A stretch of 64,000 nt of DNA, from NCBI GenBank assembly GCA_024349765.1, contig AP026074.1, positions 1-64,000 on the forward strand. The letters are read 5' to 3'. The translations under genes and the position numbers were made by a program. The notes beneath the pieces are model-generated. The model did not search any database, was not told where the DNA came from, and saw only the letters and a program-made list of their open reading frames with translations. This DNA comes from Streptomyces nigrescens (GTDB taxonomy: Bacteria > Actinomycetota > Actinomycetes > Streptomycetales > Streptomycetaceae). Each line of letters begins with the position of its first letter. Position 1 is the first letter of the stretch. This document shows, one piece after another, positions 1-64,000 of this stretch.

Positions 1-259
1 CTCGGCCACATTCCGCTGATCCATGCTCGCTCCGGATCCCGGCACGGCTTGACCGGCGTAGTACCGCCCGGAGAGCGCCCCGGCGGCTGGCCGCCCCGCA
101 AAACGCTGCTTCGGGCCGTGCACCGGCGCCGGACACGACCCGAGGACGCGCCGCCCCGTAACGGGCACCGTGCCACGGACGAGAGCGCGACAACGAACGG
201 CCACGGGTGTGCCAGCGGTGCACGAGAGTCTTGGTGACGCAGAGGACGGTGACGCCTGA
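1..259 (-). pseudogene. Degenerate copy of secreted hydrolase N-terminus
   Basis: This is the mirror copy of the first ~80 codons of the hydrolase that starts at 11683. Blocks such as CGGATCCCGGCACGG and CCGCCCGG match the reverse complement of 11690-11925. The frame is broken many times. It is part of the left arm and is probably not a real locus. Confidence 0.7.
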
Positions 260-455
260 TGTACTGATCTGATCCCTCTCCGTACCGGAAGCCGGTCGCT
301 ACTTCCAGTCTCACAGAAGCTAGGATCAGCCCTTTGCCCGGAGAAAACGTCCCGCTGAGCAGGAAGCGCATCTCTCCGACTAGCTCTCAGGTATAGCAGA
401 GGTTACCTCCAGAGACTGCATCGCTCGTCGATCCGTCCGCCGGTCCCAGTGGTCC

Positions 456-1625
456 CTACGCTTGCTGTCTCGCCTCGTCGTGCTTCTTGCATGAATGCTC
501 TCGTGAAGGAACGGTTCACGCGGTCGCGTGGCGTCGTTACACGGTGCGTGGATCGCATCACACAGATTCGTCCCGCGCTCCCGGTCATCCCTCGGCAGTT
601 GGGCGAGGCCGTGCGCAGGACGCGTCCCTCGGAGTGTCCCCGCACGGCTTGCCATCGGGCGCGGAAGCCGGACCCCAGCGCCTGCCTGTTCCCTAGCGGT
701 CGTGAAGGCGGTGGGTGGCCCCGCTTCCTCGGCGCGGGGCGGAAGGAAGCCTCCGCTCAGGCACCCTCGAGGACGACCGGCACTGACACGACACGTTCAT
801 CCGGCCCCGATGCGCCCAACGCGGCTTCTCCTCACTCCGTACTCGGCCGCAGACGGTCTCCACGCACCCACACCAGCAGGCACGCTCGCACCACGGGAGG
901 GGGTGCACCTACCCCGCCGGATAAGACGCATCCCACCGCACGCTACGGGAGTTGTCCGGCCGGATGTGGTGGCGAGGGCGATCGGCAGGCCGAGGCGTGA
1001 CGTGCGAGTGCGGCCACCTCGGTGCTGGACGCCAAGCCACCAGGGTTCGGCGCGGGTCGAGTGACGGGCTTCGGTCGCCAAGAGGAAGGACAGGACCGGC
1101 GGCCAGAGACTCGTCCATGGTCACTAACACCCAGCGTGCGGTCGTCAGGCCCGGCCCCGCGCGCGTAGCGCCGGGCGATGGCTCCTCGTCGAGAGGTACC
1201 CAAAACCGGGTAACCGCGGCCCGATGCCCCAGCGTCGACACTGCGGTCCCGGGTCGCCAGGGGGCGGCGGCAACGCGCCCCGAACTGCTCGGCCACAGCA
1301 TGAGGGAGGTGCGCTGGTTACAGGGCAGCCCAGCAACCTCGCGCCTCACCGAGACGGATGGCCGAGGTAGCGCGGCGGCGGGCAGTGGCGCAGGGTCAGC
1401 CACGACGGGCGGGAACCCGACCCCGATCGGACCCGGGAGAATGGTGTGCTGCCGGCCGTACCAGAACCATCCGGGTAGGTACAGCCCCAGCCGAAGTCCC
1501 ATCTCCCCGAGCGACAGGGCGGCGCGGTGTCGCGCAGGGCCTCCGACTCGGCCAACGGGTGCCCGACTTTGGAAAAACCATCGCCGCACGTCCCCAGCGC
1601 TGAAAGGGGGTACCACCTCGATCAT
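456..1625 (-). pseudogene. Degenerate copy of luciferase-like oxidoreductase
   Basis: This is the mirror copy of the gene at 10525-11511. The start (ATG complement at 1623-1625, preceded by the same CCTATGCTGACGCC) and the stop (CTA at 456-458) can both be placed. The copy spans 1170 bases against 987 in the intact gene, 19% longer, with scattered one- to few-base insertions that destroy the frame. Confidence 0.8.
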
Positions 1626-2097
1626 GGCGTCAGCATAGGGGACGGGCGTACTCGATGAGGTGCGAATGACACGATCCAGACAATCCGCCCTATCGCCGCA
1701 CATCGGCCTTTCCTCGGCGCTGGCACGTCCAGTACGCCGCCCCTGAATCCCGGACCGACCGCCGTGTTCCTCACTGACAGGTCCGCACCGCCGAGACAGC
1801 TAGCGACCCGTCACCCAATCCACTGATCCGGCTCGGGCGACGACCCACAGGCCTGCGGCACGAACCGATGGGGAGAAGTCAAGTCGGCTGGCTCCGCACC
1901 TGGTCCTCCCCGTAATGTCGCAGCTGCCCGGAGCAGACACCCCCCGAGGCCCCCGAGCCTAGCCGGCCACCCGGCGTCAATGCGAGCCATATCAGGGTGA
2001 ACTCTCAACGAGAGTGAAATGAGTCTCAAACCCTTCATCTTAACCCATAGCTGAGCGCAGTAAATAACACTGAGGCGGCAGCGAGACGCCGCGCCGC

Positions 2098-2112
2098 GGG
2101 GGGGGGGGGGGG
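2098..2112. repeat. Run of 15 G in left arm
   Basis: Fifteen consecutive G residues lie where the intact right arm (near 10120-10140) has no homopolymer. This is an extreme outlier for the window and more typical of unpolished long-read sequence than of a real bacterial intergenic region. Confidence 0.8.
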
Positions 2113-2128
2113 ATCGGGAGATTTGCTT

Positions 2129-2608
2129 ATTCCGCTTCACGCTATTGTCGGCTACTTAGTAAAGCCATGGCTCATGATGCGGCAATAGGCAACTAAGCCG
2201 CTTCTGCCCGGCATCCAACGTCGGCAAAGACGCTTCCCGCTACGTGGACGCGTCCGGAGGTATGGTCGGATCCCGAATCCATATTCCGTCAAAACGTGGT
2301 TGCCGTGCAAAATAAATCCAGCCCACTGTCGAACAACTACAGTTGGTGAGCATGAACCCCCCCCGGTACCTGCGTCAAACCCCACCTGCACATTCAAATA
2401 CGGAATTCTCCGGCAACTTCATGCTAATCTCTGCCGACACCGACGTTCGCACAGCAACACCTCACTACTCTGAGCGCCACATTATAATTTACGTCAAGCT
2501 ACTTCGTGAGAAGTTGAAGGCACCACAGGAAAATAAGAAGCACCGCAAGACGCACACACCCCGGCCGGTGCGCATTCACCACCGGCGCTGCGGCATGGCT
2601 CGGCCTAG
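2129..2608 (+). pseudogene. Degenerate copy of chaplin gene
   Basis: This is the mirror copy of the chaplin at 9714-10115. The flank GATCGGGAGATTTGCTTAT and the coding core can be followed to the stop codon TAG at 2606-2608. It spans 480 bases against 402 in the intact gene, and the frame is lost repeatedly. Confidence 0.75.
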
Positions 2609-3030
2609 TCGGGAGTCTCCCCGGAGTTGCCCCCCCCAACGCGGGGGGGAGGGCACACACGGCCCACACCCGGAGAGCGTCACTGAAACCCGTACCAAAA
2701 CCACCGGGGCCGGAGTCCTACTTACCCACGTCCTATCCAAACCCTCACAAGACAACGCCCTGCCACTTCACCGAGGAGACGGCCCCGGCCCGGCACATGT
2801 GTGTGCCCCACGGGCACCTTTGTCAGCCCCCGGCACACATGTGCGCCCAGGGGCCATTTAAACGTAGTGTCACCCGGGCCTTAGATGATGTTTTCGCCCC
2901 CCCGTTCCCTCGCGGATCCCCGGGAGGCAGGAAGCGGTGAGCGTAGCGGATAGGCGGCGTCCAGGTCGTGTGAGGCGGCACATCCAGTGCACGAGTTCCG
3001 AGCCAGGGACCGCCCTGCCGAGCTGGGTTC

Positions 3031-3999
3031 ATGACCACCTGTGTGCTACGAGCGGGTGTCACTGACCGAGAAGACGAGCGTTGTGTGGTACTGGTCGGGT
3101 GATCGCGGGTAATCGCCACTGTATGCCTGGTGGCGCTCGGCTGGCTGCCGAGCTAGCCGCGTGGGTCGCGCAGTCACTTCAACGGGGGTGCATGAGTGGG
3201 GTTGCCCGGAGACCTGTGGCCCTGTGTGACGAGGAGTGCGGAACGGACGGGGCGTTCGCCGATGCGAGGCGCCGCCTGGAGTGTGGGTTTTCGGTGCGTT
3301 AAGGCGCGGATTGAGGTGCGCGCGGGCTTTCGAGGATACTGACGGCTCGAGGTCGCCGGAGGCGGGGGCTGGACATACCCCGCACTCGTTATCAACAACG
3401 CGGTCGCAATGCTAAACTCGGGGACCGGTCTCCGGTGAATCAGCAGCGTGAACCCGTGAGAGTGGGACCGTGCCTGCTCCGCGCGTCACGATCACCCGCA
3501 CCAGTTCTAGTCCGTCATCCCACGACGCGCCCCTGCGCTGCTGACACCGTACGTCGGCGGCCGGTTCGTCAACATCGGTAAAAGTCCTCACGGCCAGCCG
3601 GTTCGCGGTCCTCCCACGTGCAGCGTCGCTAAAAACCACCGTCAACCAAGGTCGGCATCTTGGAACGTCCGCCTGCCCCCTCGCGGCCATGAAAGCTCGC
3701 CGGCCGGGATCACTGTGAAACACGAGTCGCGCCCGCGCAATATAGGACCGATACTGACCGCAGGCCTACACGTCCCGCTGCCCGAGGCTCTTTCACGCGC
3801 ACAGGGCTCCTGAAAGGCGAAATCAACCGCAGGAACTGGGGCGCACTCGGTGACGCCCGACGGCTGCTGCCGCCCGATGTCGCGGATTCCTGGCGGGCTA
3901 GACCACCAAGCACGAGGGCGGTCGGTGATCACCGGCCGGCACACACTCGCACGTCGCACTCCGGCGGTAGGTATCTCTGGCACACCATCACTCTGTCCT
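3031..3999 (+). pseudogene. Degenerate copy of SDR gene
   Basis: This is the mirror copy of the SDR gene at 8597-9373. Recognisable blocks run from the start region to the C-terminal part near 3880-4000 (GATTCCTGGCGGG, GGTGATCACCGGCCGG). The copy is about 970 bases against 777 and has no open frame. Confidence 0.75.
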
Positions 4000-4060
4000 G
4001 ACCTGTGCGGGATGCGATCACCAACCCCCGCCGCTCGCCACTCCGCTGGATATACCCCAC

Positions 4061-6534
4061 CATTCCTTCGGGACCATCCTCGCGGGACGACCTTGTATTT
4101 GGGAGCGACCGAACTGGAGCGTAGTCTCCCCTGGGCGGACCCAAGCACTGCACGCCTGCTCACCCCACGCCTACCTCTGTCCGGGCCCGGGGGAACTGAT
4201 TCGATCCGCTTCCCGAGCCCGACCTGCTGGCCGACCGGCAACCGGCCGCAAGGCAGCAAAACACCCGTCTGCCGCCACGCGACCTGCAGACTCCCCCCAA
4301 GCATCTCCCTGCTGCTATCCTCCGGCCCCTTGGCGCAGGCAAGCGGTGCGATCGACACGCGACCGGCGCCCGGGCGGGCTATCGCCAAATTCGATCCGTC
4401 CCACCTTCGACTAATCGTGCTATTGTCCGTGTGGTCATGTTCGAACGTGGCTTGTGCTGAGCATGGGCCGGAAGGCGCTTGCGGCGAGGGCGAAGCGCAC
4501 GTCGCGCGCGTACCGCCACTGCATGCAATAGAAGGCGTCTAGCTGTGTGACGGGGGCCCGGCAGCTCGCCACCCGCCGACAATCCGAACCGGCCCGTGGC
4601 CCGGCTCCGCCTCACGGCTGGAGGAGCTCCGGCTTCTCCGTGCACGGATGACCAGGATAGGGCCGGCGCTGCGGCGGGGCGACACACCGCGCGGCTGGTA
4701 CGCGGAGTTGCGTGAACTCCTCGACCCTAGCCGATCCGCTCCGGGAACGGCTCTGGCCGCCCCCTGCTAATGCGGGCGCTGTTCCCGCTGGGGGCCAGGC
4801 CATACAGACCTGGTGGTAGGTCGAGTCGCACCGTCAAGGCCGTGCACGCCTCATGCCCGACAGGATCTGGGCACCGATCCGTTCCGCGGAACTCGTCGGT
4901 CTGCAACCCACCTAACTGCTGCAAGTGCGAATGCGTCCCCCTCCCACATCCCGCAACCGCCCGCCCCGCTGACCTGCCGTGCGTCGCCGGGCCCGGCGAG
5001 CGTGGCCCTGGCGATCCTAAGCAAAACCCGACCCCTCCAAACCTACCGTCGACGGCACGGGCCTAGGTGACGCTCGACCGTGACCGGGCTGCGTCGTTAG
5101 AAGACCACGGCTGGGCGGTGAGGGTCTGCGTACAGCGGCGTACGAGCCAGCAGGTCTGCCTTCAATTGAGTGCGTGTGTGCCCGCTGCGCGAACGGGCGA
5201 CGCGCGCGACCCTCCGTACCGCCAGATGCTGCTGCCTGCGCGCCCTCTGGCTGCGGGCGGGGAGCTTGCATGTGGCGGCACGGTGGACCGAGGCCGTATA
5301 CCCGCTTGGAGCGTCCTGTGCTCGACAGAGCGCTGCTCGGGAGCGCGGCGCTCCTGCTACGTAACCCTGGACAACATAACGCTGATCCACTCACCTGTGT
5401 CGAGGAGCGACAGTCTCACGAGCCGTCCCGGCGGAGCGCGCCTGCTGGCGGCGTGTCACGCGCGCTACGAACGGTGCCTGGTCGCAACGAGCCCGGTCGA
5501 GGCCGCTGGGCGTACATCGGTGTGAGCACCTCCATCCCGTCACGCGCCCAGGTGTCCGACGACCGGTGGCGGTATGCCCGTGGCGCTGTTCACCGGCCCG
5601 GCGAGCCAGGGCGAAGCTGGATCGACGCGTTTTCGTCCCCGAGCCCGCATTTCCGTACGGCTGTTGATGTGTGCTACCCTCGGAGCGCTGGCACCTGACC
5701 CGCTGCCATCACGAGCCCGCGGCGGTCCCGTTGACTCCGCCGCCCGACCTGTCTTACCACCTCCGTGACGACGGCGGGCGGCGCATGCTGCCTGACCCGC
5801 AACCCCGGCTCGCACGGTCGGCCCGGCCGCCCGCGGCACCCTTTCTTGGTTGGTCCCGGAATCGACACACGGTACTTTGTCGCTCGGTGAAGTCGCACAA
5901 GGAGCTGCGGATCCTGCTGTCCCGGGCCGGAGCGCGCGGGAGCCCCGCGCGGCGCCCTATCGCTAGGTCTTTCGCCGAGCGGCGGTGTTCATATACTCAC
6001 CCCCAACGCGGCGGCAGTTGTCCGGTGACCCGACGAGGAAAACGCTGTGAGTCGTTGGGCCGGCAGTGTCGCTGCTAGGAGTGAGGCGTGCGGCCGCTAC
6101 ACCGCCATGCCTGCGTACGGTTCCCCGGCGCCTACACGCCCAGAAGGCGAACGGCTGGACCCGCCGCGCCGCCTGAGAACTGGTCGGACGCACGGCAAGA
6201 TATCGCCCTCGTTCCGCCGAACTCGAGCGATTCGAGTTGGGCCCCGCGCCGCCGAACCGTGGCTGCGCCGGCACGAGCAGCTCGAGGTGGGTGACGGCTG
6301 GCGTCCCTCGCGGCCGTGCACTCGCGTGACGCTGCGTGGCTGGCCGTGGAGTGGTGCCGTCGGTGCGGCCGTGAGAGCGTGCACACGCAGCGGCAGCTGC
6401 TCACGCATCTTGCCTCGACGTCCTGTGATCCGAAGGTGTCTCGGGTGCGCTGGTCGCAGCAGCGCGCCGCGGCATAGCTCGAGGTGCCGTAGGGGTGGAT
6501 GCTCCGCCGCCGCACCGGGCACGACTCGCGAGGC
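4061..6534 (+). pseudogene. Degenerate copy of SARP-type regulator
   Basis: This is the mirror copy of the regulator at 6401-8548. The block at 4618-4800 matches the part coding LEELRLSVHED and the following BTAD helices. At 6240-6280 the read AAEPWLRRHEQL is still in frame before it drifts. The copy is about 1.24 times the length of the matching right-arm part and is frameshifted throughout. Confidence 0.75.
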
Positions 6535-8548
6535 ACAGCACGCAGATCGCGTACGCCTCGTCGTGCCCGTCCGGCGGAGCATCCCCCACGGCATCGAGCA
6601 GCGCGGCCGCCTGCTGCGCCAGCGCACCCGAGACACCTCGGATCCACAGGTACGTCGAGGCCGAGGCGAGCAGCTCCGCTGCGGCCCCGGTCTCACCGGC
6701 CGCCACGGCCCACTCCACGGCCGCCACCAGGTCGGAGTGCTCGGCCGCGAGGACCGCCAGCCACCCGAGCTGCTCGTGCCGGCGCAGCCACGGTTCGGCG
6801 GCGCGGGCCAACTCGAGCAGCGTCCGGGCATGCGCCTGCCGTACCGCCGCCGTTTCCCCCGCGGCGTCCAGCCGTTCGCCGGCGTAGGCGCGGATCGTCG
6901 CCAGCATGCGGTAGCGGCCGCCCGCCCACTCCAGCAGCGACTTGTCGGCCAACGACTCCAGCGTTTCCTCGTCGGTGTCACACACCCGCAGCGCGGACTC
7001 GACACCCGCCCCCTCGGCGAACACCGCGAAGCGCCGCGCGGCCCGCGCCTCCGGCCCGGACAGCAGATCCCAGCTCCAGGCGATCACCGAGCGCAACGTC
7101 CGGTGCCGCTCGTCCACCGCCCGGGTGCCGCGCGCGGCCACGGCGAGCCGGTCGGTCAGCCGCGCCGCCAGCTCGTCGAGGCCGACCGTGCGCAGCCGGG
7201 CCGCCGCGAGCTCGATGGCCAGCGGCAGGTTGTCCAGCGCCACGCACACCCGCCGTACGGCCTGCGGGTCGGGGACGAAACCGCGTCGCACCGCCCGGGC
7301 CCGGGCGGTGAACAGCTCCACGGCCGCCCCGTCGTCGAGCGGCCGGACGGGATGGAGGTGCTCACCGATGACGCCCAGCGCCTCCCGGCTCGTCGCCAGC
7401 ACCTTCAGTCGCGGACACGCCGCCAGCAGGCGCGCCGCCGACGCGGCGACCTCCTCGACCAGATGCTCGCAGTTGTCCAGGACGAGCAGGAGCGCCCGCC
7501 CCGACAGCGCCGCGACCAGACGCTCCAGCGGATCCCCGTCACCGGCCGCCACATGCAGCCCCCGCTCCCGCAGGCCGAGGGCGCGCAGCAGCGCCTGCGG
7601 TACGAGGGCGCCGTCGCGCAGCGCGCCCAGCTCCATGAAGCAGACCTGCTGGGTCTCCGCCGCGCAGACCTCCACCGCCAGCCGGGTCTTCCCGACGCCG
7701 CCCGGCCCGGTCAGCGTCACCAGCCGTGCCTCGCCGAGGAGTTCGGCGATCGCGGCCACCTCGCCGGCCCGGCCGACGAAGGCCGTCAGCGGGGCGGGCG
7801 GTGCGATGGGGGAGGGGGACGGATCGGCACTCAGCAGTTCGTGGTGCAGCCCGACGAGTTCCGCGGACGGATCGGTGCCCAGCTCCTCGGCGAGGTGCCG
7901 CCTGGTCCGCTCGAACACCACCAGCGCCTCGGCCTGCCCCCCGTCGGCGAACAGCGCCCGCATCAGCAGGGCGGCCAGCCGTTCCCGGAGCGGATGGCGG
8001 TCGAGGAGTTCACGCAACTCCGGTACCACCGCGCGGTGTTCGCCCAGCCGCAGCGCGGCCTCGATCCGGTCCTCGTGCACGGAGAGCCGGAGCTCCTCCA
8101 GCCGTGCGGCGGCGGCCCGGGCCGGTTCGCTGTCGGCGGCGTCGGCGAGCGCCGGCCCCCGCCACAGCTCCAACGCCTCCTGCAGCAGGGCGGCCGCCCG
8201 CTGCGCCTCGCCCTCCCGCAGCGCCGTCCGGCCCTGCTCCGCCAGCCGTTCGAACCGCCCGGCATCGATGTCGTCGACGGGGACGACGAGGCGATAGCCC
8301 GCCCCGGTCCGTTCGATCGCCGCCGCCTCGCCCAGGGCCGAGCGCAGCCGGGAGATCTGGGACTGCAGCGCGTGCGGCGACGGTGTGCCCTGCGGCCCGG
8401 TGCCGTCGGCCAGCCGGTCGGCCGGGACGACGTCCCCGGGCCGGACGAGCAGCAGGGTGAGCAGCGCGCGCCGTGCGGGTCCGCCCAGGGAGACCTCCGC
8501 CCCGTCGTCGCCCCACATCAGCGTCCCGCCGAGGATTCCGAAGCGCAT
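6401..8548 (-). CDS. SARP/AfsR-type transcriptional regulator, truncated at fold
   Basis: Likely pathway-type activator. From the chosen start (MRFGILGG, preferred to an upstream start because it begins the conserved N-terminal strand) it has a winged-helix DNA-binding domain (~1-85), a bacterial transcriptional activation domain (~90-235) and an NB-ARC-like NTPase with P-loop TGPGGVGKTRL and Walker B LLLVLDNCEHL. TPR-like sequence follows. True homology ends near 6545, where the inverted repeat turns back, so the last ~45 residues are read from mirrored sequence and the natural C-terminus is missing. It lies 48 bp downstream of the SDR on the same strand, so the two are probably co-transcribed. 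Confidence 0.85.
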   Translation of the reverse strand: MRFGILGGTLMWGDDGAEVSLGGPARRALLTLLLVRPGDVVPADRLADGTGPQGTPSPHALQSQISRLRSALGEAAAIERTGAGYRLVVPVDDIDAGRFERLAEQGRTALREGEAQRAAALLQEALELWRGPALADAADSEPARAAAARLEELRLSVHEDRIEAALRLGEHRAVVPELRELLDRHPLRERLAALLMRALFADGGQAEALVVFERTRRHLAEELGTDPSAELVGLHHELLSADPSPSPIAPPAPLTAFVGRAGEVAAIAELLGEARLVTLTGPGGVGKTRLAVEVCAAETQQVCFMELGALRDGALVPQALLRALGLRERGLHVAAGDGDPLERLVAALSGRALLLVLDNCEHLVEEVAASAARLLAACPRLKVLATSREALGVIGEHLHPVRPLDDGAAVELFTARARAVRRGFVPDPQAVRRVCVALDNLPLAIELAAARLRTVGLDELAARLTDRLAVAARGTRAVDERHRTLRSVIAWSWDLLSGPEARAARRFAVFAEGAGVESALRVCDTDEETLESLADKSLLEWAGGRYRMLATIRAYAGERLDAAGETAAVRQAHARTLLELARAAEPWLRRHEQLGWLAVLAAEHSDLVAAVEWAVAAGETGAAAELLASASTYLWIRGVSGALAQQAAALLDAVGDAPPDGHDEAYAICVLCLASRARCGGGASTPTAPRAMPRRAAATSAPETPSDHRTSRQDA
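6497..6584. other. Fold-back centre of the palindrome
   Basis: GGATGCTCCGCC at 6497-6508 faces its exact complement GGCGGAGCATCC at 6573-6584. Further in, CGGGCACGAC (6516-6525) faces GTCGTGCCCG (6560-6569), and GAGGC (6530-6534) faces GCCTC (6555-6559). Only about 20 bases remain as a loop. The arms therefore meet almost without a spacer, as expected for a strand that turned back on itself. Confidence 0.85.
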
Positions 8549-8596
8549 GTGGGTGATTATCCACAGCGCCGGCGGGTGGTGATCCACCCGCACCGG

Positions 8597-9373
8597 TCAG
8601 ACGATCGGGCCGAGATACGTACCGCCGGAGACGTCGATGGTCCGGCCGGTGATCCACCGCCCCTGCGGTCCCGCCAGGAATCCGACGACATCGGCCACGT
8701 CCTCGGGCTCACCGATGCGCCCCAGCGCGGTGATCGCCTCGAGCCCGGCGACCACCTCGGGCACGGACGTGTAGGCCGCGGTCAGATCGGTCCGTATTGC
8801 GCCGGGCGCGACCGTGTTCACCGTGATCCCGCGCCGGCCGAGCTCATTGGCCAGCGACGGGGCCAGCGACTCCAGCGCCGCCTTGGTGACGGTGTAGCCG
8901 ATCTGCGTGGAGACCGCGAACCGGCTGGCCGTGGATCCCATGTTGACGATCCGGCCGCCGTCGTTCAGCAGCGGCAGGGCGCGCTGGATGACGAAGAACG
9001 GTGCGGTGACGTTGACCGCGAGCAGCCGGTCCCACTCCTCACGGGTCACCTGCGACACCGAACTCCCCGAAGAGATGCCCGCGTTGTTGACCAGGATGTC
9101 CAGCCCCCGCCCCGCGAGCCCGGCCGTCAGCTCCTCGAACAGCCGGTCCACCGCGCCGTCCGCACCGAACCGGGCCCGCACGGCGAAGGCCCGTCCGCCC
9201 GCCTCCTCGATCCGGGCCACGGTCTCCCGGGCCGCCCCCTCATCACCCCCGTAGTGGACCGCGACCCACGCGCCCTCGGCAGCCAGCCGCAGCGCCACCG
9301 CCCGGCCGATTCCCCGCGACCCGCCCGTCACCAACGCCGTCTTCCCCGTCAGTGCACCCGTCGTCGCAACCAT
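8597..9373 (-). CDS. SDR family oxidoreductase (FabG-like)
   Basis: A 258-residue NAD(P)-dependent short-chain dehydrogenase/reductase. The cofactor motif TGGSRGIG lies at ~17-24, NNAG at ~96-99, and the catalytic set is Ser147, Tyr160 and Lys164 (YTVTK). The C-terminus ends DVSGGTYLGPIV, typical of classical SDRs. The substrate cannot be read from sequence. Start ATG at 9373 follows GAGGGGCTGACC. The SARP regulator follows on the same strand. Three GC-rich hairpins separate it from the chaplin upstream. Confidence 0.9.
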   Translation of the reverse strand: MVATTGALTGKTALVTGGSRGIGRAVALRLAAEGAWVAVHYGGDEGAARETVARIEEAGGRAFAVRARFGADGAVDRLFEELTAGLAGRGLDILVNNAGISSGSSVSQVTREEWDRLLAVNVTAPFFVIQRALPLLNDGGRIVNMGSTASRFAVSTQIGYTVTKAALESLAPSLANELGRRGITVNTVAPGAIRTDLTAAYTSVPEVVAGLEAITALGRIGEPEDVADVVGFLAGPQGRWITGRTIDVSGGTYLGPIV

Positions 9374-9502
9374 GGTCAGCCCCTCACTCGGCGGCCGGTC
9401 CTCTCTGCGGAACCGGCGATGCCCCCACACTGCCGACGCCGCCTCACCGCACGCTCACCGTCCGCTCACCGGGGATCCGGCGAGGAACGGGAAAACACAT
9501 CC

Positions 9503-9581
9503 GCCCGGGCACACGAAAGTGCCCGGGCGCACATGTGTGCCCGGGCTGACAAACTGCCCGGGCACACACATGTGCCCGGGC
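9503..9581. terminator. Three tandem GC-rich hairpins
   Basis: Three consecutive stem-loops share the arm GCCCGGGCAC. They are 9503-9512/9519-9528 (10 bp, loop ACGAAA), 9521-9546 (8-bp outer arms with CACATGTG in the centre) and 9556-9566/9571-9581 (11 bp, loop CACA). The first two overlap, so they are mutually exclusive. They lie after the chaplin stop and before the SDR start on the same strand, so they probably terminate the chaplin mRNA or attenuate read-through. Confidence 0.7.
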
Positions 9582-9602
9582 CGGGCCGTCTCCTCCGGTG
9601 AA

Positions 9603-9624
9603 AGTGGAAGGGCTGTCGGAGGAA
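9603..9624 (-). other. Conserved 3' element shared by both chaplin genes
   Basis: A 22-bp block containing GGAAGGGCTGTCGGAGGAA is identical at 28760-28781, downstream of the other chaplin. Here it lies 89 bases past the stop codon. It is probably part of the 3' untranslated region; function unknown. Confidence 0.6.
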
Positions 9625-9713
9625 GCGACCCGGCCCGGGTGTTGTGGTACGGGTTTCAGTGACCTCCCGGGTGGTGCCGTGGCGTTGGGGCCACTCCCGG
9701 GACGACTCCCGTC

Positions 9714-10115
9714 CTAGCCGGCCATGCCGCCGCCGCCGGTGTGAATGCCACCGGCCGGCCGGTGGTGCTTCTTGTGGTGCTTCTTCTTCTTGTGGTGCTT
9801 CTTCTCGACGTGCTTGACGTGGTGGCGCTCGAAGTGACGGTGCTCGACGTCGTGGCGGAGAAGCACCACGTGCCGAGACTCGTTGATGCAGGTGTTGCCG
9901 AAGGCCGGGTTCAGCACACCAACGATGTCGACGGTGTTGCCGCACACGTTGACCGGAATATGGATCGGGATCTGAATGAGGTTGCCCGACACCACTCCCG
10001 GGGACCCGGCCGCAACGCCGGACGCGTCACTGTCTGCGAACGCTGCCGACATGCCGCCCAGCGCAGTGCTTGCCGCCAGAGCGGCAATAGCCGTCACTCG
10101 CGTGAAGCGTGACAT
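9714..10115 (-). CDS. Short chaplin with His/Lys-rich C-terminal tail
   Basis: A secreted 133-residue protein. The signal peptide runs to about AFA|DSD (~27). One chaplin domain follows (SPGVVSGNLIQIPIHIP ... VCGNTVDIVG.LNPAFGNTC) with the two conserved cysteines. Chaplins assemble into amyloid-like films that coat aerial hyphae and spores and lower surface tension. Unlike short chaplins such as ChpE-H, which end soon after the domain, this one continues for ~60 residues with blocks of HH and KKKK and a Gly-rich end. There is no LPXTG wall anchor. Start ATG 10115 is chosen over an upstream start because MSRFTRVTAIAAL begins the signal peptide; the paralog at 28814 starts the same way. Confidence 0.9.
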   Translation of the reverse strand: MSRFTRVTAIAALAASTALGGMSAAFADSDASGVAAGSPGVVSGNLIQIPIHIPVNVCGNTVDIVGVLNPAFGNTCINESRHVVLLRHDVEHRHFERHHVKHVEKKHHKKKKHHKKHHRPAGGIHTGGGGMAG

Positions 10116-10524
10116 AAGCAAATCTCCCGATCGATCGCGGCGGCTCGCTGCCGCCTCCTGTTATTTCCTTTCGGCAGCTCTGGGCTTCCTATGAAGGGTT
10201 TGAGATCATTTCACTCTCTTGATTCACCCTGATGGCTCGCCTTGACGCCGGTGGCCGGCAGGCTCGGGGCCGCGGTGCTGTCCGGCAGGGCCATACGGGG
10301 AACCAGTGCGACCACCCCTGCTTCTCCCCCACGGGCGTGCCCGCCGCCTTGGGGTGTCTCGCCCAGCCGGATCAGGGATACGGGTCGCGACGTCGCGGCG
10401 GGCGGACCTTCGTGAACGGCGTCGCCGGCATCAGGGCGACGGCCGCGAGCGCCGAGGAAAGGCCGATGGCGTCGAACGAGTGGATCGCCGCACCTCATCG
10501 AACGCCCGTCCCTATGCTGACGCC
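10116..10524. other. Divergent intergenic region, chaplin/oxidoreductase
   Basis: No gene is visible in these 409 bases. The chaplin-proximal part (10130-10250) is relatively AT-rich (ATGAAGGGTTTGAGATCATTT) and probably holds the chaplin promoter and 5' leader. TATGCT at 10513-10518 ends six bases before the oxidoreductase ATG and suits a -10 box for a leaderless transcript. Confidence 0.5.
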
Positions 10525-11511
10525 ATGATCGATGTACCCCTTTCAGCGCTGGAAGTCGCGATGGTCCAAACGGGCACCCGGGCCGAGGAGACCCTGCGCG
10601 ACACCGCCCCCTTCGCTCGGGAGATGGAACGGCTGGGCTACCACCGGATCTGGTACGCCGAGCACCACCATTCCCCGGCCATCGGGGCGTTCCCGCCCGT
10701 CGTGCTGACCGCGCACGCCGCCGCCGCGACCTCGGCCATCCGTCTCGGTTCGGGCGGAGTGCTGGCGCCCAACCACGCACCCCTCATGCTGGCCGAGCAG
10801 TTCGGGGCGCTGGCCGCCCTCCACCCGGACCGCATCGACCTGGGCATCGGCCGCGGACCCGGTACCTTCGACGAGACCATCGCCCGGGCGCTACGCCGCG
10901 GGGCCGGGCCGACGACCGACGCGGAGTACCAGGACGACGTGGCCGCGGTCCTGTCCTTCCTCGTCGACGAAGTCGCACTCGACCCGCTGCCGGAACCCTG
11001 GCTGCTGGCGTCCAGCACCGCAGGTGCCGCACTCGCCGCACGCCTCGGCCTGCCGATCGCCCTCGCCCACCACATCCGGCCGGACAACACCCGAGCGGCG
11101 GTGGAGCGCTACCGGGCGGAGTTCACCCCCTCCCGCTGGTGCGAGCGTCCTCGGGTGCTGGTGTGCGTGGAGACCGTCTGCGCCGAGACGGAGGAAGAAG
11201 CCGCGTGGCGCATCGGGCCGATGAACGTCGTCAAGGCCGGTCTCCTCAAGGGCCTGAGCGAGATTCCCTTCCCCACGCCCGAGGAAGCGGCCACCCACCC
11301 CTTCACGCCGCAGGAACAGCAGGCGCTGGCCGGCTTCCGCGCCCAGCAAGCCGTCGGGACACCCGAGACCGTCCTGCGCCGGCTCGCCCAACTGGCCGAG
11401 GAGACCGGAGCGGACGAACTGATGCTGACCACGCCCGTGTACGACCTCCGCGACCGCGTCCGTTCCTACGAACTCATCAAGAAGCACGCCGAGGCGACGA
11501 CAGCACCGTAG
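10525..11511 (+). CDS. LLM-class flavin-dependent oxidoreductase
   Basis: A 328-residue luciferase-like monooxygenase family protein (MsnO8-type). The family uses reduced FMN, or F420 in some branches, within a TIM barrel. Seen: N-terminal strand LSALEVAMVQ, the IWYAEHHHSP motif near residue 45, LGSGGVLAPNHAPL, and DLGIGRGPG. Start ATG 10525 is chosen because family members begin close to this strand; there is no clear Shine-Dalgarno, and TATGCT six bases upstream suggests a leaderless mRNA. Substrate unknown. It is a single-gene unit divergent from the chaplin. Confidence 0.88.
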   Translation: MIDVPLSALEVAMVQTGTRAEETLRDTAPFAREMERLGYHRIWYAEHHHSPAIGAFPPVVLTAHAAAATSAIRLGSGGVLAPNHAPLMLAEQFGALAALHPDRIDLGIGRGPGTFDETIARALRRGAGPTTDAEYQDDVAAVLSFLVDEVALDPLPEPWLLASSTAGAALAARLGLPIALAHHIRPDNTRAAVERYRAEFTPSRWCERPRVLVCVETVCAETEEEAAWRIGPMNVVKAGLLKGLSEIPFPTPEEAATHPFTPQEQQALAGFRAQQAVGTPETVLRRLAQLAEETGADELMLTTPVYDLRDRVRSYELIKKHAEATTAP

Positions 11512-11682
11512 GGACCATGTGCCGCGGCCGGATCGCCGATCGCCGACAGTCACGTACCTCTCATACCTGAGAGCTAGTCGGCGAATGCGCTCCCCAGCGG
11601 GACGCGGGGCAAAAGGGCTGATCCCTAGCTTCTGTGACCGGAAGTACGACCGGCTTCCGGTACGGAAGGATCGATCATCATC

Positions 11683-12657
11683 ATGGCGTCCCGCCCGCGC
11701 ACCAGACGTCCGCTGCGCACCCTGCTTGCCGTTCTTGTCGCCTCCGCCGTGGCGGTGCCCGTTTCCGGTGCGGCGCGTCCCTCGGCCGTTCCGGCGCCGG
11801 TGCCGGCCCCGCTCGCGCCGTTGCGGGCGGCCACCGCCGGGGCGCTCGCCGGGCGGTACGCCGTCAACCGTGCCGGGATCCGGGCGGCGGAGCGGATGGC
11901 CGCCCGCCACGGCGATTTGGCGCGGGCCGCCGCGCTGCGGGCGATGGCGTCGCCCGCGCGGCAGTTCCTCGTCTTCGACGGCCGCGACGGGGGCCGTACC
12001 GTCGAGGTGTTCGGCGATCTGGCGCGGGCCCGGCGGATCGCCGTGCTGGTGCCGGGCTCGGACACCGGCCTCGACACGTACGGACGGCTGCGGGCCGGTG
12101 CGACGGCGCTGCAACGGCAGTTGGGTGACCGGGCGGCCGTCATCGCGTGGCTGGGATACCGGACGCCCGGAACGGTGAGCGTCGAGGTGGTCTCGCCGGC
12201 GCGTGCGACCGCCGCCGCGCCGCAACTCCGGTCGTTCGTCGCCCGGTTGAGGCCGGCGGTGGGTGCGGGAGTGCGGATCACCGTGTTGTGCCACTCGTAC
12301 GGGTCGGTGGTGTGCGGCCGGGCCGCGGCCGGGCTGGCGGTGGGGGACATCGTGCTGTACGGCAGTCCGGGCACCGGGGCCGACAGTGTGGCCGGGCTGC
12401 ACACCCGGGCGAGGGTGTGGGCCGGGCGCGGGGACGACGACTGGGTGGCGGAAGTGCCGCACGGGCGGCTGCAACTCCCCTTCGCCACCGTGGGGTTGGG
12501 TGCCGACCCGGTCTCGCGTGGGTTCGGCGCCCGGGTGTTCGCGGCGGGTGCGGGCGGGCACAGCGACTACCTCAAGCCCGGTTCGCTGTCCCTGGCCAAT
12601 CTCGCGCGGATCGTCGACGGGCAGGCCCCGGTCGGGAGGGGCCGCCGTGCTGCGTGA
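11683..12657 (+). CDS. Secreted alpha/beta hydrolase (DUF1023-like)
   Basis: A 324-residue exported hydrolase. An Arg-rich N-terminus and hydrophobic segment (~12-31) form a signal peptide ending near SGAARP. Seen: the oxyanion-side strand IAVLVPGSDTGLDTYG and nucleophile elbow LCHSYGSVV (GxSxG-like, HSYGS). The late histidine is probably in AGGHSDY. This fits the DUF1023 alpha/beta hydrolases common in Streptomyces; substrate unknown. The next gene starts before this one stops (11-base overlap), so they are translationally coupled. Upstream, CTCTCATACCTGAGAG (about 11559-11574) is a short inverted repeat. Confidence 0.8.
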   Translation: MASRPRTRRPLRTLLAVLVASAVAVPVSGAARPSAVPAPVPAPLAPLRAATAGALAGRYAVNRAGIRAAERMAARHGDLARAAALRAMASPARQFLVFDGRDGGRTVEVFGDLARARRIAVLVPGSDTGLDTYGRLRAGATALQRQLGDRAAVIAWLGYRTPGTVSVEVVSPARATAAAPQLRSFVARLRPAVGAGVRITVLCHSYGSVVCGRAAAGLAVGDIVLYGSPGTGADSVAGLHTRARVWAGRGDDDWVAEVPHGRLQLPFATVGLGADPVSRGFGARVFAAGAGGHSDYLKPGSLSLANLARIVDGQAPVGRGRRAA

Positions 12658-13876
12658 GGTCGTCCGGCGGGTCAGCGCCGCCCTGCGCCACCTCGTCCGG
12701 CGGATCGATGCGGCGACCCCGGTCGGCCGTGACCGGACCGTCGACGCGCTGCGCGCCCTCGCCATCCTCGGGGTCGTGCTCGGACACTGGACGGTGACCG
12801 CCCTGGTCGCCGACAGCGGTACGGTGCGCGCCGTCAGCCCGCTGCACTTCCTGCCCCAACTCACCCCGATTTCCTGGGTGTTCCAGACGCTGGCGGTGTT
12901 CTTCCTGGTGGGCGGGCAGGTGGGTGCGCAAAGTTACGCCGCGGCCCGGGCCCGCGGCGAGTCGTACGGGCGGTGGCTCGGCGCCCGGCTGTCCCGGCTG
13001 TTCCGGCCGGTCGCGGCGGTACTGGTGGTGTGGAGCGTGGTGGTCGCTGCGCTGCTCGCCTCCGGGGTGCGGCTGGAGACCGTGCATACGCTGGGCAAGC
13101 TGGTGCTGTCGCCGCTGTGGTTCCTGCTGGTCTTCACCGCGTTGACGGCCGCGACACCACTGGTCGCCGGGCTGCACCCGCTGTGGCCGCTGGCCGTCGT
13201 GCTGCATGTCGATCTGATCCGGTTCGGCCTGGGCGGGCCCGGGTGGCTCGGGTGGCTCAACGTGGCCGCGGGGTGGCTGGTCCCGTACTGCCTGGGGGCG
13301 GCCTGGGCGCGGGGCGGGCTGCGGGACCGCACGACCGGGTGGACGCTGCTGGTCGGCGGCGCCGCCGTCACCGCCGGGCTCGTCGCGTGGGGCGGCTATC
13401 CGGCGTCGATGGTCGGGGTGCCCGGTGCCGCGATCTCCAACCTCAACCCGCCCACCCTCGCCTCCGTCACCTTCGGACTGGCCCAGTGCGGGGCGGCCCT
13501 GCTGCTCGTCGAGCCGCTGCGGCGGGCGCTGCGGCGCCCTGTGCTCTGGGCGGCGGTGGCGCTGATGAACCTCTCGGCGATGACGGTCTTCCTGTGGCAC
13601 CAGACCGCGATGATGGCGGTGACGGCGATCGGGCTGCTCGCCGGTGACCCGCTGCCCGGCCTGCACACGATGCCCGACGGGGCCGGCTGGGTGCCGGCCC
13701 GGCTGGGCTGGCTGCCGGTGTTCGCGGTGGCGCTGGGCGTGTGCTGGGCGGCGTTCCACCCCTACGAGCAGGGGCGGCGGAAGCGCCGCGGTGGCGGCCG
13801 GGTCGTACGCGAGCGGCCAGCCGTTCCGTCGGGGGAGTGCCCACCCGCCGCGGTGGCGGAGGCCCGGCGTGTCTAA
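12647..13876 (+). CDS. Membrane acyltransferase (acyltransferase 3 family)
   Basis: A 409-residue integral membrane protein. After a short cytoplasmic stretch comes DALRALAILGVVLGHW, the family's first helix with its conserved RAxAI...V.xxH signature, then about nine more hydrophobic segments to ~375 and a basic tail. Members move acyl groups onto extracellular sugars or lipids. GTG 12647 follows GGGAGGGG and overlaps the hydrolase. The kinase start overlaps the end of this gene, so hydrolase, acyltransferase, kinase and regulator form one operon. Confidence 0.85.
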   Translation: MLREVVRRVSAALRHLVRRIDAATPVGRDRTVDALRALAILGVVLGHWTVTALVADSGTVRAVSPLHFLPQLTPISWVFQTLAVFFLVGGQVGAQSYAAARARGESYGRWLGARLSRLFRPVAAVLVVWSVVVAALLASGVRLETVHTLGKLVLSPLWFLLVFTALTAATPLVAGLHPLWPLAVVLHVDLIRFGLGGPGWLGWLNVAAGWLVPYCLGAAWARGGLRDRTTGWTLLVGGAAVTAGLVAWGGYPASMVGVPGAAISNLNPPTLASVTFGLAQCGAALLLVEPLRRALRRPVLWAAVALMNLSAMTVFLWHQTAMMAVTAIGLLAGDPLPGLHTMPDGAGWVPARLGWLPVFAVALGVCWAAFHPYEQGRRKRRGGGRVVRERPAVPSGECPPAAVAEARRV

Positions 13877-15251
13877 GGTGACGTCCGTGAAGACGGGGGG
13901 ATGGCGTGGCCGGCGGCCGCAGCTCGGGGCGCCGCTGCGGGGACTGCGGGCGCTGCGGCGGCTGCCGCGTACGCTGCGCGAGGACCTGTGCACGACCCGG
14001 GGCGCGCCGCTGCCGCGCCTCCCGGGGCCCAGCTGGCTGGACTGGCTGCCGGCGTTCGGGACGCTGTGGGTGCTGACCGCCGGGTTCCTGGCCGCGTTCG
14101 CCGTGGACTCGCTCCACGGCTGGCACGGGATGGACGACGGCTACGCCCTGCTGTTCGGTGGGGGCGAGGCGGTGGCGCTCGTCGTCGCGATGGTCCGTCC
14201 GGTGCCCGCCTGGTGGGCGGTGACCCTCGTCATGGTCGTCGTGGCGCGGGCCTCCGAGGCGAACGTCGACCCGGACGTGGCGTTCCCGTGGACGGTCGAG
14301 GGGATCGCCACGCAGAGCGGGGTGTTGCTGCTGCTGGCGTTCCGGCACCGGCTCCGGGTGGCGGTCGAGGCACTGGTGATCACCCTCGTGGCGGGGGTGG
14401 CCTGCGCCGGCTTCGTCACCCGGCCGCACAATTTCGACGTCGGTCGCGCGGTACCGGTCCTGATCACCGCGGTGGTGGTCGGCGCCGCGCTGCGCGGCCG
14501 CTGGGTGGCTCGGGCCGAACTCGCCGAACAGGAGGTGCTCACCGCCGAGGAGCGGGCCCGGCGCACCCTCCTGGAGGAGCGCAGCCGGATCGCGCGCGAG
14601 CTGCACGACGTGGTCGCCCACCACATGTCCGTCATCTCCATCCAGGCACAGGTCGCCCCGCACCTGGTCGAGAATCCGTCGGACGAGCTGCGGGAGAACC
14701 TCGCGGGCATCCGGGAGAACGCCGTCGAGGCGCTGGCCGAACTGCGGCGCGTCCTGGGCGTGTTGCGCTCCGAGGAGGCCCTGGCCCACGGGACCCGGCA
14801 CGCCCCGCAGCCCACCCTCGACCGACTGGACGAGCTGATCGGCAAGGTGCGCGACGCCGGGGTCGAGGTCACCGCCGAGTCGACGGGCACACCGCGGCCG
14901 CTGGCACCGGGCGTGGAGCTGTCGGCGTACCGCATCGTGCAGGAGGCGCTGAGCAACGCGATGCGGCATGCGCCGGGCGCGGCCGTACGGGTGACCCTCG
15001 GCCACCACCACGAGGGCCTCACCCTGCGGATCACCAACTCCGCGCCGACCGGGCCCGTCCCGCGTTCACCGGGTTCCGGGCACGGGCTGCTCGGGATGCG
15101 CGAACGGACCGCCATGCTCGGCGGCGAGCTGGCCACCGGCTATGCGCCAGACGGCGGTTACGAAGTCACCGCGTACCTGCCCGCCGACGCCGCCCGGCCC
15201 GCCACCACCCTTCCGACCCTCGCTCCGGCTCCCGCAAAGGACACCCCGTGA
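13869..15251 (+). CDS. Two-component sensor histidine kinase (NarL/HisKA_3 type)
   Basis: A 460-residue membrane sensor. Hydrophobic segments between ~55 and 210 form about five transmembrane helices with little extracellular loop. The dimerisation/phosphoacceptor motif RSRIARELHDVVAHHMSVI carries the His in ELHD. The HATPase has EALSNAMRHAPG and GHGLLGMRERTAMLGG. GTG 13869 has GGAGG at 13858-13862 and overlaps the acyltransferase stop. The stop overlaps the regulator's GTG in GTGA. The signal is unknown; the operon suggests envelope-related control. Confidence 0.92.
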   Translation: MSKVTSVKTGGWRGRRPQLGAPLRGLRALRRLPRTLREDLCTTRGAPLPRLPGPSWLDWLPAFGTLWVLTAGFLAAFAVDSLHGWHGMDDGYALLFGGGEAVALVVAMVRPVPAWWAVTLVMVVVARASEANVDPDVAFPWTVEGIATQSGVLLLLAFRHRLRVAVEALVITLVAGVACAGFVTRPHNFDVGRAVPVLITAVVVGAALRGRWVARAELAEQEVLTAEERARRTLLEERSRIARELHDVVAHHMSVISIQAQVAPHLVENPSDELRENLAGIRENAVEALAELRRVLGVLRSEEALAHGTRHAPQPTLDRLDELIGKVRDAGVEVTAESTGTPRPLAPGVELSAYRIVQEALSNAMRHAPGAAVRVTLGHHHEGLTLRITNSAPTGPVPRSPGSGHGLLGMRERTAMLGGELATGYAPDGGYEVTAYLPADAARPATTLPTLAPAPAKDTP

Positions 15252-15919
15252 CGACCATTCGCGTGCTCATCGCCGACGACCAAGTGATGGTCCGTCAGGG
15301 CTTCACGGTGCTGCTCAACGCGGAGCCGGGGATCGAGGTGGTCGGTCAGGCCGTGGACGGCCTCGACGCGCTCGACAAGATCGCCGAACTCGCGCCGGAC
15401 GTCGTCCTGATGGACGTCCGGATGCCCCGGCTCGACGGCATCGAGGCGACCCGCCGGATCACCGCACCTGCCGGCGCCACCGTCAAGGTCCTGGTGCTGA
15501 CCACCTTCGACCTCGACGAGTACGTGTACGAGGCGTTGCGCGCCGGCGCCTCCGGGTTCCTGCTGAAGGACGCCTCGGCGGCGGAACTCGCCCACGCCGT
15601 CAGGGTGGTGGCGTCCGGGGACGCGCTGCTCGCCCCGAACATCACCAAGCGGCTCATCACCGAGTTCTCCCGCGTCACCCGCACCACGCGGGCCCCGCTC
15701 AAGGCCCGGGCCGGCGATCTGACCGAGCGGGAGACCGAGGTGCTGTCCCTGATCGCCCAGGGACTGTCGAACGGCGAGATAGCCGAGAGCCTGGTCGTGG
15801 CGGAACAGACGGTCAAGAGCCATGTGGGCCGCATCCTGACCAAACTGGGCCTGCGCGACCGGACGCAGGCCGCGGTGTTCGCCTACGAGACGGGGCTGGT
15901 GCGGCCGGCGGGCTATTGA
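15248..15919 (+). CDS. LuxR/NarL-family response regulator
   Basis: A 223-residue partner of the kinase upstream. Receiver: acidic pair IADDQ (~9-12), phosphoacceptor Asp56 in VVLMDVRMP, and the conserved Thr and Lys in LTTFD and LLKDAS. The C-terminal LuxR helix-turn-helix is LTERETEVLSLIAQGLSNGE then QTVKSHVGRILTKLGLRDR. GTG 15248 overlaps the kinase stop by four bases. It probably controls its own operon or envelope genes. Confidence 0.93.
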   Translation: MTTIRVLIADDQVMVRQGFTVLLNAEPGIEVVGQAVDGLDALDKIAELAPDVVLMDVRMPRLDGIEATRRITAPAGATVKVLVLTTFDLDEYVYEALRAGASGFLLKDASAAELAHAVRVVASGDALLAPNITKRLITEFSRVTRTTRAPLKARAGDLTERETEVLSLIAQGLSNGEIAESLVVAEQTVKSHVGRILTKLGLRDRTQAAVFAYETGLVRPAGY

Positions 15920-15970
15920 GCCGTGGCGGCCGGAGCTCCTTGCCGCTCAGGGGCGAAGGCCGCCGTTGCG

Positions 15971-17098
15971 TCAGCGGGCCCTGGGCCGGTCGAACCAGAC
16001 CGTGGCGAACGTCGGCACCAGTCCTGCCCAGAACAGCACCTGCGGCAACGGCCGTTCGGTCCAGGGGATTTCGGCGATCAGCAGGGCACACAGCACGGCC
16101 CAGGCCGCCTGGGCCACCACGACGCGGGACCATCCGTGGCGGCGGATCAGTGATCGCACGTTGAGCCGGACGCCGGCGCGCCGCCGCCGGTAGCGCAGCA
16201 GTCCGCCGACGAGCCAGATGGCGGTCATCGGCACGAGGTACCACAGGCGCTGGCCGAGCGGCAGTGGCAACTCCCGCTGCACCTCGCCGTCGACGGCGAA
16301 CAGGTCCACCATCGCCCCGGCGAGGCCGACGCAGAGCAGGGCGAGCCACCGCACCCCGCGCAGCATGCGGTACGTCGCCCGGTCCAGACCGCGCTGGAGC
16401 TCGGCGGAGTCCGGTACGGCGGCGAGCCCGCCGGCGTACAGGTCGGCGGCCTGGGTGGCCCGGACGCCCGGGGCCTCGGCGGCCTTCCGGGTCTGCCGGG
16501 CCAGGGCCTCGGCGTGGGTGGGGTCGATCCGGAGAATGGCGCGGTTGAGCTGCTCGGCGAGCGTCCGGTCGCCCGAGAAGTCGGCGATCTGCTGGGCGAC
16601 TTCGTGGGCGTAGACCTCCTCGGGGCCCAGCCGCAGCGCCTCCCTTGCCAGCTCGGCCGCCTCGCGCAGGACCTCGGCCATGTCCTCGTGCCGGAGTTCC
16701 CGGGCGCCGGTCGCCCGGGCGTGCCGGACCATGGACATCCGGCTCACGGCGTTGGCGAGCATCGCGTAACCCAACCAGTGGTGCGGGTCGGCCCGGACCG
16801 CCTCGCGCAGTACGGGCTCCGCCTCGCGCCAGGCCCTGTCGGGTATCCGGGTCAGCGCCCGGGCACGGAGGATGAGCCCGACGAAGTCCCCGGGCGCCAG
16901 CTTGAGCGCCTCGTCGGCGGCGTCCAGGGCACGTTCCGGCTGCTGGGTGTTGAGATGGCAGTAGCCGATCTTGATCCAGGCGCCGGTGTCGTCGGGGTTC
17001 TCGGCGAGGTGCTGGGCGAGCAGGGCCAGGGCCTGGTCGTAGCGGTCGAAATCGATGAGGGCCTGGGCCTTCTCGATCGCCGGATGCACTGTGGTCAC
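15971..17098 (-). CDS. TPR-repeat membrane protein
   Basis: A 375-residue protein with tetratricopeptide-like helices over ~1-250 (DRYDQALALLAQHLAENPDD, EPERALDAADEALKLAPGD-like repeats). About four hydrophobic segments follow (~255-370), placing the TPR domain on the cytoplasmic face. GTG 17098 overlaps the AAA gene stop by four bases (GTGA), so the two are translationally coupled and probably act together. The TPR part may present substrates to, or anchor, the ATPase. Exact role unknown. Confidence 0.75.
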   Translation of the reverse strand: MTTVHPAIEKAQALIDFDRYDQALALLAQHLAENPDDTGAWIKIGYCHLNTQQPERALDAADEALKLAPGDFVGLILRARALTRIPDRAWREAEPVLREAVRADPHHWLGYAMLANAVSRMSMVRHARATGARELRHEDMAEVLREAAELAREALRLGPEEVYAHEVAQQIADFSGDRTLAEQLNRAILRIDPTHAEALARQTRKAAEAPGVRATQAADLYAGGLAAVPDSAELQRGLDRATYRMLRGVRWLALLCVGLAGAMVDLFAVDGEVQRELPLPLGQRLWYLVPMTAIWLVGGLLRYRRRRAGVRLNVRSLIRRHGWSRVVVAQAAWAVLCALLIAEIPWTERPLPQVLFWAGLVPTFATVWFDRPRAR

Positions 17099-18426
17099 AG
17101 CTTGCGCCTCTTCTTCAGATAGGCCACGAGGTCGTCGTACATCCCGCCGTCGTTGGCGTACATCGCCACATTGCGGGCGGCCGCGAACCACGGCTCGGTC
17201 GACGGCGCGATCTGCCCCGCCGCGGTCAGCAGGTCCGCCATCCCGATCAGGCGTACGGTCCCGGTACGCGCCGAGTCCAGCAACGCGTGCTCGGCCGCCG
17301 CCTCGCAGACATGGGCCAGATCGGCGCCGGACAGGCCGTCCGTGGCCTTGACGAGCTTGCCGAGGTCGACGTTCTCGATGGGCCGCTCCCGCAGGTGGTA
17401 GCGGAGGATCGCCTCCCGGGCCGGCGCGTCGGGCGGCAGCACCAGCAAGGTCCGGTCCAGCCGGCCGGGCCGGCGCAGGGCGATGTCCACGTCCCAGGGC
17501 ACGTTGGTGGCGGCGAGCACGAACACGCCCTCGTTCGCCTCCGCCTCGACGCCGTCCAGCTCGGTCAGCAACTGGTTGACGGTGTTGCGCATACCGGCGC
17601 TCTGCGTACGGCTGCGCTTGCCGCCGAGCGCGTCGAGTTCGTCCAGGAAGACCACGCACGGGGCCTGGCGGCGGGCCGTCTGGAACAGCTCGTGCATATT
17701 GCGCTCGGAGTTGCCGATCCACATGTCGAGCACGTCGTTGACCGACACGGACAGGAAGCTCGCCCCGAGCTCACCGGCGACGGCCCGCGCGATGAAGGTC
17801 TTGCCGCAGCCGGGCGGCCCGTACAGCAGGAGTCCGCCGCGCAGACTCTTGCCGTACAGCCGGCGCAGCTCCGGATTGCGCAACGGCGCAAGGAAGGCCG
17901 CCTCCAGCCGCTCCTTGACCTGCTGCATGCCGCCCACGTCGGCGAGCCGGACGGTTCCCGGCCGCTCCACCTCCCAGGCGGCCGCCTCCCCGGGATCACC
18001 GCTGCCGTCGACGCTGAGCGGCGCCTCCACGAACCGCGGCGGCACGGCATCACCGACCTGGTCCTCGGCGGCCTTCCAGTCGAAGGTGGGGCGGGAGGCC
18101 GGGGTGGGGCCAGGGGCTGGGGTGGGGGTGGAGGCCGGGGCTGGGGGGCCGGCCGGGACGTCCGGTCCCAGGGGCTGCGGTGTCGACGGAAGCGCGGCCT
18201 CCCGGGGCTCGGGTGCCGAAGTGCCCGCGAGGGCCCGGGTCATCAACTCCCGTGCCTGGGAGTCGGTGGGCGCGTGCTGCAGCGCCACCGCCACCTCGCC
18301 CACCGCGGCGTCGCCGAGTCCCGCGGTCAGCAGCAACTCGGCGAGGTGCAGCCGCAGGGGTACGTCATCGGGCGCCGCGGCAACGGCCGAACGCATGCTC
18401 TGTATGAGGGGGGATTCCGCCGACAT
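17095..18426 (-). CDS. AAA+ ATPase with N-terminal TPR-like region
   Basis: A 443-residue AAA+ protein. The N-terminal ~70 residues look TPR-like, then a Pro/Ala-rich linker (~75-120). The ATPase core has Walker A YGPPGCGKTFIARA, Walker B VVFLDELDALGG, sensor 1 AATN and arginine-finger region RRPGRLDR, followed by a C-terminal helical domain (GLSGADLAHVCEAAAEHA). This is the classical FtsH/Cdc48-like AAA arrangement without a protease domain, so it is a remodelling ATPase. Start MSAESPL is preferred over a start three codons upstream. First gene of a two-gene operon with the TPR protein. Confidence 0.88.
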   Translation of the reverse strand: MSAESPLIQSMRSAVAAAPDDVPLRLHLAELLLTAGLGDAAVGEVAVALQHAPTDSQARELMTRALAGTSAPEPREAALPSTPQPLGPDVPAGPPAPASTPTPAPGPTPASRPTFDWKAAEDQVGDAVPPRFVEAPLSVDGSGDPGEAAAWEVERPGTVRLADVGGMQQVKERLEAAFLAPLRNPELRRLYGKSLRGGLLLYGPPGCGKTFIARAVAGELGASFLSVSVNDVLDMWIGNSERNMHELFQTARRQAPCVVFLDELDALGGKRSRTQSAGMRNTVNQLLTELDGVEAEANEGVFVLAATNVPWDVDIALRRPGRLDRTLLVLPPDAPAREAILRYHLRERPIENVDLGKLVKATDGLSGADLAHVCEAAAEHALLDSARTGTVRLIGMADLLTAAGQIAPSTEPWFAAARNVAMYANDGGMYDDLVAYLKKRRKL

Positions 18427-18654
18427 GGCCCACACTTTACGGAGCCCGCGCGCGCGGCCGGCGAGTGGCCCGGCTGAACCGGTGTCAGCGCGTCCGGGGG
18501 CGGCTTCTGGGGGCTGCAGAAGCCGATAGAGCCGTCATTCCCACGGCGCCGGTGGTGAAGGTCTGGGATGAGCCGACGGTGCCGCGACTGTGGGCCTCGC
18601 GTCCAGACGTCAACCCGTTGTCCCACCAACACTGTTGAGGCGCCCTCCATGGGG

Positions 18655-19071
18655 TCATACCTTGGCCCACCTGCCATCAAGGTTGAATGCATGGATCGGC
18701 GTCTCGAACTGCACGCTCCATTGACCCATGGAAAAACCACCCAAGACCAGTTTCACGTTTTGGGTCTCCAGAGCCGAAGTGGGATCGGCCGCTGAGACAG
18801 TGCGCAAGTTGGCATCGAGTTCCCGCGGAGGGATGGGGAAGTTCGAACTTTCCAGGACGCCGGCGTCCAACTGCTGGCTGCTGTTGGAAGTTGAGATGCC
18901 GGTGACGTCCGAACTGAAGAAATTGAATGCTCCTGCGAAGGTACTCCCGAGGCCCGAGACCCCGGTATCGATGAATCGCTGGAAATCGAACCGTATTTGG
19001 GGGCTTCCGTTGACGTCTTCGATCTCCATGCGCACCGGGAAGAGCCCTACCTTGTCAGTCGGCACGAACAT
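18655..19071 (-). CDS. Hypothetical protein, 138 aa
   Basis: No family recognised. It starts at MFVPTDKVG after AAGGGAGAG. It has no signal peptide or membrane segment. The composition is beta-rich (VRMEIEDV, IRFDFQRF, VKLVLGGFSMGQWSVQFETP), suggesting a small beta-sandwich. Its GC content is visibly lower than its neighbours, which suggests recent transfer. It stands alone on the minus strand. Confidence 0.6.
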   Translation of the reverse strand: MFVPTDKVGLFPVRMEIEDVNGSPQIRFDFQRFIDTGVSGLGSTFAGAFNFFSSDVTGISTSNSSQQLDAGVLESSNFPIPPRELDANLRTVSAADPTSALETQNVKLVLGGFSMGQWSVQFETPIHAFNLDGRWAKV

Positions 19072-19500
19072 GATTCTCTCCCTTTCGCTGCGAATCCTCT
19101 CCGTCGGAGAAGGTGGTGGCGCATAAATCAGCGTCAGGCAGTTATTCACTGTGGAAACCAGTTCTGCTCTCATGGAACGCCGGATGGGTATGAACCGCCA
19201 GTCGGCCTTGCCGGGGCGCAGCCAGGGATTTGGGTGCCGTCCGTGGGGATGGTTGAACGGCGGTCCCCGAATATGCGCGGACGGTCAGCCATGGCTGGCG
19301 TCCGCCGCGGACCGTCCGCGTACGGCGCAGCTCCGGTGCGCGACGTCGGCCTACCCCACCGCAGGGCCGCACAGGGCTGCTGGGCAGGCGTCCAAGGCGC
19401 CCCACCCCGTCCAGCGAGCGACCGCCCCCCGCCCCGATGACCGGGCCCTGAGATAGTGATCGCTATTGACATAGTGAACACTATCTGTAGTGTGGAAAGC
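19072..19500. other. Intergenic region with a long inverted repeat
   Basis: No gene is visible. CGCGGACGGTC at 19276-19286 and its exact complement GACCGTCCGCG at 19310-19320 flank a 23-base spacer that itself contains AGCCATGGCT. It lies between divergent promoters, so it is not an ordinary terminator. The TetR operators and promoter occupy 19453-19493. Confidence 0.55.
19453..19484 (+). promoter_or_regulatory. Twin TetR operators over a -35 box
   Basis: ATAGTGAACACTAT at 19471-19484 is a perfect 14-bp palindrome. ATAGTGATCGCTAT at 19453-19466 is the same site with one change. Centres are 18 bp apart. TTGACA at 19466-19471 and TAGTGT at 19488-19493 make a plausible promoter embedded in the sites, so binding would block it. 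The predicted start of transcription falls on the ATG at 19501. Confidence 0.75.
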
Positions 19501-20301
19501 ATGAGCGCGGATGCCGATCACACCCCGAAGCGCCGGCCGACCAGGGCGGAGGCCAAGGCCCGCACCAGACGGCTGCTGCTCGACGCCGCGGCGCGCACGT
19601 ACGCGCGCAAGGGGTTCGCCGGTGCCTCCGTGGAGGAGATCGCCGAGGCGGCGGGATTCTCCATCGGCGCGGTCTACTCGAACTTCGGCAGCAAGGACCG
19701 GCTGTTCGTGGAGCTGCTCAAGGAACGCGCGAGCGAGCAGGTGTCCCGGGCGACCGAGATCGTGGCCCACGCGCAGACCGGCGACGACCCGGTCCCGGCA
19801 CTCGGCCGGCTGCTGGCGAACGCCGCCGACAAGGACCCGGACTTCGCTCCCCTCCAGGCCGAGTTCTGGCTCTACGCGGTGCGCAACCCCCCGCTGCTGG
19901 AAACGCTGGCGGAGGAGCTGCGCGGGCCCCGGGCCGAGCTGTCGAGCCTCATGGGCAAAGCGCTGGAGCACATCGGGGCGCAGCCGACCGTGTCCGCCGA
20001 TGCGGTCGCCACCATCGCGATGGCGCTCTTCCAGGGGCTGCTGCGCCAGCGCCGGATCGACCCGGCCAGCGTGCCGGACGAGCTGCTGGGCCAGGCGATG
20101 CGGTGGCTGTTCGCCGGCATCGCGGCCAACGGCACCGCGGCCGGTACCCCGCTACCGGGGGCTGCCGCTGCCGATGCCCGGATTGCCGCGGCCACCGCGC
20201 CCGGAACCCAGGCCCCGGAGGCCACCGCACCCGCAATCCCGGCTCAACCCCCCGAGCCGACACCCCCCAACTCGCCCGAGCACGACGAGGAGATCCGATG
20301 A
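19501..20301 (+). CDS. TetR-family repressor
   Basis: A 266-residue repressor. The N-terminal helix-turn-helix is VEEIAEAAGFSIGAVYSNFGSKDRLFVELL (~40-70). A variable ligand domain runs to ~210 and is followed by an unusual Pro/Ala/Thr-rich tail of about 55 residues, probably disordered. ATG 19501 is chosen because it precedes the basic N-terminal arm and sits at the predicted transcription start; there is only a weak GGAAAG. The stop overlaps the P450 ATG by four bases, so it probably represses itself and the P450. Confidence 0.9.
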   Translation: MSADADHTPKRRPTRAEAKARTRRLLLDAAARTYARKGFAGASVEEIAEAAGFSIGAVYSNFGSKDRLFVELLKERASEQVSRATEIVAHAQTGDDPVPALGRLLANAADKDPDFAPLQAEFWLYAVRNPPLLETLAEELRGPRAELSSLMGKALEHIGAQPTVSADAVATIAMALFQGLLRQRRIDPASVPDELLGQAMRWLFAGIAANGTAAGTPLPGAAAADARIAAATAPGTQAPEATAPAIPAQPPEPTPPNSPEHDEEIR

Positions 20302-21536
20302 CCCACGTCGACGCCACGGCCGCACTGCCGTCGCTGCAGGACCTGCTCGACCCGCGCCATCAGGCCGACCCCTACCCGCTCTACTCCCGCTGGCGCACGC
20401 AGGCGCCGCTCGCGCGCCTCGACGAGCAGCTCTTGGTGCTCACCCGGTACGAGGACTGTGCCGCGGTCCTGCGCGACGGACGGTTCGGGCACGCCGACAC
20501 CGACGACCCCCGCTTCACCGGCCGGGCCCGCCCGGCGCTCGAAGTGCTGGTCGATGAGGACGGCCGCCCCGTGCGCGGCTTCCTGGGCCTCAATCCGCCC
20601 AGTCACACCCGGCTGCGCTCCCTGGTCTCCCAGGCGTTCACCCGGCGCCGCGTGGAGCTGCTGGCACCGCGGATCGAGGAGCTCACCACCGAGCTGTTCA
20701 CCGCCATGGAGCGCGCGCCCGGACCGGTCGACCTCATCGAGGGCCTGGCCACGCCCCTGCCCGTAGCGGTGATCAGCGAACTGCTCGGCGTGCCCGACGC
20801 CGACCGCCACCGGATGCTGATGTGGTCGCACGCGGTGGCGCGTGCTCTCGTCCCCGACTTCCTCCTCCCGCCCGGCGCCGCCGAACAAGAGGCGCAGGCC
20901 CGCCGGGAGTTCACCGACTACCTGCGCGAACTCGTCGTCGAGCGGCGTCGCGCACCGGGTGACGACCTGCTCTCGGCGCTGGTCGGCGTGCACGACGGCG
21001 GCGACACCCTCACCGAGAACGAACTGCTGGCCACCTGCACGCTGTTGCTGATCGCCGGTCACGAAACCACCGTCAACCTGATCGGCAACGGCACCCTCGC
21101 CCTGCTGCGCCACCCCGACCAACTGGAGCGGCTGCGCAGCGACCCGGACCTGACCGACAACGCGGTCGAGGAGCTGCTGCGCTACGACTCGCCGGTCCAG
21201 CTCACCGTCCGCTTCGCCCTGCAGGACGCCGAGGTCGCCGGGGTCCCGGTGCCGGCGGGCAGCACGCTGTTGCTGATGGTCGGCGCGGCCAACCGCGACC
21301 CCGCGGCGTACGAGCACCCCGAGCGGCTGGACATCGGACGCACGCCCGTACGGCACCTCGCGTTCGGCCAGGGCATCCACTTCTGCCTCGGTGCTCCGCT
21401 CGCCCGCCTCGAAACGCGGATCGCCCTGCGGATGCTGCTTCAGCGCGCCCCACAGGTCCGTCTGGCCGGCGAGCCCGAATGGAAGGACCACATCACCCTC
21501 CGCGGCCTGCGCCGTCTCCCGCTCTCACTCGGCTGA
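20298..21536 (+). CDS. Cytochrome P450
   Basis: A 412-residue soluble class I P450. Seen: I-helix AGHETTVNLIGNG (acid-alcohol pair), K-helix EELLRYDSP (ExxR), and heme loop FGQGIHFCLGAPLARLE with the ligand Cys. The length is normal for bacterial CYPs. It needs a ferredoxin and reductase, neither of which is nearby. ATGA overlap with the TetR gene means shared translation and probable induction by the P450's substrate. Substrate unknown; possibly catabolic or detoxifying. Confidence 0.93.
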   Translation: MTHVDATAALPSLQDLLDPRHQADPYPLYSRWRTQAPLARLDEQLLVLTRYEDCAAVLRDGRFGHADTDDPRFTGRARPALEVLVDEDGRPVRGFLGLNPPSHTRLRSLVSQAFTRRRVELLAPRIEELTTELFTAMERAPGPVDLIEGLATPLPVAVISELLGVPDADRHRMLMWSHAVARALVPDFLLPPGAAEQEAQARREFTDYLRELVVERRRAPGDDLLSALVGVHDGGDTLTENELLATCTLLLIAGHETTVNLIGNGTLALLRHPDQLERLRSDPDLTDNAVEELLRYDSPVQLTVRFALQDAEVAGVPVPAGSTLLLMVGAANRDPAAYEHPERLDIGRTPVRHLAFGQGIHFCLGAPLARLETRIALRMLLQRAPQVRLAGEPEWKDHITLRGLRRLPLSLG

Positions 21537-21665
21537 CGACCCCTCCCGGCGGCTGAGCAGGCGACCCGGCACCGTCCACGTCACCTGCACCCCCTGGGCC
21601 CCCACGCCACCCCACCCACCCCACCCACCGCTCGCTCCGCCGCCGCATCAGCCCCGGAGGCAGCC

Positions 21666-22175
21666 ATGCCCACTCCGACGCGCCACCCTCCGCCCGGCCC
21701 CCTCAGCAGCACTCCGGCACCCCGGCCCCCAGTCCCGGGCCCCGGGAGAAGGCACCTGGTCAAGCCCTACCTCGCCTACCTCGCCGCCGGGCTCGTCCTG
21801 GGCGTCACCTGGGCCCTGAACGAGGGCACGCCGCCGTGGGAGCACGCGGCGAAGCTGCTGGTCCTCCTGTTCGTCGCCGCCCCGCTGTTGCACCTGGCCC
21901 GCCGACGCCGTGCGGCCCGACGCGCGGATCACCGGGCCCTGCACCGCCAGGCGCCGCCCCACCAGCCCCACCTGTCCTTCGTCCGGCTGGCCGTCGCCAA
22001 AATCTCCTTGCTCGCCCTCGCGCTCGGCGCCGCCTGGTTGCTGGACGGCCGGTTCGACCACCCCGACCTCGCCGTCGCAGTCGGCCTGACCGCCGTCGTC
22101 AGCATCCTCGGTCCGCTCCTCCACCGCTTCCTGCTGGTACGCGCTCCGGACGCGAGCCCGGACGCCCGCCCATAG
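21666..22175 (+). CDS. Small integral membrane protein
   Basis: No named family recognised. It is 169 residues: a Pro-rich cytoplasmic N-terminus (~1-30), then four hydrophobic segments (~33-52, ~62-78, ~105-123, ~130-152) with an Arg/His-rich loop between the second and third. Start ATG 21666 follows GGAGGC. It stands alone after the P450. Confidence 0.65.
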   Translation: MPTPTRHPPPGPLSSTPAPRPPVPGPGRRHLVKPYLAYLAAGLVLGVTWALNEGTPPWEHAAKLLVLLFVAAPLLHLARRRRAARRADHRALHRQAPPHQPHLSFVRLAVAKISLLALALGAAWLLDGRFDHPDLAVAVGLTAVVSILGPLLHRFLLVRAPDASPDARP

Positions 22176-22380
22176 GGCAGGCCGTAGCCCAAGGCCCCGA
22201 CGCACCCATGCCTGGCCGGCCGTCGCAGACCGTCTTCGGCCCGGCTCCCTCGCTGCTCAATCCGGCCCGCTCGCTGCTCGATGCGGCGCTGTCGCGCGGC
22301 GACGGCGCCTGGCTCGACGTCAGCGGAACGGCTGGGCACCGGCGTCACCTCCATCGGCTGCCCCGGGCCACGACCACGAC

Positions 22381-22690
22381 CTACTCCTTGCCGCTTCCGT
22401 GTGCGGACCGGTCGGGTCGGATCGACCGGTAGCCGGGGTGTACTCCCGGGCTGAGCCCGTGCTGCTCGGCCATGCGCCGGAGCAGTGCGCTCAGCTGCCG
22501 GTGCTCCTCAGGGGAGAGCGCCTCGCGGACGTGCCGCTCGTGAGCCGCGCCCGCCTTGCCGAGCTCGGCCGGCAACCGTTCGCCCTGTTCGGTCAGGGGC
22601 AGTGCGTGCAAGCGCCGGTCGCTGGGGTTCTTGCGGCGTTCGATCAATCCGCGCTCCTCCAGTTCGTCGCCGGCGGCCGCATCACCCGGT
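22381..22690 (-). pseudogene. MarR-family regulator remnant
   Basis: The C-terminal part of a MarR regulator is clear: LEERGLIERRKNPSDRRLHALPLTEQG is the end of the recognition region and the wing. About 50 further residues of the dimerisation helices follow to a stop at 22381. The N-terminal half and most of the helix-turn-helix are missing; upstream bases to ~22760 do not continue the fold in any frame. It is a decayed fragment. Confidence 0.7.
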
Positions 22691-22874
22691 AGCCGCGAGG
22701 CTGGACCGCGCCGTGGCCAGGTCGTTCCGGGAGACCCGGCAGCCCACTAGGATGCCCGCGAATATCCATAAATGGCTCTATATCTGACGCCATCGGTCCG
22801 TGAGTGGCGGTGTTCGGCAGCGCTTCCATGGCCAGGCGCAGGCGAACAGGGCACCCGGAGGGAAAGGACGCTGG

Positions 22875-23939
22875 GTGAGCGTGCAACGGGTGGGCGTCGT
22901 CGTCCACGGGGGGCGTCCCGGCGCCGTGGCGGCCGCCGATGTGGTGCGACGGTGGTGTGAACGTCACGAGGTCGGCTGCGTCGCCATCGACGTGTGGGGC
23001 GAGGGCGAACAGCGGCGGGACGCGAGGGAGGAGGTCGACGCCGCCGGCAGCCCCGATCTGATCGTCACGCTCGGCGGAGACGGTACCTTCCTGCGCGGAG
23101 CCCGCCTGGCCGCACAGAACGACGCACTCGTCCTCGGCGTCGACCTGGGCACCCTCGGCTTTCTGACCGAGGTCCCGGCCGACGACGTCGAGTGCGCGCT
23201 GGACACCATCCACCGCGGCCACGTGGACGTCGAGACCCGCCTGATGCTGACCATGCGGGCGTCCTGTCCGCTGGAGCTCCCCGAGGGAATGGAGACGCTC
23301 CTGCGTTACGGGCGGGGCCCCGCGTTGCCGCCTCCGCCGGTCCGCCCCGAGTGTGCCGTCGCCCGGGACTGGGGGGTGGCCCTGAACGTGACGGCCCTCA
23401 ACGACATCGTCCTGGAGAAACTGGCACGCGACCGGCAGGTCGCCCTCGGCGTGTACCTCGCGGGCCGACTGCTCGCCTCCTACTCCGCCGACGCCGTCCT
23501 GGTCGCCACACCCACCGGCTCCACCGCCTACAGCTTCGCCGCCGGCGGCCCCGTCATCTCTCCGCGGGCCGAGGCGATCATCTTCACTCCCGTCGCTCCG
23601 CACATGACCTTCAACCGCTCGGTGGTGGCCGCCCCCGACGAGGCCGTCGCCCTCCGTGTCCTGCGACATTCCGGCCGCGCGGCGGTGAGCGTCGACGGCC
23701 AATTGCGCGGCGTGCTGGGACCGGGGGACTGGATCGGTGTCTACGCGGCTCCCCAGCGCCTGCGCGTCGTGCGGCTGGGACCCACCGACTTCTACGGCAG
23801 GCTGCGCGAGCGGATGCGCCTGACCGATGCCCCCGCGGCCGTCGACACCGACGTCACCCCCATGTGGCCGCACACCACCCCGGCCCCCGACGACCTCGCC
23901 CACCTGCGGCTTCCGCCACTGCCCGCGGACGTCGACTGA
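22875..23939 (+). CDS. nadK: NAD kinase
   Basis: A 354-residue ATP-NAD kinase making NADP from NAD. The catalytic motif TLGGDGTFLRGARL lies at ~66-80; the NAD-site region includes TPTGSTAYSFAAGGP. A Pro-rich insertion near 150-165 and a ~40-residue C-terminal extension make it longer than the usual ~300. GTG 22875 follows GGAAAGG. Streptomyces genomes often have a second, accessory NAD kinase; the isolated position and unusual inserts suggest this is such a paralog. Confidence 0.88.
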   Translation: MSVQRVGVVVHGGRPGAVAAADVVRRWCERHEVGCVAIDVWGEGEQRRDAREEVDAAGSPDLIVTLGGDGTFLRGARLAAQNDALVLGVDLGTLGFLTEVPADDVECALDTIHRGHVDVETRLMLTMRASCPLELPEGMETLLRYGRGPALPPPPVRPECAVARDWGVALNVTALNDIVLEKLARDRQVALGVYLAGRLLASYSADAVLVATPTGSTAYSFAAGGPVISPRAEAIIFTPVAPHMTFNRSVVAAPDEAVALRVLRHSGRAAVSVDGQLRGVLGPGDWIGVYAAPQRLRVVRLGPTDFYGRLRERMRLTDAPAAVDTDVTPMWPHTTPAPDDLAHLRLPPLPADVD

Positions 23940-24018
23940 TCTGTCCCACCCCGGCCCCGACGGCTCCGTGAATCCAGCCCGTCTGCCGCCGTCCGCCGCC
24001 GTCCGCCGCCGCCTGGCG

Positions 24019-25401
24019 TCAGCCGATGGCGCCTGGCGGCTCGGGCACGGTCAGGCCCGCGAGGAACCAGGCCTCGATGGTCTTGTTGACGGTCACCAGC
24101 GCCCGCCCGTCGGGGGTGAACGACACGATCTGGCGGTTCGGGTCCGCCCAGAGCGTCCGGGCGGTCGCGTCGAAGAGCACCGAGCCGTTGCCCGTCGGGA
24201 CGAAGGCGTACGGGCCGCGTTCGGTCCACACGGCGCGGGTGCCGAAACCGGCGAGGACCGAGTGCGTGCTGATCTTGACCGGGAACTCCGTCGGCCGGAT
24301 CAGCTCACCGACCGTGGGCGAGGGACCGAGACTCACCACCTGGGCGGCGGGTGCGGCGTCGTCGGCCGCAACACCCACCGCGAACACGGCGGTCCCGTCC
24401 GGGGACAGGGCGAGGGCGTGCACATGGCTGAGCCGGGTCGGAGCGGTGGCCAGCACGGTGCCGCCGTCGACCTCGCGGACCACCACACGGCCCTTCGGCG
24501 ACGTGTGCGCCAGCAGCCGGCCGCTGGTGTCCAGCGCGACGGGGCCGAACGCCTCCTCCTCGGCCGGAACGGTGAGCACGCTGCAGCCGGTCTCCGCCTC
24601 CAGGACGGCGACCCGGCCCGACTCGCAGGTGCCGGCGGCCACTCGGCAGCCGTCGCCGCTGAAGCCGATCCGGACGGGGTCGTCCATGCCGAGGCTCACC
24701 TCGTCCTCGTCCTCGTCATCGTCCTCGAAGTCGTCTTCGAAGTCGTCCTCGTCCTCGAAGTCGTCCTCCTCCCCGTCCTCCTCATCGTCGTCCCGGTCGG
24801 AGGACCCGGAGGACACCGGAAGGGTCCACAACTTCTCCCCGGCCTCGGCGGACCAGGCGTACAGGCGGCCTTCGACAGACGTCACCACGATCCGACCGTC
24901 CGGGCCGACCTGCATGTCGTGGGGCTCGTCGTGATAGTGGGCTCCGTTGAGGAACCAGGTCAGCCGGTCCTTCTCCACGGTGTCCCAGCGGACGATGTCG
25001 CCGCCGCTGTGGTGCCACTCGGCCGCCGCGCCCAACGCCACCCAGGACAGGCCGGAGGGCACCGCCACCGCGGTCGCTCCGTAAGGGAAGGACGCCTCGT
25101 CGAGCCCCGTCTCCTCTTCCGCTTCCTCTTCCTCCTCCTCGCCCCTCTCGTATTCACGCTCGGAGGCATCAAGGTGTCCGAGGTGGCGCACCCCGGCGAG
25201 GGAGTGGTACGGACGTACGTCGCCCGCCCTCCACTGGGCCCACCAGTCGTCCGGCATCGGGCGCTGCTGCGCGGGCCAGGCCAGCACCCGCGGCGCGACC
25301 GCGGCCAGTCCTTCATCGTCCAACTCCGCGAGGAGCAGGCAGACTTCACGCCAGACCTGCTTGGTCGGGCGCGCCTTCAGCAGTTCGTCAAGGGAGCTCA
25401 T
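24019..25401 (-). CDS. Beta-propeller (WD40/PQQ-like) protein with acidic tracts
   Basis: A 460-residue protein. The first ~75 residues are helical, then an EEEEEEEA tract (~88-97). Propeller blades follow (DMQVGPDGRIVVTSVEGRLYAWSAEAGEKLWTLP), interrupted at ~205-240 by about 35 residues that are nearly all Asp and Glu. More blades continue to the end (VHALALSPDGTAVFAVG, IVSFTPDGRALVTVN). There is no signal peptide, so it is cytoplasmic. The acidic loop could bind cations or basic proteins. It lies 28 bp after another propeller gene on the same strand. Function unknown. Confidence 0.7.
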   Translation of the reverse strand: MSSLDELLKARPTKQVWREVCLLLAELDDEGLAAVAPRVLAWPAQQRPMPDDWWAQWRAGDVRPYHSLAGVRHLGHLDASEREYERGEEEEEEAEEETGLDEASFPYGATAVAVPSGLSWVALGAAAEWHHSGGDIVRWDTVEKDRLTWFLNGAHYHDEPHDMQVGPDGRIVVTSVEGRLYAWSAEAGEKLWTLPVSSGSSDRDDDEEDGEEDDFEDEDDFEDDFEDDDEDEDEVSLGMDDPVRIGFSGDGCRVAAGTCESGRVAVLEAETGCSVLTVPAEEEAFGPVALDTSGRLLAHTSPKGRVVVREVDGGTVLATAPTRLSHVHALALSPDGTAVFAVGVAADDAAPAAQVVSLGPSPTVGELIRPTEFPVKISTHSVLAGFGTRAVWTERGPYAFVPTGNGSVLFDATARTLWADPNRQIVSFTPDGRALVTVNKTIEAWFLAGLTVPEPPGAIG

Positions 25402-25429
25402 CGCAACGGCGTCCTACGTGGTGCGGCGG

Positions 25430-26446
25430 TCAGGGGAGGGGGTGGGCGTGCACACCGTCGTCGGGTGACGCGATCACCAGGGTGCGGCCGTCGGGTGTGA
25501 GCGTGGCGGCGGTCCGCGGACCGGGGACGCCCACGGAGCGCACGGCGGAGCCGCCGGCGAGGTTCCAGACGGTGACGCGGGTCCGGTCCACGATCGGCAC
25601 GCGCGGTTCGGCGCCGCACCATACGGGCCGCAGGTTGATCCGGTCGACGCGTTGATCTGTCGGCAGAACCACCGGTTCCGGGACGTCGGCCGGGTGGTTC
25701 AGGTCGACGACCGTGGCCACCGTTTGCTCCGGGCGGACGCCCACCACCGCGAGCGCGGCACCGTCCGGACCGAATGCCAGGCCGTTCGCCCAGCGGATGC
25801 CGGTACGGTGCTCGGCGTGCGCGCCGCTGCCGATGTCCTGCACGACGACGGCCTCGTCCTCCCTCAAGAGCGAGCGGCGAGGACGGCAGAAGGCCAGGCG
25901 CGAGCCATCCGCGCTCAGGGCGACGGTTCCTTCGCCCACCACCCGGTCGTCATAGGCGAGGTCCTTGAAGGCCTCGTGGATGTCGTGGCGGACACACCGG
26001 GTCTGTGCGTCCCAGACGACGACGTTCTGGGTGAACGCGTTGGCGGTGGCGAACGACCCTCCACCGACCGCGACTTGGGCGAGAGGCAGGTCGAGCGATC
26101 CACCGCTGCCGAGCATGCCCAGCGGCCATCGCTCGCCGCGCCCGTCGAGCGCCCAGCGGTGGATGGAGTTGCCGCTGACCATGGCGGTCAGCGCCGACCC
26201 GTCGGGATCGAAGAGGAGATCGAGGACGTGTCGACGATCGGGGACGGCCAGGCGGGTCACGGCCCCCTCCGCCAGCACCAGCACCTCGGTGAGCTCGGGG
26301 AACCACGGCGCGGCCGTCGCGATCGCCGTCCGGCTCAGATCCGCGGTGACCGCGACCGCGGTGATCCGCTGGGGGACGGGCGAACGCGCGGGGAGAGGAC
26401 GCGGCGTCTCCAGATCTTCGGGCGCAAGAAGCCGTCGGACCGACAT
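25430..26446 (-). CDS. WD40-like beta-propeller protein
   Basis: A 338-residue cytoplasmic protein with repeated blade patterns (VLDLLFDPDGSALTAMVSGNSIHRWAL, TVALSADGSRLAFCRP, GLAFGPDGAALAVVGV, AATLTPDGRTLVIASPDDGVHAHPLP). It begins MSVRRLLAPEDLE after a GGAG. First gene of a pair with the acidic propeller protein downstream. No catalytic motif; probably a binding scaffold. Confidence 0.7.
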   Translation of the reverse strand: MSVRRLLAPEDLETPRPLPARSPVPQRITAVAVTADLSRTAIATAAPWFPELTEVLVLAEGAVTRLAVPDRRHVLDLLFDPDGSALTAMVSGNSIHRWALDGRGERWPLGMLGSGGSLDLPLAQVAVGGGSFATANAFTQNVVVWDAQTRCVRHDIHEAFKDLAYDDRVVGEGTVALSADGSRLAFCRPRRSLLREDEAVVVQDIGSGAHAEHRTGIRWANGLAFGPDGAALAVVGVRPEQTVATVVDLNHPADVPEPVVLPTDQRVDRINLRPVWCGAEPRVPIVDRTRVTVWNLAGGSAVRSVGVPGPRTAATLTPDGRTLVIASPDDGVHAHPLP

Positions 26447-26658
26447 GGCAACTCCGATCGGCCGTGTTGATCAACAAGTCGCCGAAATTATAAGGACCGT
26501 GACTGACAATCGCCGGCCGTCCCGGAATCCCACCGCGCGACGGACCGGCCCCCAACCCATGGGCGAAGAGGTGGGCGTCTTCTGGTCGTTGAGGGCTTCG
26601 AGTCTGTGATGTTGCTGCAGCTGCCGCGTTGTACCGATGTAAGCGCCCGCAGTTCTCC

Positions 26659-26969
26659 TCACGTTCCGAGGGCGTCCGTGCCCGCACCCGGCCGTCGCAC
26701 CATGGAGACGTCGATCGGGTCCTGAGCCGCGACGGTGAATCCGTGACGCTCGTACAGCTGCCGGGCAGCGCTGCCCTGCAGGACGTTCAGGCGGACGGGC
26801 ACGCCGTCGGCATCGATCCGGGCAAAGAGAAGGAATCCCGCAGCCGCTGCCGGACCCGATGTACGTCGAACCGTCCCAACCGCTCCAGGTCCGGGCGCAT
26901 CACCGTTGCCCGCAGCTCCGCGATCGGCTCGACGTCCGCCGGCCGGGCGGAACGCAGTGCCCACTCCAC
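26659..26969 (-). pseudogene. GNAT acetyltransferase with internal deletion
   Basis: The start VEWALRSARPADVEPIAELR and following helices match a GNAT N-terminus up to QRLRDSF (near 26830). In another frame the sequence jumps to the GNAT C-terminus (RIDADGVPVRLNVLQGSAARQLYERHGF ... VSMV). The middle, including the acetyl-CoA loop QxxGxG, is missing, about 50 residues. It is a broken gene. Confidence 0.75.
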
Positions 26970-27151
26970 CGGACGGCCCGACTCGTTCCCCGGCCCCAGC
27001 CGCCCCGTCTGGCGCGGCCGTATCGCGTCCGCCCTCGCACCCGTATCCATGGCCGGAGTATGCCCATGGCGCCCGCTGCCGCAGTCCGGGAGGGGGCGCC
27101 GTCCGGCGCGCGATATCGCCGGCGAGGCACTTCCTAATCATGCTAGGTTTT

Positions 27152-27170
27152 TTCCTAGGGCTCCTAGGAA
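27152..27170 (+). promoter_or_regulatory. Probable TetR operator
   Basis: TTCCTAGG and CCTAGGAA form perfect 8-bp arms around GCT. A half-related site, TTCCTAATCATGCTAGG, lies at 27131-27147. The palindrome is 75 bp upstream of the TetR gene, so autoregulation is likely. Confidence 0.65.
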
Positions 27171-27245
27171 GAGCTCGCCCGGAGCCCGGCGGCGGAAACC
27201 GACCGGGGTTCAAGTCCTGGGCCCGGAACAAAATGTGGAGGCTGC

Positions 27246-27833
27246 ATGGTGCGCGCGGGGCTCAATGCCGACAGGCTGACGCGGGCGGCCGCGGAGATGG
27301 CCGACGAGGTCGGGATGGACAAGGTCACGGTGTCCGCGCTCGCGCGGCACTTCGGTGTCAAGGACGCCAGCCTGTACTCGCACCTCAAGAACCGCCGTGA
27401 CCTGTGTGTCCGGGTGGCCCTGCTGGCGTCCGAGGAGATGATGGACCGGATCGCCGCGGCGGTGGCGGGCCGCTCCGGCAAGGCCGCGCTCGTCGCCTTC
27501 GCCAACGCCTACCGGAACTACGCGCTGGAACACCCCGGCCGTTACGCGGCGACCCAGATACAGCTCGATCCCGACGAGGTCGGTGACTCCACCGGACCGC
27601 GCCGCAGCGTCGAGCTCACCTACGGCATGCTGCGCGCCTACGACCTCACCGAGCCGGACCTGACCGACGCCGGCCGTCTGCTGCGCAGCACCTTCCACGG
27701 CTACATCCACCTGGAGTTGAGCGGGGGCTTCGGCCACCCGCGCGCCGTCCAGGAGTCCTGGTCCCGTTCCCTCGACGCACTGCACGTGCTCCTGGAGAAC
27801 TGGCCGACCCGATCTGAGGGGGAAGAAGAATGA
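27246..27833 (+). CDS. TetR-family regulator (WHG-type C-terminal domain)
   Basis: A 195-residue regulator. The helix-turn-helix is VTVSALARHFGVKDASLYSHLKNRRDLCVRV (~27-58). The C-terminal domain contains LLRSTFHGYIHLELSGGF, the pattern of TetR proteins with the WHG domain. Its ATGA overlaps the hydrolase start, so it probably controls that gene. Start ATG 27246 follows GGAGGC. Confidence 0.9.
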   Translation: MVRAGLNADRLTRAAAEMADEVGMDKVTVSALARHFGVKDASLYSHLKNRRDLCVRVALLASEEMMDRIAAAVAGRSGKAALVAFANAYRNYALEHPGRYAATQIQLDPDEVGDSTGPRRSVELTYGMLRAYDLTEPDLTDAGRLLRSTFHGYIHLELSGGFGHPRAVQESWSRSLDALHVLLENWPTRSEGEEE

Positions 27834-28657
27834 ACGAGCCCACCACCGGCACCCTCGACGTGCCCGGTGCCACCCTCCATTACGAACTGCGCGGCCGCGG
27901 CCCGGTACTGCTGCTGATACCCGGCGGCGCCGCGGACGCCGGACTGTACGCGGCCATGACCGACGATCTGGCCGCCCGCTACACCGTGGTGTCCTACGAC
28001 CCGCGCGGTCTGTCCCGCAGCCGCCTCGACGGTCCGGTCACCGACCAGCGGGTCGAGGTGTGGAGCGACGACGCCCACCGGCTGCTGGAACTGCTCTCGC
28101 CGCACGAAGCGGCGTCCGTCCTCGGCAGCAGTTCAGGCGCGATCGTCGCCCTCGACCTGCTCGCCCGGCACCCCGAGCGGCTCCACCGGGTCGTCGCCCA
28201 CGAACCGCCGCTGCTGGAGCTCCTCTTGGACCCCGCCCCGCACCGGGCGCTGTTCGCCGACGTACGCGAGACGTTCCGTACGCAGGGCGTCGGCGCGGCG
28301 ATGGCGCGCTTCAGCGAGGGGCTGGGAGGCCGGCCGGACGACGGCGGGGCGGTGACCGAACTGCCCCCGGAGATCCAGGAGATGGCTCCGCGGATGCACG
28401 CCAACCTGCCGGTCTTCCTGGAGCACATCCTGTGTCCGTTCTCGGGCTCCGCACCCGACGTCGCCGCACTGCGGCGGGCCGCGGACCGCCTGGTGCTGGC
28501 GGTCGGCCGGGACTCGCGTCCGCAGGAGGCGCTGTACGGGCCGGCCACCCGGCTCGCCGAAATGATCGGCGGAAAGGCCGTGGAATTCCCCGGCGGGCAC
28601 GTCGGCTGCACCGAGTACCCGAAGGAGTTCGCCCGGCAACTGCTGGACGTGCTCTGA
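27830..28657 (+). CDS. Alpha/beta hydrolase
   Basis: A 275-residue cytoplasmic hydrolase. Seen: HGG-type oxyanion strand LLLIPGGAADAG, YDPRGLSRS, nucleophile elbow GSSSGAIVAL (Ser in the middle), a late acidic loop in LVLAVGRDSRP, and His in FPGGHVGCTEYP. The fold is epoxide-hydrolase/haloperoxidase-like. It is co-translated with TetR and probably removes the ligand that the TetR senses. Confidence 0.88.
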   Translation: MNEPTTGTLDVPGATLHYELRGRGPVLLLIPGGAADAGLYAAMTDDLAARYTVVSYDPRGLSRSRLDGPVTDQRVEVWSDDAHRLLELLSPHEAASVLGSSSGAIVALDLLARHPERLHRVVAHEPPLLELLLDPAPHRALFADVRETFRTQGVGAAMARFSEGLGGRPDDGGAVTELPPEIQEMAPRMHANLPVFLEHILCPFSGSAPDVAALRRAADRLVLAVGRDSRPQEALYGPATRLAEMIGGKAVEFPGGHVGCTEYPKEFARQLLDVL

Positions 28658-28690
28658 GAGAACACCCGGAGGTGCTCCGGAAAAGCACCG

Positions 28691-28719
28691 GGCCGCACCA
28701 TGCTCTGCATGGTGCGGCC
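28691..28719. terminator. Bidirectional terminator hairpin
   Basis: GGCCGCACCATGC and GCATGGTGCGGCC are perfect 13-bp arms around TCT. It lies between the convergent hydrolase and chaplin genes. Confidence 0.85.
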
Positions 28720-28759
28720 ACGGAACGCCGCCCGAAAGCGGGCCGATCCCGCCGGGAAC

Positions 28760-28781
28760 AGTGGAAGGGCTGTCGGAGGAA
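28760..28781 (-). other. Conserved 3' element (second copy)
   Basis: This 22-bp block is identical to 9603-9624. Here it starts 33 bases past the chaplin stop. Both copies are followed by a GGCCCGGG-containing stretch. Confidence 0.6.
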
Positions 28782-28813
28782 ATTCGGCCCGGGTCCGGTC
28801 GAGGCGGTGCCGG

Positions 28814-29173
28814 CTACTTGCTGTGGCTGTGGTGCTTGGAGCTGCTCTTGCCGTGGTGGCCCTTCTTGTGCTTCCCCTTGAAGTCGTGGTGGTGGTAGTG
28901 CTTGACGACGCGGTGGATGATCACACGCCGCTCCAGGCCGTTGATGCAGTTGTTGCCGAAGGCCGGGTTCAACAGGCCCACGATGTCGACGGTGTTGCCA
29001 CAGACATTGATCGGAATGTGGATCGGGACCTGAATGAGATTGCCCGACACCACCCCCGGTGAACCAACAGCGCCGCCGGCTGCGTTGCTGTCGGCGAATG
29101 CAGCCGATGTACCGCCCACAGCGGTGCCTGCCGCGAGAGCAGCCAGAGCGGTCATCCGCGTGATCCGTGACAT
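28814..29173 (-). CDS. Short chaplin with His/Lys-rich C-terminal tail
   Basis: A 119-residue secreted paralog of the chaplin at 9714. The signal peptide ends near AFA|DSN. The domain SPGVVSGNLIQVPIHIP ... NVCGNTVDIVGLLNPAFGNNC keeps both cysteines. A tail of ~45 residues follows, rich in His, Lys and Ser. ATG 29173 starts MSRITRMTAL. Like its paralog it lacks an LPXTG anchor. The basic tail is the unusual feature; it might bind wall polymers, metals or nucleic acid. Confidence 0.9.
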   Translation of the reverse strand: MSRITRMTALAALAAGTAVGGTSAAFADSNAAGGAVGSPGVVSGNLIQVPIHIPINVCGNTVDIVGLLNPAFGNNCINGLERRVIIHRVVKHYHHHDFKGKHKKGHHGKSSSKHHSHSK

Positions 29174-29410
29174 ACCGAACCTTCCGATTAATGCAAGCGA
29201 CCCTTTGCCGCTTCCTGTCCTCCCCTTCGGCATACACGTGCTCAAAGTGAGGCCGGTGGAGCACTTTTCACTCATCCGAGTGGGAATGCGCACGGGGCGG
29301 TGAGGGCGATACCGATGTGTCCAGGGGACGTTCACTCGGACGTGCCGAGGTGAAGACTGGCCACGACGGGCTGACGGCGGGCCGAGCAGGGCCGGAAGGT
29401 GGGACGTGTA

Positions 29411-30475
29411 GTGGGGCACATCGCACGGGAGGAATGGGATGCGCACTACGGCGACGGGAAGTCCTTCCGTCCGCTCGGCGACACGGAACGGGCGCTGCTG
29501 CATGCCCTCGTGCCGGCACCGGACGGTGGCGGCCGGGCACTGGACGTGGGGTGCGGGCAGGGTGAGCTGGCCCGCCACCTGGCGGCCGACGGGTATGAGG
29601 TGGACGCGGTCGACCACGCCCCGGCCGCCCTCCGGTTCGCCGCGGCAGCCCAGCCACCCGCACCGGACAGGACTCCGGCTTCGGCCGGCGTGCGCTTCGT
29701 CCGGTGCGACATCGAAAACGACGCGCTGGACGATCTCCGTGCCGCGTACGACCTGATCACCCTGCGCCTGTCCCTCGCGTTCCTCCGGGACCGCACCCGC
29801 GTCCTGAACCGGCTGCGCGAACGCCTGCGTCCCGGTGGCGCCCTTGCCGTCATCACTCCCCTCGCCGATTCCGTGCCCGACGACAGGCGCGAGATCGTCC
29901 TCGACGAGGCGGAGATCGCGCTGCTGACCGCCGGCTGGCGCAGCGTCGAACGCCGGGACGCCGAAGGGCTCGTCGTCCTCGTGCTGCGCACTCCGGTCTG
30001 CGAGCCGGTGGCGTACGGCAACAAGGGGCGCCCGTCCCCGCATGCGCTGACGGGCGCCGGCGTGGTGGTCACGGACGCGGCCGGCCGGGTGCTCCTGGGG
30101 CACTCCGTCCGAGGGCGCTGGGAACTCCCGGGTGGGAAGAACGACGCGGACGAGTCGTTCACCGAGGCCGCCGTCCGGGAGCTGGCGGAGGAGACCGGGC
30201 TCCGGGCCGAGCCCGGCGACGCACGGCTGCTGGCGATCCTGATGGACTCCACCCACGGCATCCCGCGCCTGACCGCCGCCGTGCGGGTCACCGCCTTCAC
30301 CGGCGAGCCGGTCGTACGGGAGCCCCAGCTGATCCGCCGCTGGGAGTGGCACGAGGTCCACGACCTGCCGGCGCTGGCCTCCGGGCTGTTCACGCCGAGT
30401 GCGCACGTGTTGGACACGGTCTGGCCCGGTCTCCTGCCCGACCTGCCGCCCGTTCACCGCCACCCGGTGGTTTGA
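29411..30475 (+). CDS. Methyltransferase-NUDIX hydrolase fusion
   Basis: A 354-residue bifunctional protein. The N-terminal half (~1-200) is a class I SAM methyltransferase with motif I LDVGCGQGELARHL. The C-terminal half (~210-350) is a NUDIX hydrolase with a complete box: GGKNDADESF, then REL and EETGL, matching Gx5Ex7REUxEExGU. GTG 29411 (MGHIAREEW) is chosen because GGAAGG precedes it; a GTG four codons upstream is possible. Such fusions occur in Streptomyces. They may hydrolyse a nucleotide derivative and methylate a related small molecule. Confidence 0.85.
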   Translation: MGHIAREEWDAHYGDGKSFRPLGDTERALLHALVPAPDGGGRALDVGCGQGELARHLAADGYEVDAVDHAPAALRFAAAAQPPAPDRTPASAGVRFVRCDIENDALDDLRAAYDLITLRLSLAFLRDRTRVLNRLRERLRPGGALAVITPLADSVPDDRREIVLDEAEIALLTAGWRSVERRDAEGLVVLVLRTPVCEPVAYGNKGRPSPHALTGAGVVVTDAAGRVLLGHSVRGRWELPGGKNDADESFTEAAVRELAEETGLRAEPGDARLLAILMDSTHGIPRLTAAVRVTAFTGEPVVREPQLIRRWEWHEVHDLPALASGLFTPSAHVLDTVWPGLLPDLPPVHRHPVV

Positions 30476-30508
30476 CCCTCGCTTGCGGGCCTACGACAGA
30501 ATCGCCGC

Positions 30509-31606
30509 ATGATGGATCGACACCTCACCCATGCCGGCGAACCGCTGGCCGAACTCGCCCTTCGTCTCCGCGCGGCGGAGACCGGAGGCTGGACCGAGGA
30601 CGGCGCCCGCGCCCTCGTCGAAAGCCTGGGACGGCGGTGGGACGAGGTCAGGGACCAGGCGTCCACGAGCGGTGACGGGACCCGCGATGCGGAAGCGGGT
30701 GATCTGCGGCTGCGTCCCGTCGGTCCGGCCGAGGAGCGGTATGTCGAGAAGGAGGCCTATCTCGAACTCGTGGCGAGCCTGACGACGACCACACCCCATG
30801 CCGGACCCGCGCCCGCGCCCGACCCCGTGCGGCAGGCGGAGATATTCCGTGCCGCGAAGGACGAACTCTTCGACGAGCTCGGCGAGCCGTCGGCCATCGG
30901 CTCGTACGGTTCCATGGGCCCGTACTTCGCCCCCACTCCGGCCTGGGGCGCGCCGTTCCTGCGCTGGCGGGGGAAGCGGGACACCCTCGAACTGCGGGCG
31001 GGCAGCCGCGGGCCGGAACTCGTCCTCGCGCCCACCGCACCGGGCGAGAACTGGCTGTGGAGCCTCGGCCACGGCGAAGAGCACGCGATCAGCGGCTACT
31101 TCGGCAGCCGGCCGGGCCCCGCCAACGCCGGTCTGAGCCTTCCCGGCCGCTGGTCGGCACGGAGTTGGGAGACGCTGACCGACGCGCTGGCGGCCTTCTT
31201 CACCACCCTGCCCGCCGAGTTCGCCGCGCTCGGCATCGCCCGGGTCATCCCGGTCTACGGCAGGGTCGGCGGCTCCGCACCGATCCTGTTCGACATCGAC
31301 GCCGATGACCGCCTGATGCTGGCCTCCTACGCGGAACGCGATATCGACCCGGCATCGTTCGGCTGGGGCACCGTGGCCGAGCACCCCAAGAGCCGGGACA
31401 CCTGGCAGAACGAGTACGACCCGGAGTGGCGCTTCGACGCGGGCGGCCCCGGGGAGCCGCGGGGCCGCGCACTGGCGGAGATGGTCGTGGCGACGGCCCG
31501 TGCGGAAGGGGTGGCGTCCACGGACGACCTGCTGATCGGCGGCGAGGGCGAGGACATCCGTCCGTACGCGGTGCGGTACTACGGTCTGGGGCTGGCCACC
31601 GTCTGA
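30509..31606 (+). CDS. Hypothetical protein, 365 aa
   Basis: No family recognised with confidence. There is no signal peptide or membrane segment. The N-terminal ~95 residues are helical; the rest is mixed alpha/beta with conserved-looking stretches (WLWSLGHGEEHAISGYFGSRPG, YDPEWRFDAG, DIRPYAVRYYGLGL). It starts 33 bp after the fusion gene with no Shine-Dalgarno; CAGAAT ends seven bases before the ATG, so a leaderless mRNA is possible. Confidence 0.6.
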   Translation: MMDRHLTHAGEPLAELALRLRAAETGGWTEDGARALVESLGRRWDEVRDQASTSGDGTRDAEAGDLRLRPVGPAEERYVEKEAYLELVASLTTTTPHAGPAPAPDPVRQAEIFRAAKDELFDELGEPSAIGSYGSMGPYFAPTPAWGAPFLRWRGKRDTLELRAGSRGPELVLAPTAPGENWLWSLGHGEEHAISGYFGSRPGPANAGLSLPGRWSARSWETLTDALAAFFTTLPAEFAALGIARVIPVYGRVGGSAPILFDIDADDRLMLASYAERDIDPASFGWGTVAEHPKSRDTWQNEYDPEWRFDAGGPGEPRGRALAEMVVATARAEGVASTDDLLIGGEGEDIRPYAVRYYGLGLATV

Positions 31607-31630
31607 TCCCCATCGCCCCCGTGCACCGCC

Positions 31631-32806
31631 TCAGCCGGGGGAGCCGTCGGTCTGGCTGAAGATCTGCAGGCGGTGGCGGGGCTGGGGGACGGGCGTGCGC
31701 TGGATGGCGATGAGCGCCGCGTCGTCACCGAGGTGCCCGCTGCAGTGGGCGAGGAGATCGCGGCGGATGTGGTGCAGGAGTGCCTCGGGGTCGCACCTGG
31801 GCCAGCGGGCGACGCGCTGGGCGAGGGGGTAGAAGGTGCCGTTGCGGTCGCGGGCCTCGGTGACGCCGTCGGTGTACAGCAGCAGCGTGTCACCGAACTC
31901 GAAGGTGATCTCGTCGACGGGGTGGCTGCCCGTCCCCATTCCGCCCATGCCCAGCGGGGGAGCCGGGTGGGGGCTCGGGACGGGGGCGACATGTCCCTGG
32001 CTCAGGAGCAGGGGCGGAGGGTGCCCGCAGTCGGTCATCCGGGTCGCCGGGCCCTCGTCGGGGATCTCCAGCAGCAGCGCGGTGATGAAGTGCTCGGGGA
32101 TGTCGCGGTCCGACTCGATGAAGTCGGTCAGATAGCGGCAGACACTGCGGTCCAGTGCGGCGGCGAGGACGGGCAGCGTCAGGTTCTGGTGGGCCGTCTC
32201 GCGGAAGGCGCCGAGCAGCAGGGCGGACTCGCCGATGGCGGCCAGGCCCTTTCCCCGCACGTCACCGATGATCAGCCGGGTGCCGGTGGCGGTACGGGTC
32301 GCGGTGTACAGATCACCGCCGATCTCGGCCTCCTCCTCGGCGGCCAGGTAGAACGAGGCGATGTGCAGCGGGCCGATGCGGTGGGGGAGCGGACGGAGCA
32401 GCGCCTTCTGGGCGGCCTCGGCCACCGACCGTACCTTCGCGAGCTCCTGCCGGCGTCGTTCGCGCACCACGCAGAAGAACACGATCATGGCCGAGAGCGC
32501 GGCCAGGGCGAGCACCTGCACCATCACATTGCGTTCAGTGAAGAGCACGCCGAAGTGCAGCCCGATGTACGCCTGGGCCAGCACGGCCAGGAATCCGACG
32601 AGCCCGGTGAGCCAGGGGCCGGCGAACGAGGCGGTCAGCGCGGGCGCGACGACGAGCAGCGGCCCCAGATGGACATCGGCGGGGACCATGATGTCGACCA
32701 GCGTGATCACCGCGATGAGGACAAGCGGAATCAGGACCAGCGCATGACTGGCTTGCCACGGCTGCCACAGACCGCCAAAGCGCCGCCGGAGGCCCACGCC
32801 TTCCAC
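31631..32806 (-). CDS. Membrane PP2C-type (SpoIIE/RsbU) phosphatase
   Basis: A 391-residue serine phosphatase. Four or five N-terminal transmembrane helices (~20-115) lead into a helical linker (RERRRQELAKVRSVAEAAQKALL) and a PP2C SpoIIE domain. Metal-binding residues lie in EIGGDLYTA, IGDVRGKGLAA, DTLLLYTDGVTEARD and HLGDDAALIAI. The family dephosphorylates anti-sigma antagonists. There is no PAS or GAF domain. GTG 32806 is the first start in frame. No partner switch genes are adjacent. Confidence 0.9.
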   Translation of the reverse strand: MEGVGLRRRFGGLWQPWQASHALVLIPLVLIAVITLVDIMVPADVHLGPLLVVAPALTASFAGPWLTGLVGFLAVLAQAYIGLHFGVLFTERNVMVQVLALAALSAMIVFFCVVRERRRQELAKVRSVAEAAQKALLRPLPHRIGPLHIASFYLAAEEEAEIGGDLYTATRTATGTRLIIGDVRGKGLAAIGESALLLGAFRETAHQNLTLPVLAAALDRSVCRYLTDFIESDRDIPEHFITALLLEIPDEGPATRMTDCGHPPPLLLSQGHVAPVPSPHPAPPLGMGGMGTGSHPVDEITFEFGDTLLLYTDGVTEARDRNGTFYPLAQRVARWPRCDPEALLHHIRRDLLAHCSGHLGDDAALIAIQRTPVPQPRHRLQIFSQTDGSPG

Positions 32807-32876
32807 TCTGCACCCAGAGCGCCCGACGGACGACTGCGGCCGGAGCCGCCCTTCCCGGGGACCAGGTGCGAGAACC

Positions 32877-33623
32877 TCAGGAGCGGCGGTTGTGGGTGCC
32901 CGGCGTGTATCCGAAGGAGCGGCGGAAGACGTCGATGAAGGCGCTGGTGGAGGACCAGCCGCAGCGGTGGGCGACGGTGGTGACCGGGGTGTCGTCGGCC
33001 AGCATCCGCAGCGCGTGGTAGAGGCGTGACTGGGTGCGCCACTGCGGAAAGGTCATCCCCAGTTCCGAGCGGAAGAGGCGGCTGAGGGTGCGCTCGCCGG
33101 CGCCCGTCGCGGTGGCGAGGGCGGCCAGGGTGCGCGGCTCCGCCGGATCCTCGTGGAGGAGCGCGCAGACGGCCGCCAGCCGCGGGTCGGTGGGGGAGGG
33201 CAGATGAACGGGCTGCTGCGGAGAGGCCCGCAACTGGTCGCGCAGGACGGCGCGCAGGCGGCGGCGTTCGGGGCCGGTGTCGTCGGGGGCGGCGGTGTAG
33301 GCGCGGATCAGTTCGCGGAGCAGTGGGCTGACGGCCAATACGGTCGGGGTGTCCAGGCCGAGCGGGTTGTCGGTGGCGGGCAGGCCGACCAGGTGGAGGT
33401 CGAGGTGGCCGTGCGCGCGGTGGGCGTGCACGGTTCCCGCCGGGACCCAGATGGCGCGGGTCCCGGGCGCGAACCAGGTGCCGGCGTCGGTGGTGACGGC
33501 CACGACACCCGAGCCCGCGTAGACGATCTGGTGGTCGTCGTGGCGGTGCGCGTCGATGCTCTCTCCGGCGGCCAGCGACTGGACACGGGTACAGGCTTCC
33601 GGCAGATGGCGGATGTTCGACAT
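32877..33623 (-). CDS. AraC-family regulator with cupin sensor
   Basis: A 248-residue regulator. The N-terminal cupin (DAHRHDDHQIVYAGSGVVAV, VPAGTVHAHRAHG) senses a small ligand. The C-terminal double helix-turn-helix is RTLAALATATGAGERTLSRLFRSELGMTFPQWR and PVTTVAHRCGWSSTSAFIDVFRRSFGYTPG. ATG 33623 is the start of MSNIRHL. It is divergent from the MFS gene with 54 bp between, so it very likely controls it. Confidence 0.9.
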   Translation of the reverse strand: MSNIRHLPEACTRVQSLAAGESIDAHRHDDHQIVYAGSGVVAVTTDAGTWFAPGTRAIWVPAGTVHAHRAHGHLDLHLVGLPATDNPLGLDTPTVLAVSPLLRELIRAYTAAPDDTGPERRRLRAVLRDQLRASPQQPVHLPSPTDPRLAAVCALLHEDPAEPRTLAALATATGAGERTLSRLFRSELGMTFPQWRTQSRLYHALRMLADDTPVTTVAHRCGWSSTSAFIDVFRRSFGYTPGTHNRRS

Positions 33624-33677
33624 GGATTGGCAATTTATCGGAAGCGCGACATGCGGGGGTGCCGCGACGATCGAGGC

Positions 33678-34964
33678 GTGACCACGACCCACCACCACAC
33701 CACTGCCCCGCGCACCAGCCCCCTCACGCTCCTGTCCCTCGGGCACGCCTGCGTGGACGTCTACCAGGGAGCGGTCGCCGCACTGGTGCCGTTCTTCGTC
33801 TCCGAACGCGCCTACACCTACGCGGCGGCCTCCGGCATCGTGCTGGCCGCCTCGCTGCTGTCCTCGGTGATACAGCCGCTGTTCGGCGCGCTCACCGACC
33901 GGTGGGCCCTGCCGTGGCTGCTGCCGGTGAGCACCCTGCTGGGCGGCGTCGGCGTCGCCCTGAGCGGCATCGTCGGCTCCTACGCCCTCACCCTGGCCGT
34001 GGTCGCCGTCTCCGGCATCGGCGTGGCCGCCTACCACCCCGAGGCGGCGCGCGTCGCACGCCACGCCAGCCGCGGCAGTCACACCGGGATGGGCTGGTTC
34101 TCCCTCGGCGGCAACCTCGGCTTCGCGGCCGCCCCGCTGCTGGTCTCGGCCGTCATCACCACGGGCGGCCTGCACGCCTCCCCGCTCCTGGTCGTCCCCG
34201 CCGTCGCCGGCGCCGCACTGTGCACGGCCGCCCTCCGCGCGACGCGGGCCCGGGATGCGGCGGCAACTCGCCTGTCCCCGACCGGAGTTGTCGCCCAATC
34301 CGCCACCGCCGGCAGTCCGGACGACGTGGCCGGCAGCCGTGACGACTGGGCGTCCTTCGTCAAACTGTCCGGGGCCATCGTCTGCCGCTCGATCGTCTTC
34401 GTCGGCCTGAGCGCCTTCATCTCGCTCTACGTGCGCCAGCGCACCGGCGGAGGCGACGTCTCCGGCACCGCCGCCCTGTTCGTGCTCTACCTCGGTGGTG
34501 CGGTCGGCACGGTGGCCGGCGGCAAACTCGCCGGACGCTACGGCCGCATCCGGGTCGTCCAGTGGTCCTACGCGCTGACCGTCCTCGCCGTGGCCGGTGT
34601 CGTCCTGGTCCCCGGCCCGCTGCTCTACGTACTGGTCGCCCTCACCTCGGCCGGCCTGTACGTGCCCTTCTCCCTGCACGTCACCCTCGGCCAGGACTAC
34701 CTGCCCCGGCGCGTGGGCACGGCCAGCGGCGTCACCCTCGGCCTGACCGTCAGCATCGGCGGCATCGCCAGCCCCCTCCTCGGTGCCGTCGCCGACGCCA
34801 CCTCCCTCCGGACCGCCCTCACCCCCCTCATCGCCCTGCCCGCCCTCGGCTGGCTCCTCCTCCGCACCTTGCACGAGCCCGCGATGCCCGAGGCGATCGC
34901 GAGTGGGTCGCCCTCCGGGGCGGTGTCCCCAACAGCGTCCGGGGAAGGCCGACTTCAGCCGTAG
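33678..34964 (+). CDS. MFS transporter (fosmidomycin-resistance-like)
   Basis: A 428-residue transporter with twelve hydrophobic segments split by a cytoplasmic loop around ~190-230. The loop between helices 2 and 3 has FGALTDRWALPWL and the mirror loop in the second half has GKLAGRYGRIRVV. The order SLGHACVDVYQGAVAALVPFF at the N-terminus is typical of Fsr-type exporters. GTG 33678 is the likely start. It is paired with the divergent AraC regulator; the substrate is probably a toxic small molecule. Confidence 0.88.
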   Translation: MTTTHHHTTAPRTSPLTLLSLGHACVDVYQGAVAALVPFFVSERAYTYAAASGIVLAASLLSSVIQPLFGALTDRWALPWLLPVSTLLGGVGVALSGIVGSYALTLAVVAVSGIGVAAYHPEAARVARHASRGSHTGMGWFSLGGNLGFAAAPLLVSAVITTGGLHASPLLVVPAVAGAALCTAALRATRARDAAATRLSPTGVVAQSATAGSPDDVAGSRDDWASFVKLSGAIVCRSIVFVGLSAFISLYVRQRTGGGDVSGTAALFVLYLGGAVGTVAGGKLAGRYGRIRVVQWSYALTVLAVAGVVLVPGPLLYVLVALTSAGLYVPFSLHVTLGQDYLPRRVGTASGVTLGLTVSIGGIASPLLGAVADATSLRTALTPLIALPALGWLLLRTLHEPAMPEAIASGSPSGAVSPTASGEGRLQP

Positions 34965-35004
34965 GACGTAGGAGGGGGGTCCCGGTCGGCGGCATGATGG
35001 GCGG

Positions 35005-35766
35005 ATGACCGCCGTTTCGCGTGCCCGATCGTTCGACAATGCCGCTGCCCACTACGCGGCGAGCCGCCCCTCGTACCCGCCGGCCCTCCTCGACGTCATC
35101 GAGGAGCTGATGGGAAGCCCCCTCGCAGGGAGCCGAGTTGCCGATGTCGGGGCGGGGACCGGCATCGCCACGGCGCTGTTGTACGAGCGCGGAGCCGAGG
35201 TGATCGGCGTGGAGCCCGGTGAGGGGATGGCGGCTCAGTTCCGCAGTGCCCTTCCCGGGGTGCCGATTGTCCGTGGCGACGGCAATGCGCTCCCGCTGGC
35301 CGACGGCTCCCGCGATCTGATCACCTACGCACAAGCCTGGCAGTGGACCGATACCGACCGCTCCGTACCGGAGGCACTGCGCGTGCTGTCCCCGGGTGGC
35401 GCGCTCGCGGTGTGGTGGAACACCCACGCCCTCGACGTGCCGTGGATCGCGGCGCAGCACGAGCGGATCGCGCGCCATTGCGGAGTGCGGCCCCCGGCCG
35501 GAACGCGTCTGCGTGACGGCGAGGCCACCCGGCTCGCGGGACTCGCGGGGCTGCGTGTCGCGCGCCGCCAACTGCGCTGGAGCCGTACCGTCCCCCTCGA
35601 CACCCACCTCGCCAACATCAGCAGCCGTTCCGCATTCCTCGTCCTCGACGAAACCCGCAACCGGGCCTTTCTCACGGACGAACGCGGTCGGCTGCGCGGC
35701 ATTTTCCCCGATGAGGTGGTGACGGAGACATACGTGGTCGACCTCCTGCTGGCCCGACGCCCCTGA
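35005..35766 (+). CDS. Class I SAM-dependent methyltransferase
   Basis: A 253-residue methyltransferase of the Methyltransf_11 type. Seen: RSFDNAAAHYAASRPSYP, motif I VADVGAGTGIATALL, acidic end of strand 2 GVEPGEGM, and motif with GDGNALPLADGSRDLITYAQAWQW. Substrate unknown. There is no Shine-Dalgarno; CATGAT ends six bases before the ATG, suggesting a leaderless transcript. Confidence 0.9.
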   Translation: MTAVSRARSFDNAAAHYAASRPSYPPALLDVIEELMGSPLAGSRVADVGAGTGIATALLYERGAEVIGVEPGEGMAAQFRSALPGVPIVRGDGNALPLADGSRDLITYAQAWQWTDTDRSVPEALRVLSPGGALAVWWNTHALDVPWIAAQHERIARHCGVRPPAGTRLRDGEATRLAGLAGLRVARRQLRWSRTVPLDTHLANISSRSAFLVLDETRNRAFLTDERGRLRGIFPDEVVTETYVVDLLLARRP

Positions 35767-35937
35767 AACGGACTTCCGGGACGCTCCGCATTCGACCGGT
35801 CACGCAGGTGCCGCCGAGGGCCTTGATTGTGGGGGAGGAAAAGACAGCGCGAGCGAATGGGGAAATCCGTCGCCTGACCAACCTGCGCACCGCCGCCTTA
35901 GAGTGGAAAGAGGACGCTTTCAACGGAGGTGCGTTCG

Positions 35938-36495
35938 ATGTCGACTGGGACCCTTCTCGCGATCATTATCCCCGTCCTGGTGGTCATTGCTCTCGTCGCA
36001 GTGGCGACCTCGCTTTTCGTCAGGCGGCGTCGGCTCCGCGAGCGTTTCGGGCCCGAATACGAGCGGACCGTCGAGGGCGCCGAGGGTCGGATGGCCGGCG
36101 AGCGTGAGCTCAGGGCCCGGGAGCGGCGGCATGACTCACTGGAGATCAAGCCCCTGCAGAGCAGCATCCGCGAGCGCTACAGCCGGCAATGGACCGGCGT
36201 TCAGCAAGAATTCGTCGATCGTCCCGAGGACGCCGTACACGACGCCGACCGCCTCGTGACCTCGTTGATGCACGAACGGGGCTATCCGACGGAGAACTTC
36301 GAGCAGCGCCTCAAGGACCTCTCGGTCGCACACGGGCGCACATTGGAGCACTACCGGGCTGCTCATGAAGTCGAAACGCTCAGCACCCAGCACCGGGCGA
36401 CCACTGAGCAACTACGAGGAGCGATGGTGCATTACCGCGCCCTCTTCGAGGATTTGCTGTCCGACGGTGGCCAAGCGCGCCACGCCAAAGCCTGA
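35938..36495 (+). CDS. Membrane-anchored protein, domain shared with next gene
   Basis: A 185-residue protein. An N-terminal transmembrane helix (~5-27) is followed by RRRRL and a cytoplasmic, mostly helical, charged region. WTGVQQEFVDRPEDAVHDADRLV (~80-102) matches WQGIQATFVDDPREAVHAADALV in the next gene, and both end in a YR..F..LL helix. ATG 35938 is chosen because GGAGG at 35925-35929 is well placed. The genes lie 18 bp apart, so this is an operon. No function assigned. Confidence 0.7.
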   Translation: MSTGTLLAIIIPVLVVIALVAVATSLFVRRRRLRERFGPEYERTVEGAEGRMAGERELRARERRHDSLEIKPLQSSIRERYSRQWTGVQQEFVDRPEDAVHDADRLVTSLMHERGYPTENFEQRLKDLSVAHGRTLEHYRAAHEVETLSTQHRATTEQLRGAMVHYRALFEDLLSDGGQARHAKA

Positions 36496-36513
36496 GGCCT
36501 GAGGGAGGAGAAA

Positions 36514-37026
36514 ATGGAACGCGATCAGGACACGGGGACCAGGGGCCTGTCCACCGAAGACCTTGCTGCCCCGCCCCCTTCGTCCACGCCCGCACCGGCG
36601 TCCATGCCCCCGCCGATGCCGGACGAAGCGACGGCACCGGCAGGCGACGTCCCCACCGCTCCTGGCGAGAGCGTCCCCATTCCAGGGGAGACCGCGGAAA
36701 CGGAGGGGACCGGGCGGGGCACGCCGGCCACGGGCGCGCCCCCGGTCGAGGAAGCCGCTCCGCAGCTTCTCACCGCAGACGACGCGGAAAGTTTCCGCGA
36801 CCGCTGGCAGGGGATTCAGGCGACGTTCGTGGACGACCCGCGCGAGGCCGTACACGCCGCCGACGCGCTGGTTGCGGAGGTCATGCAGACGCTGGCCACG
36901 ACGTTCGCCGAACACAAGCAGTCTCTGGAAGAGCAGTGGAAGCAGGGCGAGAAGGTCGACACCGAAGGTCTGCGGGTGGCCCTGCGCCAGTACCGCTCGT
37001 TCTTCCACCGCCTGCTCGCTGAATGA
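36514..37026 (+). CDS. Soluble protein sharing the same domain
   Basis: A 170-residue protein. The first ~85 residues are Pro/Ala/Thr-rich and low complexity. The rest is the helical domain shared with the upstream protein (WQGIQATFVDDPREAVHAAD ... LRVALRQYRSFFHRLL). It follows GAGGGAGGAG. One membrane-bound and one soluble version in an operon suggest a heteromeric pair. No known function. Confidence 0.7.
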   Translation: MERDQDTGTRGLSTEDLAAPPPSSTPAPASMPPPMPDEATAPAGDVPTAPGESVPIPGETAETEGTGRGTPATGAPPVEEAAPQLLTADDAESFRDRWQGIQATFVDDPREAVHAADALVAEVMQTLATTFAEHKQSLEEQWKQGEKVDTEGLRVALRQYRSFFHRLLAE

Positions 37027-37045
37027 GCTTGCTCTTCCGGCCGCT

Positions 37046-37639
37046 TCAGGTGACGGCGCCGCCGACGAGTTGGGCGATCAGCCCCCTGACCTGTTCGCGG
37101 GGGTCCGGTGCGCCGGCCCAGCCGGTCATCAGGAGGTGGTGAACGGACCCGACGAGGGCGAGCGCGATCGCGTGGCCGTCGGTGCCGTCCGCGAGCCGCC
37201 CGAGCTGCCGCTCGGCATCCAGGTACTCCGCGATCGAATCCTGGATCGCCGTAAAGCCCGGAGCGCCCGCTTCCAATGCCTGGCGGATCGTCAGTGAGGC
37301 GGCGGGGCGGGTCAGGGCGAGGCCGGCGACCGTCGGGTTCACGGACGTCAGCAGCGCGAGAGCGACCTTCCGGAGGTTCTCGGCCACGGTGCCGGCGCCC
37401 GCCTGGGCGGGGAGTCGTCCGGCCTGCCGGGCGATGCGTGCGAAGCGGTCCAGGACCAGCGCGCCGATGAACTCGTCCAGTCCCGAGAAGTGCGCGTGCA
37501 GCAACCCCTTGGCGCAGCCCGCCTCAGTGGTGATCGCCCTGCTGGTCAGGGCGGACGGGCCGGCGCCGGCCAGGACCCGTTCCGCGGCGTCGAACAGCCG
37601 GTCGCGCACGTCGGGGATCGCTACTCCACGCGGTGACAT
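37046..37639 (-). CDS. TetR-family regulator
   Basis: A 197-residue regulator with helix-turn-helix LTSRAITTEAGCAKGLLHAHFSGLDEFIGALV (~31-63). ATG 37639 (MSPRGVAIPD) follows AGGAGAGG. It is divergent from the methyltransferase at 37834; twin palindromes between them are the probable operators for both. Confidence 0.9.
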   Translation of the reverse strand: MSPRGVAIPDVRDRLFDAAERVLAGAGPSALTSRAITTEAGCAKGLLHAHFSGLDEFIGALVLDRFARIARQAGRLPAQAGAGTVAENLRKVALALLTSVNPTVAGLALTRPAASLTIRQALEAGAPGFTAIQDSIAEYLDAERQLGRLADGTDGHAIALALVGSVHHLLMTGWAGAPDPREQVRGLIAQLVGGAVT

Positions 37640-37738
37640 GAGCCTCTCCTGATGGCGACGGGAACTCCGGACTTCCCGAAGCGGAGTGTCGGGAAGCGGG
37701 GTTCCTGGGAGCGGATTACCGGAACGGGATTGCCGGTA

Positions 37739-37773
37739 TGGGCGTACGCCCATACTGTTTGGGCGTACGCCCA
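37739..37773. promoter_or_regulatory. Twin 14-bp palindromic operators
   Basis: TGGGCGTACGCCCA occurs twice, at 37739-37752 and 37760-37773, each a perfect palindrome with centres 21 bp apart, two helical turns. The first extends to 18 bp (TATGGGCGTACGCCCATA). They sit between divergent TetR and methyltransferase genes. Two dimers on one face of the DNA are expected. Confidence 0.85.
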
Positions 37774-37833
37774 TTCTAGTCCGAGGGCAGGTCCGCGCCC
37801 AGCACGCGGTCCGCCCGGCAGCAGGAGGCTCGC

Positions 37834-38676
37834 ATGTCACGCATCGTCAACGCCGCACAGGCGGCGGCCTGGAACGGTTACGAGGGCACCTACTGGGCTG
37901 CGCACCAGGAGCGTTGGGACGCGGTGAACGAGGGCTTCAACGAGCCGCTGCTGACCGCCGCCGCGATCGGTGAGGGCGAGCGCGTCCTGGACGTCGGCTG
38001 CGGAACCGGGCAGACGACGAGACTTGCCGCGCACCGGTCCCGTAGTGGCCGGGTCCTCGGCCTCGACCTGTCGGAGCCCATGCTGGCGCGCGCCCGTGAC
38101 ACCGCCGAACGCGTGGGAGTCGGCAACGTCGGCTTCGAAGAGGGCGACGCCCAGGTCCACGCCTTCACACCGGAGACGTTCGACGTCGTCATCAGCCGCT
38201 TCGGGGTGATGTTCTTCGCCGACCCCGTGGCCGCCTTCACCAACCTGCGGCGGGCCGTGCGGCCCGGCGGCCGGATGGCCTTCATCTGCAGTGCCGACCC
38301 GGGAGACAACGAGTGGCTCCAGGCGGTCGCCGCACTGAGCGACCTCCTCCCCGTCGGGGACTTCGGCGCGCCGGGAGCACCGGGCATGTTCTCCCTGGCG
38401 GACCCGGACCGCATCCAGGAGGTACTGTCCGCCGCCGGGTGGCAGCACCTCACCACGGAGCGCGTGCAGGCGCAGGGAGTGTGGGGCCGCGACGCGGACG
38501 AGGCGGCCGCCTTTCTGCTGGACTCCGGTCCGGGGCGTCACTTGACCGGCCAGGTCTCCCCGGAGGTCCGGGACCGCGCGCGGCAGAGGCTGACGGACGT
38601 GCTGCGCGCCCACGAGGAGAACGGCGCGGTACGGCTCCGCAGCGGGGCCTGGCTGGTCACCGCCGGGCGACCGTGA
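37834..38676 (+). CDS. Class I SAM-dependent methyltransferase
   Basis: A 280-residue methyltransferase (UbiE/Coq5-like). Seen: motif I VLDVGCGTGQTTRLAA, strand 2 GLDLSEPMLARA, EEGDAQVHAF, and VISRFGVMFFADPVAAF. ATG 37834 follows GGAGGCTCGC. It is probably the target of the divergent TetR through the twin palindromes. Substrate unknown. Confidence 0.9.
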   Translation: MSRIVNAAQAAAWNGYEGTYWAAHQERWDAVNEGFNEPLLTAAAIGEGERVLDVGCGTGQTTRLAAHRSRSGRVLGLDLSEPMLARARDTAERVGVGNVGFEEGDAQVHAFTPETFDVVISRFGVMFFADPVAAFTNLRRAVRPGGRMAFICSADPGDNEWLQAVAALSDLLPVGDFGAPGAPGMFSLADPDRIQEVLSAAGWQHLTTERVQAQGVWGRDADEAAAFLLDSGPGRHLTGQVSPEVRDRARQRLTDVLRAHEENGAVRLRSGAWLVTAGRP

Positions 38677-38703
38677 TCCCCGCGATCCCCGCGATCCCCG
38701 TGA
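38670..38703. repeat. Short tandem GATCCCCGC/GATCCCCGT repeats
   Basis: Three copies of a 9-base unit (GATCCCCGC, GATCCCCGC, GATCCCCGT) begin at the methyltransferase stop and end in the gap before the convergent crcB gene. No hairpin is formed. Confidence 0.5.
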
Positions 38704-38704
38704 C

Positions 38705-39079
38705 CTAACCCCAGACGGCCTGGGCCAGTGCCGCGCCGGCGAAGGCGGCGCCGAGGCCCGCCACCACGCTCGCCACGACGTTGGCCAGGGCGAAGAACCG
38801 GGCGCCGTCCTCCGCCAGCCGCAGGGTCTCGTACGAGAACGTGGAGTACGTCGTCAGGGCGCCGCAGAAGCCGGTGCCGATCAGCAACTGCATCCGGGAG
38901 GAGGCCGCCCCGGCGGCGATCGCCCCCGTGAGCAGGCCGAGGATCAGCGAACCGATCACGTTGATGGTGAACGTGCCCCAGGGGAACAGGGTGTCGTGCC
39001 GGGTCTGCACGGCGCGGTCGGTGAGGTAGCGGAGCGGGGCCCCGACCACCGCCCCGGCTATCACGAGCAGCCAGTTCAC
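38705..39079 (-). CDS. crcB: Fluoride exporter CrcB/Fluc
   Basis: A 124-residue membrane protein with four transmembrane helices. Signature pieces are [33 protein letters not shown] and [16 protein letters not shown], the fluoride-channel motifs. Fluc channels form antiparallel dimers that expel fluoride. GTG 39079 overlaps the DUF190 stop by four bases. The second crcB lies upstream, so this strain probably makes a heterodimer. Confidence 0.92.
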
Positions 39080-39429
39080 CGCTTTCGTCCCTCCTCGCCG
39101 CGGCCCGTGTAGCGGATGACCTCGCACTCGTCGAGGATGACCAGCCCCTCGCTGACGAGCTCGTCCAGTTGCGGGAGGAAGGCGCGGATCCGGTCCTCGG
39201 TGTCGACGATCACGACGGCCACCGGGAGGTCCTCGCTCAGCGACAGCAGACGGGTGGTGTGGATCAGGGACGAGGCGCCGAAGCCTTCGATGCCGCGGAA
39301 GACGGACGCGCCGGCCAGGCCGGCCCGGTGGGCGCGGTGGACGATCTCGGTGAAGAGCGGCTTGTGGTGCCAGGTGTCGTTTTCCCCGATGAAGACGGTG
39401 ACGCGCAGGGCGGGGCCGGTGAGTCTCAC
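39076..39429 (-). CDS. DUF190 family protein
   Basis: A 117-residue soluble protein of the DUF190 family, which is often next to crcB and resembles PII-like ferredoxin-fold proteins. Seen: [44 protein letters not shown] and [22 protein letters not shown] 39429 overlaps the upstream crcB stop (GTGA), and its own stop overlaps the downstream crcB start. The strict coupling suggests it regulates or assembles the channel. Confidence 0.9.
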
Positions 39430-39911
39430 TGCTGCCTCCACTCGACGACGCGGCGGGTCAAGGTGGCCGTGATCCAGACGGCGGTGAGCGCGGCGGCCAG
39501 GGTGAGCGCCAGGTACGCGAGCCCGGCGCCGGTCCTGCCCTGGGCCAGCAGGCGCTGGATGTCCACGGCGTACGTGGAGAACGTCGTGAAGCCGCCGAGG
39601 ACACCGGTGCCGAAGAACGGGCGGACGAGCCGGTGGGCTGCCCACACATCGGTGATCACGACCATGAAGATACCGATGATCGCGCAGCCGACGACGTTGA
39701 CGACCAGCGTCGTCCAGGGGAATCCGCCGGGTTCGGTGGGCCACAGGAGAGCGGCCCCGTAGCGCGCGGCCGCGCCCACACCCCCGCCGAGCGCCACGGC
39801 CGCCACGACCGGGCCCTGCCGCGGGGGGAGGCCCTTGCGGCGGACGGGGGCGCGGAGGTCGACGTCAGGATCGACGGGTTCGTTCAGCATCGGGGGTCGG
39901 GGCTTCGGCAC
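39426..39911 (-). CDS. crcB: Fluoride exporter CrcB/Fluc
   Basis: A 161-residue Fluc subunit with four helices after an unusual ~34-residue Pro/Arg-rich cytoplasmic N-terminus. Motifs are [31 protein letters not shown] and [18 protein letters not shown] 39911 has AGGAGA six bases upstream; an ATG seven codons in is possible. First gene of the crcB-DUF190-crcB operon. Confidence 0.92.
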
Positions 39912-40048
39912 GGATGTCTCCTACTCGCCAGGCATGGGTGGGAAATGCCCACATGCGGGTCGCAAGTAGGGACCGTTGGCGGCTTCGTCGCCGCGGTTGG
40001 GGACGGCGGGCCCCACCGCCGTGACGGTGAGTACGAGGTCACCGTCGC

Positions 40049-40070
40049 AGGTCAGCATACCTGCTGACCT
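40049..40070. promoter_or_regulatory. Inverted repeat upstream of crcB operon
   Basis: AGGTCAGCA and TGCTGACCT are perfect 9-bp arms around TACC. It lies 138 bp upstream of the first crcB and 95 bp after the stop of the next gene. It could be an operator for the fluoride operon or a terminator without a T-run. Confidence 0.5.
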
Positions 40071-40111
40071 TTGCGGGGGCGCGGGCAACCGGGCGCCCCC
40101 GCGCATCGGCG

Positions 40112-40141
40112 GCTGAGGTCCGCTGAGGTCCGCTGAGGTCC
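40112..40141. repeat. Three tandem GCTGAGGTCC repeats
   Basis: Three perfect copies of a 10-base unit lie just downstream of the stop of the small protein at 40165-40473. Function unknown; probably replication slippage. Confidence 0.75.
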
Positions 40142-40164
40142 GCCTTCTCGCCGGCGGATCCCCG

Positions 40165-40473
40165 CTACGGTTTGATCAACTGGTAGGAGAGCGTGTAGTA
40201 CGCGTCGTCCTCGGTGAACTTCATTTCCCCGAAGTCGTGGATCGGGACCTGCTCGCCGAGGAGGTCGTCGTCATCCGCATCGTCGCTCTCGTACATGCGG
40301 ACCTCGGCGACGTCGCCCTCGTAGTGGAAGGTCTTGTTGATGGTGATCTTGTCGTCCTCGCCGATTCGAGCCGAGTAGACCTTCTTCCCGTTGATCGTGA
40401 GGTAGATGTCGTCCTTACCATTCCAGTCCTCCTGCTTGACGCATTCGAGCTGGCCGAACTTCACGACACCCAT
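40165..40473 (-). CDS. Small acidic beta-rich protein, possibly C2-like
   Basis: A 102-residue cytoplasmic protein with no named family recognised. The pattern DDIYLTINGKKVYSARIGEDDKITIN, then VRMYESDDADDDDLLGEQVPI, alternates beta strands with Asp-rich loops, reminiscent of a small calcium-binding C2-like domain. ATG 40473 (MGVVKFGQLEC) follows GAGGGGAA. It stands between the crcB operon and the sortase on the same strand. Confidence 0.65.
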   Translation of the reverse strand: MGVVKFGQLECVKQEDWNGKDDIYLTINGKKVYSARIGEDDKITINKTFHYEGDVAEVRMYESDDADDDDLLGEQVPIHDFGEMKFTEDDAYYTLSYQLIKP

Positions 40474-40577
40474 GGGTTTTCCCCTCGCGGTCGGTGGTGT
40501 GACCTTGCGTGGAGGATTCTTCCGGGGGCGGATCAACGGTCGCTGAACGGGGGCGTTCGGGGCGGGCTCGGGCACCG

Positions 40578-41237
40578 TCAGGCGATGGCGCTCATGCGGG
40601 CGAAGACGACGACGTTGCCGAGGTATTCGTGGCGGGCCCGGTCGTAACCGCCGCCGCAGGTGAGGACGCGGAGTTCGGGCCGTGCGGAGGCGCCGTAGAC
40701 CTTTTCGTCCGGGAAGTCGGTGCCGCTGAAGACCTCCACGGCGTACACCGTGAAGACCGCGGTGCGACCGTCCTTGCGGACCACGCGGATGGTGTCGCCC
40801 TGCTTCAACGCACCGAGCGAGTAGAAGACCGCGGGCCCGGTCTTGGTGTCCACGTGACCGGTGATCAAGGCGGTTCCCGTGTCACCGGGCGTCACGCCGT
40901 CCTTGTACCAGCCGGCCAGGTTGCGGTCGGTGGGAGGCGGGACGTCGAGGCGCCGGTCGCGGTCCAGTCCGAGCCTCATCAACGGTGCGTCCACGCCGGT
41001 GCGCGGGATCCGCACGCGCAACGGCTCCGACTCCGGAAGCGGCGAGGGCCCTGGGCGGCTCCCGGCTTCGGCGTCCGGTTGCCGGGGCAGCGATTCGGCG
41101 CGCGGGGGCTGGGGTGGTGGGGCGGAGCGATGGCTGTGCCATCCCCACACCAGGCAGGCGATGCCGGCGACGGCCAGGAAGAGGGACACGACGCGGGCGG
41201 TGCGCGGGGGGAGGGACGCAGGCGAGAGGCGTATCAC
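40578..41237 (-). CDS. Class F sortase
   Basis: A 219-residue transpeptidase that attaches proteins to the cell wall. An N-terminal membrane anchor (~13-32) is followed by a Pro-rich linker (~35-75) and the catalytic beta-barrel. Catalytic His lies in ALITGHVDTKTG, Cys in LRVLTCGGGY, and Arg shortly after in YDRARHEYLGN. GTG 41237 follows GGAAAG seven bases upstream; the start region is tandemly duplicated. The adjacent upstream gene encodes a protein with a sorting-type C-terminus, its probable substrate. Confidence 0.88.
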   Translation of the reverse strand: MIRLSPASLPPRTARVVSLFLAVAGIACLVWGWHSHRSAPPPQPPRAESLPRQPDAEAGSRPGPSPLPESEPLRVRIPRTGVDAPLMRLGLDRDRRLDVPPPTDRNLAGWYKDGVTPGDTGTALITGHVDTKTGPAVFYSLGALKQGDTIRVVRKDGRTAVFTVYAVEVFSGTDFPDEKVYGASARPELRVLTCGGGYDRARHEYLGNVVVFARMSAIA

Positions 41238-41265
41238 GAGATGTCTTTCCAGAGATGTCTTTCCA
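41238..41265. repeat. Tandem 14-bp repeat duplicating a ribosome-binding site
   Basis: GAGATGTCTTTCCA occurs twice in a row directly before the sortase start. On the coding strand each copy carries GGAAAG, so two candidate Shine-Dalgarno sites are stacked. Only the proximal one is correctly spaced. Confidence 0.8.
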
Positions 41266-41388
41266 GAGACGTGCGGGAGATGACTGGCGCGGTGGGGTGG
41301 GACGGGCGGAGCCCTGCCCCCCCGCTGCCGGTAGCGGGTGCCACGGACAGGCGGTGGGGGCAGAGCTCCTGTGACCCGAGCATCGGGG

Positions 41389-41868
41389 TCAGCCGAGCTC
41401 CTCATCGTCACGGCGGCGCAGCAGCCACACCCCGGCCGCCCCCGAGATCAGTGCCGCGGACGACGTGAGGGCCAGGTCCGACGGACCCGACGGGGCACTC
41501 ATGGCCCCGGCGCCGGCCTTCACCTTGCCGTGCGGCATGGCCTTCGGCATGGACTTCGGCATGGCCTTGGGGCGGGGCTTGGCGGGCTTGGACTTCCCGC
41601 AGGTCCGGTCCGCCATGGAGGACGCGTCGTTCCACTTCATCTTGAGCCTGCCCAGGTGGTCGCGCTGCGACCGGTCCGGGTGTCCGCCCTGGTTGGTGAG
41701 GTCCCTGAGCTCCCTGTCGTAGGAGTCGTACGAGGACTTGGCCTTCTTGGCCGCGGACATCGCGCCGGAGCACGAGCCCTTGGCCGTCTCGGCATGTACG
41801 GCCGGGCTGCTCAGGGCCAGCGCACCGCCGACGACCACGACACCGCAGAAAGCGGATATGGAACGCAT
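41389..41868 (-). CDS. Surface protein with sortase-like C-terminal anchor
   Basis: A 159-residue secreted protein. The signal peptide (~1-26) ends at VHA|ETA. A helical charged region contains two Cys (KGSCSGAM, DRTCGKSK) that may form a disulfide, followed by repeats of PKAMPKSMPKAMPHGK. The C-terminus has a hydrophobic helix (~LALTSSAALISGAAGVWLL) and RRRDDEE, the layout of a sorting signal, but no LPXTG; SAPSGPSD precedes the helix. ATG 41868 follows GGAGG. It sits just upstream of the class F sortase. Confidence 0.8.
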   Translation of the reverse strand: MRSISAFCGVVVVGGALALSSPAVHAETAKGSCSGAMSAAKKAKSSYDSYDRELRDLTNQGGHPDRSQRDHLGRLKMKWNDASSMADRTCGKSKPAKPRPKAMPKSMPKAMPHGKVKAGAGAMSAPSGPSDLALTSSAALISGAAGVWLLRRRDDEELG

Positions 41869-42155
41869 GAGTTCCTCCAAGAGGGATGAGACTGCGGGAG
41901 GGCGTTCTCCCACCTTCAGGACATGCGTTCTCCCTTCCGCCCGCCAGTTGGCCGAAGTGTGAACCGGGCCCGTGCGGAAGGCCGCGCCGAGGAGCCTGCG
42001 CGGCGGTGCCTGCGGTGACCGGGACACGGGGTGAGCAGGGGATATCCCGTGACTGAGGGGAGCGGGGAGACCCCGGGCGGGATCGTGCGTACTGGCGGGT
42101 TGCCGCCCGTCCACGTGTCACCCGCATGGCCCTGCGAGGCCCGGGGGCGGACCGG

Positions 42156-42845
42156 TCAGATCGCCATCGCCTCCTGGATCCAGCGGTTCACCCGGTACGG
42201 CAGCCACCACAGGAACGGCCCGGTGCGGCTGACCAGTCGTTCGGCCAGGAAGTCGGCGGCGATGGCTTCCGGGACCGCGGACGACGGCGCGCCGTAGGAC
42301 AGCCGGGCGATCGCCTCGCGGTAGGCGGGCTCGTCGGCGGTGAAACGGCGCAGGTCGCCCCACCGGCGGTCGCGGATCTGCACGAAACCGGGGCCCTGCC
42401 GCCACAGGCACTTGCAGAGGTAGTGCTCGTTGCGCCATTGCGTCAGCGCGGCGTCGGCATCGGCCGGCCCGGTCAGGGCCGTGGGCGGTTGGAGATGACT
42501 GAGGTCACGCCAGGCGTCGTCGCCGGGGCCGGCGGGCAGCCGCAGGCGCCACTGGACGAGTACGGCATGCGCCGTGAGGTCGCGGATCAGGCACAGCCGG
42601 CGGACGGCGTGCGCCGCGGCGTCGGGGGAATCCACCGTCGTCAGGTCGATCTCGTCGGGGAACTGCACGCGGCGGGCGCCGAGTTCCCACAACTGGGCGG
42701 CCTGTTCGTCGGCCGGGCCGGTCAGGTCGAGCCGGCCCAGGCTCATGCCGGGCAGGGTGCACGCCTGTGCGTCGTAGTCGCGCCAGACGTGCAGCGTCAG
42801 CGGTCGGGGTGCGGAGTGGGTGGCGGGGGTGAGGACGGGGGGCAT
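42156..42845 (-). CDS. DUF5825-like RiPP accessory protein
   Basis: A 229-residue soluble protein. It resembles the DUF5825 proteins that accompany B12-dependent radical SAM RiPP enzymes in actinomycetes (family assignment from memory, moderate confidence). Seen: LTLHVWRDYDAQACTLPGMSLGRL at the start, HYLCKCLWRQGPGFVQIRDRR, and a C-terminal amphipathic stretch. It is the last gene of the RiPP unit, 88 bp after the radical SAM gene. It may act as a partner or leader-binding protein. ATG 42845 follows AGGAGA. Confidence 0.7.
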   Translation of the reverse strand: MPPVLTPATHSAPRPLTLHVWRDYDAQACTLPGMSLGRLDLTGPADEQAAQLWELGARRVQFPDEIDLTTVDSPDAAAHAVRRLCLIRDLTAHAVLVQWRLRLPAGPGDDAWRDLSHLQPPTALTGPADADAALTQWRNEHYLCKCLWRQGPGFVQIRDRRWGDLRRFTADEPAYREAIARLSYGAPSSAVPEAIAADFLAERLVSRTGPFLWWLPYRVNRWIQEAMAI

Positions 42846-42933
42846 GCGGTCTCCTGGGAAGTGCGAAGTGCTCGTCGGGGAGCGGAGGGTGGCGGCTCAG
42901 GCTCGGACACCGGATCAGGCCCGGGCTTCGGGC

Positions 42934-44865
42934 TCAGGCCCGGGCGATGGCGGGAGCCGCCGCGCCGGACGGCGGCCGCTCGGTGGCTTCCCCCTGGCTG
43001 TGCCGCATGAAGTCGAGACGCAGCAGGTCCTCGTTGACCGCGGCCGGTGCGAGGTGGACGTACTGGCCGCCGTCGGTGAAGACCAGTCCGAGCGTCACCC
43101 AGTGCTGGAGGAGGGCGTGCACCGTGGCGGCGTCGATGGTGTGCTCGGGCAGGCGCGCGGCGAGCTTGCGGGCCAGCGCGGCGGGCGCGTGCGGCTGGTC
43201 GAGGAGCCGGAACGCCTCGGTCTCGACCGGGTGGGTGAGTTCCCGCGTGCCCCAGTCGAAGGCGTGCCGGCGGCTGACGAGCACGATCCGGTCGCCGAGG
43301 TCGGCATGGGTGAGTCTGCTGTCCGTGTGGCGCTTCTTCCAGGCGCCCAGCGCCTCGTTGAGGGCGGTGACGGTGGGCTCGCCGATGCCGCGTTCCGGGG
43401 CCTCGAAGACGTAGGCGAGATCGAGCAGTTCGCTCTCGGGCAGGTCGTAGGTGAAGCGGTAGTGCTCCTCGGGGCGCAGCCCGGTGAAGCCGAGTTCGGG
43501 CCGGTTGAAGTACGGGCTGAAGCGCTCGATGGCGATCCGCGCGGACAGGTCCACCGGCGGGTTGAGGTGTTCCAGGGCCGGTATCTGGGCGATGACCGGC
43601 TCGTAGTCGGCGGCGGTCTCGCCGGGGAAGCCGTGCAGGTAGTTCCAGGAGACGGAGAGCCCGGTCTCGGCCCCGTCGCGGAGCATGCGGACGTTCTGGC
43701 AGCCGCTGACGCCCTTGTCCATCAGGTCGAGCACCCGGCTGTTCAGGCTCTCGATGCCCGGCTGCACGTAGATCATGCCCGCGTCGGCGAGGGTGCGCAG
43801 CTGCGGGCGGCGCATATTGGCCTTGATCTCGATGTGCATCCGCAGGTCGTAGCCGCTGTCGATGATGCGGGGCAGGACGGTGCCGAGGTAGCCCATGTCG
43901 AGGATGTTGTCGACGACGTACATGTCGAGCACGCGGTGCCGGCGCGCCAGGTCCATGATCTCGGTGTAGAAGGTGTCCGGGCTCTTGCTGCGGAACTGCA
44001 TGAACGAGCCGTTCAGGCCGCAGAAGGTGCAGTGGTGCTTCTCACCCCACCAGCAGCCGCGCGCCCCTTCGACCACGAGCTTGGGCTCCACCCAGTTGCG
44101 GGCGACGGAGGAGGCCAGGCGCTCGAAGTAGCCGCTGTAGTCGGGCGGCAGGATGGCCGCGGGCGGCAACGGGCTGGTGCTCATCGGATTGGCGGTGCTC
44201 GTGCCGTCGGCGCCGCGGTGGCACAGCCCCGGCACGGCCGCCAGGTCCGTGCCCTCGTCGAGCGCGGTCAGCAGCTGGGGGAAGGCGGCCTCGCCCTCAC
44301 CGCGGACCACGAAGTCCAGGAAGGGGAAGTTGCGGTGCGCGGCGGCGCCCTGCTCGGCGTCGCAGTTGGCGCCGCCCATGACGGTCCGGATGTGCGGGGC
44401 GAGCCGTTTGACGTACTTGGCGGCGGCGAGCGCGGCGGTGTTCTGCTGGAACGTGGAGGTGAAGCCGACGACATCGGGCCCGGCGGCCACGATCCGCTCG
44501 GCGATCTCCTGCACGAACTCCGGTACCACACGGTGCAGTTGGTGCGACATGCGCAACCGTTCGGCCTTCAGCTTGCCGCGCATCGCGGCGCTGAATTCCG
44601 CCGTGCGCCACTCGGGATCGTCGTAGAGCGCGGACGAGAACACCCAGTCGCCGCACCCCATGAAGTACGAGGAGAGCGCGTAGAACTGGTAGTCGTCGCC
44701 GGTGAAGTCGGTGCGCCGGGTGATCCAGTCGGTGAACTCCAGGTTGGCGTGCAGGACGTCGGCGTGCCCCGTGGTGCGTTCGTCGACGCTGCGCCGGAGG
44801 ATGCCGAGCGCCAGGGACGGCAGATCGATCGGGGACCAGGGCATGTTGACCAGCAGGACGCGCAT
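42934..44865 (-). CDS. B12-dependent radical SAM RiPP methyltransferase
   Basis: A 643-residue enzyme of the RiPP maturation radical SAM family. The N-terminal ~200 residues form a cobalamin-binding-like Rossmann domain (MRVLLVNMPW, DVVGFTSTFQQN, VMGGANCDAEQG, FVVRGEGE). The radical SAM domain has C271-x7-C279-x2-C282 in GCWWGEKHHCTFCGLNG, the spacing of this family rather than Cx3Cx2C. A ~150-residue C-terminal domain probably holds the substrate-recognition fold. Known relatives put methyl groups on unactivated carbons of peptide residues. It follows the precursor gene and a strong hairpin. ATG 44865 follows GAGGAG. Confidence 0.88.
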   Translation of the reverse strand: MRVLLVNMPWSPIDLPSLALGILRRSVDERTTGHADVLHANLEFTDWITRRTDFTGDDYQFYALSSYFMGCGDWVFSSALYDDPEWRTAEFSAAMRGKLKAERLRMSHQLHRVVPEFVQEIAERIVAAGPDVVGFTSTFQQNTAALAAAKYVKRLAPHIRTVMGGANCDAEQGAAAHRNFPFLDFVVRGEGEAAFPQLLTALDEGTDLAAVPGLCHRGADGTSTANPMSTSPLPPAAILPPDYSGYFERLASSVARNWVEPKLVVEGARGCWWGEKHHCTFCGLNGSFMQFRSKSPDTFYTEIMDLARRHRVLDMYVVDNILDMGYLGTVLPRIIDSGYDLRMHIEIKANMRRPQLRTLADAGMIYVQPGIESLNSRVLDLMDKGVSGCQNVRMLRDGAETGLSVSWNYLHGFPGETAADYEPVIAQIPALEHLNPPVDLSARIAIERFSPYFNRPELGFTGLRPEEHYRFTYDLPESELLDLAYVFEAPERGIGEPTVTALNEALGAWKKRHTDSRLTHADLGDRIVLVSRRHAFDWGTRELTHPVETEAFRLLDQPHAPAALARKLAARLPEHTIDAATVHALLQHWVTLGLVFTDGGQYVHLAPAAVNEDLLRLDFMRHSQGEATERPPSGAAAPAIARA

Positions 44866-44939
44866 GTCGGCTCCTCGTGGGTGGTGACGGGGACGTGAGG
44901 TGGCCGGCGGACGCGAGCGGGCCGGCGGGGTGAGGTGGG

Positions 44940-44972
44940 CCGGCCGGCCCGGTGGTGTACCGGGCCGGCCGG
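44940..44972. terminator. Strong hairpin after the precursor gene
   Basis: CCGGCCGGCCCGGT and ACCGGGCCGGCCGG are perfect 14-bp arms around GGTGT, starting five bases after the precursor stop. Placed between precursor and enzyme genes, it probably terminates most transcripts, so the peptide is made in excess over the modifying enzymes. Confidence 0.85.
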
Positions 44973-44977
44973 TGAGG

Positions 44978-45097
44978 TCACTCCTCCTCGGTGTCTTCCG
45001 CGGTGCGGAACGGGACGGTCACCGTGATGCCGATGCCGGGCTTGCGGTTCTCCTCGTCGCCCGCGAGCGGGTCGTTGTGGATGATGTCCTTCTGCAT
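44978..45097 (-). CDS. RiPP precursor peptide, 39 aa
   Basis: A short gene with AGGAGA seven bases before the ATG. The N-terminal part MQKDIIHNDPLAGDEENRK is charged and leader-like. It is followed by PGIGITVTVPF, a run of beta-branched and hydrophobic residues, and an acidic tail RTAEDTEEE. No Cys or Ser is present, so it is not a lanthipeptide or thiopeptide; the neighbouring B12 radical SAM enzyme suggests C-methylation of the Ile/Val/Thr/Pro/Phe stretch. Which part is kept after cleavage is uncertain because the acidic tail may also be removed. It lies between an S9 peptidase and the radical SAM gene. Confidence 0.85.
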   Translation of the reverse strand: MQKDIIHNDPLAGDEENRKPGIGITVTVPFRTAEDTEEE

Positions 45098-45112
45098 GAC
45101 TGCATCTCCTTG

Positions 45113-46996
45113 TCAGTGAACGGAGTTCGGATCGTGCGATCCGGGGGCACCGGATGGGCCGGTGCTCCCGGACACCCCGCTCTCGGGGAAGCGGGGAGCT
45201 TGGTGGGCCGCCGGGGCCGGGCGCAGGTGCCGGTCGAGGAAGCCCAGGGCGCGTCGCAGGACGGCCATGTGGTCGGCGCCGGTGTATCCGTCGTGTCCGG
45301 TCGCCAGCCACATCGACTCGTGTGCCACGCCGGCCGCCCGCAGCGCGGTGAGGTAGCCGCGTACCTGGCCGGGCGGGCACTTGGCGTCGAGGCTCGCGGC
45401 GACCACCAGCAGCGGGGCGCGGACGTCGGCGGCGTAGTGGAGCGGCGAACTGCGCCGGTAGCGGTCGGGGACGGTCTCCGGGGTGCCGCCGAACAGCCGC
45501 TCGTCCAGGGCGCGCAGCGCGGGCGTGCCGGCACGGTAGGCCGCCGCGCAGTCGGCGACCGGTTTGACGGCGACGCCCGCCTGCCACAGGCCGGGCCGGG
45601 TGCCGAGCGCCAGCAGGGTCAGATAGCCGCCCCAGGAGCTGCCCCACAGACCGAGGGCGTCCTCGCGCGCCAGGCCGCGGCGCAGCAGATCGGCACGGAC
45701 CGCGACCAGGTCGGCGACCTGGGCGAGCCCGACGCCCTCGGCGTACGCGGTGCGCCAGCGCGGCCCGTAGCCGGTGGAGCCGCGGTAGTTGACCCGGGCG
45801 ACCGCGAACCCGGAGGCGACCAGCGAGTGCACCTGCGGGTCGTAGGCGTCGCGGTCGTGGTCGGCGGGACCGCCGTGCACGAGGAAGACCAGCGGGGGCC
45901 GCGGGCCGGGTGCCGGGGCCGGTTGGCTCAGCAGGGTGTGCACCGGTCCGTCCGGGCCGGGCGTCCACAGGTCGCGGTGCCGGCCGGGAACGGGCGCGGG
46001 CAGGCCGCCGAGCGCGGGCAGCCGGGTGCCGGCGGTGGAGCGGAGCTGCGGGGGAGTGGTGGTGTCGGTCCAGAGGTAGTGCACGTCGTCGCCCGGGTGC
46101 GGGGCGGCGTCCAGCAGTGTGCCGGGTGGCGTGCGGACCGTGGTGAGGGTGCACCGGTCGAGGTCGGCGGTGGCGAGGGTGGAACGGCCGCGTCGGTCCT
46201 GCCGGACGAGGACCCGGCGCCCCGCGGGGTACCAGCGCGCCGTGATCTCGGTGTCGAAGCGGCACCAGTCGTGGCTCCGCAGTCCGCCGCCGGGCGTCCA
46301 ACTGGCCAGCAGATAGCGCTCGTCGGCCTCCTGGACGAGCAGCAGCTCGCCGTCCACCGCCGCCCCCGGGGCGAAGCCGAGCGCCCACAGCCGCCCGCGC
46401 CGTCCGGACAGTCGGGCGACCTCCGCGACCTCCCCGTCGGAACAGCCCACGAGGGTGACCGCACGACCGGAACCCGCCGGCCCCGACACCGCCAGCAGCC
46501 GGCCCGTCGGCGAGATGCCCGTGAGCAGCGCGGGGCCCTCGACGGTCAGCACCGGACGGCCCGGTCCGCCCGCGGTGCCGAGGTGCACCGTCGTACGGCG
46601 GCCGTCCCCCAGGCCGATCGCCGCCGTCCCGGTGTCGCTGACCGCGAGGCCGTGCGGCAGTCCCGGCCGGAGTCCGGCCAGTCCCGGGGCGGCCGGACCG
46701 CCGTCGAAGTCCTGGAAGTGCCACCGTCCCCGGCCGCTCCGGTCCTCCGCGAACCACCACACCCGGGCGTCCGCGTCGACCGCGCAGTGCAGCGTCCCGT
46801 CGCGGCTGTCGGTGACCCGGCGCGTGGTGCCCGTACGGGCGTCCCAGGTGAAGATCTCGCACCGGCCGTCGGCGTCCGCGGCGAGTGCCATCCGCGCCGG
46901 GTCGCGCGGGCAGACCTCGGGGAGCGCCGGCCGGTAGACCTGGAAGCCCGTGCCGGGGGCCTGGAGCGGACGGGCGTGTGCCGCGGACGCGTTCAT
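45113..46996 (-). CDS. S9 prolyl-oligopeptidase-family peptidase
   Basis: A 627-residue serine peptidase. The N-terminal ~360 residues form a beta-propeller that limits substrates to short peptides. The C-terminal alpha/beta hydrolase domain has nucleophile GLWGSSWGGYLTLL, Asp in VAASLDAKCPPGQ and His in ATGHDGYTGADH. There is no signal peptide, so it is cytoplasmic. Its position, 15 bp upstream of the precursor, marks it as the likely leader or follower peptidase; cleavage near the Pro residues in PGIG or VPF is plausible. ATG 46996 overlaps the exporter stop by four bases. Confidence 0.88.
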   Translation of the reverse strand: MNASAAHARPLQAPGTGFQVYRPALPEVCPRDPARMALAADADGRCEIFTWDARTGTTRRVTDSRDGTLHCAVDADARVWWFAEDRSGRGRWHFQDFDGGPAAPGLAGLRPGLPHGLAVSDTGTAAIGLGDGRRTTVHLGTAGGPGRPVLTVEGPALLTGISPTGRLLAVSGPAGSGRAVTLVGCSDGEVAEVARLSGRRGRLWALGFAPGAAVDGELLLVQEADERYLLASWTPGGGLRSHDWCRFDTEITARWYPAGRRVLVRQDRRGRSTLATADLDRCTLTTVRTPPGTLLDAAPHPGDDVHYLWTDTTTPPQLRSTAGTRLPALGGLPAPVPGRHRDLWTPGPDGPVHTLLSQPAPAPGPRPPLVFLVHGGPADHDRDAYDPQVHSLVASGFAVARVNYRGSTGYGPRWRTAYAEGVGLAQVADLVAVRADLLRRGLAREDALGLWGSSWGGYLTLLALGTRPGLWQAGVAVKPVADCAAAYRAGTPALRALDERLFGGTPETVPDRYRRSSPLHYAADVRAPLLVVAASLDAKCPPGQVRGYLTALRAAGVAHESMWLATGHDGYTGADHMAVLRRALGFLDRHLRPAPAAHQAPRFPESGVSGSTGPSGAPGSHDPNSVH

Positions 46997-48348
46997 GCCC
47001 GCTCCTTCGGGGTGGTGGGGGATTCCTGCGGGCCGGGGCGGGACGCCGCCGCGTCGCGACGGGACGCCGGGGAGCAGGTCGCGTACAGCGCAGGTCCGGC
47101 CAGCACCACGGCGCAGCCCAGGCACATCGCGACGGTCCCGGCCTGATCGGTGACCAGCCCGGCGACCGCCGGCGCCACGGCCGCGGCCGCGCCCGACGCG
47201 GTGGCCAGCACGGTCCCGGTACGGGCCTGCAGTTCGGGCGGGACGACCTGGAGGACCCGGGCCTGGAGTGCCACGGTGGCGAGCGGGGTCAGCGCGCACA
47301 GCAGACCGAAGAGCAGGCCGAACTGCCAGGCGTCGCGGGCCACCGCCAGGGCCGCGGCGGGCGGTACCAGCAGCCAGGACACCGTCCCCAGCACCTGTGT
47401 CGCGGAGCGCCGGCCGGCCAGGCGGGGCGCGGCGAGCGAACCGGCCAGACCGGCCGCCCCGGCCAGCGCGAGGACCAGACCCAGCGGAGCCGCGCCCCGG
47501 CCGTGGTCCTGCAGGGCGAACACCGCCGTGTAATACAGCGCGGCGAGCACGGCGTTGACGACCGCGGTCCATACCAGCGCCAGCCGGAGAAAGGGTTCCC
47601 GGCGCACCACGCCGAGCCCCGCCCCGGCCTCGGCGGCCAGCGCCCGCCAGGGCCGGGACGGTCCGCCGGCCGCCGGGCGTCCGGTGTGCCGCGGTGACAG
47701 GCCGGCCCGCATGGCCCCGATGCAGGCCGCGGCGACGACGTACGACACCGCGTCCGCGAGGAACGGCAGCCAGCGCCCGGCGTGGAAGAGCAGCCCGCCC
47801 AGCGCGGGCCCCAGGACCAGGGCGGCTCGTTCCCCCGCCTGTAATCGGGACAGGACGCGGCGGTGGTCGGCGGGGGCGCAGACCAGGGCGACGGTGCCGA
47901 GGGACGCCGTCTCGTAGCAGGCGGTCGCCGACCGTTCGACGAGCACGACGGCGAGGAGCACGGCCAGCGGAGCCGAGCCGGACCATGCCGCGACGGTGAC
48001 GACGGTCATCGAAGCGGCAGACACCACCGCGGAGCCCACCATGACACGCTTGCGTGCCCCGCGGTCGGCGGGAACGGCGGCGAGTGGGCCGAGCAGCAGG
48101 GTCGCTGCCGCGGAGAGCCCCGCGACGGCGCCGACCTCGGCGGGCGAGTGGCCCAGGCTCAGCAGCAACAACGGCAGGACGAGCCCGGACGCCTGGCTGC
48201 CCAGTGCGTCGGAGGTGCCGGCCCACCAGAAGAGCCGGATGTCGCGACGGGCGTACGTCGCACTGCCGGCGAGGGCGCCCGGCCGGGAGTCCCGAGGTAA
48301 GTCGTACGGCGCGTCGCCTGCCGAGGGCTCCGCCGGTCTTCGTTCCAT
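46993..48348 (-). CDS. MFS exporter of the RiPP locus
   Basis: A 451-residue transporter with about twelve helices and a central loop near 225-245. The loop after helix 2 is AVPADRGARKRVMVG. The first ~35 residues are charged and Pro-rich. ATG 48348 (MERRPAEP) is chosen; a start five codons upstream is possible. First gene of the RiPP unit, with stop overlapping the S9 peptidase start. It probably exports the mature peptide. It is divergent from rox. Confidence 0.85.
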   Translation of the reverse strand: MERRPAEPSAGDAPYDLPRDSRPGALAGSATYARRDIRLFWWAGTSDALGSQASGLVLPLLLLSLGHSPAEVGAVAGLSAAATLLLGPLAAVPADRGARKRVMVGSAVVSAASMTVVTVAAWSGSAPLAVLLAVVLVERSATACYETASLGTVALVCAPADHRRVLSRLQAGERAALVLGPALGGLLFHAGRWLPFLADAVSYVVAAACIGAMRAGLSPRHTGRPAAGGPSRPWRALAAEAGAGLGVVRREPFLRLALVWTAVVNAVLAALYYTAVFALQDHGRGAAPLGLVLALAGAAGLAGSLAAPRLAGRRSATQVLGTVSWLLVPPAAALAVARDAWQFGLLFGLLCALTPLATVALQARVLQVVPPELQARTGTVLATASGAAAAVAPAVAGLVTDQAGTVAMCLGCAVVLAGPALYATCSPASRRDAAASRPGPQESPTTPKERA

Positions 48349-50130
<1,782 letters not shown>

Positions 50131-50138
50131 GCCGTGAT

Positions 50139-50182
50139 CGCCCCTCCCGGCCGACGTCGTCATGCGTCGGCCGGGAGGGGCG
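50139..50182. terminator. Bidirectional terminator hairpin
   Basis: Perfect 18-bp arms (50139-50156 and 50165-50182, containing CCCCTCCCGGCCGACG) enclose an 8-base loop. It serves the convergent rox and collagenase genes. It is the strongest hairpin in the window. Confidence 0.9.
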
Positions 50183-50219
50183 CCGGCGGTATGCGCACCG
50201 GCAGGTGGCGCTCGGTCGA

Positions 50220-52175
50220 TCAGGTGCGGTGCGCCTTGGCGGCGCAGGCGCCGGAAGCGCAGGCGGTGAGCCAGGCGTCGAAGTCGGCGTCGTAACGGGT
50301 GCCGATGGTGTCGTGGTAGACGGCGTAGCCGGCCGCGTAGTCACCGGTGCGGAAGTGGCCCAGCATGGTGGCGACGTCGTCCGGGTGCTTCTCGACCATG
50401 TAGCGCGCCGCGAGGTAGCCCCAGGGGTAGGTCCGGGTCACGTCGCTGTTGTCGTAGGTGCTCTCGAACAGCGTGCTCAGCTTGTAGGTGTGCTTCCCGG
50501 CCTCGCTGACCGCCTCGTCATCGGTGATTTTGCGGTAGCCGTACGAGACGTACTCGGCGAAGCCCTCGATCCACCAGACGTCCGGCACGGACGTCTGGTG
50601 GCCGAAGTCGCCCTTCATGTCGTCACGGGCGTCGATGTAGTGCGTGTACTCGTGGTTGAGGTTCCAGATCCGGGCCGGGAAACCGTTGTCGTCGCTCCTC
50701 TGGTACATGATGGACATGGGCTTGTTGTCGGGCTTCGTCGGATCCCCGATCATGGTGATGCCGCCGTTGTTGGTGTCGACGCCGAAGATGGCCCCGGCGT
50801 AGGTCTGGTAGTCGCTGCGACTGCCGAACACGACGAGCTGAACGGTCGATTCGTACTGGTTGGGTATCGGCCCGTCGTTCTTCACCAGGTCGTGGACGTA
50901 CGCGTCCTGGCTCAGGACACTGGCGCAGGTGGCCTCCAGCTCCTCGGCGGTCAGCGCCTGCGTCTTGATGGTGTGCGTGGCATCGCACTCATGGGTGACC
51001 GGCAGCGCCGCCTTGGTCAGCTGGTCGGAGAGGTCGCAGACGCCGAGGTAGGAGCAGTTGTCCTTGTCGTAGGCGTCTGCCTGGGACGCGACGGTGACCC
51101 ACAGGGGCGCCGTCGGGCCGGTGATCTTCGAGGCGTCCAGCAGGCCCTTCATGAGCGGCCGGACCTTGTCCCGGAGGGCCTGGTGCTCGACGTACCGCGC
51201 GACGTTCATCCCGGCGTTGGAGTCGAGGTAGGAGTTGGCGGTGCCCAGCAGGTCCAGGTGGCCGAGCGCGAACTTGTCGAGGGTGTCGATGATGCTCGGA
51301 TCGGCCGTGACCGCTTTGACGTAGTCGGGGTTCCAGTTTCCGCGCCACAGCGGGGTGTAGACGTTGTTGACGGCGGCCAGCATGCTGGGGATGTCGTTGT
51401 AGGAGCTGTTGTAGCCGCTGAGCAGCTGCTTGTAGGTGTTCAGGTAGCGGCCTTGCTCGTTGGCGCTGTCGGTGAGGATGACGACCTCACTCAGGACGTC
51501 GCCGTTGCCCGAAGTGACGTCCTTGGAATGCGAGTTGGCGAGGAACGCGTCCAGGCTTCCCTCGCTGGCCGTTGCCAGATTCGGGCCGTAGGCGCCGACG
51601 TCGTCCGGATGGTTGGACTGCACGTAGTAGCCGGCGCGCAGGAACAGCACGAGCTGCAGCACCTTGGTCGAGTTGTCACCGGGATAGGCCGTCGCCCCGC
51701 TCTTGAAGGCGTTGGCGACGGTGACCATCTGCTCCTCGCGGAAGACGTCGTGGGCATCGCTGCCGGTGATGCTGAACAGGGTGTTGACGCACTCCGTCGT
51801 CGAGGCCTGGACGAAGGCGACCAGGTCCGAGCCGGTGCGGCTGCCGAAGTCGCCCGGGCTGCAGGAGGCCCGGCCCGGCTTCGGGGCGTGGTGCCGTCCC
51901 GTGACGGTCGACGAAACGGCGGGCTTCTGCGCGCTGAGCGGGGGGAGTTGGGGGACGCGGAGGGGGCTGCGCTGTAACGCGGGCCGGTCGTTCGCGCCGA
52001 GGGTCGGACCGGTCGGCGGTACGGGGTGGGCGGTGGTGCTCGCGGACACGGCCTGGTCCGGGGCGGCCGGCGGGCGCGGTGCCGCCAGTGCCGGTGCGGT
52101 CACGAGGCCGGCGAGGGTGGCGCAGGCGGCCAGGGCACCGGTCACGCATCTGGGCAGGGGGAAGCGGTAGCGCAT
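50220..52175 (-). CDS. Secreted M9 collagenase-type metallopeptidase
   Basis: A 651-residue exported protease. A signal peptide (~1-31) and Pro-rich linker (~32-100) precede the activator domain (~105-380) and the peptidase domain. The zinc motif is LNHEYTHYIDARDDMKGDF (HExxH) with the third ligand in WWIEGFAEYVSYG. The usual C-terminal PKD and collagen-binding domains are absent; the protein ends about 110 residues after the zinc ligand. It may digest soluble or denatured collagen-like peptides. ATG 52175 follows GAAGGAG. Confidence 0.9.
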   Translation of the reverse strand: MRYRFPLPRCVTGALAACATLAGLVTAPALAAPRPPAAPDQAVSASTTAHPVPPTGPTLGANDRPALQRSPLRVPQLPPLSAQKPAVSSTVTGRHHAPKPGRASCSPGDFGSRTGSDLVAFVQASTTECVNTLFSITGSDAHDVFREEQMVTVANAFKSGATAYPGDNSTKVLQLVLFLRAGYYVQSNHPDDVGAYGPNLATASEGSLDAFLANSHSKDVTSGNGDVLSEVVILTDSANEQGRYLNTYKQLLSGYNSSYNDIPSMLAAVNNVYTPLWRGNWNPDYVKAVTADPSIIDTLDKFALGHLDLLGTANSYLDSNAGMNVARYVEHQALRDKVRPLMKGLLDASKITGPTAPLWVTVASQADAYDKDNCSYLGVCDLSDQLTKAALPVTHECDATHTIKTQALTAEELEATCASVLSQDAYVHDLVKNDGPIPNQYESTVQLVVFGSRSDYQTYAGAIFGVDTNNGGITMIGDPTKPDNKPMSIMYQRSDDNGFPARIWNLNHEYTHYIDARDDMKGDFGHQTSVPDVWWIEGFAEYVSYGYRKITDDEAVSEAGKHTYKLSTLFESTYDNSDVTRTYPWGYLAARYMVEKHPDDVATMLGHFRTGDYAAGYAVYHDTIGTRYDADFDAWLTACASGACAAKAHRT

Positions 52176-52358
52176 CCATGCTCCTTCGTGGGGGGTGAGA
52201 TACGCCTCGGAACGGGGCTGAGGCGTGGCTGGCACCTTCTCAGCGCACACCCGGCCGCGACAATACGGTGTGACATAGCACATGACACACCATCGCCATA
52301 ACCTTGGACCCACGGACCTCAGGAACCCCAGCGGCTCAACGGGACTTGGGCGGGCCGG

Positions 52359-53318
52359 CTACGGTCTGGTCGTCACGTTCCAGGTGCGCGAGGCCCAGGA
52401 ACGGAAGTGCGGTGACTGCGCGATGAGCGCGCGGTACGCCGCGGCGGCGGAGGTGAAGAGGGTGTCCGCGACCTCGTCGGCAGGGCTCCCGCGCCGCCAG
52501 GTCAGCACATAACGGCACCACAGAGGCGTGCCGGCCAGCGGTTTGACGAGGACGCCGGGGATCGGCCGGAACGTCGCCTGCACGATGGAGGCTCCCAGCC
52601 CCTCGGCGATCATGTTCTGCAACTGCTGCTGGTCGCCGAGGAATTCATGCACCGCCGCCGGGGTGAAGCCGGCCGCGTCGCAGGCCGCGTAGAACACGCC
52701 CGGCCAGCCCGCACCGTCGTCCGGGGTGAGGAACCACGGGTCGTCGGCCAGGTCGGCGAGCGCCACCTCCTGGCAGTGCCGCAGCCGGTGCCCGGACGGC
52801 AGGGCGACGAAGCTCGGCTCGGTGACGATGCCGCGGTGCGCCACGGCGGCGGAGTGCCGCAGCTCACGTCCGGGGTAGTCGGCGGCGATCGCGGCGTCCA
52901 CCTCGCCGCGCTCCAGGAGCTCGACGATCTCCGAGGACGGATACACGCTGCTCACCGTCAGCGCGAGATCGGACAGCCGGCCGCGGAGGCGGACCAGCAT
53001 CCCGGCGAGGACCGGTGAGTTGGTCGCCGCGAGGCGGAGCGGCCGGCCGGCGCGCGGGCCCGCGGCCGGCAGGCGCCCGATCGCGGCCGCGCGGGCCAGG
53101 ACGTCCCGGGCCTGTGCCAGGACCTGTGTGCCGTACCGCGTCAGCTCGACGCCCGAGGGGTTCCGCTCGAACAGCGGGCGGCCGAAGTACCGCTCGATCC
53201 GCTGGAGTTGGGTGCTCATCGCCGGCTGCGAGTACCCCAGTTCCGAGGCCGCCCGGCCCACACTCCCGGCGTCGGCGATCGCGCACAGCACCCTCAGGTG
53301 CCGAAGCTCCAACTCCAT
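52359..53318 (-). CDS. LysR-family regulator
   Basis: A 319-residue regulator. The N-terminal helix-turn-helix is MELELRHLRVLCAIADAGSVGRAASELGYSQPAMSTQLQRIERYFG. The periplasmic-binding-like effector domain follows (LRLAATNSPVLAGMLVRL ... VDAAIAADYP). ATG 53318 is chosen over an upstream start because MELELRHL is the usual beginning; GGAGGAG precedes. No obvious target is adjacent; the collagenase lies downstream on the same strand 183 bp away. Confidence 0.9.
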   Translation of the reverse strand: MELELRHLRVLCAIADAGSVGRAASELGYSQPAMSTQLQRIERYFGRPLFERNPSGVELTRYGTQVLAQARDVLARAAAIGRLPAAGPRAGRPLRLAATNSPVLAGMLVRLRGRLSDLALTVSSVYPSSEIVELLERGEVDAAIAADYPGRELRHSAAVAHRGIVTEPSFVALPSGHRLRHCQEVALADLADDPWFLTPDDGAGWPGVFYAACDAAGFTPAAVHEFLGDQQQLQNMIAEGLGASIVQATFRPIPGVLVKPLAGTPLWCRYVLTWRRGSPADEVADTLFTSAAAAYRALIAQSPHFRSWASRTWNVTTRP

Positions 53319-53431
53319 GCCCGCACTCCTCCCGTCCGCTCCCGTCCGCGTGGAAGCCACCTCATCGCGCCGGAGGCGCCGGCGCCAGTGCCCGGGAACG
53401 GAAGTGGCGGCCGTCGGGCGGGCGGAAACGG

Positions 53432-53460
53432 CCGAGCGCCCCTGCGGGAGGGGCGCTCGG
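53432..53460 (-). terminator. Terminator after the cyclophilin gene
   Basis: CCGAGCGCCCCT and AGGGGCGCTCGG are perfect 12-bp arms around GCGGG, 19 bases past the cyclophilin stop. Confidence 0.85.
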
Positions 53461-53479
53461 ACTCGGTTCCGAGGAGGGA

Positions 53480-53980
53480 CTACTCGCCCACCACGCCCGA
53501 CTTGGCGATGACGATCTTGGCGCTCGTGGCACCGCTGCTCGAACCCAGGGCCTCGATCTTCTTCACGACGTCCATGCCCTCGACGACCTCGCCGAAGACG
53601 ACGTGCTTGTTGTCCAGCCAGTCGGTGACGATGGTGGTGATGAAGAACTGCGAACCGTTGGTGTTCGGGCCCGCGTTGGCCATCGACAGCTGGCCGGGCT
53701 TGGTGTGCTTGATCTGGAAGTTCTCGTCGGCGAACTTCTCGCCGTAGATGCTCTTGCCGCCGGTGCCGTTGCCGGCCGTGAAGTCACCGCCCTGGAGCAT
53801 GAAGGCCGGGATGACCCGGTGGAAGCCGGAGCCCTCGTAGCCGAAGCCGTTCTGGCCGGTGGCGAGCTCGCGGAAGTTCCGTGCGGTCTTGGGGACCACG
53901 TCGTCGAACAGGGTGAAGACGATCCGGCCGGCCGGCTCGCCGTCGATGGTGATGTCGAAGTACACGTTGTTGTTGCTCAT
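53480..53980 (-). CDS. Cyclophilin-type peptidyl-prolyl isomerase
   Basis: A 166-residue cytoplasmic cyclophilin. Active-site pieces are [15 protein letters not shown] (catalytic Arg and Gln), [17 protein letters not shown] and [13 protein letters not shown] with the Trp that in other cyclophilins contacts cyclosporin. It is a single domain of normal length. ATG 53980 begins [19 protein letters not shown] terminator follows it. Confidence 0.95.
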
Positions 53981-55205
53981 GGTGGCATCTTCACATCCCG
54001 CCCCTCCAGGTCGCGCGCGGGGCCCACCCTCCGCGGTGGGTGAGCCCACCGGATGCCCTCCTGCGGCGACCCGCCTCGCCAGGGCATTCCGGCAAATCCG
54101 GCCGCGAGACGAGTACTCCGGCGTACGCCCCCTGGCAATGCATGAAATTCGGCCATGAATAGGCCGTCGAAAGTCAGACATCGGATGCGGCCTCTTCCTG
54201 GCTGGACGGGCACTGCAGAATCCTCCCCGTGAAGAACTGTGCTCGCGTACACTTCCGGCCCGCCGGGCGAACCCGTTGCGGCTGCCGGCCTGGGACCTTG
54301 TTCGAACGGGCGGACGATTCCCTCGTCCCATGTGCAACGGAGGTCTCCGGGGTTGGCGGTCGTTAAAGTAAATGAGGGTAAAAGTTACCCTCGGTTAGTC
54401 TCGGTGGGGGTTGCTAGCGCGTCACCGGGGGTGAGACTGTGGCCACGTCGAACTGGCGCAAAAAGCTTCTGCGGGACGGATCGTAGAGAATGCCGAACGG
54501 TACTTGTCGGTAATACATACTCTTCTCTCGTTCCTCCTTTCAGGCGTCGCCGGCTCGTATGTAATGGGCTGCGACGTGCCGAGGGGAGCCGCGTCTGCGT
54601 CGGTTGTCAGCAGCTCTTATGTGGGGGGTCTGTGATAGCGAGCCGGGCCATGGTGCAGGGGCCGCCGGGCGTCCTCGCGGGGACACGGAGCGGGGAAAGG
54701 ACCCCGCAGATGTCCGCGTCGCATCGGATGTGTGCATCGAGGCGGAGGGGGTACACGGCGGGGCCCGGAAGGTATCTCGTCGGCTGTCCGTGCCCGGACG
54801 CATCTGCGGCCGCCGCGGTCGGCCAAAGGCACCGCCCGGCCCGCACAGCCGCATAAGTCCGTCGGCCACCGGGCCGGCGCGCTGACCGGTGCGTACGCTG
54901 CGCCATTCCGCCGGTGACGCCGGTGACATCGTGAATACCGCTACCGCCCTTCCGGCTGCGGTCATTTCGGCATGGGCGGCTTGGGTGGCACGGCGCGAAA
55001 CGCATGCATAACGACAACTCGGCAGGCAGCAACAGGATCTGGAGTTTGCGGTGACAGTGAGTTCCTCGAGTTCCTCGTGCCGTTCGGAAAGGTGCTTATC
55101 CGGCGGCATACCCGGCTGCGGACCGACAGGTGCACCGCCCCCGCGCGGAGAATGCCCCTTTTCCTGCTCCGCCCCCCGTTTCCGTCCGGCCTTCAGGGAG
55201 AAGCG
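53981..55205. other. 1.2-kb non-coding leader of the NRPS cluster
   Basis: No gene is convincing here; open frames on both strands have no recognisable domain. The part 54130-54560 is much less GC-rich than its neighbours. GAGGGTAA-AAG-TTACCCTC at 54374-54392 is a perfect 19-bp inverted repeat, and GGTAATACATAC at about 54510-54521 looks like a -10 region. It probably holds the cyclophilin promoter and the NRPS cluster promoter with its operator. Confidence 0.55.
54374..54392 (+). promoter_or_regulatory. Perfect 19-bp inverted repeat, possible operator
   Basis: 8-bp arms GAGGGTAA/TTACCCTC with a 3-base spacer, in the low-GC stretch 814 bp upstream of the P450. No regulator gene is adjacent, so the binding protein is unknown. 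Confidence 0.5.
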
Positions 55206-56414
55206 GTGACCAGCAAGCAGGTGAGCCAGGCGCCCTTCGCCTTCGACGCGCTCCTCGACCGGTGGAGAACGCGGCGGGAGGCCGGCCCGGTCCGCTACGA
55301 CGAGGACCAGAAGCTGTGGCAGGTGGCGGATCACCGCGGGGTCACCGCCGTGCTCGCCGACCCCGCGACGTACTCCTCCGACTTCTCGGGCCTGGTCCCC
55401 ACCCAGGAGGACTTCGAGACCTTCCGCCGGGGCAACTTCGTCGGGATGGACCCGCCGGCGCACCGCACCCTGCGGACCCTGGTCAGCCAGGCGTTCACCC
55501 CGCGCGTGGTGGCCGGCCTGGAGCCGAGGATCGAGGCCATCACCGGGGAACTGCTGGACGCCGTCGCGGACCACGACCGGTTCGACCTGGCGGACGCGCT
55601 GGCCTACCCGCTGCCGATCATCGTGATCGCCGAGCTGATGGGCGTGCCGGTCAGCGACCGCGGGATGTTCCAGGACTGGGCGACCACCCTCTTCGCCGGG
55701 GACGGCATCGGCGAATCGCTGGACATGGCCGATGTGGAGCAGGCGCTGGACTCCATCGCGCCGACCGTCCGCGAGATGAACGGCTACTTCCTGGACCACA
55801 TCCGGCAGCAGCGGAAGGACCCGGGCGACGGGCTGATGGGCCGGCTGCTGGCGGCCGAGGTGGACGGCACCCGGCTGGATGACCAGGAGATCGTCGGCTT
55901 CGTGGCCCTGCTGCTGGTGGCCGGGCACATCACCACGACCGCGCTGCTCGGCAACGCCGTGGTGACCTTCGACCGGTACCCGGAGGCCGCCGCGCTGCTG
56001 CGGGCCGAGCCCGGGCGGCTGCCGGACGCCATCGAGGAGGTGCTGCGCTGGCTCCCGCCGTTCCCCGAACTGGGCCGCCGCACCACCCGCGACGTCGAGC
56101 TCGCCGGCCGGACCATCCCCGCGAACTCCGTGGTGATGGCGAACCTGGCCACCGCCAACCGCGATGCCGACCGGTTCGCCGACCCCGACGTCTTCGACGT
56201 GACCCGCAGCCCCAATCCCCACCTGACGTTCGGGCACGGCATCCACTTCTGTTTCGGTGCCCCCCTGGCCAGGCTGGAGGCCCGGATCGCGCTGCGGCAG
56301 CTGATGGATCGTTTCTCCGCTCTGGCGATCCCCTGTCGCGACGAGGTCGAGCTGCAGAATCCGGCCGTCATCGTCAGCGTCCGCCGACTGCCGGTGGAGG
56401 TGCGGCGGCGATAG
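55206..56414 (+). CDS. Cytochrome P450 of the NRPS cluster
   Basis: A 402-residue P450. I-helix LLLVAGHITTTALLGN has Ile where most have the acidic residue before Thr, a variant common in biosynthetic P450s. K-helix EEVLRWLPPFPELGRR (ExxR) and heme loop FGHGIHFCFGAPLARLE are complete. GTG 55206 follows AGGGAGAAGC. It is followed after 60 bp by the serine hydrolase and then the NRPS on the same strand, so it probably oxidises the peptide or a carrier-bound residue. Confidence 0.93.
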   Translation: MTSKQVSQAPFAFDALLDRWRTRREAGPVRYDEDQKLWQVADHRGVTAVLADPATYSSDFSGLVPTQEDFETFRRGNFVGMDPPAHRTLRTLVSQAFTPRVVAGLEPRIEAITGELLDAVADHDRFDLADALAYPLPIIVIAELMGVPVSDRGMFQDWATTLFAGDGIGESLDMADVEQALDSIAPTVREMNGYFLDHIRQQRKDPGDGLMGRLLAAEVDGTRLDDQEIVGFVALLLVAGHITTTALLGNAVVTFDRYPEAAALLRAEPGRLPDAIEEVLRWLPPFPELGRRTTRDVELAGRTIPANSVVMANLATANRDADRFADPDVFDVTRSPNPHLTFGHGIHFCFGAPLARLEARIALRQLMDRFSALAIPCRDEVELQNPAVIVSVRRLPVEVRRR

Positions 56415-56474
56415 CCCGCCCGGCGGGCCGCGCGACATTCCTCCTTCGTCCCCGATTCCGGGAGTTCCCTTCTC

Positions 56475-57824
56475 ATGCCGTACGCCACGCCTGCTCCGGT
56501 CACCACCCGGCAGCCGACGCAGATACGACGCCTCTTACAAGAGCGTCTGGACACCCTCGCCCGCGCCCATCAGGTGCCCGGAGCCCAACTCGCCCTGCAT
56601 ACGGGTGGGGTGACGTACGCGGTGCACACCGGGGTCGCGGACGCCGCCACCGAGGAACCGGTGGGCAGCGGCACCGCGGTGCCGCTGGGGTCCGTCACCA
56701 AGGTCTACACCGCCGCCGTGGTGATGCTGCTCGTCGCCGACGGCGATGTGTCGCTGACCGACCCCGTCGGCACGTACGTACCGGAGCTGGCGCGGCTGCC
56801 GCGGACGACCGTGCGGCAGCTGCTCAGCCACACCGCCGGTCTCCCGACGGGGCCCGATTCCGACGACGCGGCGGCGCTGACCCCGGCCCGCTACCTCTCC
56901 GGACACGCCACCGCCACCGTGTGCCCGCCCGGCAGCGGCTTCTCCTACTCCAACGCCGGATACGTCGCCGCCGGACGGCTGATCGAAGAGGTGACCGGCA
57001 TGTCCTGGCAGGAGGCCGTGCGGGCCTTCCTGCTCGAACCCCTGGGCACCGCCCCGGCCTTCCTCACCGACGCCGTACCCGCACGACCGGTGGCGCGCGG
57101 CCACTCCGCGAACGCCCTGACCGGCCGCGTCCGCCCGGTGCAGCAGACCCTGGCGCCGGTGGAGGCACCGGCCGGCGCGCTGCTGGCCAGCGCGCTCGAT
57201 CTGGTCGCGCTGGGGCGGGTGTTGACCGGCGAGGGCCCCCGTACGGTGCTGACGGAGGAGGACGCCGCGGAGATGCGCCGCCCCGTCCCCGGCGCCCACC
57301 CGGGAGTCCTCGCGGATGCCTGGGGACTGGGCCTGGCGCTCTTCCAGGACGGCGGCCGGCAGTGGTGCGGCCATGACGGCAACGCCCAGGGCACGTCCTG
57401 CTTCCTGCGGGCCGAACCGGACGGCGGCGATGTCGTCGCCTTCACCAGCAACGCCAACAGCGGCACCGCCCTGTGGCACGAACTGGCCGACGACCTCGAC
57501 CGGATCGCCGGCGTGCGCGTCCCGCCCGCCCCCGGTCCGCGCGACGGCGCCCCCGTCCGCGCACTTCCCCAGTGCGCCGGTACGTACCGCAACGGCACCG
57601 TCGACTACCGCGTCACGGCCGACGAGCAGGGTTCCCTGGCCCTGTCCGTCAACGGCGACAGCCCCGCCCCGCTGGTCTGTCACCCGGACCTGAGCTGCGA
57701 CCTGGTGGACCCCGCCACCGGCCGCCGGGTGCCCGGCGGACGCTTCCTCCGCGATCCGGACACCGGCGCCATCGACCGGCTCCAGATCTCCGGCCGGATG
57801 GCACGCCGCACCGACATCGGCTGA
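56475..57824 (+). CDS. PBP/beta-lactamase-fold hydrolase, SurE-like candidate cyclase
   Basis: A 449-residue serine enzyme. Catalytic motifs: S73-V-T-K76, Y158-S-N160, and H300-D-G. The C-terminal ~95 residues (CAGTYRNGTVDYRVTADEQGSLALSVNG...) form a small beta-rich, lipocalin-like domain. This two-domain layout, the length and the place beside an NRPS match the stand-alone PBP-type thioesterases such as SurE, which release and cyclise peptides ending in a D-residue. The NRPS module next door has an epimerase domain. A plain class C esterase or resistance beta-lactamase is the alternative; there is no signal peptide, which argues against the latter. Confidence 0.8.
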   Translation: MPYATPAPVTTRQPTQIRRLLQERLDTLARAHQVPGAQLALHTGGVTYAVHTGVADAATEEPVGSGTAVPLGSVTKVYTAAVVMLLVADGDVSLTDPVGTYVPELARLPRTTVRQLLSHTAGLPTGPDSDDAAALTPARYLSGHATATVCPPGSGFSYSNAGYVAAGRLIEEVTGMSWQEAVRAFLLEPLGTAPAFLTDAVPARPVARGHSANALTGRVRPVQQTLAPVEAPAGALLASALDLVALGRVLTGEGPRTVLTEEDAAEMRRPVPGAHPGVLADAWGLGLALFQDGGRQWCGHDGNAQGTSCFLRAEPDGGDVVAFTSNANSGTALWHELADDLDRIAGVRVPPAPGPRDGAPVRALPQCAGTYRNGTVDYRVTADEQGSLALSVNGDSPAPLVCHPDLSCDLVDPATGRRVPGGRFLRDPDTGAIDRLQISGRMARRTDIG

Positions 57825-57971
57825 CCGCTCCCAGCCCGGCGGTGCCGCGCGCCTCCCCCATCCTGCGCCGGACCCGCCCGTACAACCCCCCCACTCGTCC
57901 GGGACCGCTCACCCGGGCCGCTCGGCGCACCGCCGCACCCTTTCCGTCCCCGCCCCGAAGGACTGACCTCC

Positions 57972-60900
57972 ATGACGGACCAGCCCCAGAACTCCGTACC
58001 CGCGTCCGGATCAGCGCAGGACCGGACCGTTCCGCAGGTTCCCGGGGCCGACCCGGTCCGTCCGGTGCCGCGTTCCCCGCTCGCGGACCTGTTCGCGGCG
58101 TGGGTGACCCGCGCCCCCGAGGCGCCCGCCGTGACGGACGGCCGGCGGACCTGGTCCTACCGCGAGGCCGACGCCTGGGCCAACCGCCTCGCGCACGAGC
58201 TGATCGCGGACGGGGTGGGGCCGGAGCGCACGGTGGCGCTGGTGCTGCCGCGCTCGGTCGAACTGATCGTGGCGGAACTCGCGGTGGCCAAGGCCGGCGG
58301 TGCCTTCCTGCCGGTCGACCCGGCGTACCCCGCCGAACGCCGGGAGCTGCTGCTGTCCGACGCGGCGCCGGCGGTGGTCCTCGACGACCCCGACCGGATC
58401 CGCCGCGCGACCGGCCCGGACCGCGCCCCGCAGGACACCGACCGGCTCGCCCCGCTGCGCCCCGGGCACCCGGCCTACGTCATCTACACCTCCGGATCGA
58501 CCGGCGTGCCCAAGGGCGTGGTGGTGTCCGATACCGGACTGGGCGCCTTCACCGCCGCGGCGCAGGAACGATACGCCGTGGGGCCGGGCGACCGGGTGCT
58601 GCAGTTCTCCTCGCCCAGCTTCGACGCGTCCGTCCTGGAGCTGTGCATCTCCCTGCTGTCGGGCGCGACCCTGGTCATCCCGCCGGACGGACCGTGGCTG
58701 GGTGACGAACTCGCCGAGGTGCTGCGGGAGCACCGGATCAGCCATGCGCTGATCCCGCCGGCGGCGCTCGGCACGCTGCCCGGCCCGGCGGACGGCCATC
58801 CGCTGCCGGACCTGCGCACCCTGATCGTGGGGGCCGAGGCCTGCCCGGCCGACCTGGCCGACCGCTGGGCGGCGGGTCGCCGGCTGATCAACTCCTACGG
58901 CCCCACCGAGGCCACGGTGGTCGCCTCCTGGACCGGACCGCTGGCCGTCGGCGCCGGCACCCCGCCGATCGGCCGGCCGCTGCCCCGCACCCGGGTCCAC
59001 GTACTCGACGAGGCGATGCGGCCGGTGCCGACGGGAGCTGCCGGCGAGCTGTACATCGGCGGCGAGGGGGTGGCCCGCGGCTACCTCGGCCGCCCGGGCC
59101 TGACCGCCGCGCGCTTCGTGGCCGATCCGTACGGGCCGGCCGGCAGCAGGCTCTACCGCACCGGCGACCTGGCACGCCGGAACGCCGACGGCGAGCTGGA
59201 GTTCCTCGGGCGGACCGACCACCAGGTCAAGATCCGCGGCTTCCGCGTCGAACTCGGCGAGATCGAGGCGGCGTTGGCGGACCAGGACGGGGTGGGCGAG
59301 GCCGTCGTGGTGGTGCGCGAGGACGAGCCCGGACGCCGGCGGCTGGTCGGCTACGTCACGGCCGCCGACCCGGACCGGGCCCCGCAGCCCGGGACGCTGC
59401 GGACGGCGGTGGCCCGCACCCTGCCGGCCCACATGGTCCCGGCCGCCGTCGTCGTCCTGGACGCCCTCCCGCTCACCGCCCACCACAAGGTCGACCGGCG
59501 CGCCCTGCCCGCGCCCGGCCCGCTCCACGGCACCGGCCACACCCCGCCCCGGACGCCCGCCGAGCGGACCGTCGCCGGCATCTGGTCCGACGTCCTGGAC
59601 GTCCGGCCCGTCGGCGCCGACGACGACTTCTTTGCCCTCGGGGGCGACTCCGTCGTGGCCGTCCGCGTGCTCTCCCGCATCCGGGACGAACGGGCCGTCC
59701 GGCTGACCGTGCGGGACCTGTTCACCGCCCGGACGGTGGCCGGGCTGGCCGCCCTCCTCGACGCGGCGGACACCCACGACCCGTCGGGGCCGGTCACCCC
59801 GGCCCCGCGCACCGGCCCGCTGCCGCTCTCCCGCGCCCAGCAGCGCCTGTGGTTCCTCGACGACCTCACCCCCGGCGGCACCGAGTACCACACCGGCGTG
59901 GGATTACGGCTGCGCGGCCCGCTGGACACCGGTGCGCTCGGCCGCGCCCTGGACCGGCTCGCCGCCCGCCACGACGCGCTGCGCACCACCTTCACGACGG
60001 TCGACGGGCGCGTGGTGCAGCGGGTCGACGGCCCCGCCGCCCTGCCGCTGCGCACCGCCGACCTGCGCACCCTGCCGGCCGCCCGGCGCCCCGAAGAGGC
60101 CGAGCTCCTGCTCACGGAGGAACTCCGGCGCGCCTACGACCTGGACCGGGGACCGCTGACCCGGGCCCTGCTCGTCCGGCTCGACGAGGACGAGCACCTG
60201 CTGCTCCTGGCCCAGCACCACATCGTCACCGACGGCTGGTCGGTCGGCCTCCTCGTCCGCGAACTGGCCGCCCTCTACGCCGCGGAGGCCGCGGGAACCC
60301 CCGATGGACTCCCCGAACTCACCCTGCAGTACCCGGACTTCGCGCTCTGGGAGCACGGTCGGCCGGCCCCGGAGCGGCAGGCCGACGACCTCGCGTACTG
60401 GAAGCGGCAGCTGGCCGGCCTGCCGCTGCTGGACCTGCCGGCCGACCGGCCCCGGCCGCCGGTGCGCACCACGGCGGGCGCCGCCCACCGGCACGAACTG
60501 CCCGCCGACCTCACCGACCGCCTGTCCCGGCTCGCGCGGGCCAAGGGCACCACCCTGTTCACCCTGTTCTCCGGCGCGGCCGCGGTGCTGTTCTCCCGCT
60601 ACACCGGCCAGCGGGACATCGCCTTCGGCACCGTCACCAACGGGCGCGACCGGCGGGAACTGGAGGAGGTGGCCGGCTTCTTCGTCAACACCGTCGTGCT
60701 GCGCACCGACGTGGACGGCACCGCCACCGTCGACCGCTTCCTGGACGGCATGCGGGCGACGCTGCTGGACGCCTTCGCCCATGACGGGGTGCCCTTCGAC
60801 CGGGTCGTCGAGGAGCTCGCGCCGCCCCGCGACCCCAGCCGCACGCCGCTGGTGCAGGTCCTCGTCGTCCAGCAGACCGCCATGGTGCCGCCCGGGCCGG

Positions 60901-63900
60901 CCGGCGGCGTCCGGATCGACGAGCACCCGCTGCCGCGCCCGGCCGCCCGCTTCGACCTGGTGCTGGAGTTCCTGCCGCGCGGCGACGGCTCGTTCGGGCT
61001 GACCGTCGAGTACAACACCGACCTGTTCGACGCCGCGACCGCGGCCCGGCTGGCCCGTCATCTGCACCTGCTGCTGGCGGGCATGGCCGACGGCCCGCAC
61101 CGGACCGTCGCCGAACTCCCGCTGCTCACCGACGACGAGCGGCGCACCATGCTCGATGCCTGGAACACCCCGCAGGCGCCCGGCCGCGAGACGACGCTGC
61201 CGGCGCTCTTCGAGGAGCAGACCGCCCTTACCCCCGACCGCACCGCCGTGGTCTGCGGGGAGACCCGGCTCAGCTACGACGAGGTGAACCGGCGCGCCAA
61301 CCGGCTGGCCAGGATGCTGGCCGCCCGCGGCGCCGGCCCCGAGTCCCTGGTGGCGCTGGCCCTGCCGCGCTCCGCCGACCTGGTCACCGTCCTGTGGGCG
61401 GTGCTCAAGGCGGGCGCCGGCTACCTGCCGGTGGACCCCGGCTACCCGGCCGACCGCATCCGCTTCATGCTCGCCGACGCCCGCCCGGCCGTGGTCCTCA
61501 CCACCCGCGAGACGGCCGGCTGCCTGCCCGAGGGCACCGAGGCACTCGTCCTGGACGAGCCCGGCACCGCCGACGCGCTCGCCGCCGGCCCCGCGCACGA
61601 CCTGACCGACGCCGAGCGGGTCCGGCCGCTGGACCCCGGCCACCCCGCCTACGTCATCTACACCTCCGGCTCGACCGGCCGGCCCAAGGGCGTGCTGGTC
61701 ACCCACCGCAGCGTGGCGGACCTGGCGGCCTGGGCGGGGGAGTGGTTCGGCCCGCAGCGGCTGGCGCACGTGGTGGCCTCCACCTCGCTCAACTTCGACG
61801 TGTCGGTCTTCGAACTGCTCTGCCCGCTGCTCTCCGGCGGCAGCATCGACGTGGTGCCCGACCTGCCGGCCCTCGCCGACGGGCCGACGGACGGCGGCCC
61901 GCGGCAGGCCGGGCTGATCAGCGGCGTTCCGTCGGTGCTGTCCCGGATGCTCACCCGGGACGCCGCCGTGCAGGCCGGCACCGTGGTCCTGGCCGGCGAG
62001 GCGCTGCCCGCGCGGACCGTACGGGAGATCCGCCGGACCATGCCGGCCTGCGAGATCGCCAACATCTACGGTCCGACCGAGGCCACCGTGTACGCCACGG
62101 CGTGGTTCGCCGGCGACGGCACCCCCGAGCAGGCCCCGCCGATCGGCCGACCGGTCGCCCGGACCCGCGCCTACGTCCTCGACAGCCGGCTGCGGCCCCA
62201 ACCCCCGGGCGTGACGGGGGAGTTGTACCTCGGGGGCGGCGGGCTGGCCCGGGGCTACCTCCGACGGCCCGGGCTCACCGCCGCCCGGTTCGTCGCCGAC
62301 CCGTTCGCCGGACCGGGCAGCCGGATGTACCGCACCGGCGACCTGGCGCGGTGGACCGCCGACGGCGAGCTGGAGTACCTGGGCCGGGCCGACCACCAGG
62401 TCAAGGTGCGGGGCTTCCGGATCGAACTCGGCGAGGTCGAGGAGGCCCTGCTGGCCTGCGACAACGTCACCCAGGCCGCCGCCACCACCCGGGAGGACGA
62501 CGGCCACAAGCGGCTGATCGGCTATGTCGTCCCGGCGCCCGGAACGGAGGCCGACCCGGACGCGATCCGCCGCGCGCTCGGCCGCCGGCTGCCCGACTAC
62601 ATGGTGCCCGCCGCGGTCGTCGTCCTGCCGGCGATGCCGCTCAACCCCAACGGCAAGCTGGACCGCGACCGGCTGCCCGCCCCCGACCGGTCCGTCGGGA
62701 CCACGACCGACTACGTGGCACCGCGCACCGCCACCGAACGGGCGCTGGCCGCGGTCTGGGCCGACGTGCTGCGGGTGGAACGGGTCGGCGTCGACGACAA
62801 CTTCTTCACGCTGGGCGGCGACTCGATCCTCAGCATCCAGGTGGTCGCCCAGGCCCGGCAGGCCGGCCTGGCCGTGACCTCGCGCGACGTCTACCGGCAC
62901 CAGACGGTCGGCGCACTCGCCCAGTGCCTGGACGCCGCCGATCGTCCCGCCGGGCCCGCGCGCGCCGAGGAGGCCGCCACCGGCGACGCACCGCTCACCC
63001 CGATCCAGCACTGGCTCTTCGAGAGCGACGCCGAGCGGGCCGGCCACTTCGGGCAGACGCTCTCCGTCGAACTCCCGGACGACCTCGACCCGTTGGCGCT
63101 GGAGCAGGCGCTGCGCGACCTGGTCGCCCACCACGACGCGCTCCGCTCGCGCTTCGACCGCGACGACGACGGCCGCCGGCGGCAGCACATCGACGCCGCG
63201 CCGCCCCACCTCGTCCTGCACCGGCACACCGGACCCGACGACGACGCACCCCACCTGGGCCCGTTCGACCTCGCCCGGGGGCCGCTGCTGCGCGCCGTCC
63301 TGCACGACCGCGCGGACGGACGGCCCGCCGTCCTCCACCTGACCGTCCACCACCTGGTCGTCGACGGCGTCTCCTGGCGGCTGCTGCTGGCGGACCTGGA
63401 CCGCGCCTACCGGGCCCGCCGCGAGGGTGAACCCGCCGCCCTGCCGCCGAAGTCCACCCCGCTGCGCCACTGGGCGCGCCGGCTGACCGACCACGCCGAC
63501 GCCGGCGGCTTCGACGACGAGGCCGGCTACTGGACGGACCTGGCCGCCGGCTGCGACCCCGCGCTGCCGACCGATCTCGACGGTCCCAACACCTACGCCT
63601 CGGCCCGCTCGGTGACCGTCCGCCTCACCCCGAAGACCACCGCCGTCCTGCTGCACACCCTCCCCGCCGCCTACCGCACCCAGGTCAACGACGTGCTGCT
63701 CAGCGCGCTGGGCCGGACGCTGCGCGACTGGACCGGCCGCGACCGGACCCCGGTCGACCTGGAGGGCCACGGCCGCGAGGAACTCTTCGAGGACGTCGAC
63801 CTGAGCCGTACGGTCGGCTGGTTCACCACCCGCTACCCGGTCGCCCTCACCGTGGCACCGGACGCGGACTGGGGCACCGTGCTCAAGTCCGTCAAGGAAC

Positions 63901-64000
63901 AGCTGCGCGCGGTGCCCCGCCGCGGCCTCGGCCACGGCGTCCACCGCCATCTGCGCGGCACGGCCGGCCTGCCCGAGGCGCCGACCGCCGGCCTCAGCTT
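57972..64000 (+). CDS. Nonribosomal peptide synthetase (A-T-C-A-T-E, 3' partial)
   Basis: 2009 codons are visible and open to the window edge. Module 1 has no condensation domain, so it starts the chain. A1 has [24 protein letters not shown] and [11 protein letters not shown]1 has Ser in FALGGDS (codon 59649). C1 has HHIVTDG (60216). A2 has [24 protein letters not shown] and [13 protein letters not shown]2 Ser is at codon 62823. The epimerase has [44 protein letters not shown], then leaves the window. Hand-aligned specificity residues are D-A-L-L-I-G-S-V-V for A1 and D-V-F-S-V-A-I-V-Y for A2; no substrate is claimed. Module 2 should yield a D-residue. ATG 57972. Confidence 0.95.

Follow-up and report, generated by a model that had tools for sequence, protein, structure and literature searches.

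Results

Organization of the operon

We analyzed a stretch of DNA from Streptomyces nigrescens covering positions 1–64 000 of contig AP026074.1 (the window), and on its minus strand, from 48363 to 42156, we found a five-gene RiPP operon in the order exporter, POP, precursor, rSAM and DUF5825 (Table 1). A first-pass annotation of the same DNA had described an exporter, an S9 peptidase, a precursor, a B12 radical SAM enzyme and a DUF5825-like protein, and all five genes were present as described, with family matches to PF07690, PF00326, TIGR03975 and PF19142. The exporter starts either at the GTG at 48363 or at an in-frame ATG at 48348, the latter being where the locus had earlier been taken to end, and the ATG of the POP gene overlaps the exporter stop codon. 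The five neighbors that were scanned include a sortase, an FAD hydroxylase and an M9 peptidase. For the comparisons below, relatives from named genomes were the best 80 of at least 571, and 60 of 63 DUF5825 loci were used; the three set aside were the one from the genome of the window itself, a fragment containing a stop and a locus that scored below the cut-off.

Table 1. Features of the RiPP operon in the AP026074.1 window.
Feature	Position	Strand	Match or property
MFS exporter	46993..48363	-	PF07690, 89.7 bits
S9/prolyl-oligopeptidase (POP) family serine peptidase	45113..46996	-	PF00326, 117.8 bits
39-aa precursor peptide	44978..45097	-	Homologues in 107/110 loci with rSAM, POP and DUF5825
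GC-rich hairpin, 14 bp, perfect	44940..44972	-	MFE -37.7, z -3.7
B12-dependent radical SAM enzyme, TIGR03975 (rSAM_ocin_1), CX7CX2C	42934..44865	-	610.4 bits (cut-off 281.85)
DUF5825 protein	42156..42845	-	PF19142, 260.5 bits

The radical SAM enzyme, DUF5825 protein and peptidase

The bit score of the radical SAM enzyme against TIGR03975 supported the earlier assignment of the locus as a RiPP operon with a B12-dependent enzyme of the C-methyltransferase family, and this was the only match to that model in its own genome. The CX7CX2C motif was exact (C271, C279 and C282) and invariant in all 16 aligned enzymes, an alignment that leaves out the relatives L046 and L055. The rSAM and DUF5825 genes are adjacent in the operon, and an rSAM gene was present at 58 of the 60 DUF5825 loci; the DUF5825 protein, which like the rSAM enzyme scored far above its family cut-off, is likely a partner of the rSAM enzyme. 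Its predicted model, compared with a PqqD-like winged-helix RRE fold in mind, had a pLDDT of 92.4 and gave no Foldseek match in the PDB at E ≤ 0.001, with none of the 50 weak matches listed being named as an RRE protein. Aldolase and NifB, found among the weak matches with TM values of 0.18–0.23, were set aside as fold relatives.

Among 85 aligned peptidases, the likely catalytic triad, picked by motif, was present as Ser454 in all 85, Asp537 in 84 and His568 in 83, the remainder being gaps; the alignment holds those of 97 sequences that were over 450 aa and had no stop in the matched stretch.

Conservation of the precursor peptide

The precursor of 39 residues, MQKDIIHNDPLAGDEENRKPGIGITVTVPFRTAEDTEEE, is preceded by AGGAG upstream of its start and, as had been noted before, contains neither Cys nor Ser. 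It would appear to divide into a leader of residues 1–20 (MQKDIIHNDPLAGDEENRKP), a core from residue 21 (GIGITVTVPF) and an acidic tail. In all but three of the complete loci, i.e. those with rSAM, POP and DUF5825, a homologue was encoded no more than 800 nt ahead of the rSAM gene; of these three, L124 had a profile match, L068 a divergent peptide and L110 nothing that we could find. The first-pass annotation had let its reading depend on whether the small gene is kept beside homologous enzymes, and so it was. With a profile built from 69 unique precursors of 102 loci, a search of 37 340 six-frame segments from the window and 141 loci gave the window peptide an E-value of 2.1e-26, which arises partly by construction because the identical peptide from relatives sits inside the profile. 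Matches at E < 0.01 were found in 114 of the 141 loci, none of them more than 900 nt away from the rSAM match. A G-rich string resembling a ribosome-binding site was located upstream of 92 of 95 peptides, this being a raw count without chance control.

The leader was under tighter constraint than the core, with pN/pS of 0.35 versus 0.76 among 70 unique DNA sequences. Using unique peptides only, a sampling that inflates pN, the values were 0.44 for the leader, 0.76 for the core and 0.87 for the tail; all are uncorrected proportions with pairs pooled. PGIGITVTVP, put forward in the first-pass annotation as a candidate for the conserved part, was hence not the most conserved stretch. The core conserves a pattern more than a sequence: in 53 unique precursors aligned in register, positions 22, 24, 26 and 28 were Ile or Val in 212 of 212 cells. 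Pro20 was present in 51 of these 53 and Pro29 in all, but Pro29 was itself a selection rule, as membership of the in-register set required M1, K3, D4, D/N9, P10 and P29 and restricted what could stand at position 6. The remaining 19 of the 72 unique precursors were out of register and some lacked Pro20 or Pro29, so that cleavage strictly behind Pro cannot hold throughout the family.

Hairpin and TTA codons

Beginning 5 nt past the precursor stop codon and ahead of the rSAM gene is the perfect GC-rich hairpin, the z-score of which derives from mononucleotide shuffles. Stems of at least 12 bp, with G–U pairs permitted, followed the precursor stop in 75 of 94 sequences versus 1 of 94 when shuffled, using one shuffle per sequence.

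The exporter gene contains two TTA codons, at codons 22 and 174 as counted from the GTG. Counted on tblastn-matched stretches rather than whole genes, TTA occurred in 33 of 89 exporter genes but in none of 96 rSAM and none of 96 DUF5825 genes, and 38 of 96 complete loci had it in their exporter gene or their POP gene. Among the 1214 long ORFs with high GC3 that served as background, 109 had TTA; that set includes the exporter genes and some spurious frames. As the Fisher test (p ∼1e-14) treated related loci as independent, we rely on the counts, which for the exporter and POP genes fit with bldA-dependent expression.

Relation to clavusporin biosynthesis

Streptomyces clavuligerus, which we take to be the clavusporin producer, carries on pSCL4 the genes for MFS, POP, precursor, rSAM and DUF5825 in an order identical to that of the AP026074.1 operon. 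Its rSAM enzyme was 83.8% identical over 97% to that of the window, and its precursor, MQKDVIHNDPLAGDEENRKPSVGITITVPFRNAEDADED, shares 31 of 39 residues with the one studied here and would, judging from the name, be the published clavusporin precursor. According to two papers that cite the clavusporin work, a homologous B12-rSAM/DUF5825 pair performs C-methylation in clavusporin biosynthesis (PMC12257519), and MpcP, a POP, is named as the clavusporin leader peptidase (PMC12951456); the earlier remark that no characterized product is known from this arrangement therefore did not hold. We conclude that the AP026074.1 locus is very probably a clavusporin-type RiPP operon making a C-methylated peptide, with the POP as its likely MpcP-like leader peptidase.

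Discussion

The proposed pathway would begin with recognition of the leader (MQKDIIHNDPL...) by the DUF5825 protein, the rSAM enzyme or both, whereupon the enzyme pair, by analogy with that of clavusporin, would probably add methyl groups to unactivated carbons of the core GIGITVTVPF. That a Val/Ile/Thr-rich core is the likely target of methylation had been proposed earlier and is supported here, with the Ile and Val residues of the alternating pattern as the most likely sites. The POP would then cut after Pro20, and the acidic tail would be trimmed, possibly again by the POP with a cut behind Pro29, or else by general peptidases. The product, presumably a small peptide that is hydrophobic, amphipathic and strand-like, would leave the cell through the MFS protein.

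The clavusporin pathway was published in 2025, and its peptides are said to be surface-active and to aid development; following that role, the product of the AP026074.1 strain is probably a surface-active peptide in aerial growth. It could instead, with unchanged chemistry, serve mainly as an antibiotic or a signal, which would be compatible with the pathway as proposed but which we find unlikely. The neighboring genes by themselves give no pointer to development, whereas the surface activity ascribed to the clavusporins speaks for the surfactant, as do the TTA codons in fitting bldA dependence, albeit that TTA codons occur in antibiotic clusters as well. Both these codons and the alternating pattern of the core bear on a surface-active, developmental role only indirectly.

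Taking methylation and the surfactant role together, we tentatively consider a possible, yet rather doubtful, joint reading. The alternating core, having Ile or Val at every second residue and mostly Gly, Ser or Thr between, might be a template read by the rSAM/DUF5825 pair as an extended strand, with one face methylated at several successive i, i+2 positions. The family could then encode tunable tert-alkyl strand-like surfactants, the AP026074.1 strain making the GIGITVTVP(F) version, with output gated at two levels, one being the TTA codons of the first genes, read in dependence on bldA, and the other the hairpin, which would set an excess of precursor over enzymes.

It is very improbable that the rSAM enzyme performs another chemistry, such as the carbon–carbon cross-linking of PbsB on ortho-tyrosines. 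Although a B12-rSAM enzyme cross-linking in place of methylating is reported in PMC12257519, that same paper assigns C-methylation to the DUF5825-paired enzyme type, and the enzyme studied here scores far above the cut-off of the C-methyltransferase model; PbsB-like cross-linking was rejected since the core has a single aromatic residue (F30) and no MNIO family match was found among the five operon proteins. That the 39-aa frame is open by chance, or encodes a regulator peptide unrelated to the pathway, can practically be dismissed. Even though no counterpart is listed among the genes tabulated for the S. clavuligerus plasmid, a table known to be incomplete, the conservation beside rSAM genes, the leader pN/pS of 0.35 and the upstream G-rich strings (again as a raw count) all argue against it.

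The kind of pathway is thus already known from clavusporin, and the operon is a further member rather than a new kind of system, by which an overlooked precursor is now placed in a recently characterized family. What our analysis adds is the alternating Ile/Val pattern of the core, the hairpin after the precursor stop and the distribution of TTA among the operon genes. The 72 unique natural precursors, with their tight leader, alternating Ile/Val in the core and variable acidic tail, hint at the tolerance of the enzyme pair, and the set can be used for picking analogues that probe a possible methylation rule.

Comparison with known systems

In the beta-methylation of bottromycin, to which the first-pass annotation had compared the core, a B12-rSAM enzyme C-methylates Val-type residues of a peptide. 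The likeness to the present operon would be one of B12-rSAM chemistry only, as precursor and partner protein differ, and kinship was rejected because YcaO had no match among the ten proteins scanned (five of the operon and five neighbors). In biphenomycin-like YHxYxY clusters, a second B12-rSAM enzyme occurs with a DUF5825 protein, as stated in PMC12257519; those clusters carry an MNIO and aromatic motifs, neither of which was found in the AP026074.1 operon. The TIGR03975 family, of which the AP026074.1 enzyme spans model positions 1–605 of 606, is itself wider than the POP-bearing operon: at 27 loci the rSAM gene had no POP match, and since only 6 of these had the motif peptide, most having other small ORFs upstream, the operon represents one branch of a wider family. 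With clavusporin biosynthesis as reported, the operon has in common both the B12-rSAM and DUF5825 pair and the POP peptidase. The S. clavuligerus locus, taken as the clavusporin source, further resembles it in the order of the five genes and in encoding a homologue of its 39-aa precursor; the two cores, GIGITVTVPF in AP026074.1 and SVGITITVPF in S. clavuligerus, differ by three changes.

Organization and distribution of the operon

The five genes at 42156–48363, all on the minus strand, encode an MFS exporter, an S9/prolyl-oligopeptidase (POP), a 39-residue precursor peptide, a B12-dependent radical SAM enzyme (rSAM) and a DUF5825 protein, as the first-pass annotation had proposed, with all families matched. 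The CX7CX2C motif of the rSAM had also been read correctly and did not vary among the 16 enzymes aligned. The 9.3 Mb genome holds a single TIGR03975 match and a single DUF5825 match. Among the neighboring genes, the ORF beside the sortase gene has a product that looks secreted, with a hydrophobic C-terminal segment and a basic end; a Pfam search with it gave no match.

Features of the operon and of its surroundings
Feature	Position	Strand	Remarks
MFS exporter	46993–48363	-	PF07690, 89.7 bits
S9/POP peptidase	ATG at 46996	-	overlaps exporter stop; PF00326, 117.8 bits
Precursor, 39 aa	starts 15 nt past POP stop	-	
GC-rich hairpin, 14 bp perfect	44940–44972	-	starts 5 nt past precursor stop, before rSAM gene
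Radical SAM enzyme, 643 aa	112 nt beyond precursor	-	TIGR03975, 610.4 bits (cut-off 281.85)
DUF5825 protein, 229 aa	after rSAM gene	-	PF19142, 260.5 bits
Sortase	within 40578–42114		PF04203; downstream of operon
ORF beside sortase gene	41389–42114		
FAD aromatic hydroxylase	48676–50130		PF01494; adjoins next gene
M9 collagenase-family peptidase	50220–52313		PF01752

Of 246 genomes surveyed in the genus, 59 had a DUF5825 match (58 above the family cut-off). A sample of 394 genomes from the class gave 16: the genome of the window itself, ten further members of the genus, of which four were already in the 246-genome survey, and five from other genera (one below the cut-off). From the genus survey 60 of 63 DUF5825 places were fetched as loci, of which 58 had an rSAM match; L078 did not, nor did L061, whose contig breaks off beside the DUF5825 gene. 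In a named-genome scan with an rSAM alignment, the best 80 of at least 571 relatives comprised 76 from Streptomyces, three from Micromonospora and one from Streptantibioticus. Together with one S. clavuligerus locus these made a set of 141, some genomes being present twice through both sources. An rSAM match was found in 139 loci, and 110 were complete (rSAM, POP and DUF5825), 101 of them also with an MFS match. Deduplication by distinct rSAM DNA left 125 loci, 96 of them complete, with a precursor in 93 and an MFS match in 89.

Conservation of the precursor

In 107 of 110 complete loci a precursor peptide was encoded no more than 800 nt ahead of the rSAM gene, so the small gene is conserved beside homologous enzymes. 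The precursor profile matched 114 of the 141 loci at E < 0.01, and every such hit lay within 900 nt of the rSAM match; among the 27 loci with rSAM lacking a POP match, a motif peptide was seen in six, and was more divergent.

Of 72 unique precursors from complete loci, 53 shared one register, selected by rules that fixed M1, K3, D4, D/N9, P10 and P29. Outside these rules, Asn8, Leu11 and Arg18 were found in all 53 and Pro20 in 51. Core positions 22, 24, 26 and 28 were Ile or Val in 212/212 cells, and positions 21, 23, 25 and 27 were Thr, Gly or Ser in 201/212; the Ile/Val rule also held in 76/76 in-register peptides from distinct loci and the window. Based on 70 unique DNA sequences, pN/pS was 0.35 for the putative leader (residues 1–20), rising to 0.76 over the core and 0.83 over the acidic tail; the leader is thus conserved as sequence and the core as a pattern. 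PGIGITVTVP, which the first-pass annotation had marked for a check of conservation, is thus less conserved in sequence than the leader, while its Ile/Val alternation is kept.

The cores of relatives outside this register differed (GVGVVVYFR and PIIVIIVSS are examples), and strict alternation was lost in them. Three Micromonospora precursors (L181, L183 and L184) stop right after a VTVTVTV-type core, which suggests that the tail is dispensable for modification. Five rSAM/DUF5825 loci with no POP match (L177, L179, L180, L074 and L075) encode other small peptides that start with MEK, have DP near residue 9–10 and end in, for example, TGMRLIDIPIPAVRE or SVMVYVTKY; these combine a broader leader motif with cores of other kinds. 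Two such peptides occur in L075, and L127 has two differing precursors in tandem ahead of a single rSAM gene.

A hairpin after the precursor gene and TTA codons

The hairpin of the window (MFE -37.7, z -3.7) has no T-run on its 3' side. Among 94 sequences, one from the window and one from each of 93 distinct complete loci, z was below -1.5 in 84 (median -3.7), and 75 had a stem of 12 bp or longer within 70 nt past the precursor stop, versus 1/94 for shuffled sequences. Using a 60-nt stretch, 74/94 had such a stem, with 53 distinct 5' arms, so that pairing has been kept despite sequence change; in 13 of the 94, stems were shorter than 10 bp. The hairpin probably sets an excess of precursor over the enzymes.

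In the gene stretches that were matched, TTA codons, which are read by bldA, occurred in the exporter gene at 33/89 loci and in the POP gene at 6/96 (either or both, 38/96), and in none of the 96 rSAM or 96 DUF5825 genes. The window exporter gene has two. Such a codon distribution would fit bldA-dependent expression of the operon.

Proposed pathway and comparison with clavusporins

In the pathway that we propose, the rSAM with DUF5825 would methylate the core at carbon, an activity reported for the pair, in what may be a leader-dependent manner. The POP, with its reported role, would cleave after Pro20, whereupon the tail would be trimmed and the product exported by the MFS protein. DUF5825 may take part in recognition; its predicted structure was a confident model (pLDDT 92.4), with no match in PDB at E <= 0.001. 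As an alternating hydrophobic/small polar strand, the core fits a surface-active peptide.

Clavusporins are reportedly surface-active C-methylated peptides aiding Streptomyces development, and we take S. clavuligerus to be their producer. Its plasmid pSCL4 has a gene order identical to that of the window operon, an rSAM with 83.8% identity to that of the window over 97% of the query, and a precursor, MQKDVIHNDPLAGDEENRKPSVGITITVPFRNAEDADED, missing from the gene table of the plasmid record, that by an eye count has 31/39 residues in common with the window peptide. Two papers describe C-methylation in clavusporin biosynthesis by a homologous B12-rSAM/DUF5825 pair (PMC12257519) and the prolyl oligopeptidase MpcP, which takes off the clavusporin leader (PMC12951456). 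The initial RiPP interpretation was thus right, its statement that no product had been characterized has been overtaken by the 2025 clavusporin work, and the best interpretation of the window operon is that it is orthologous to the one for clavusporins.
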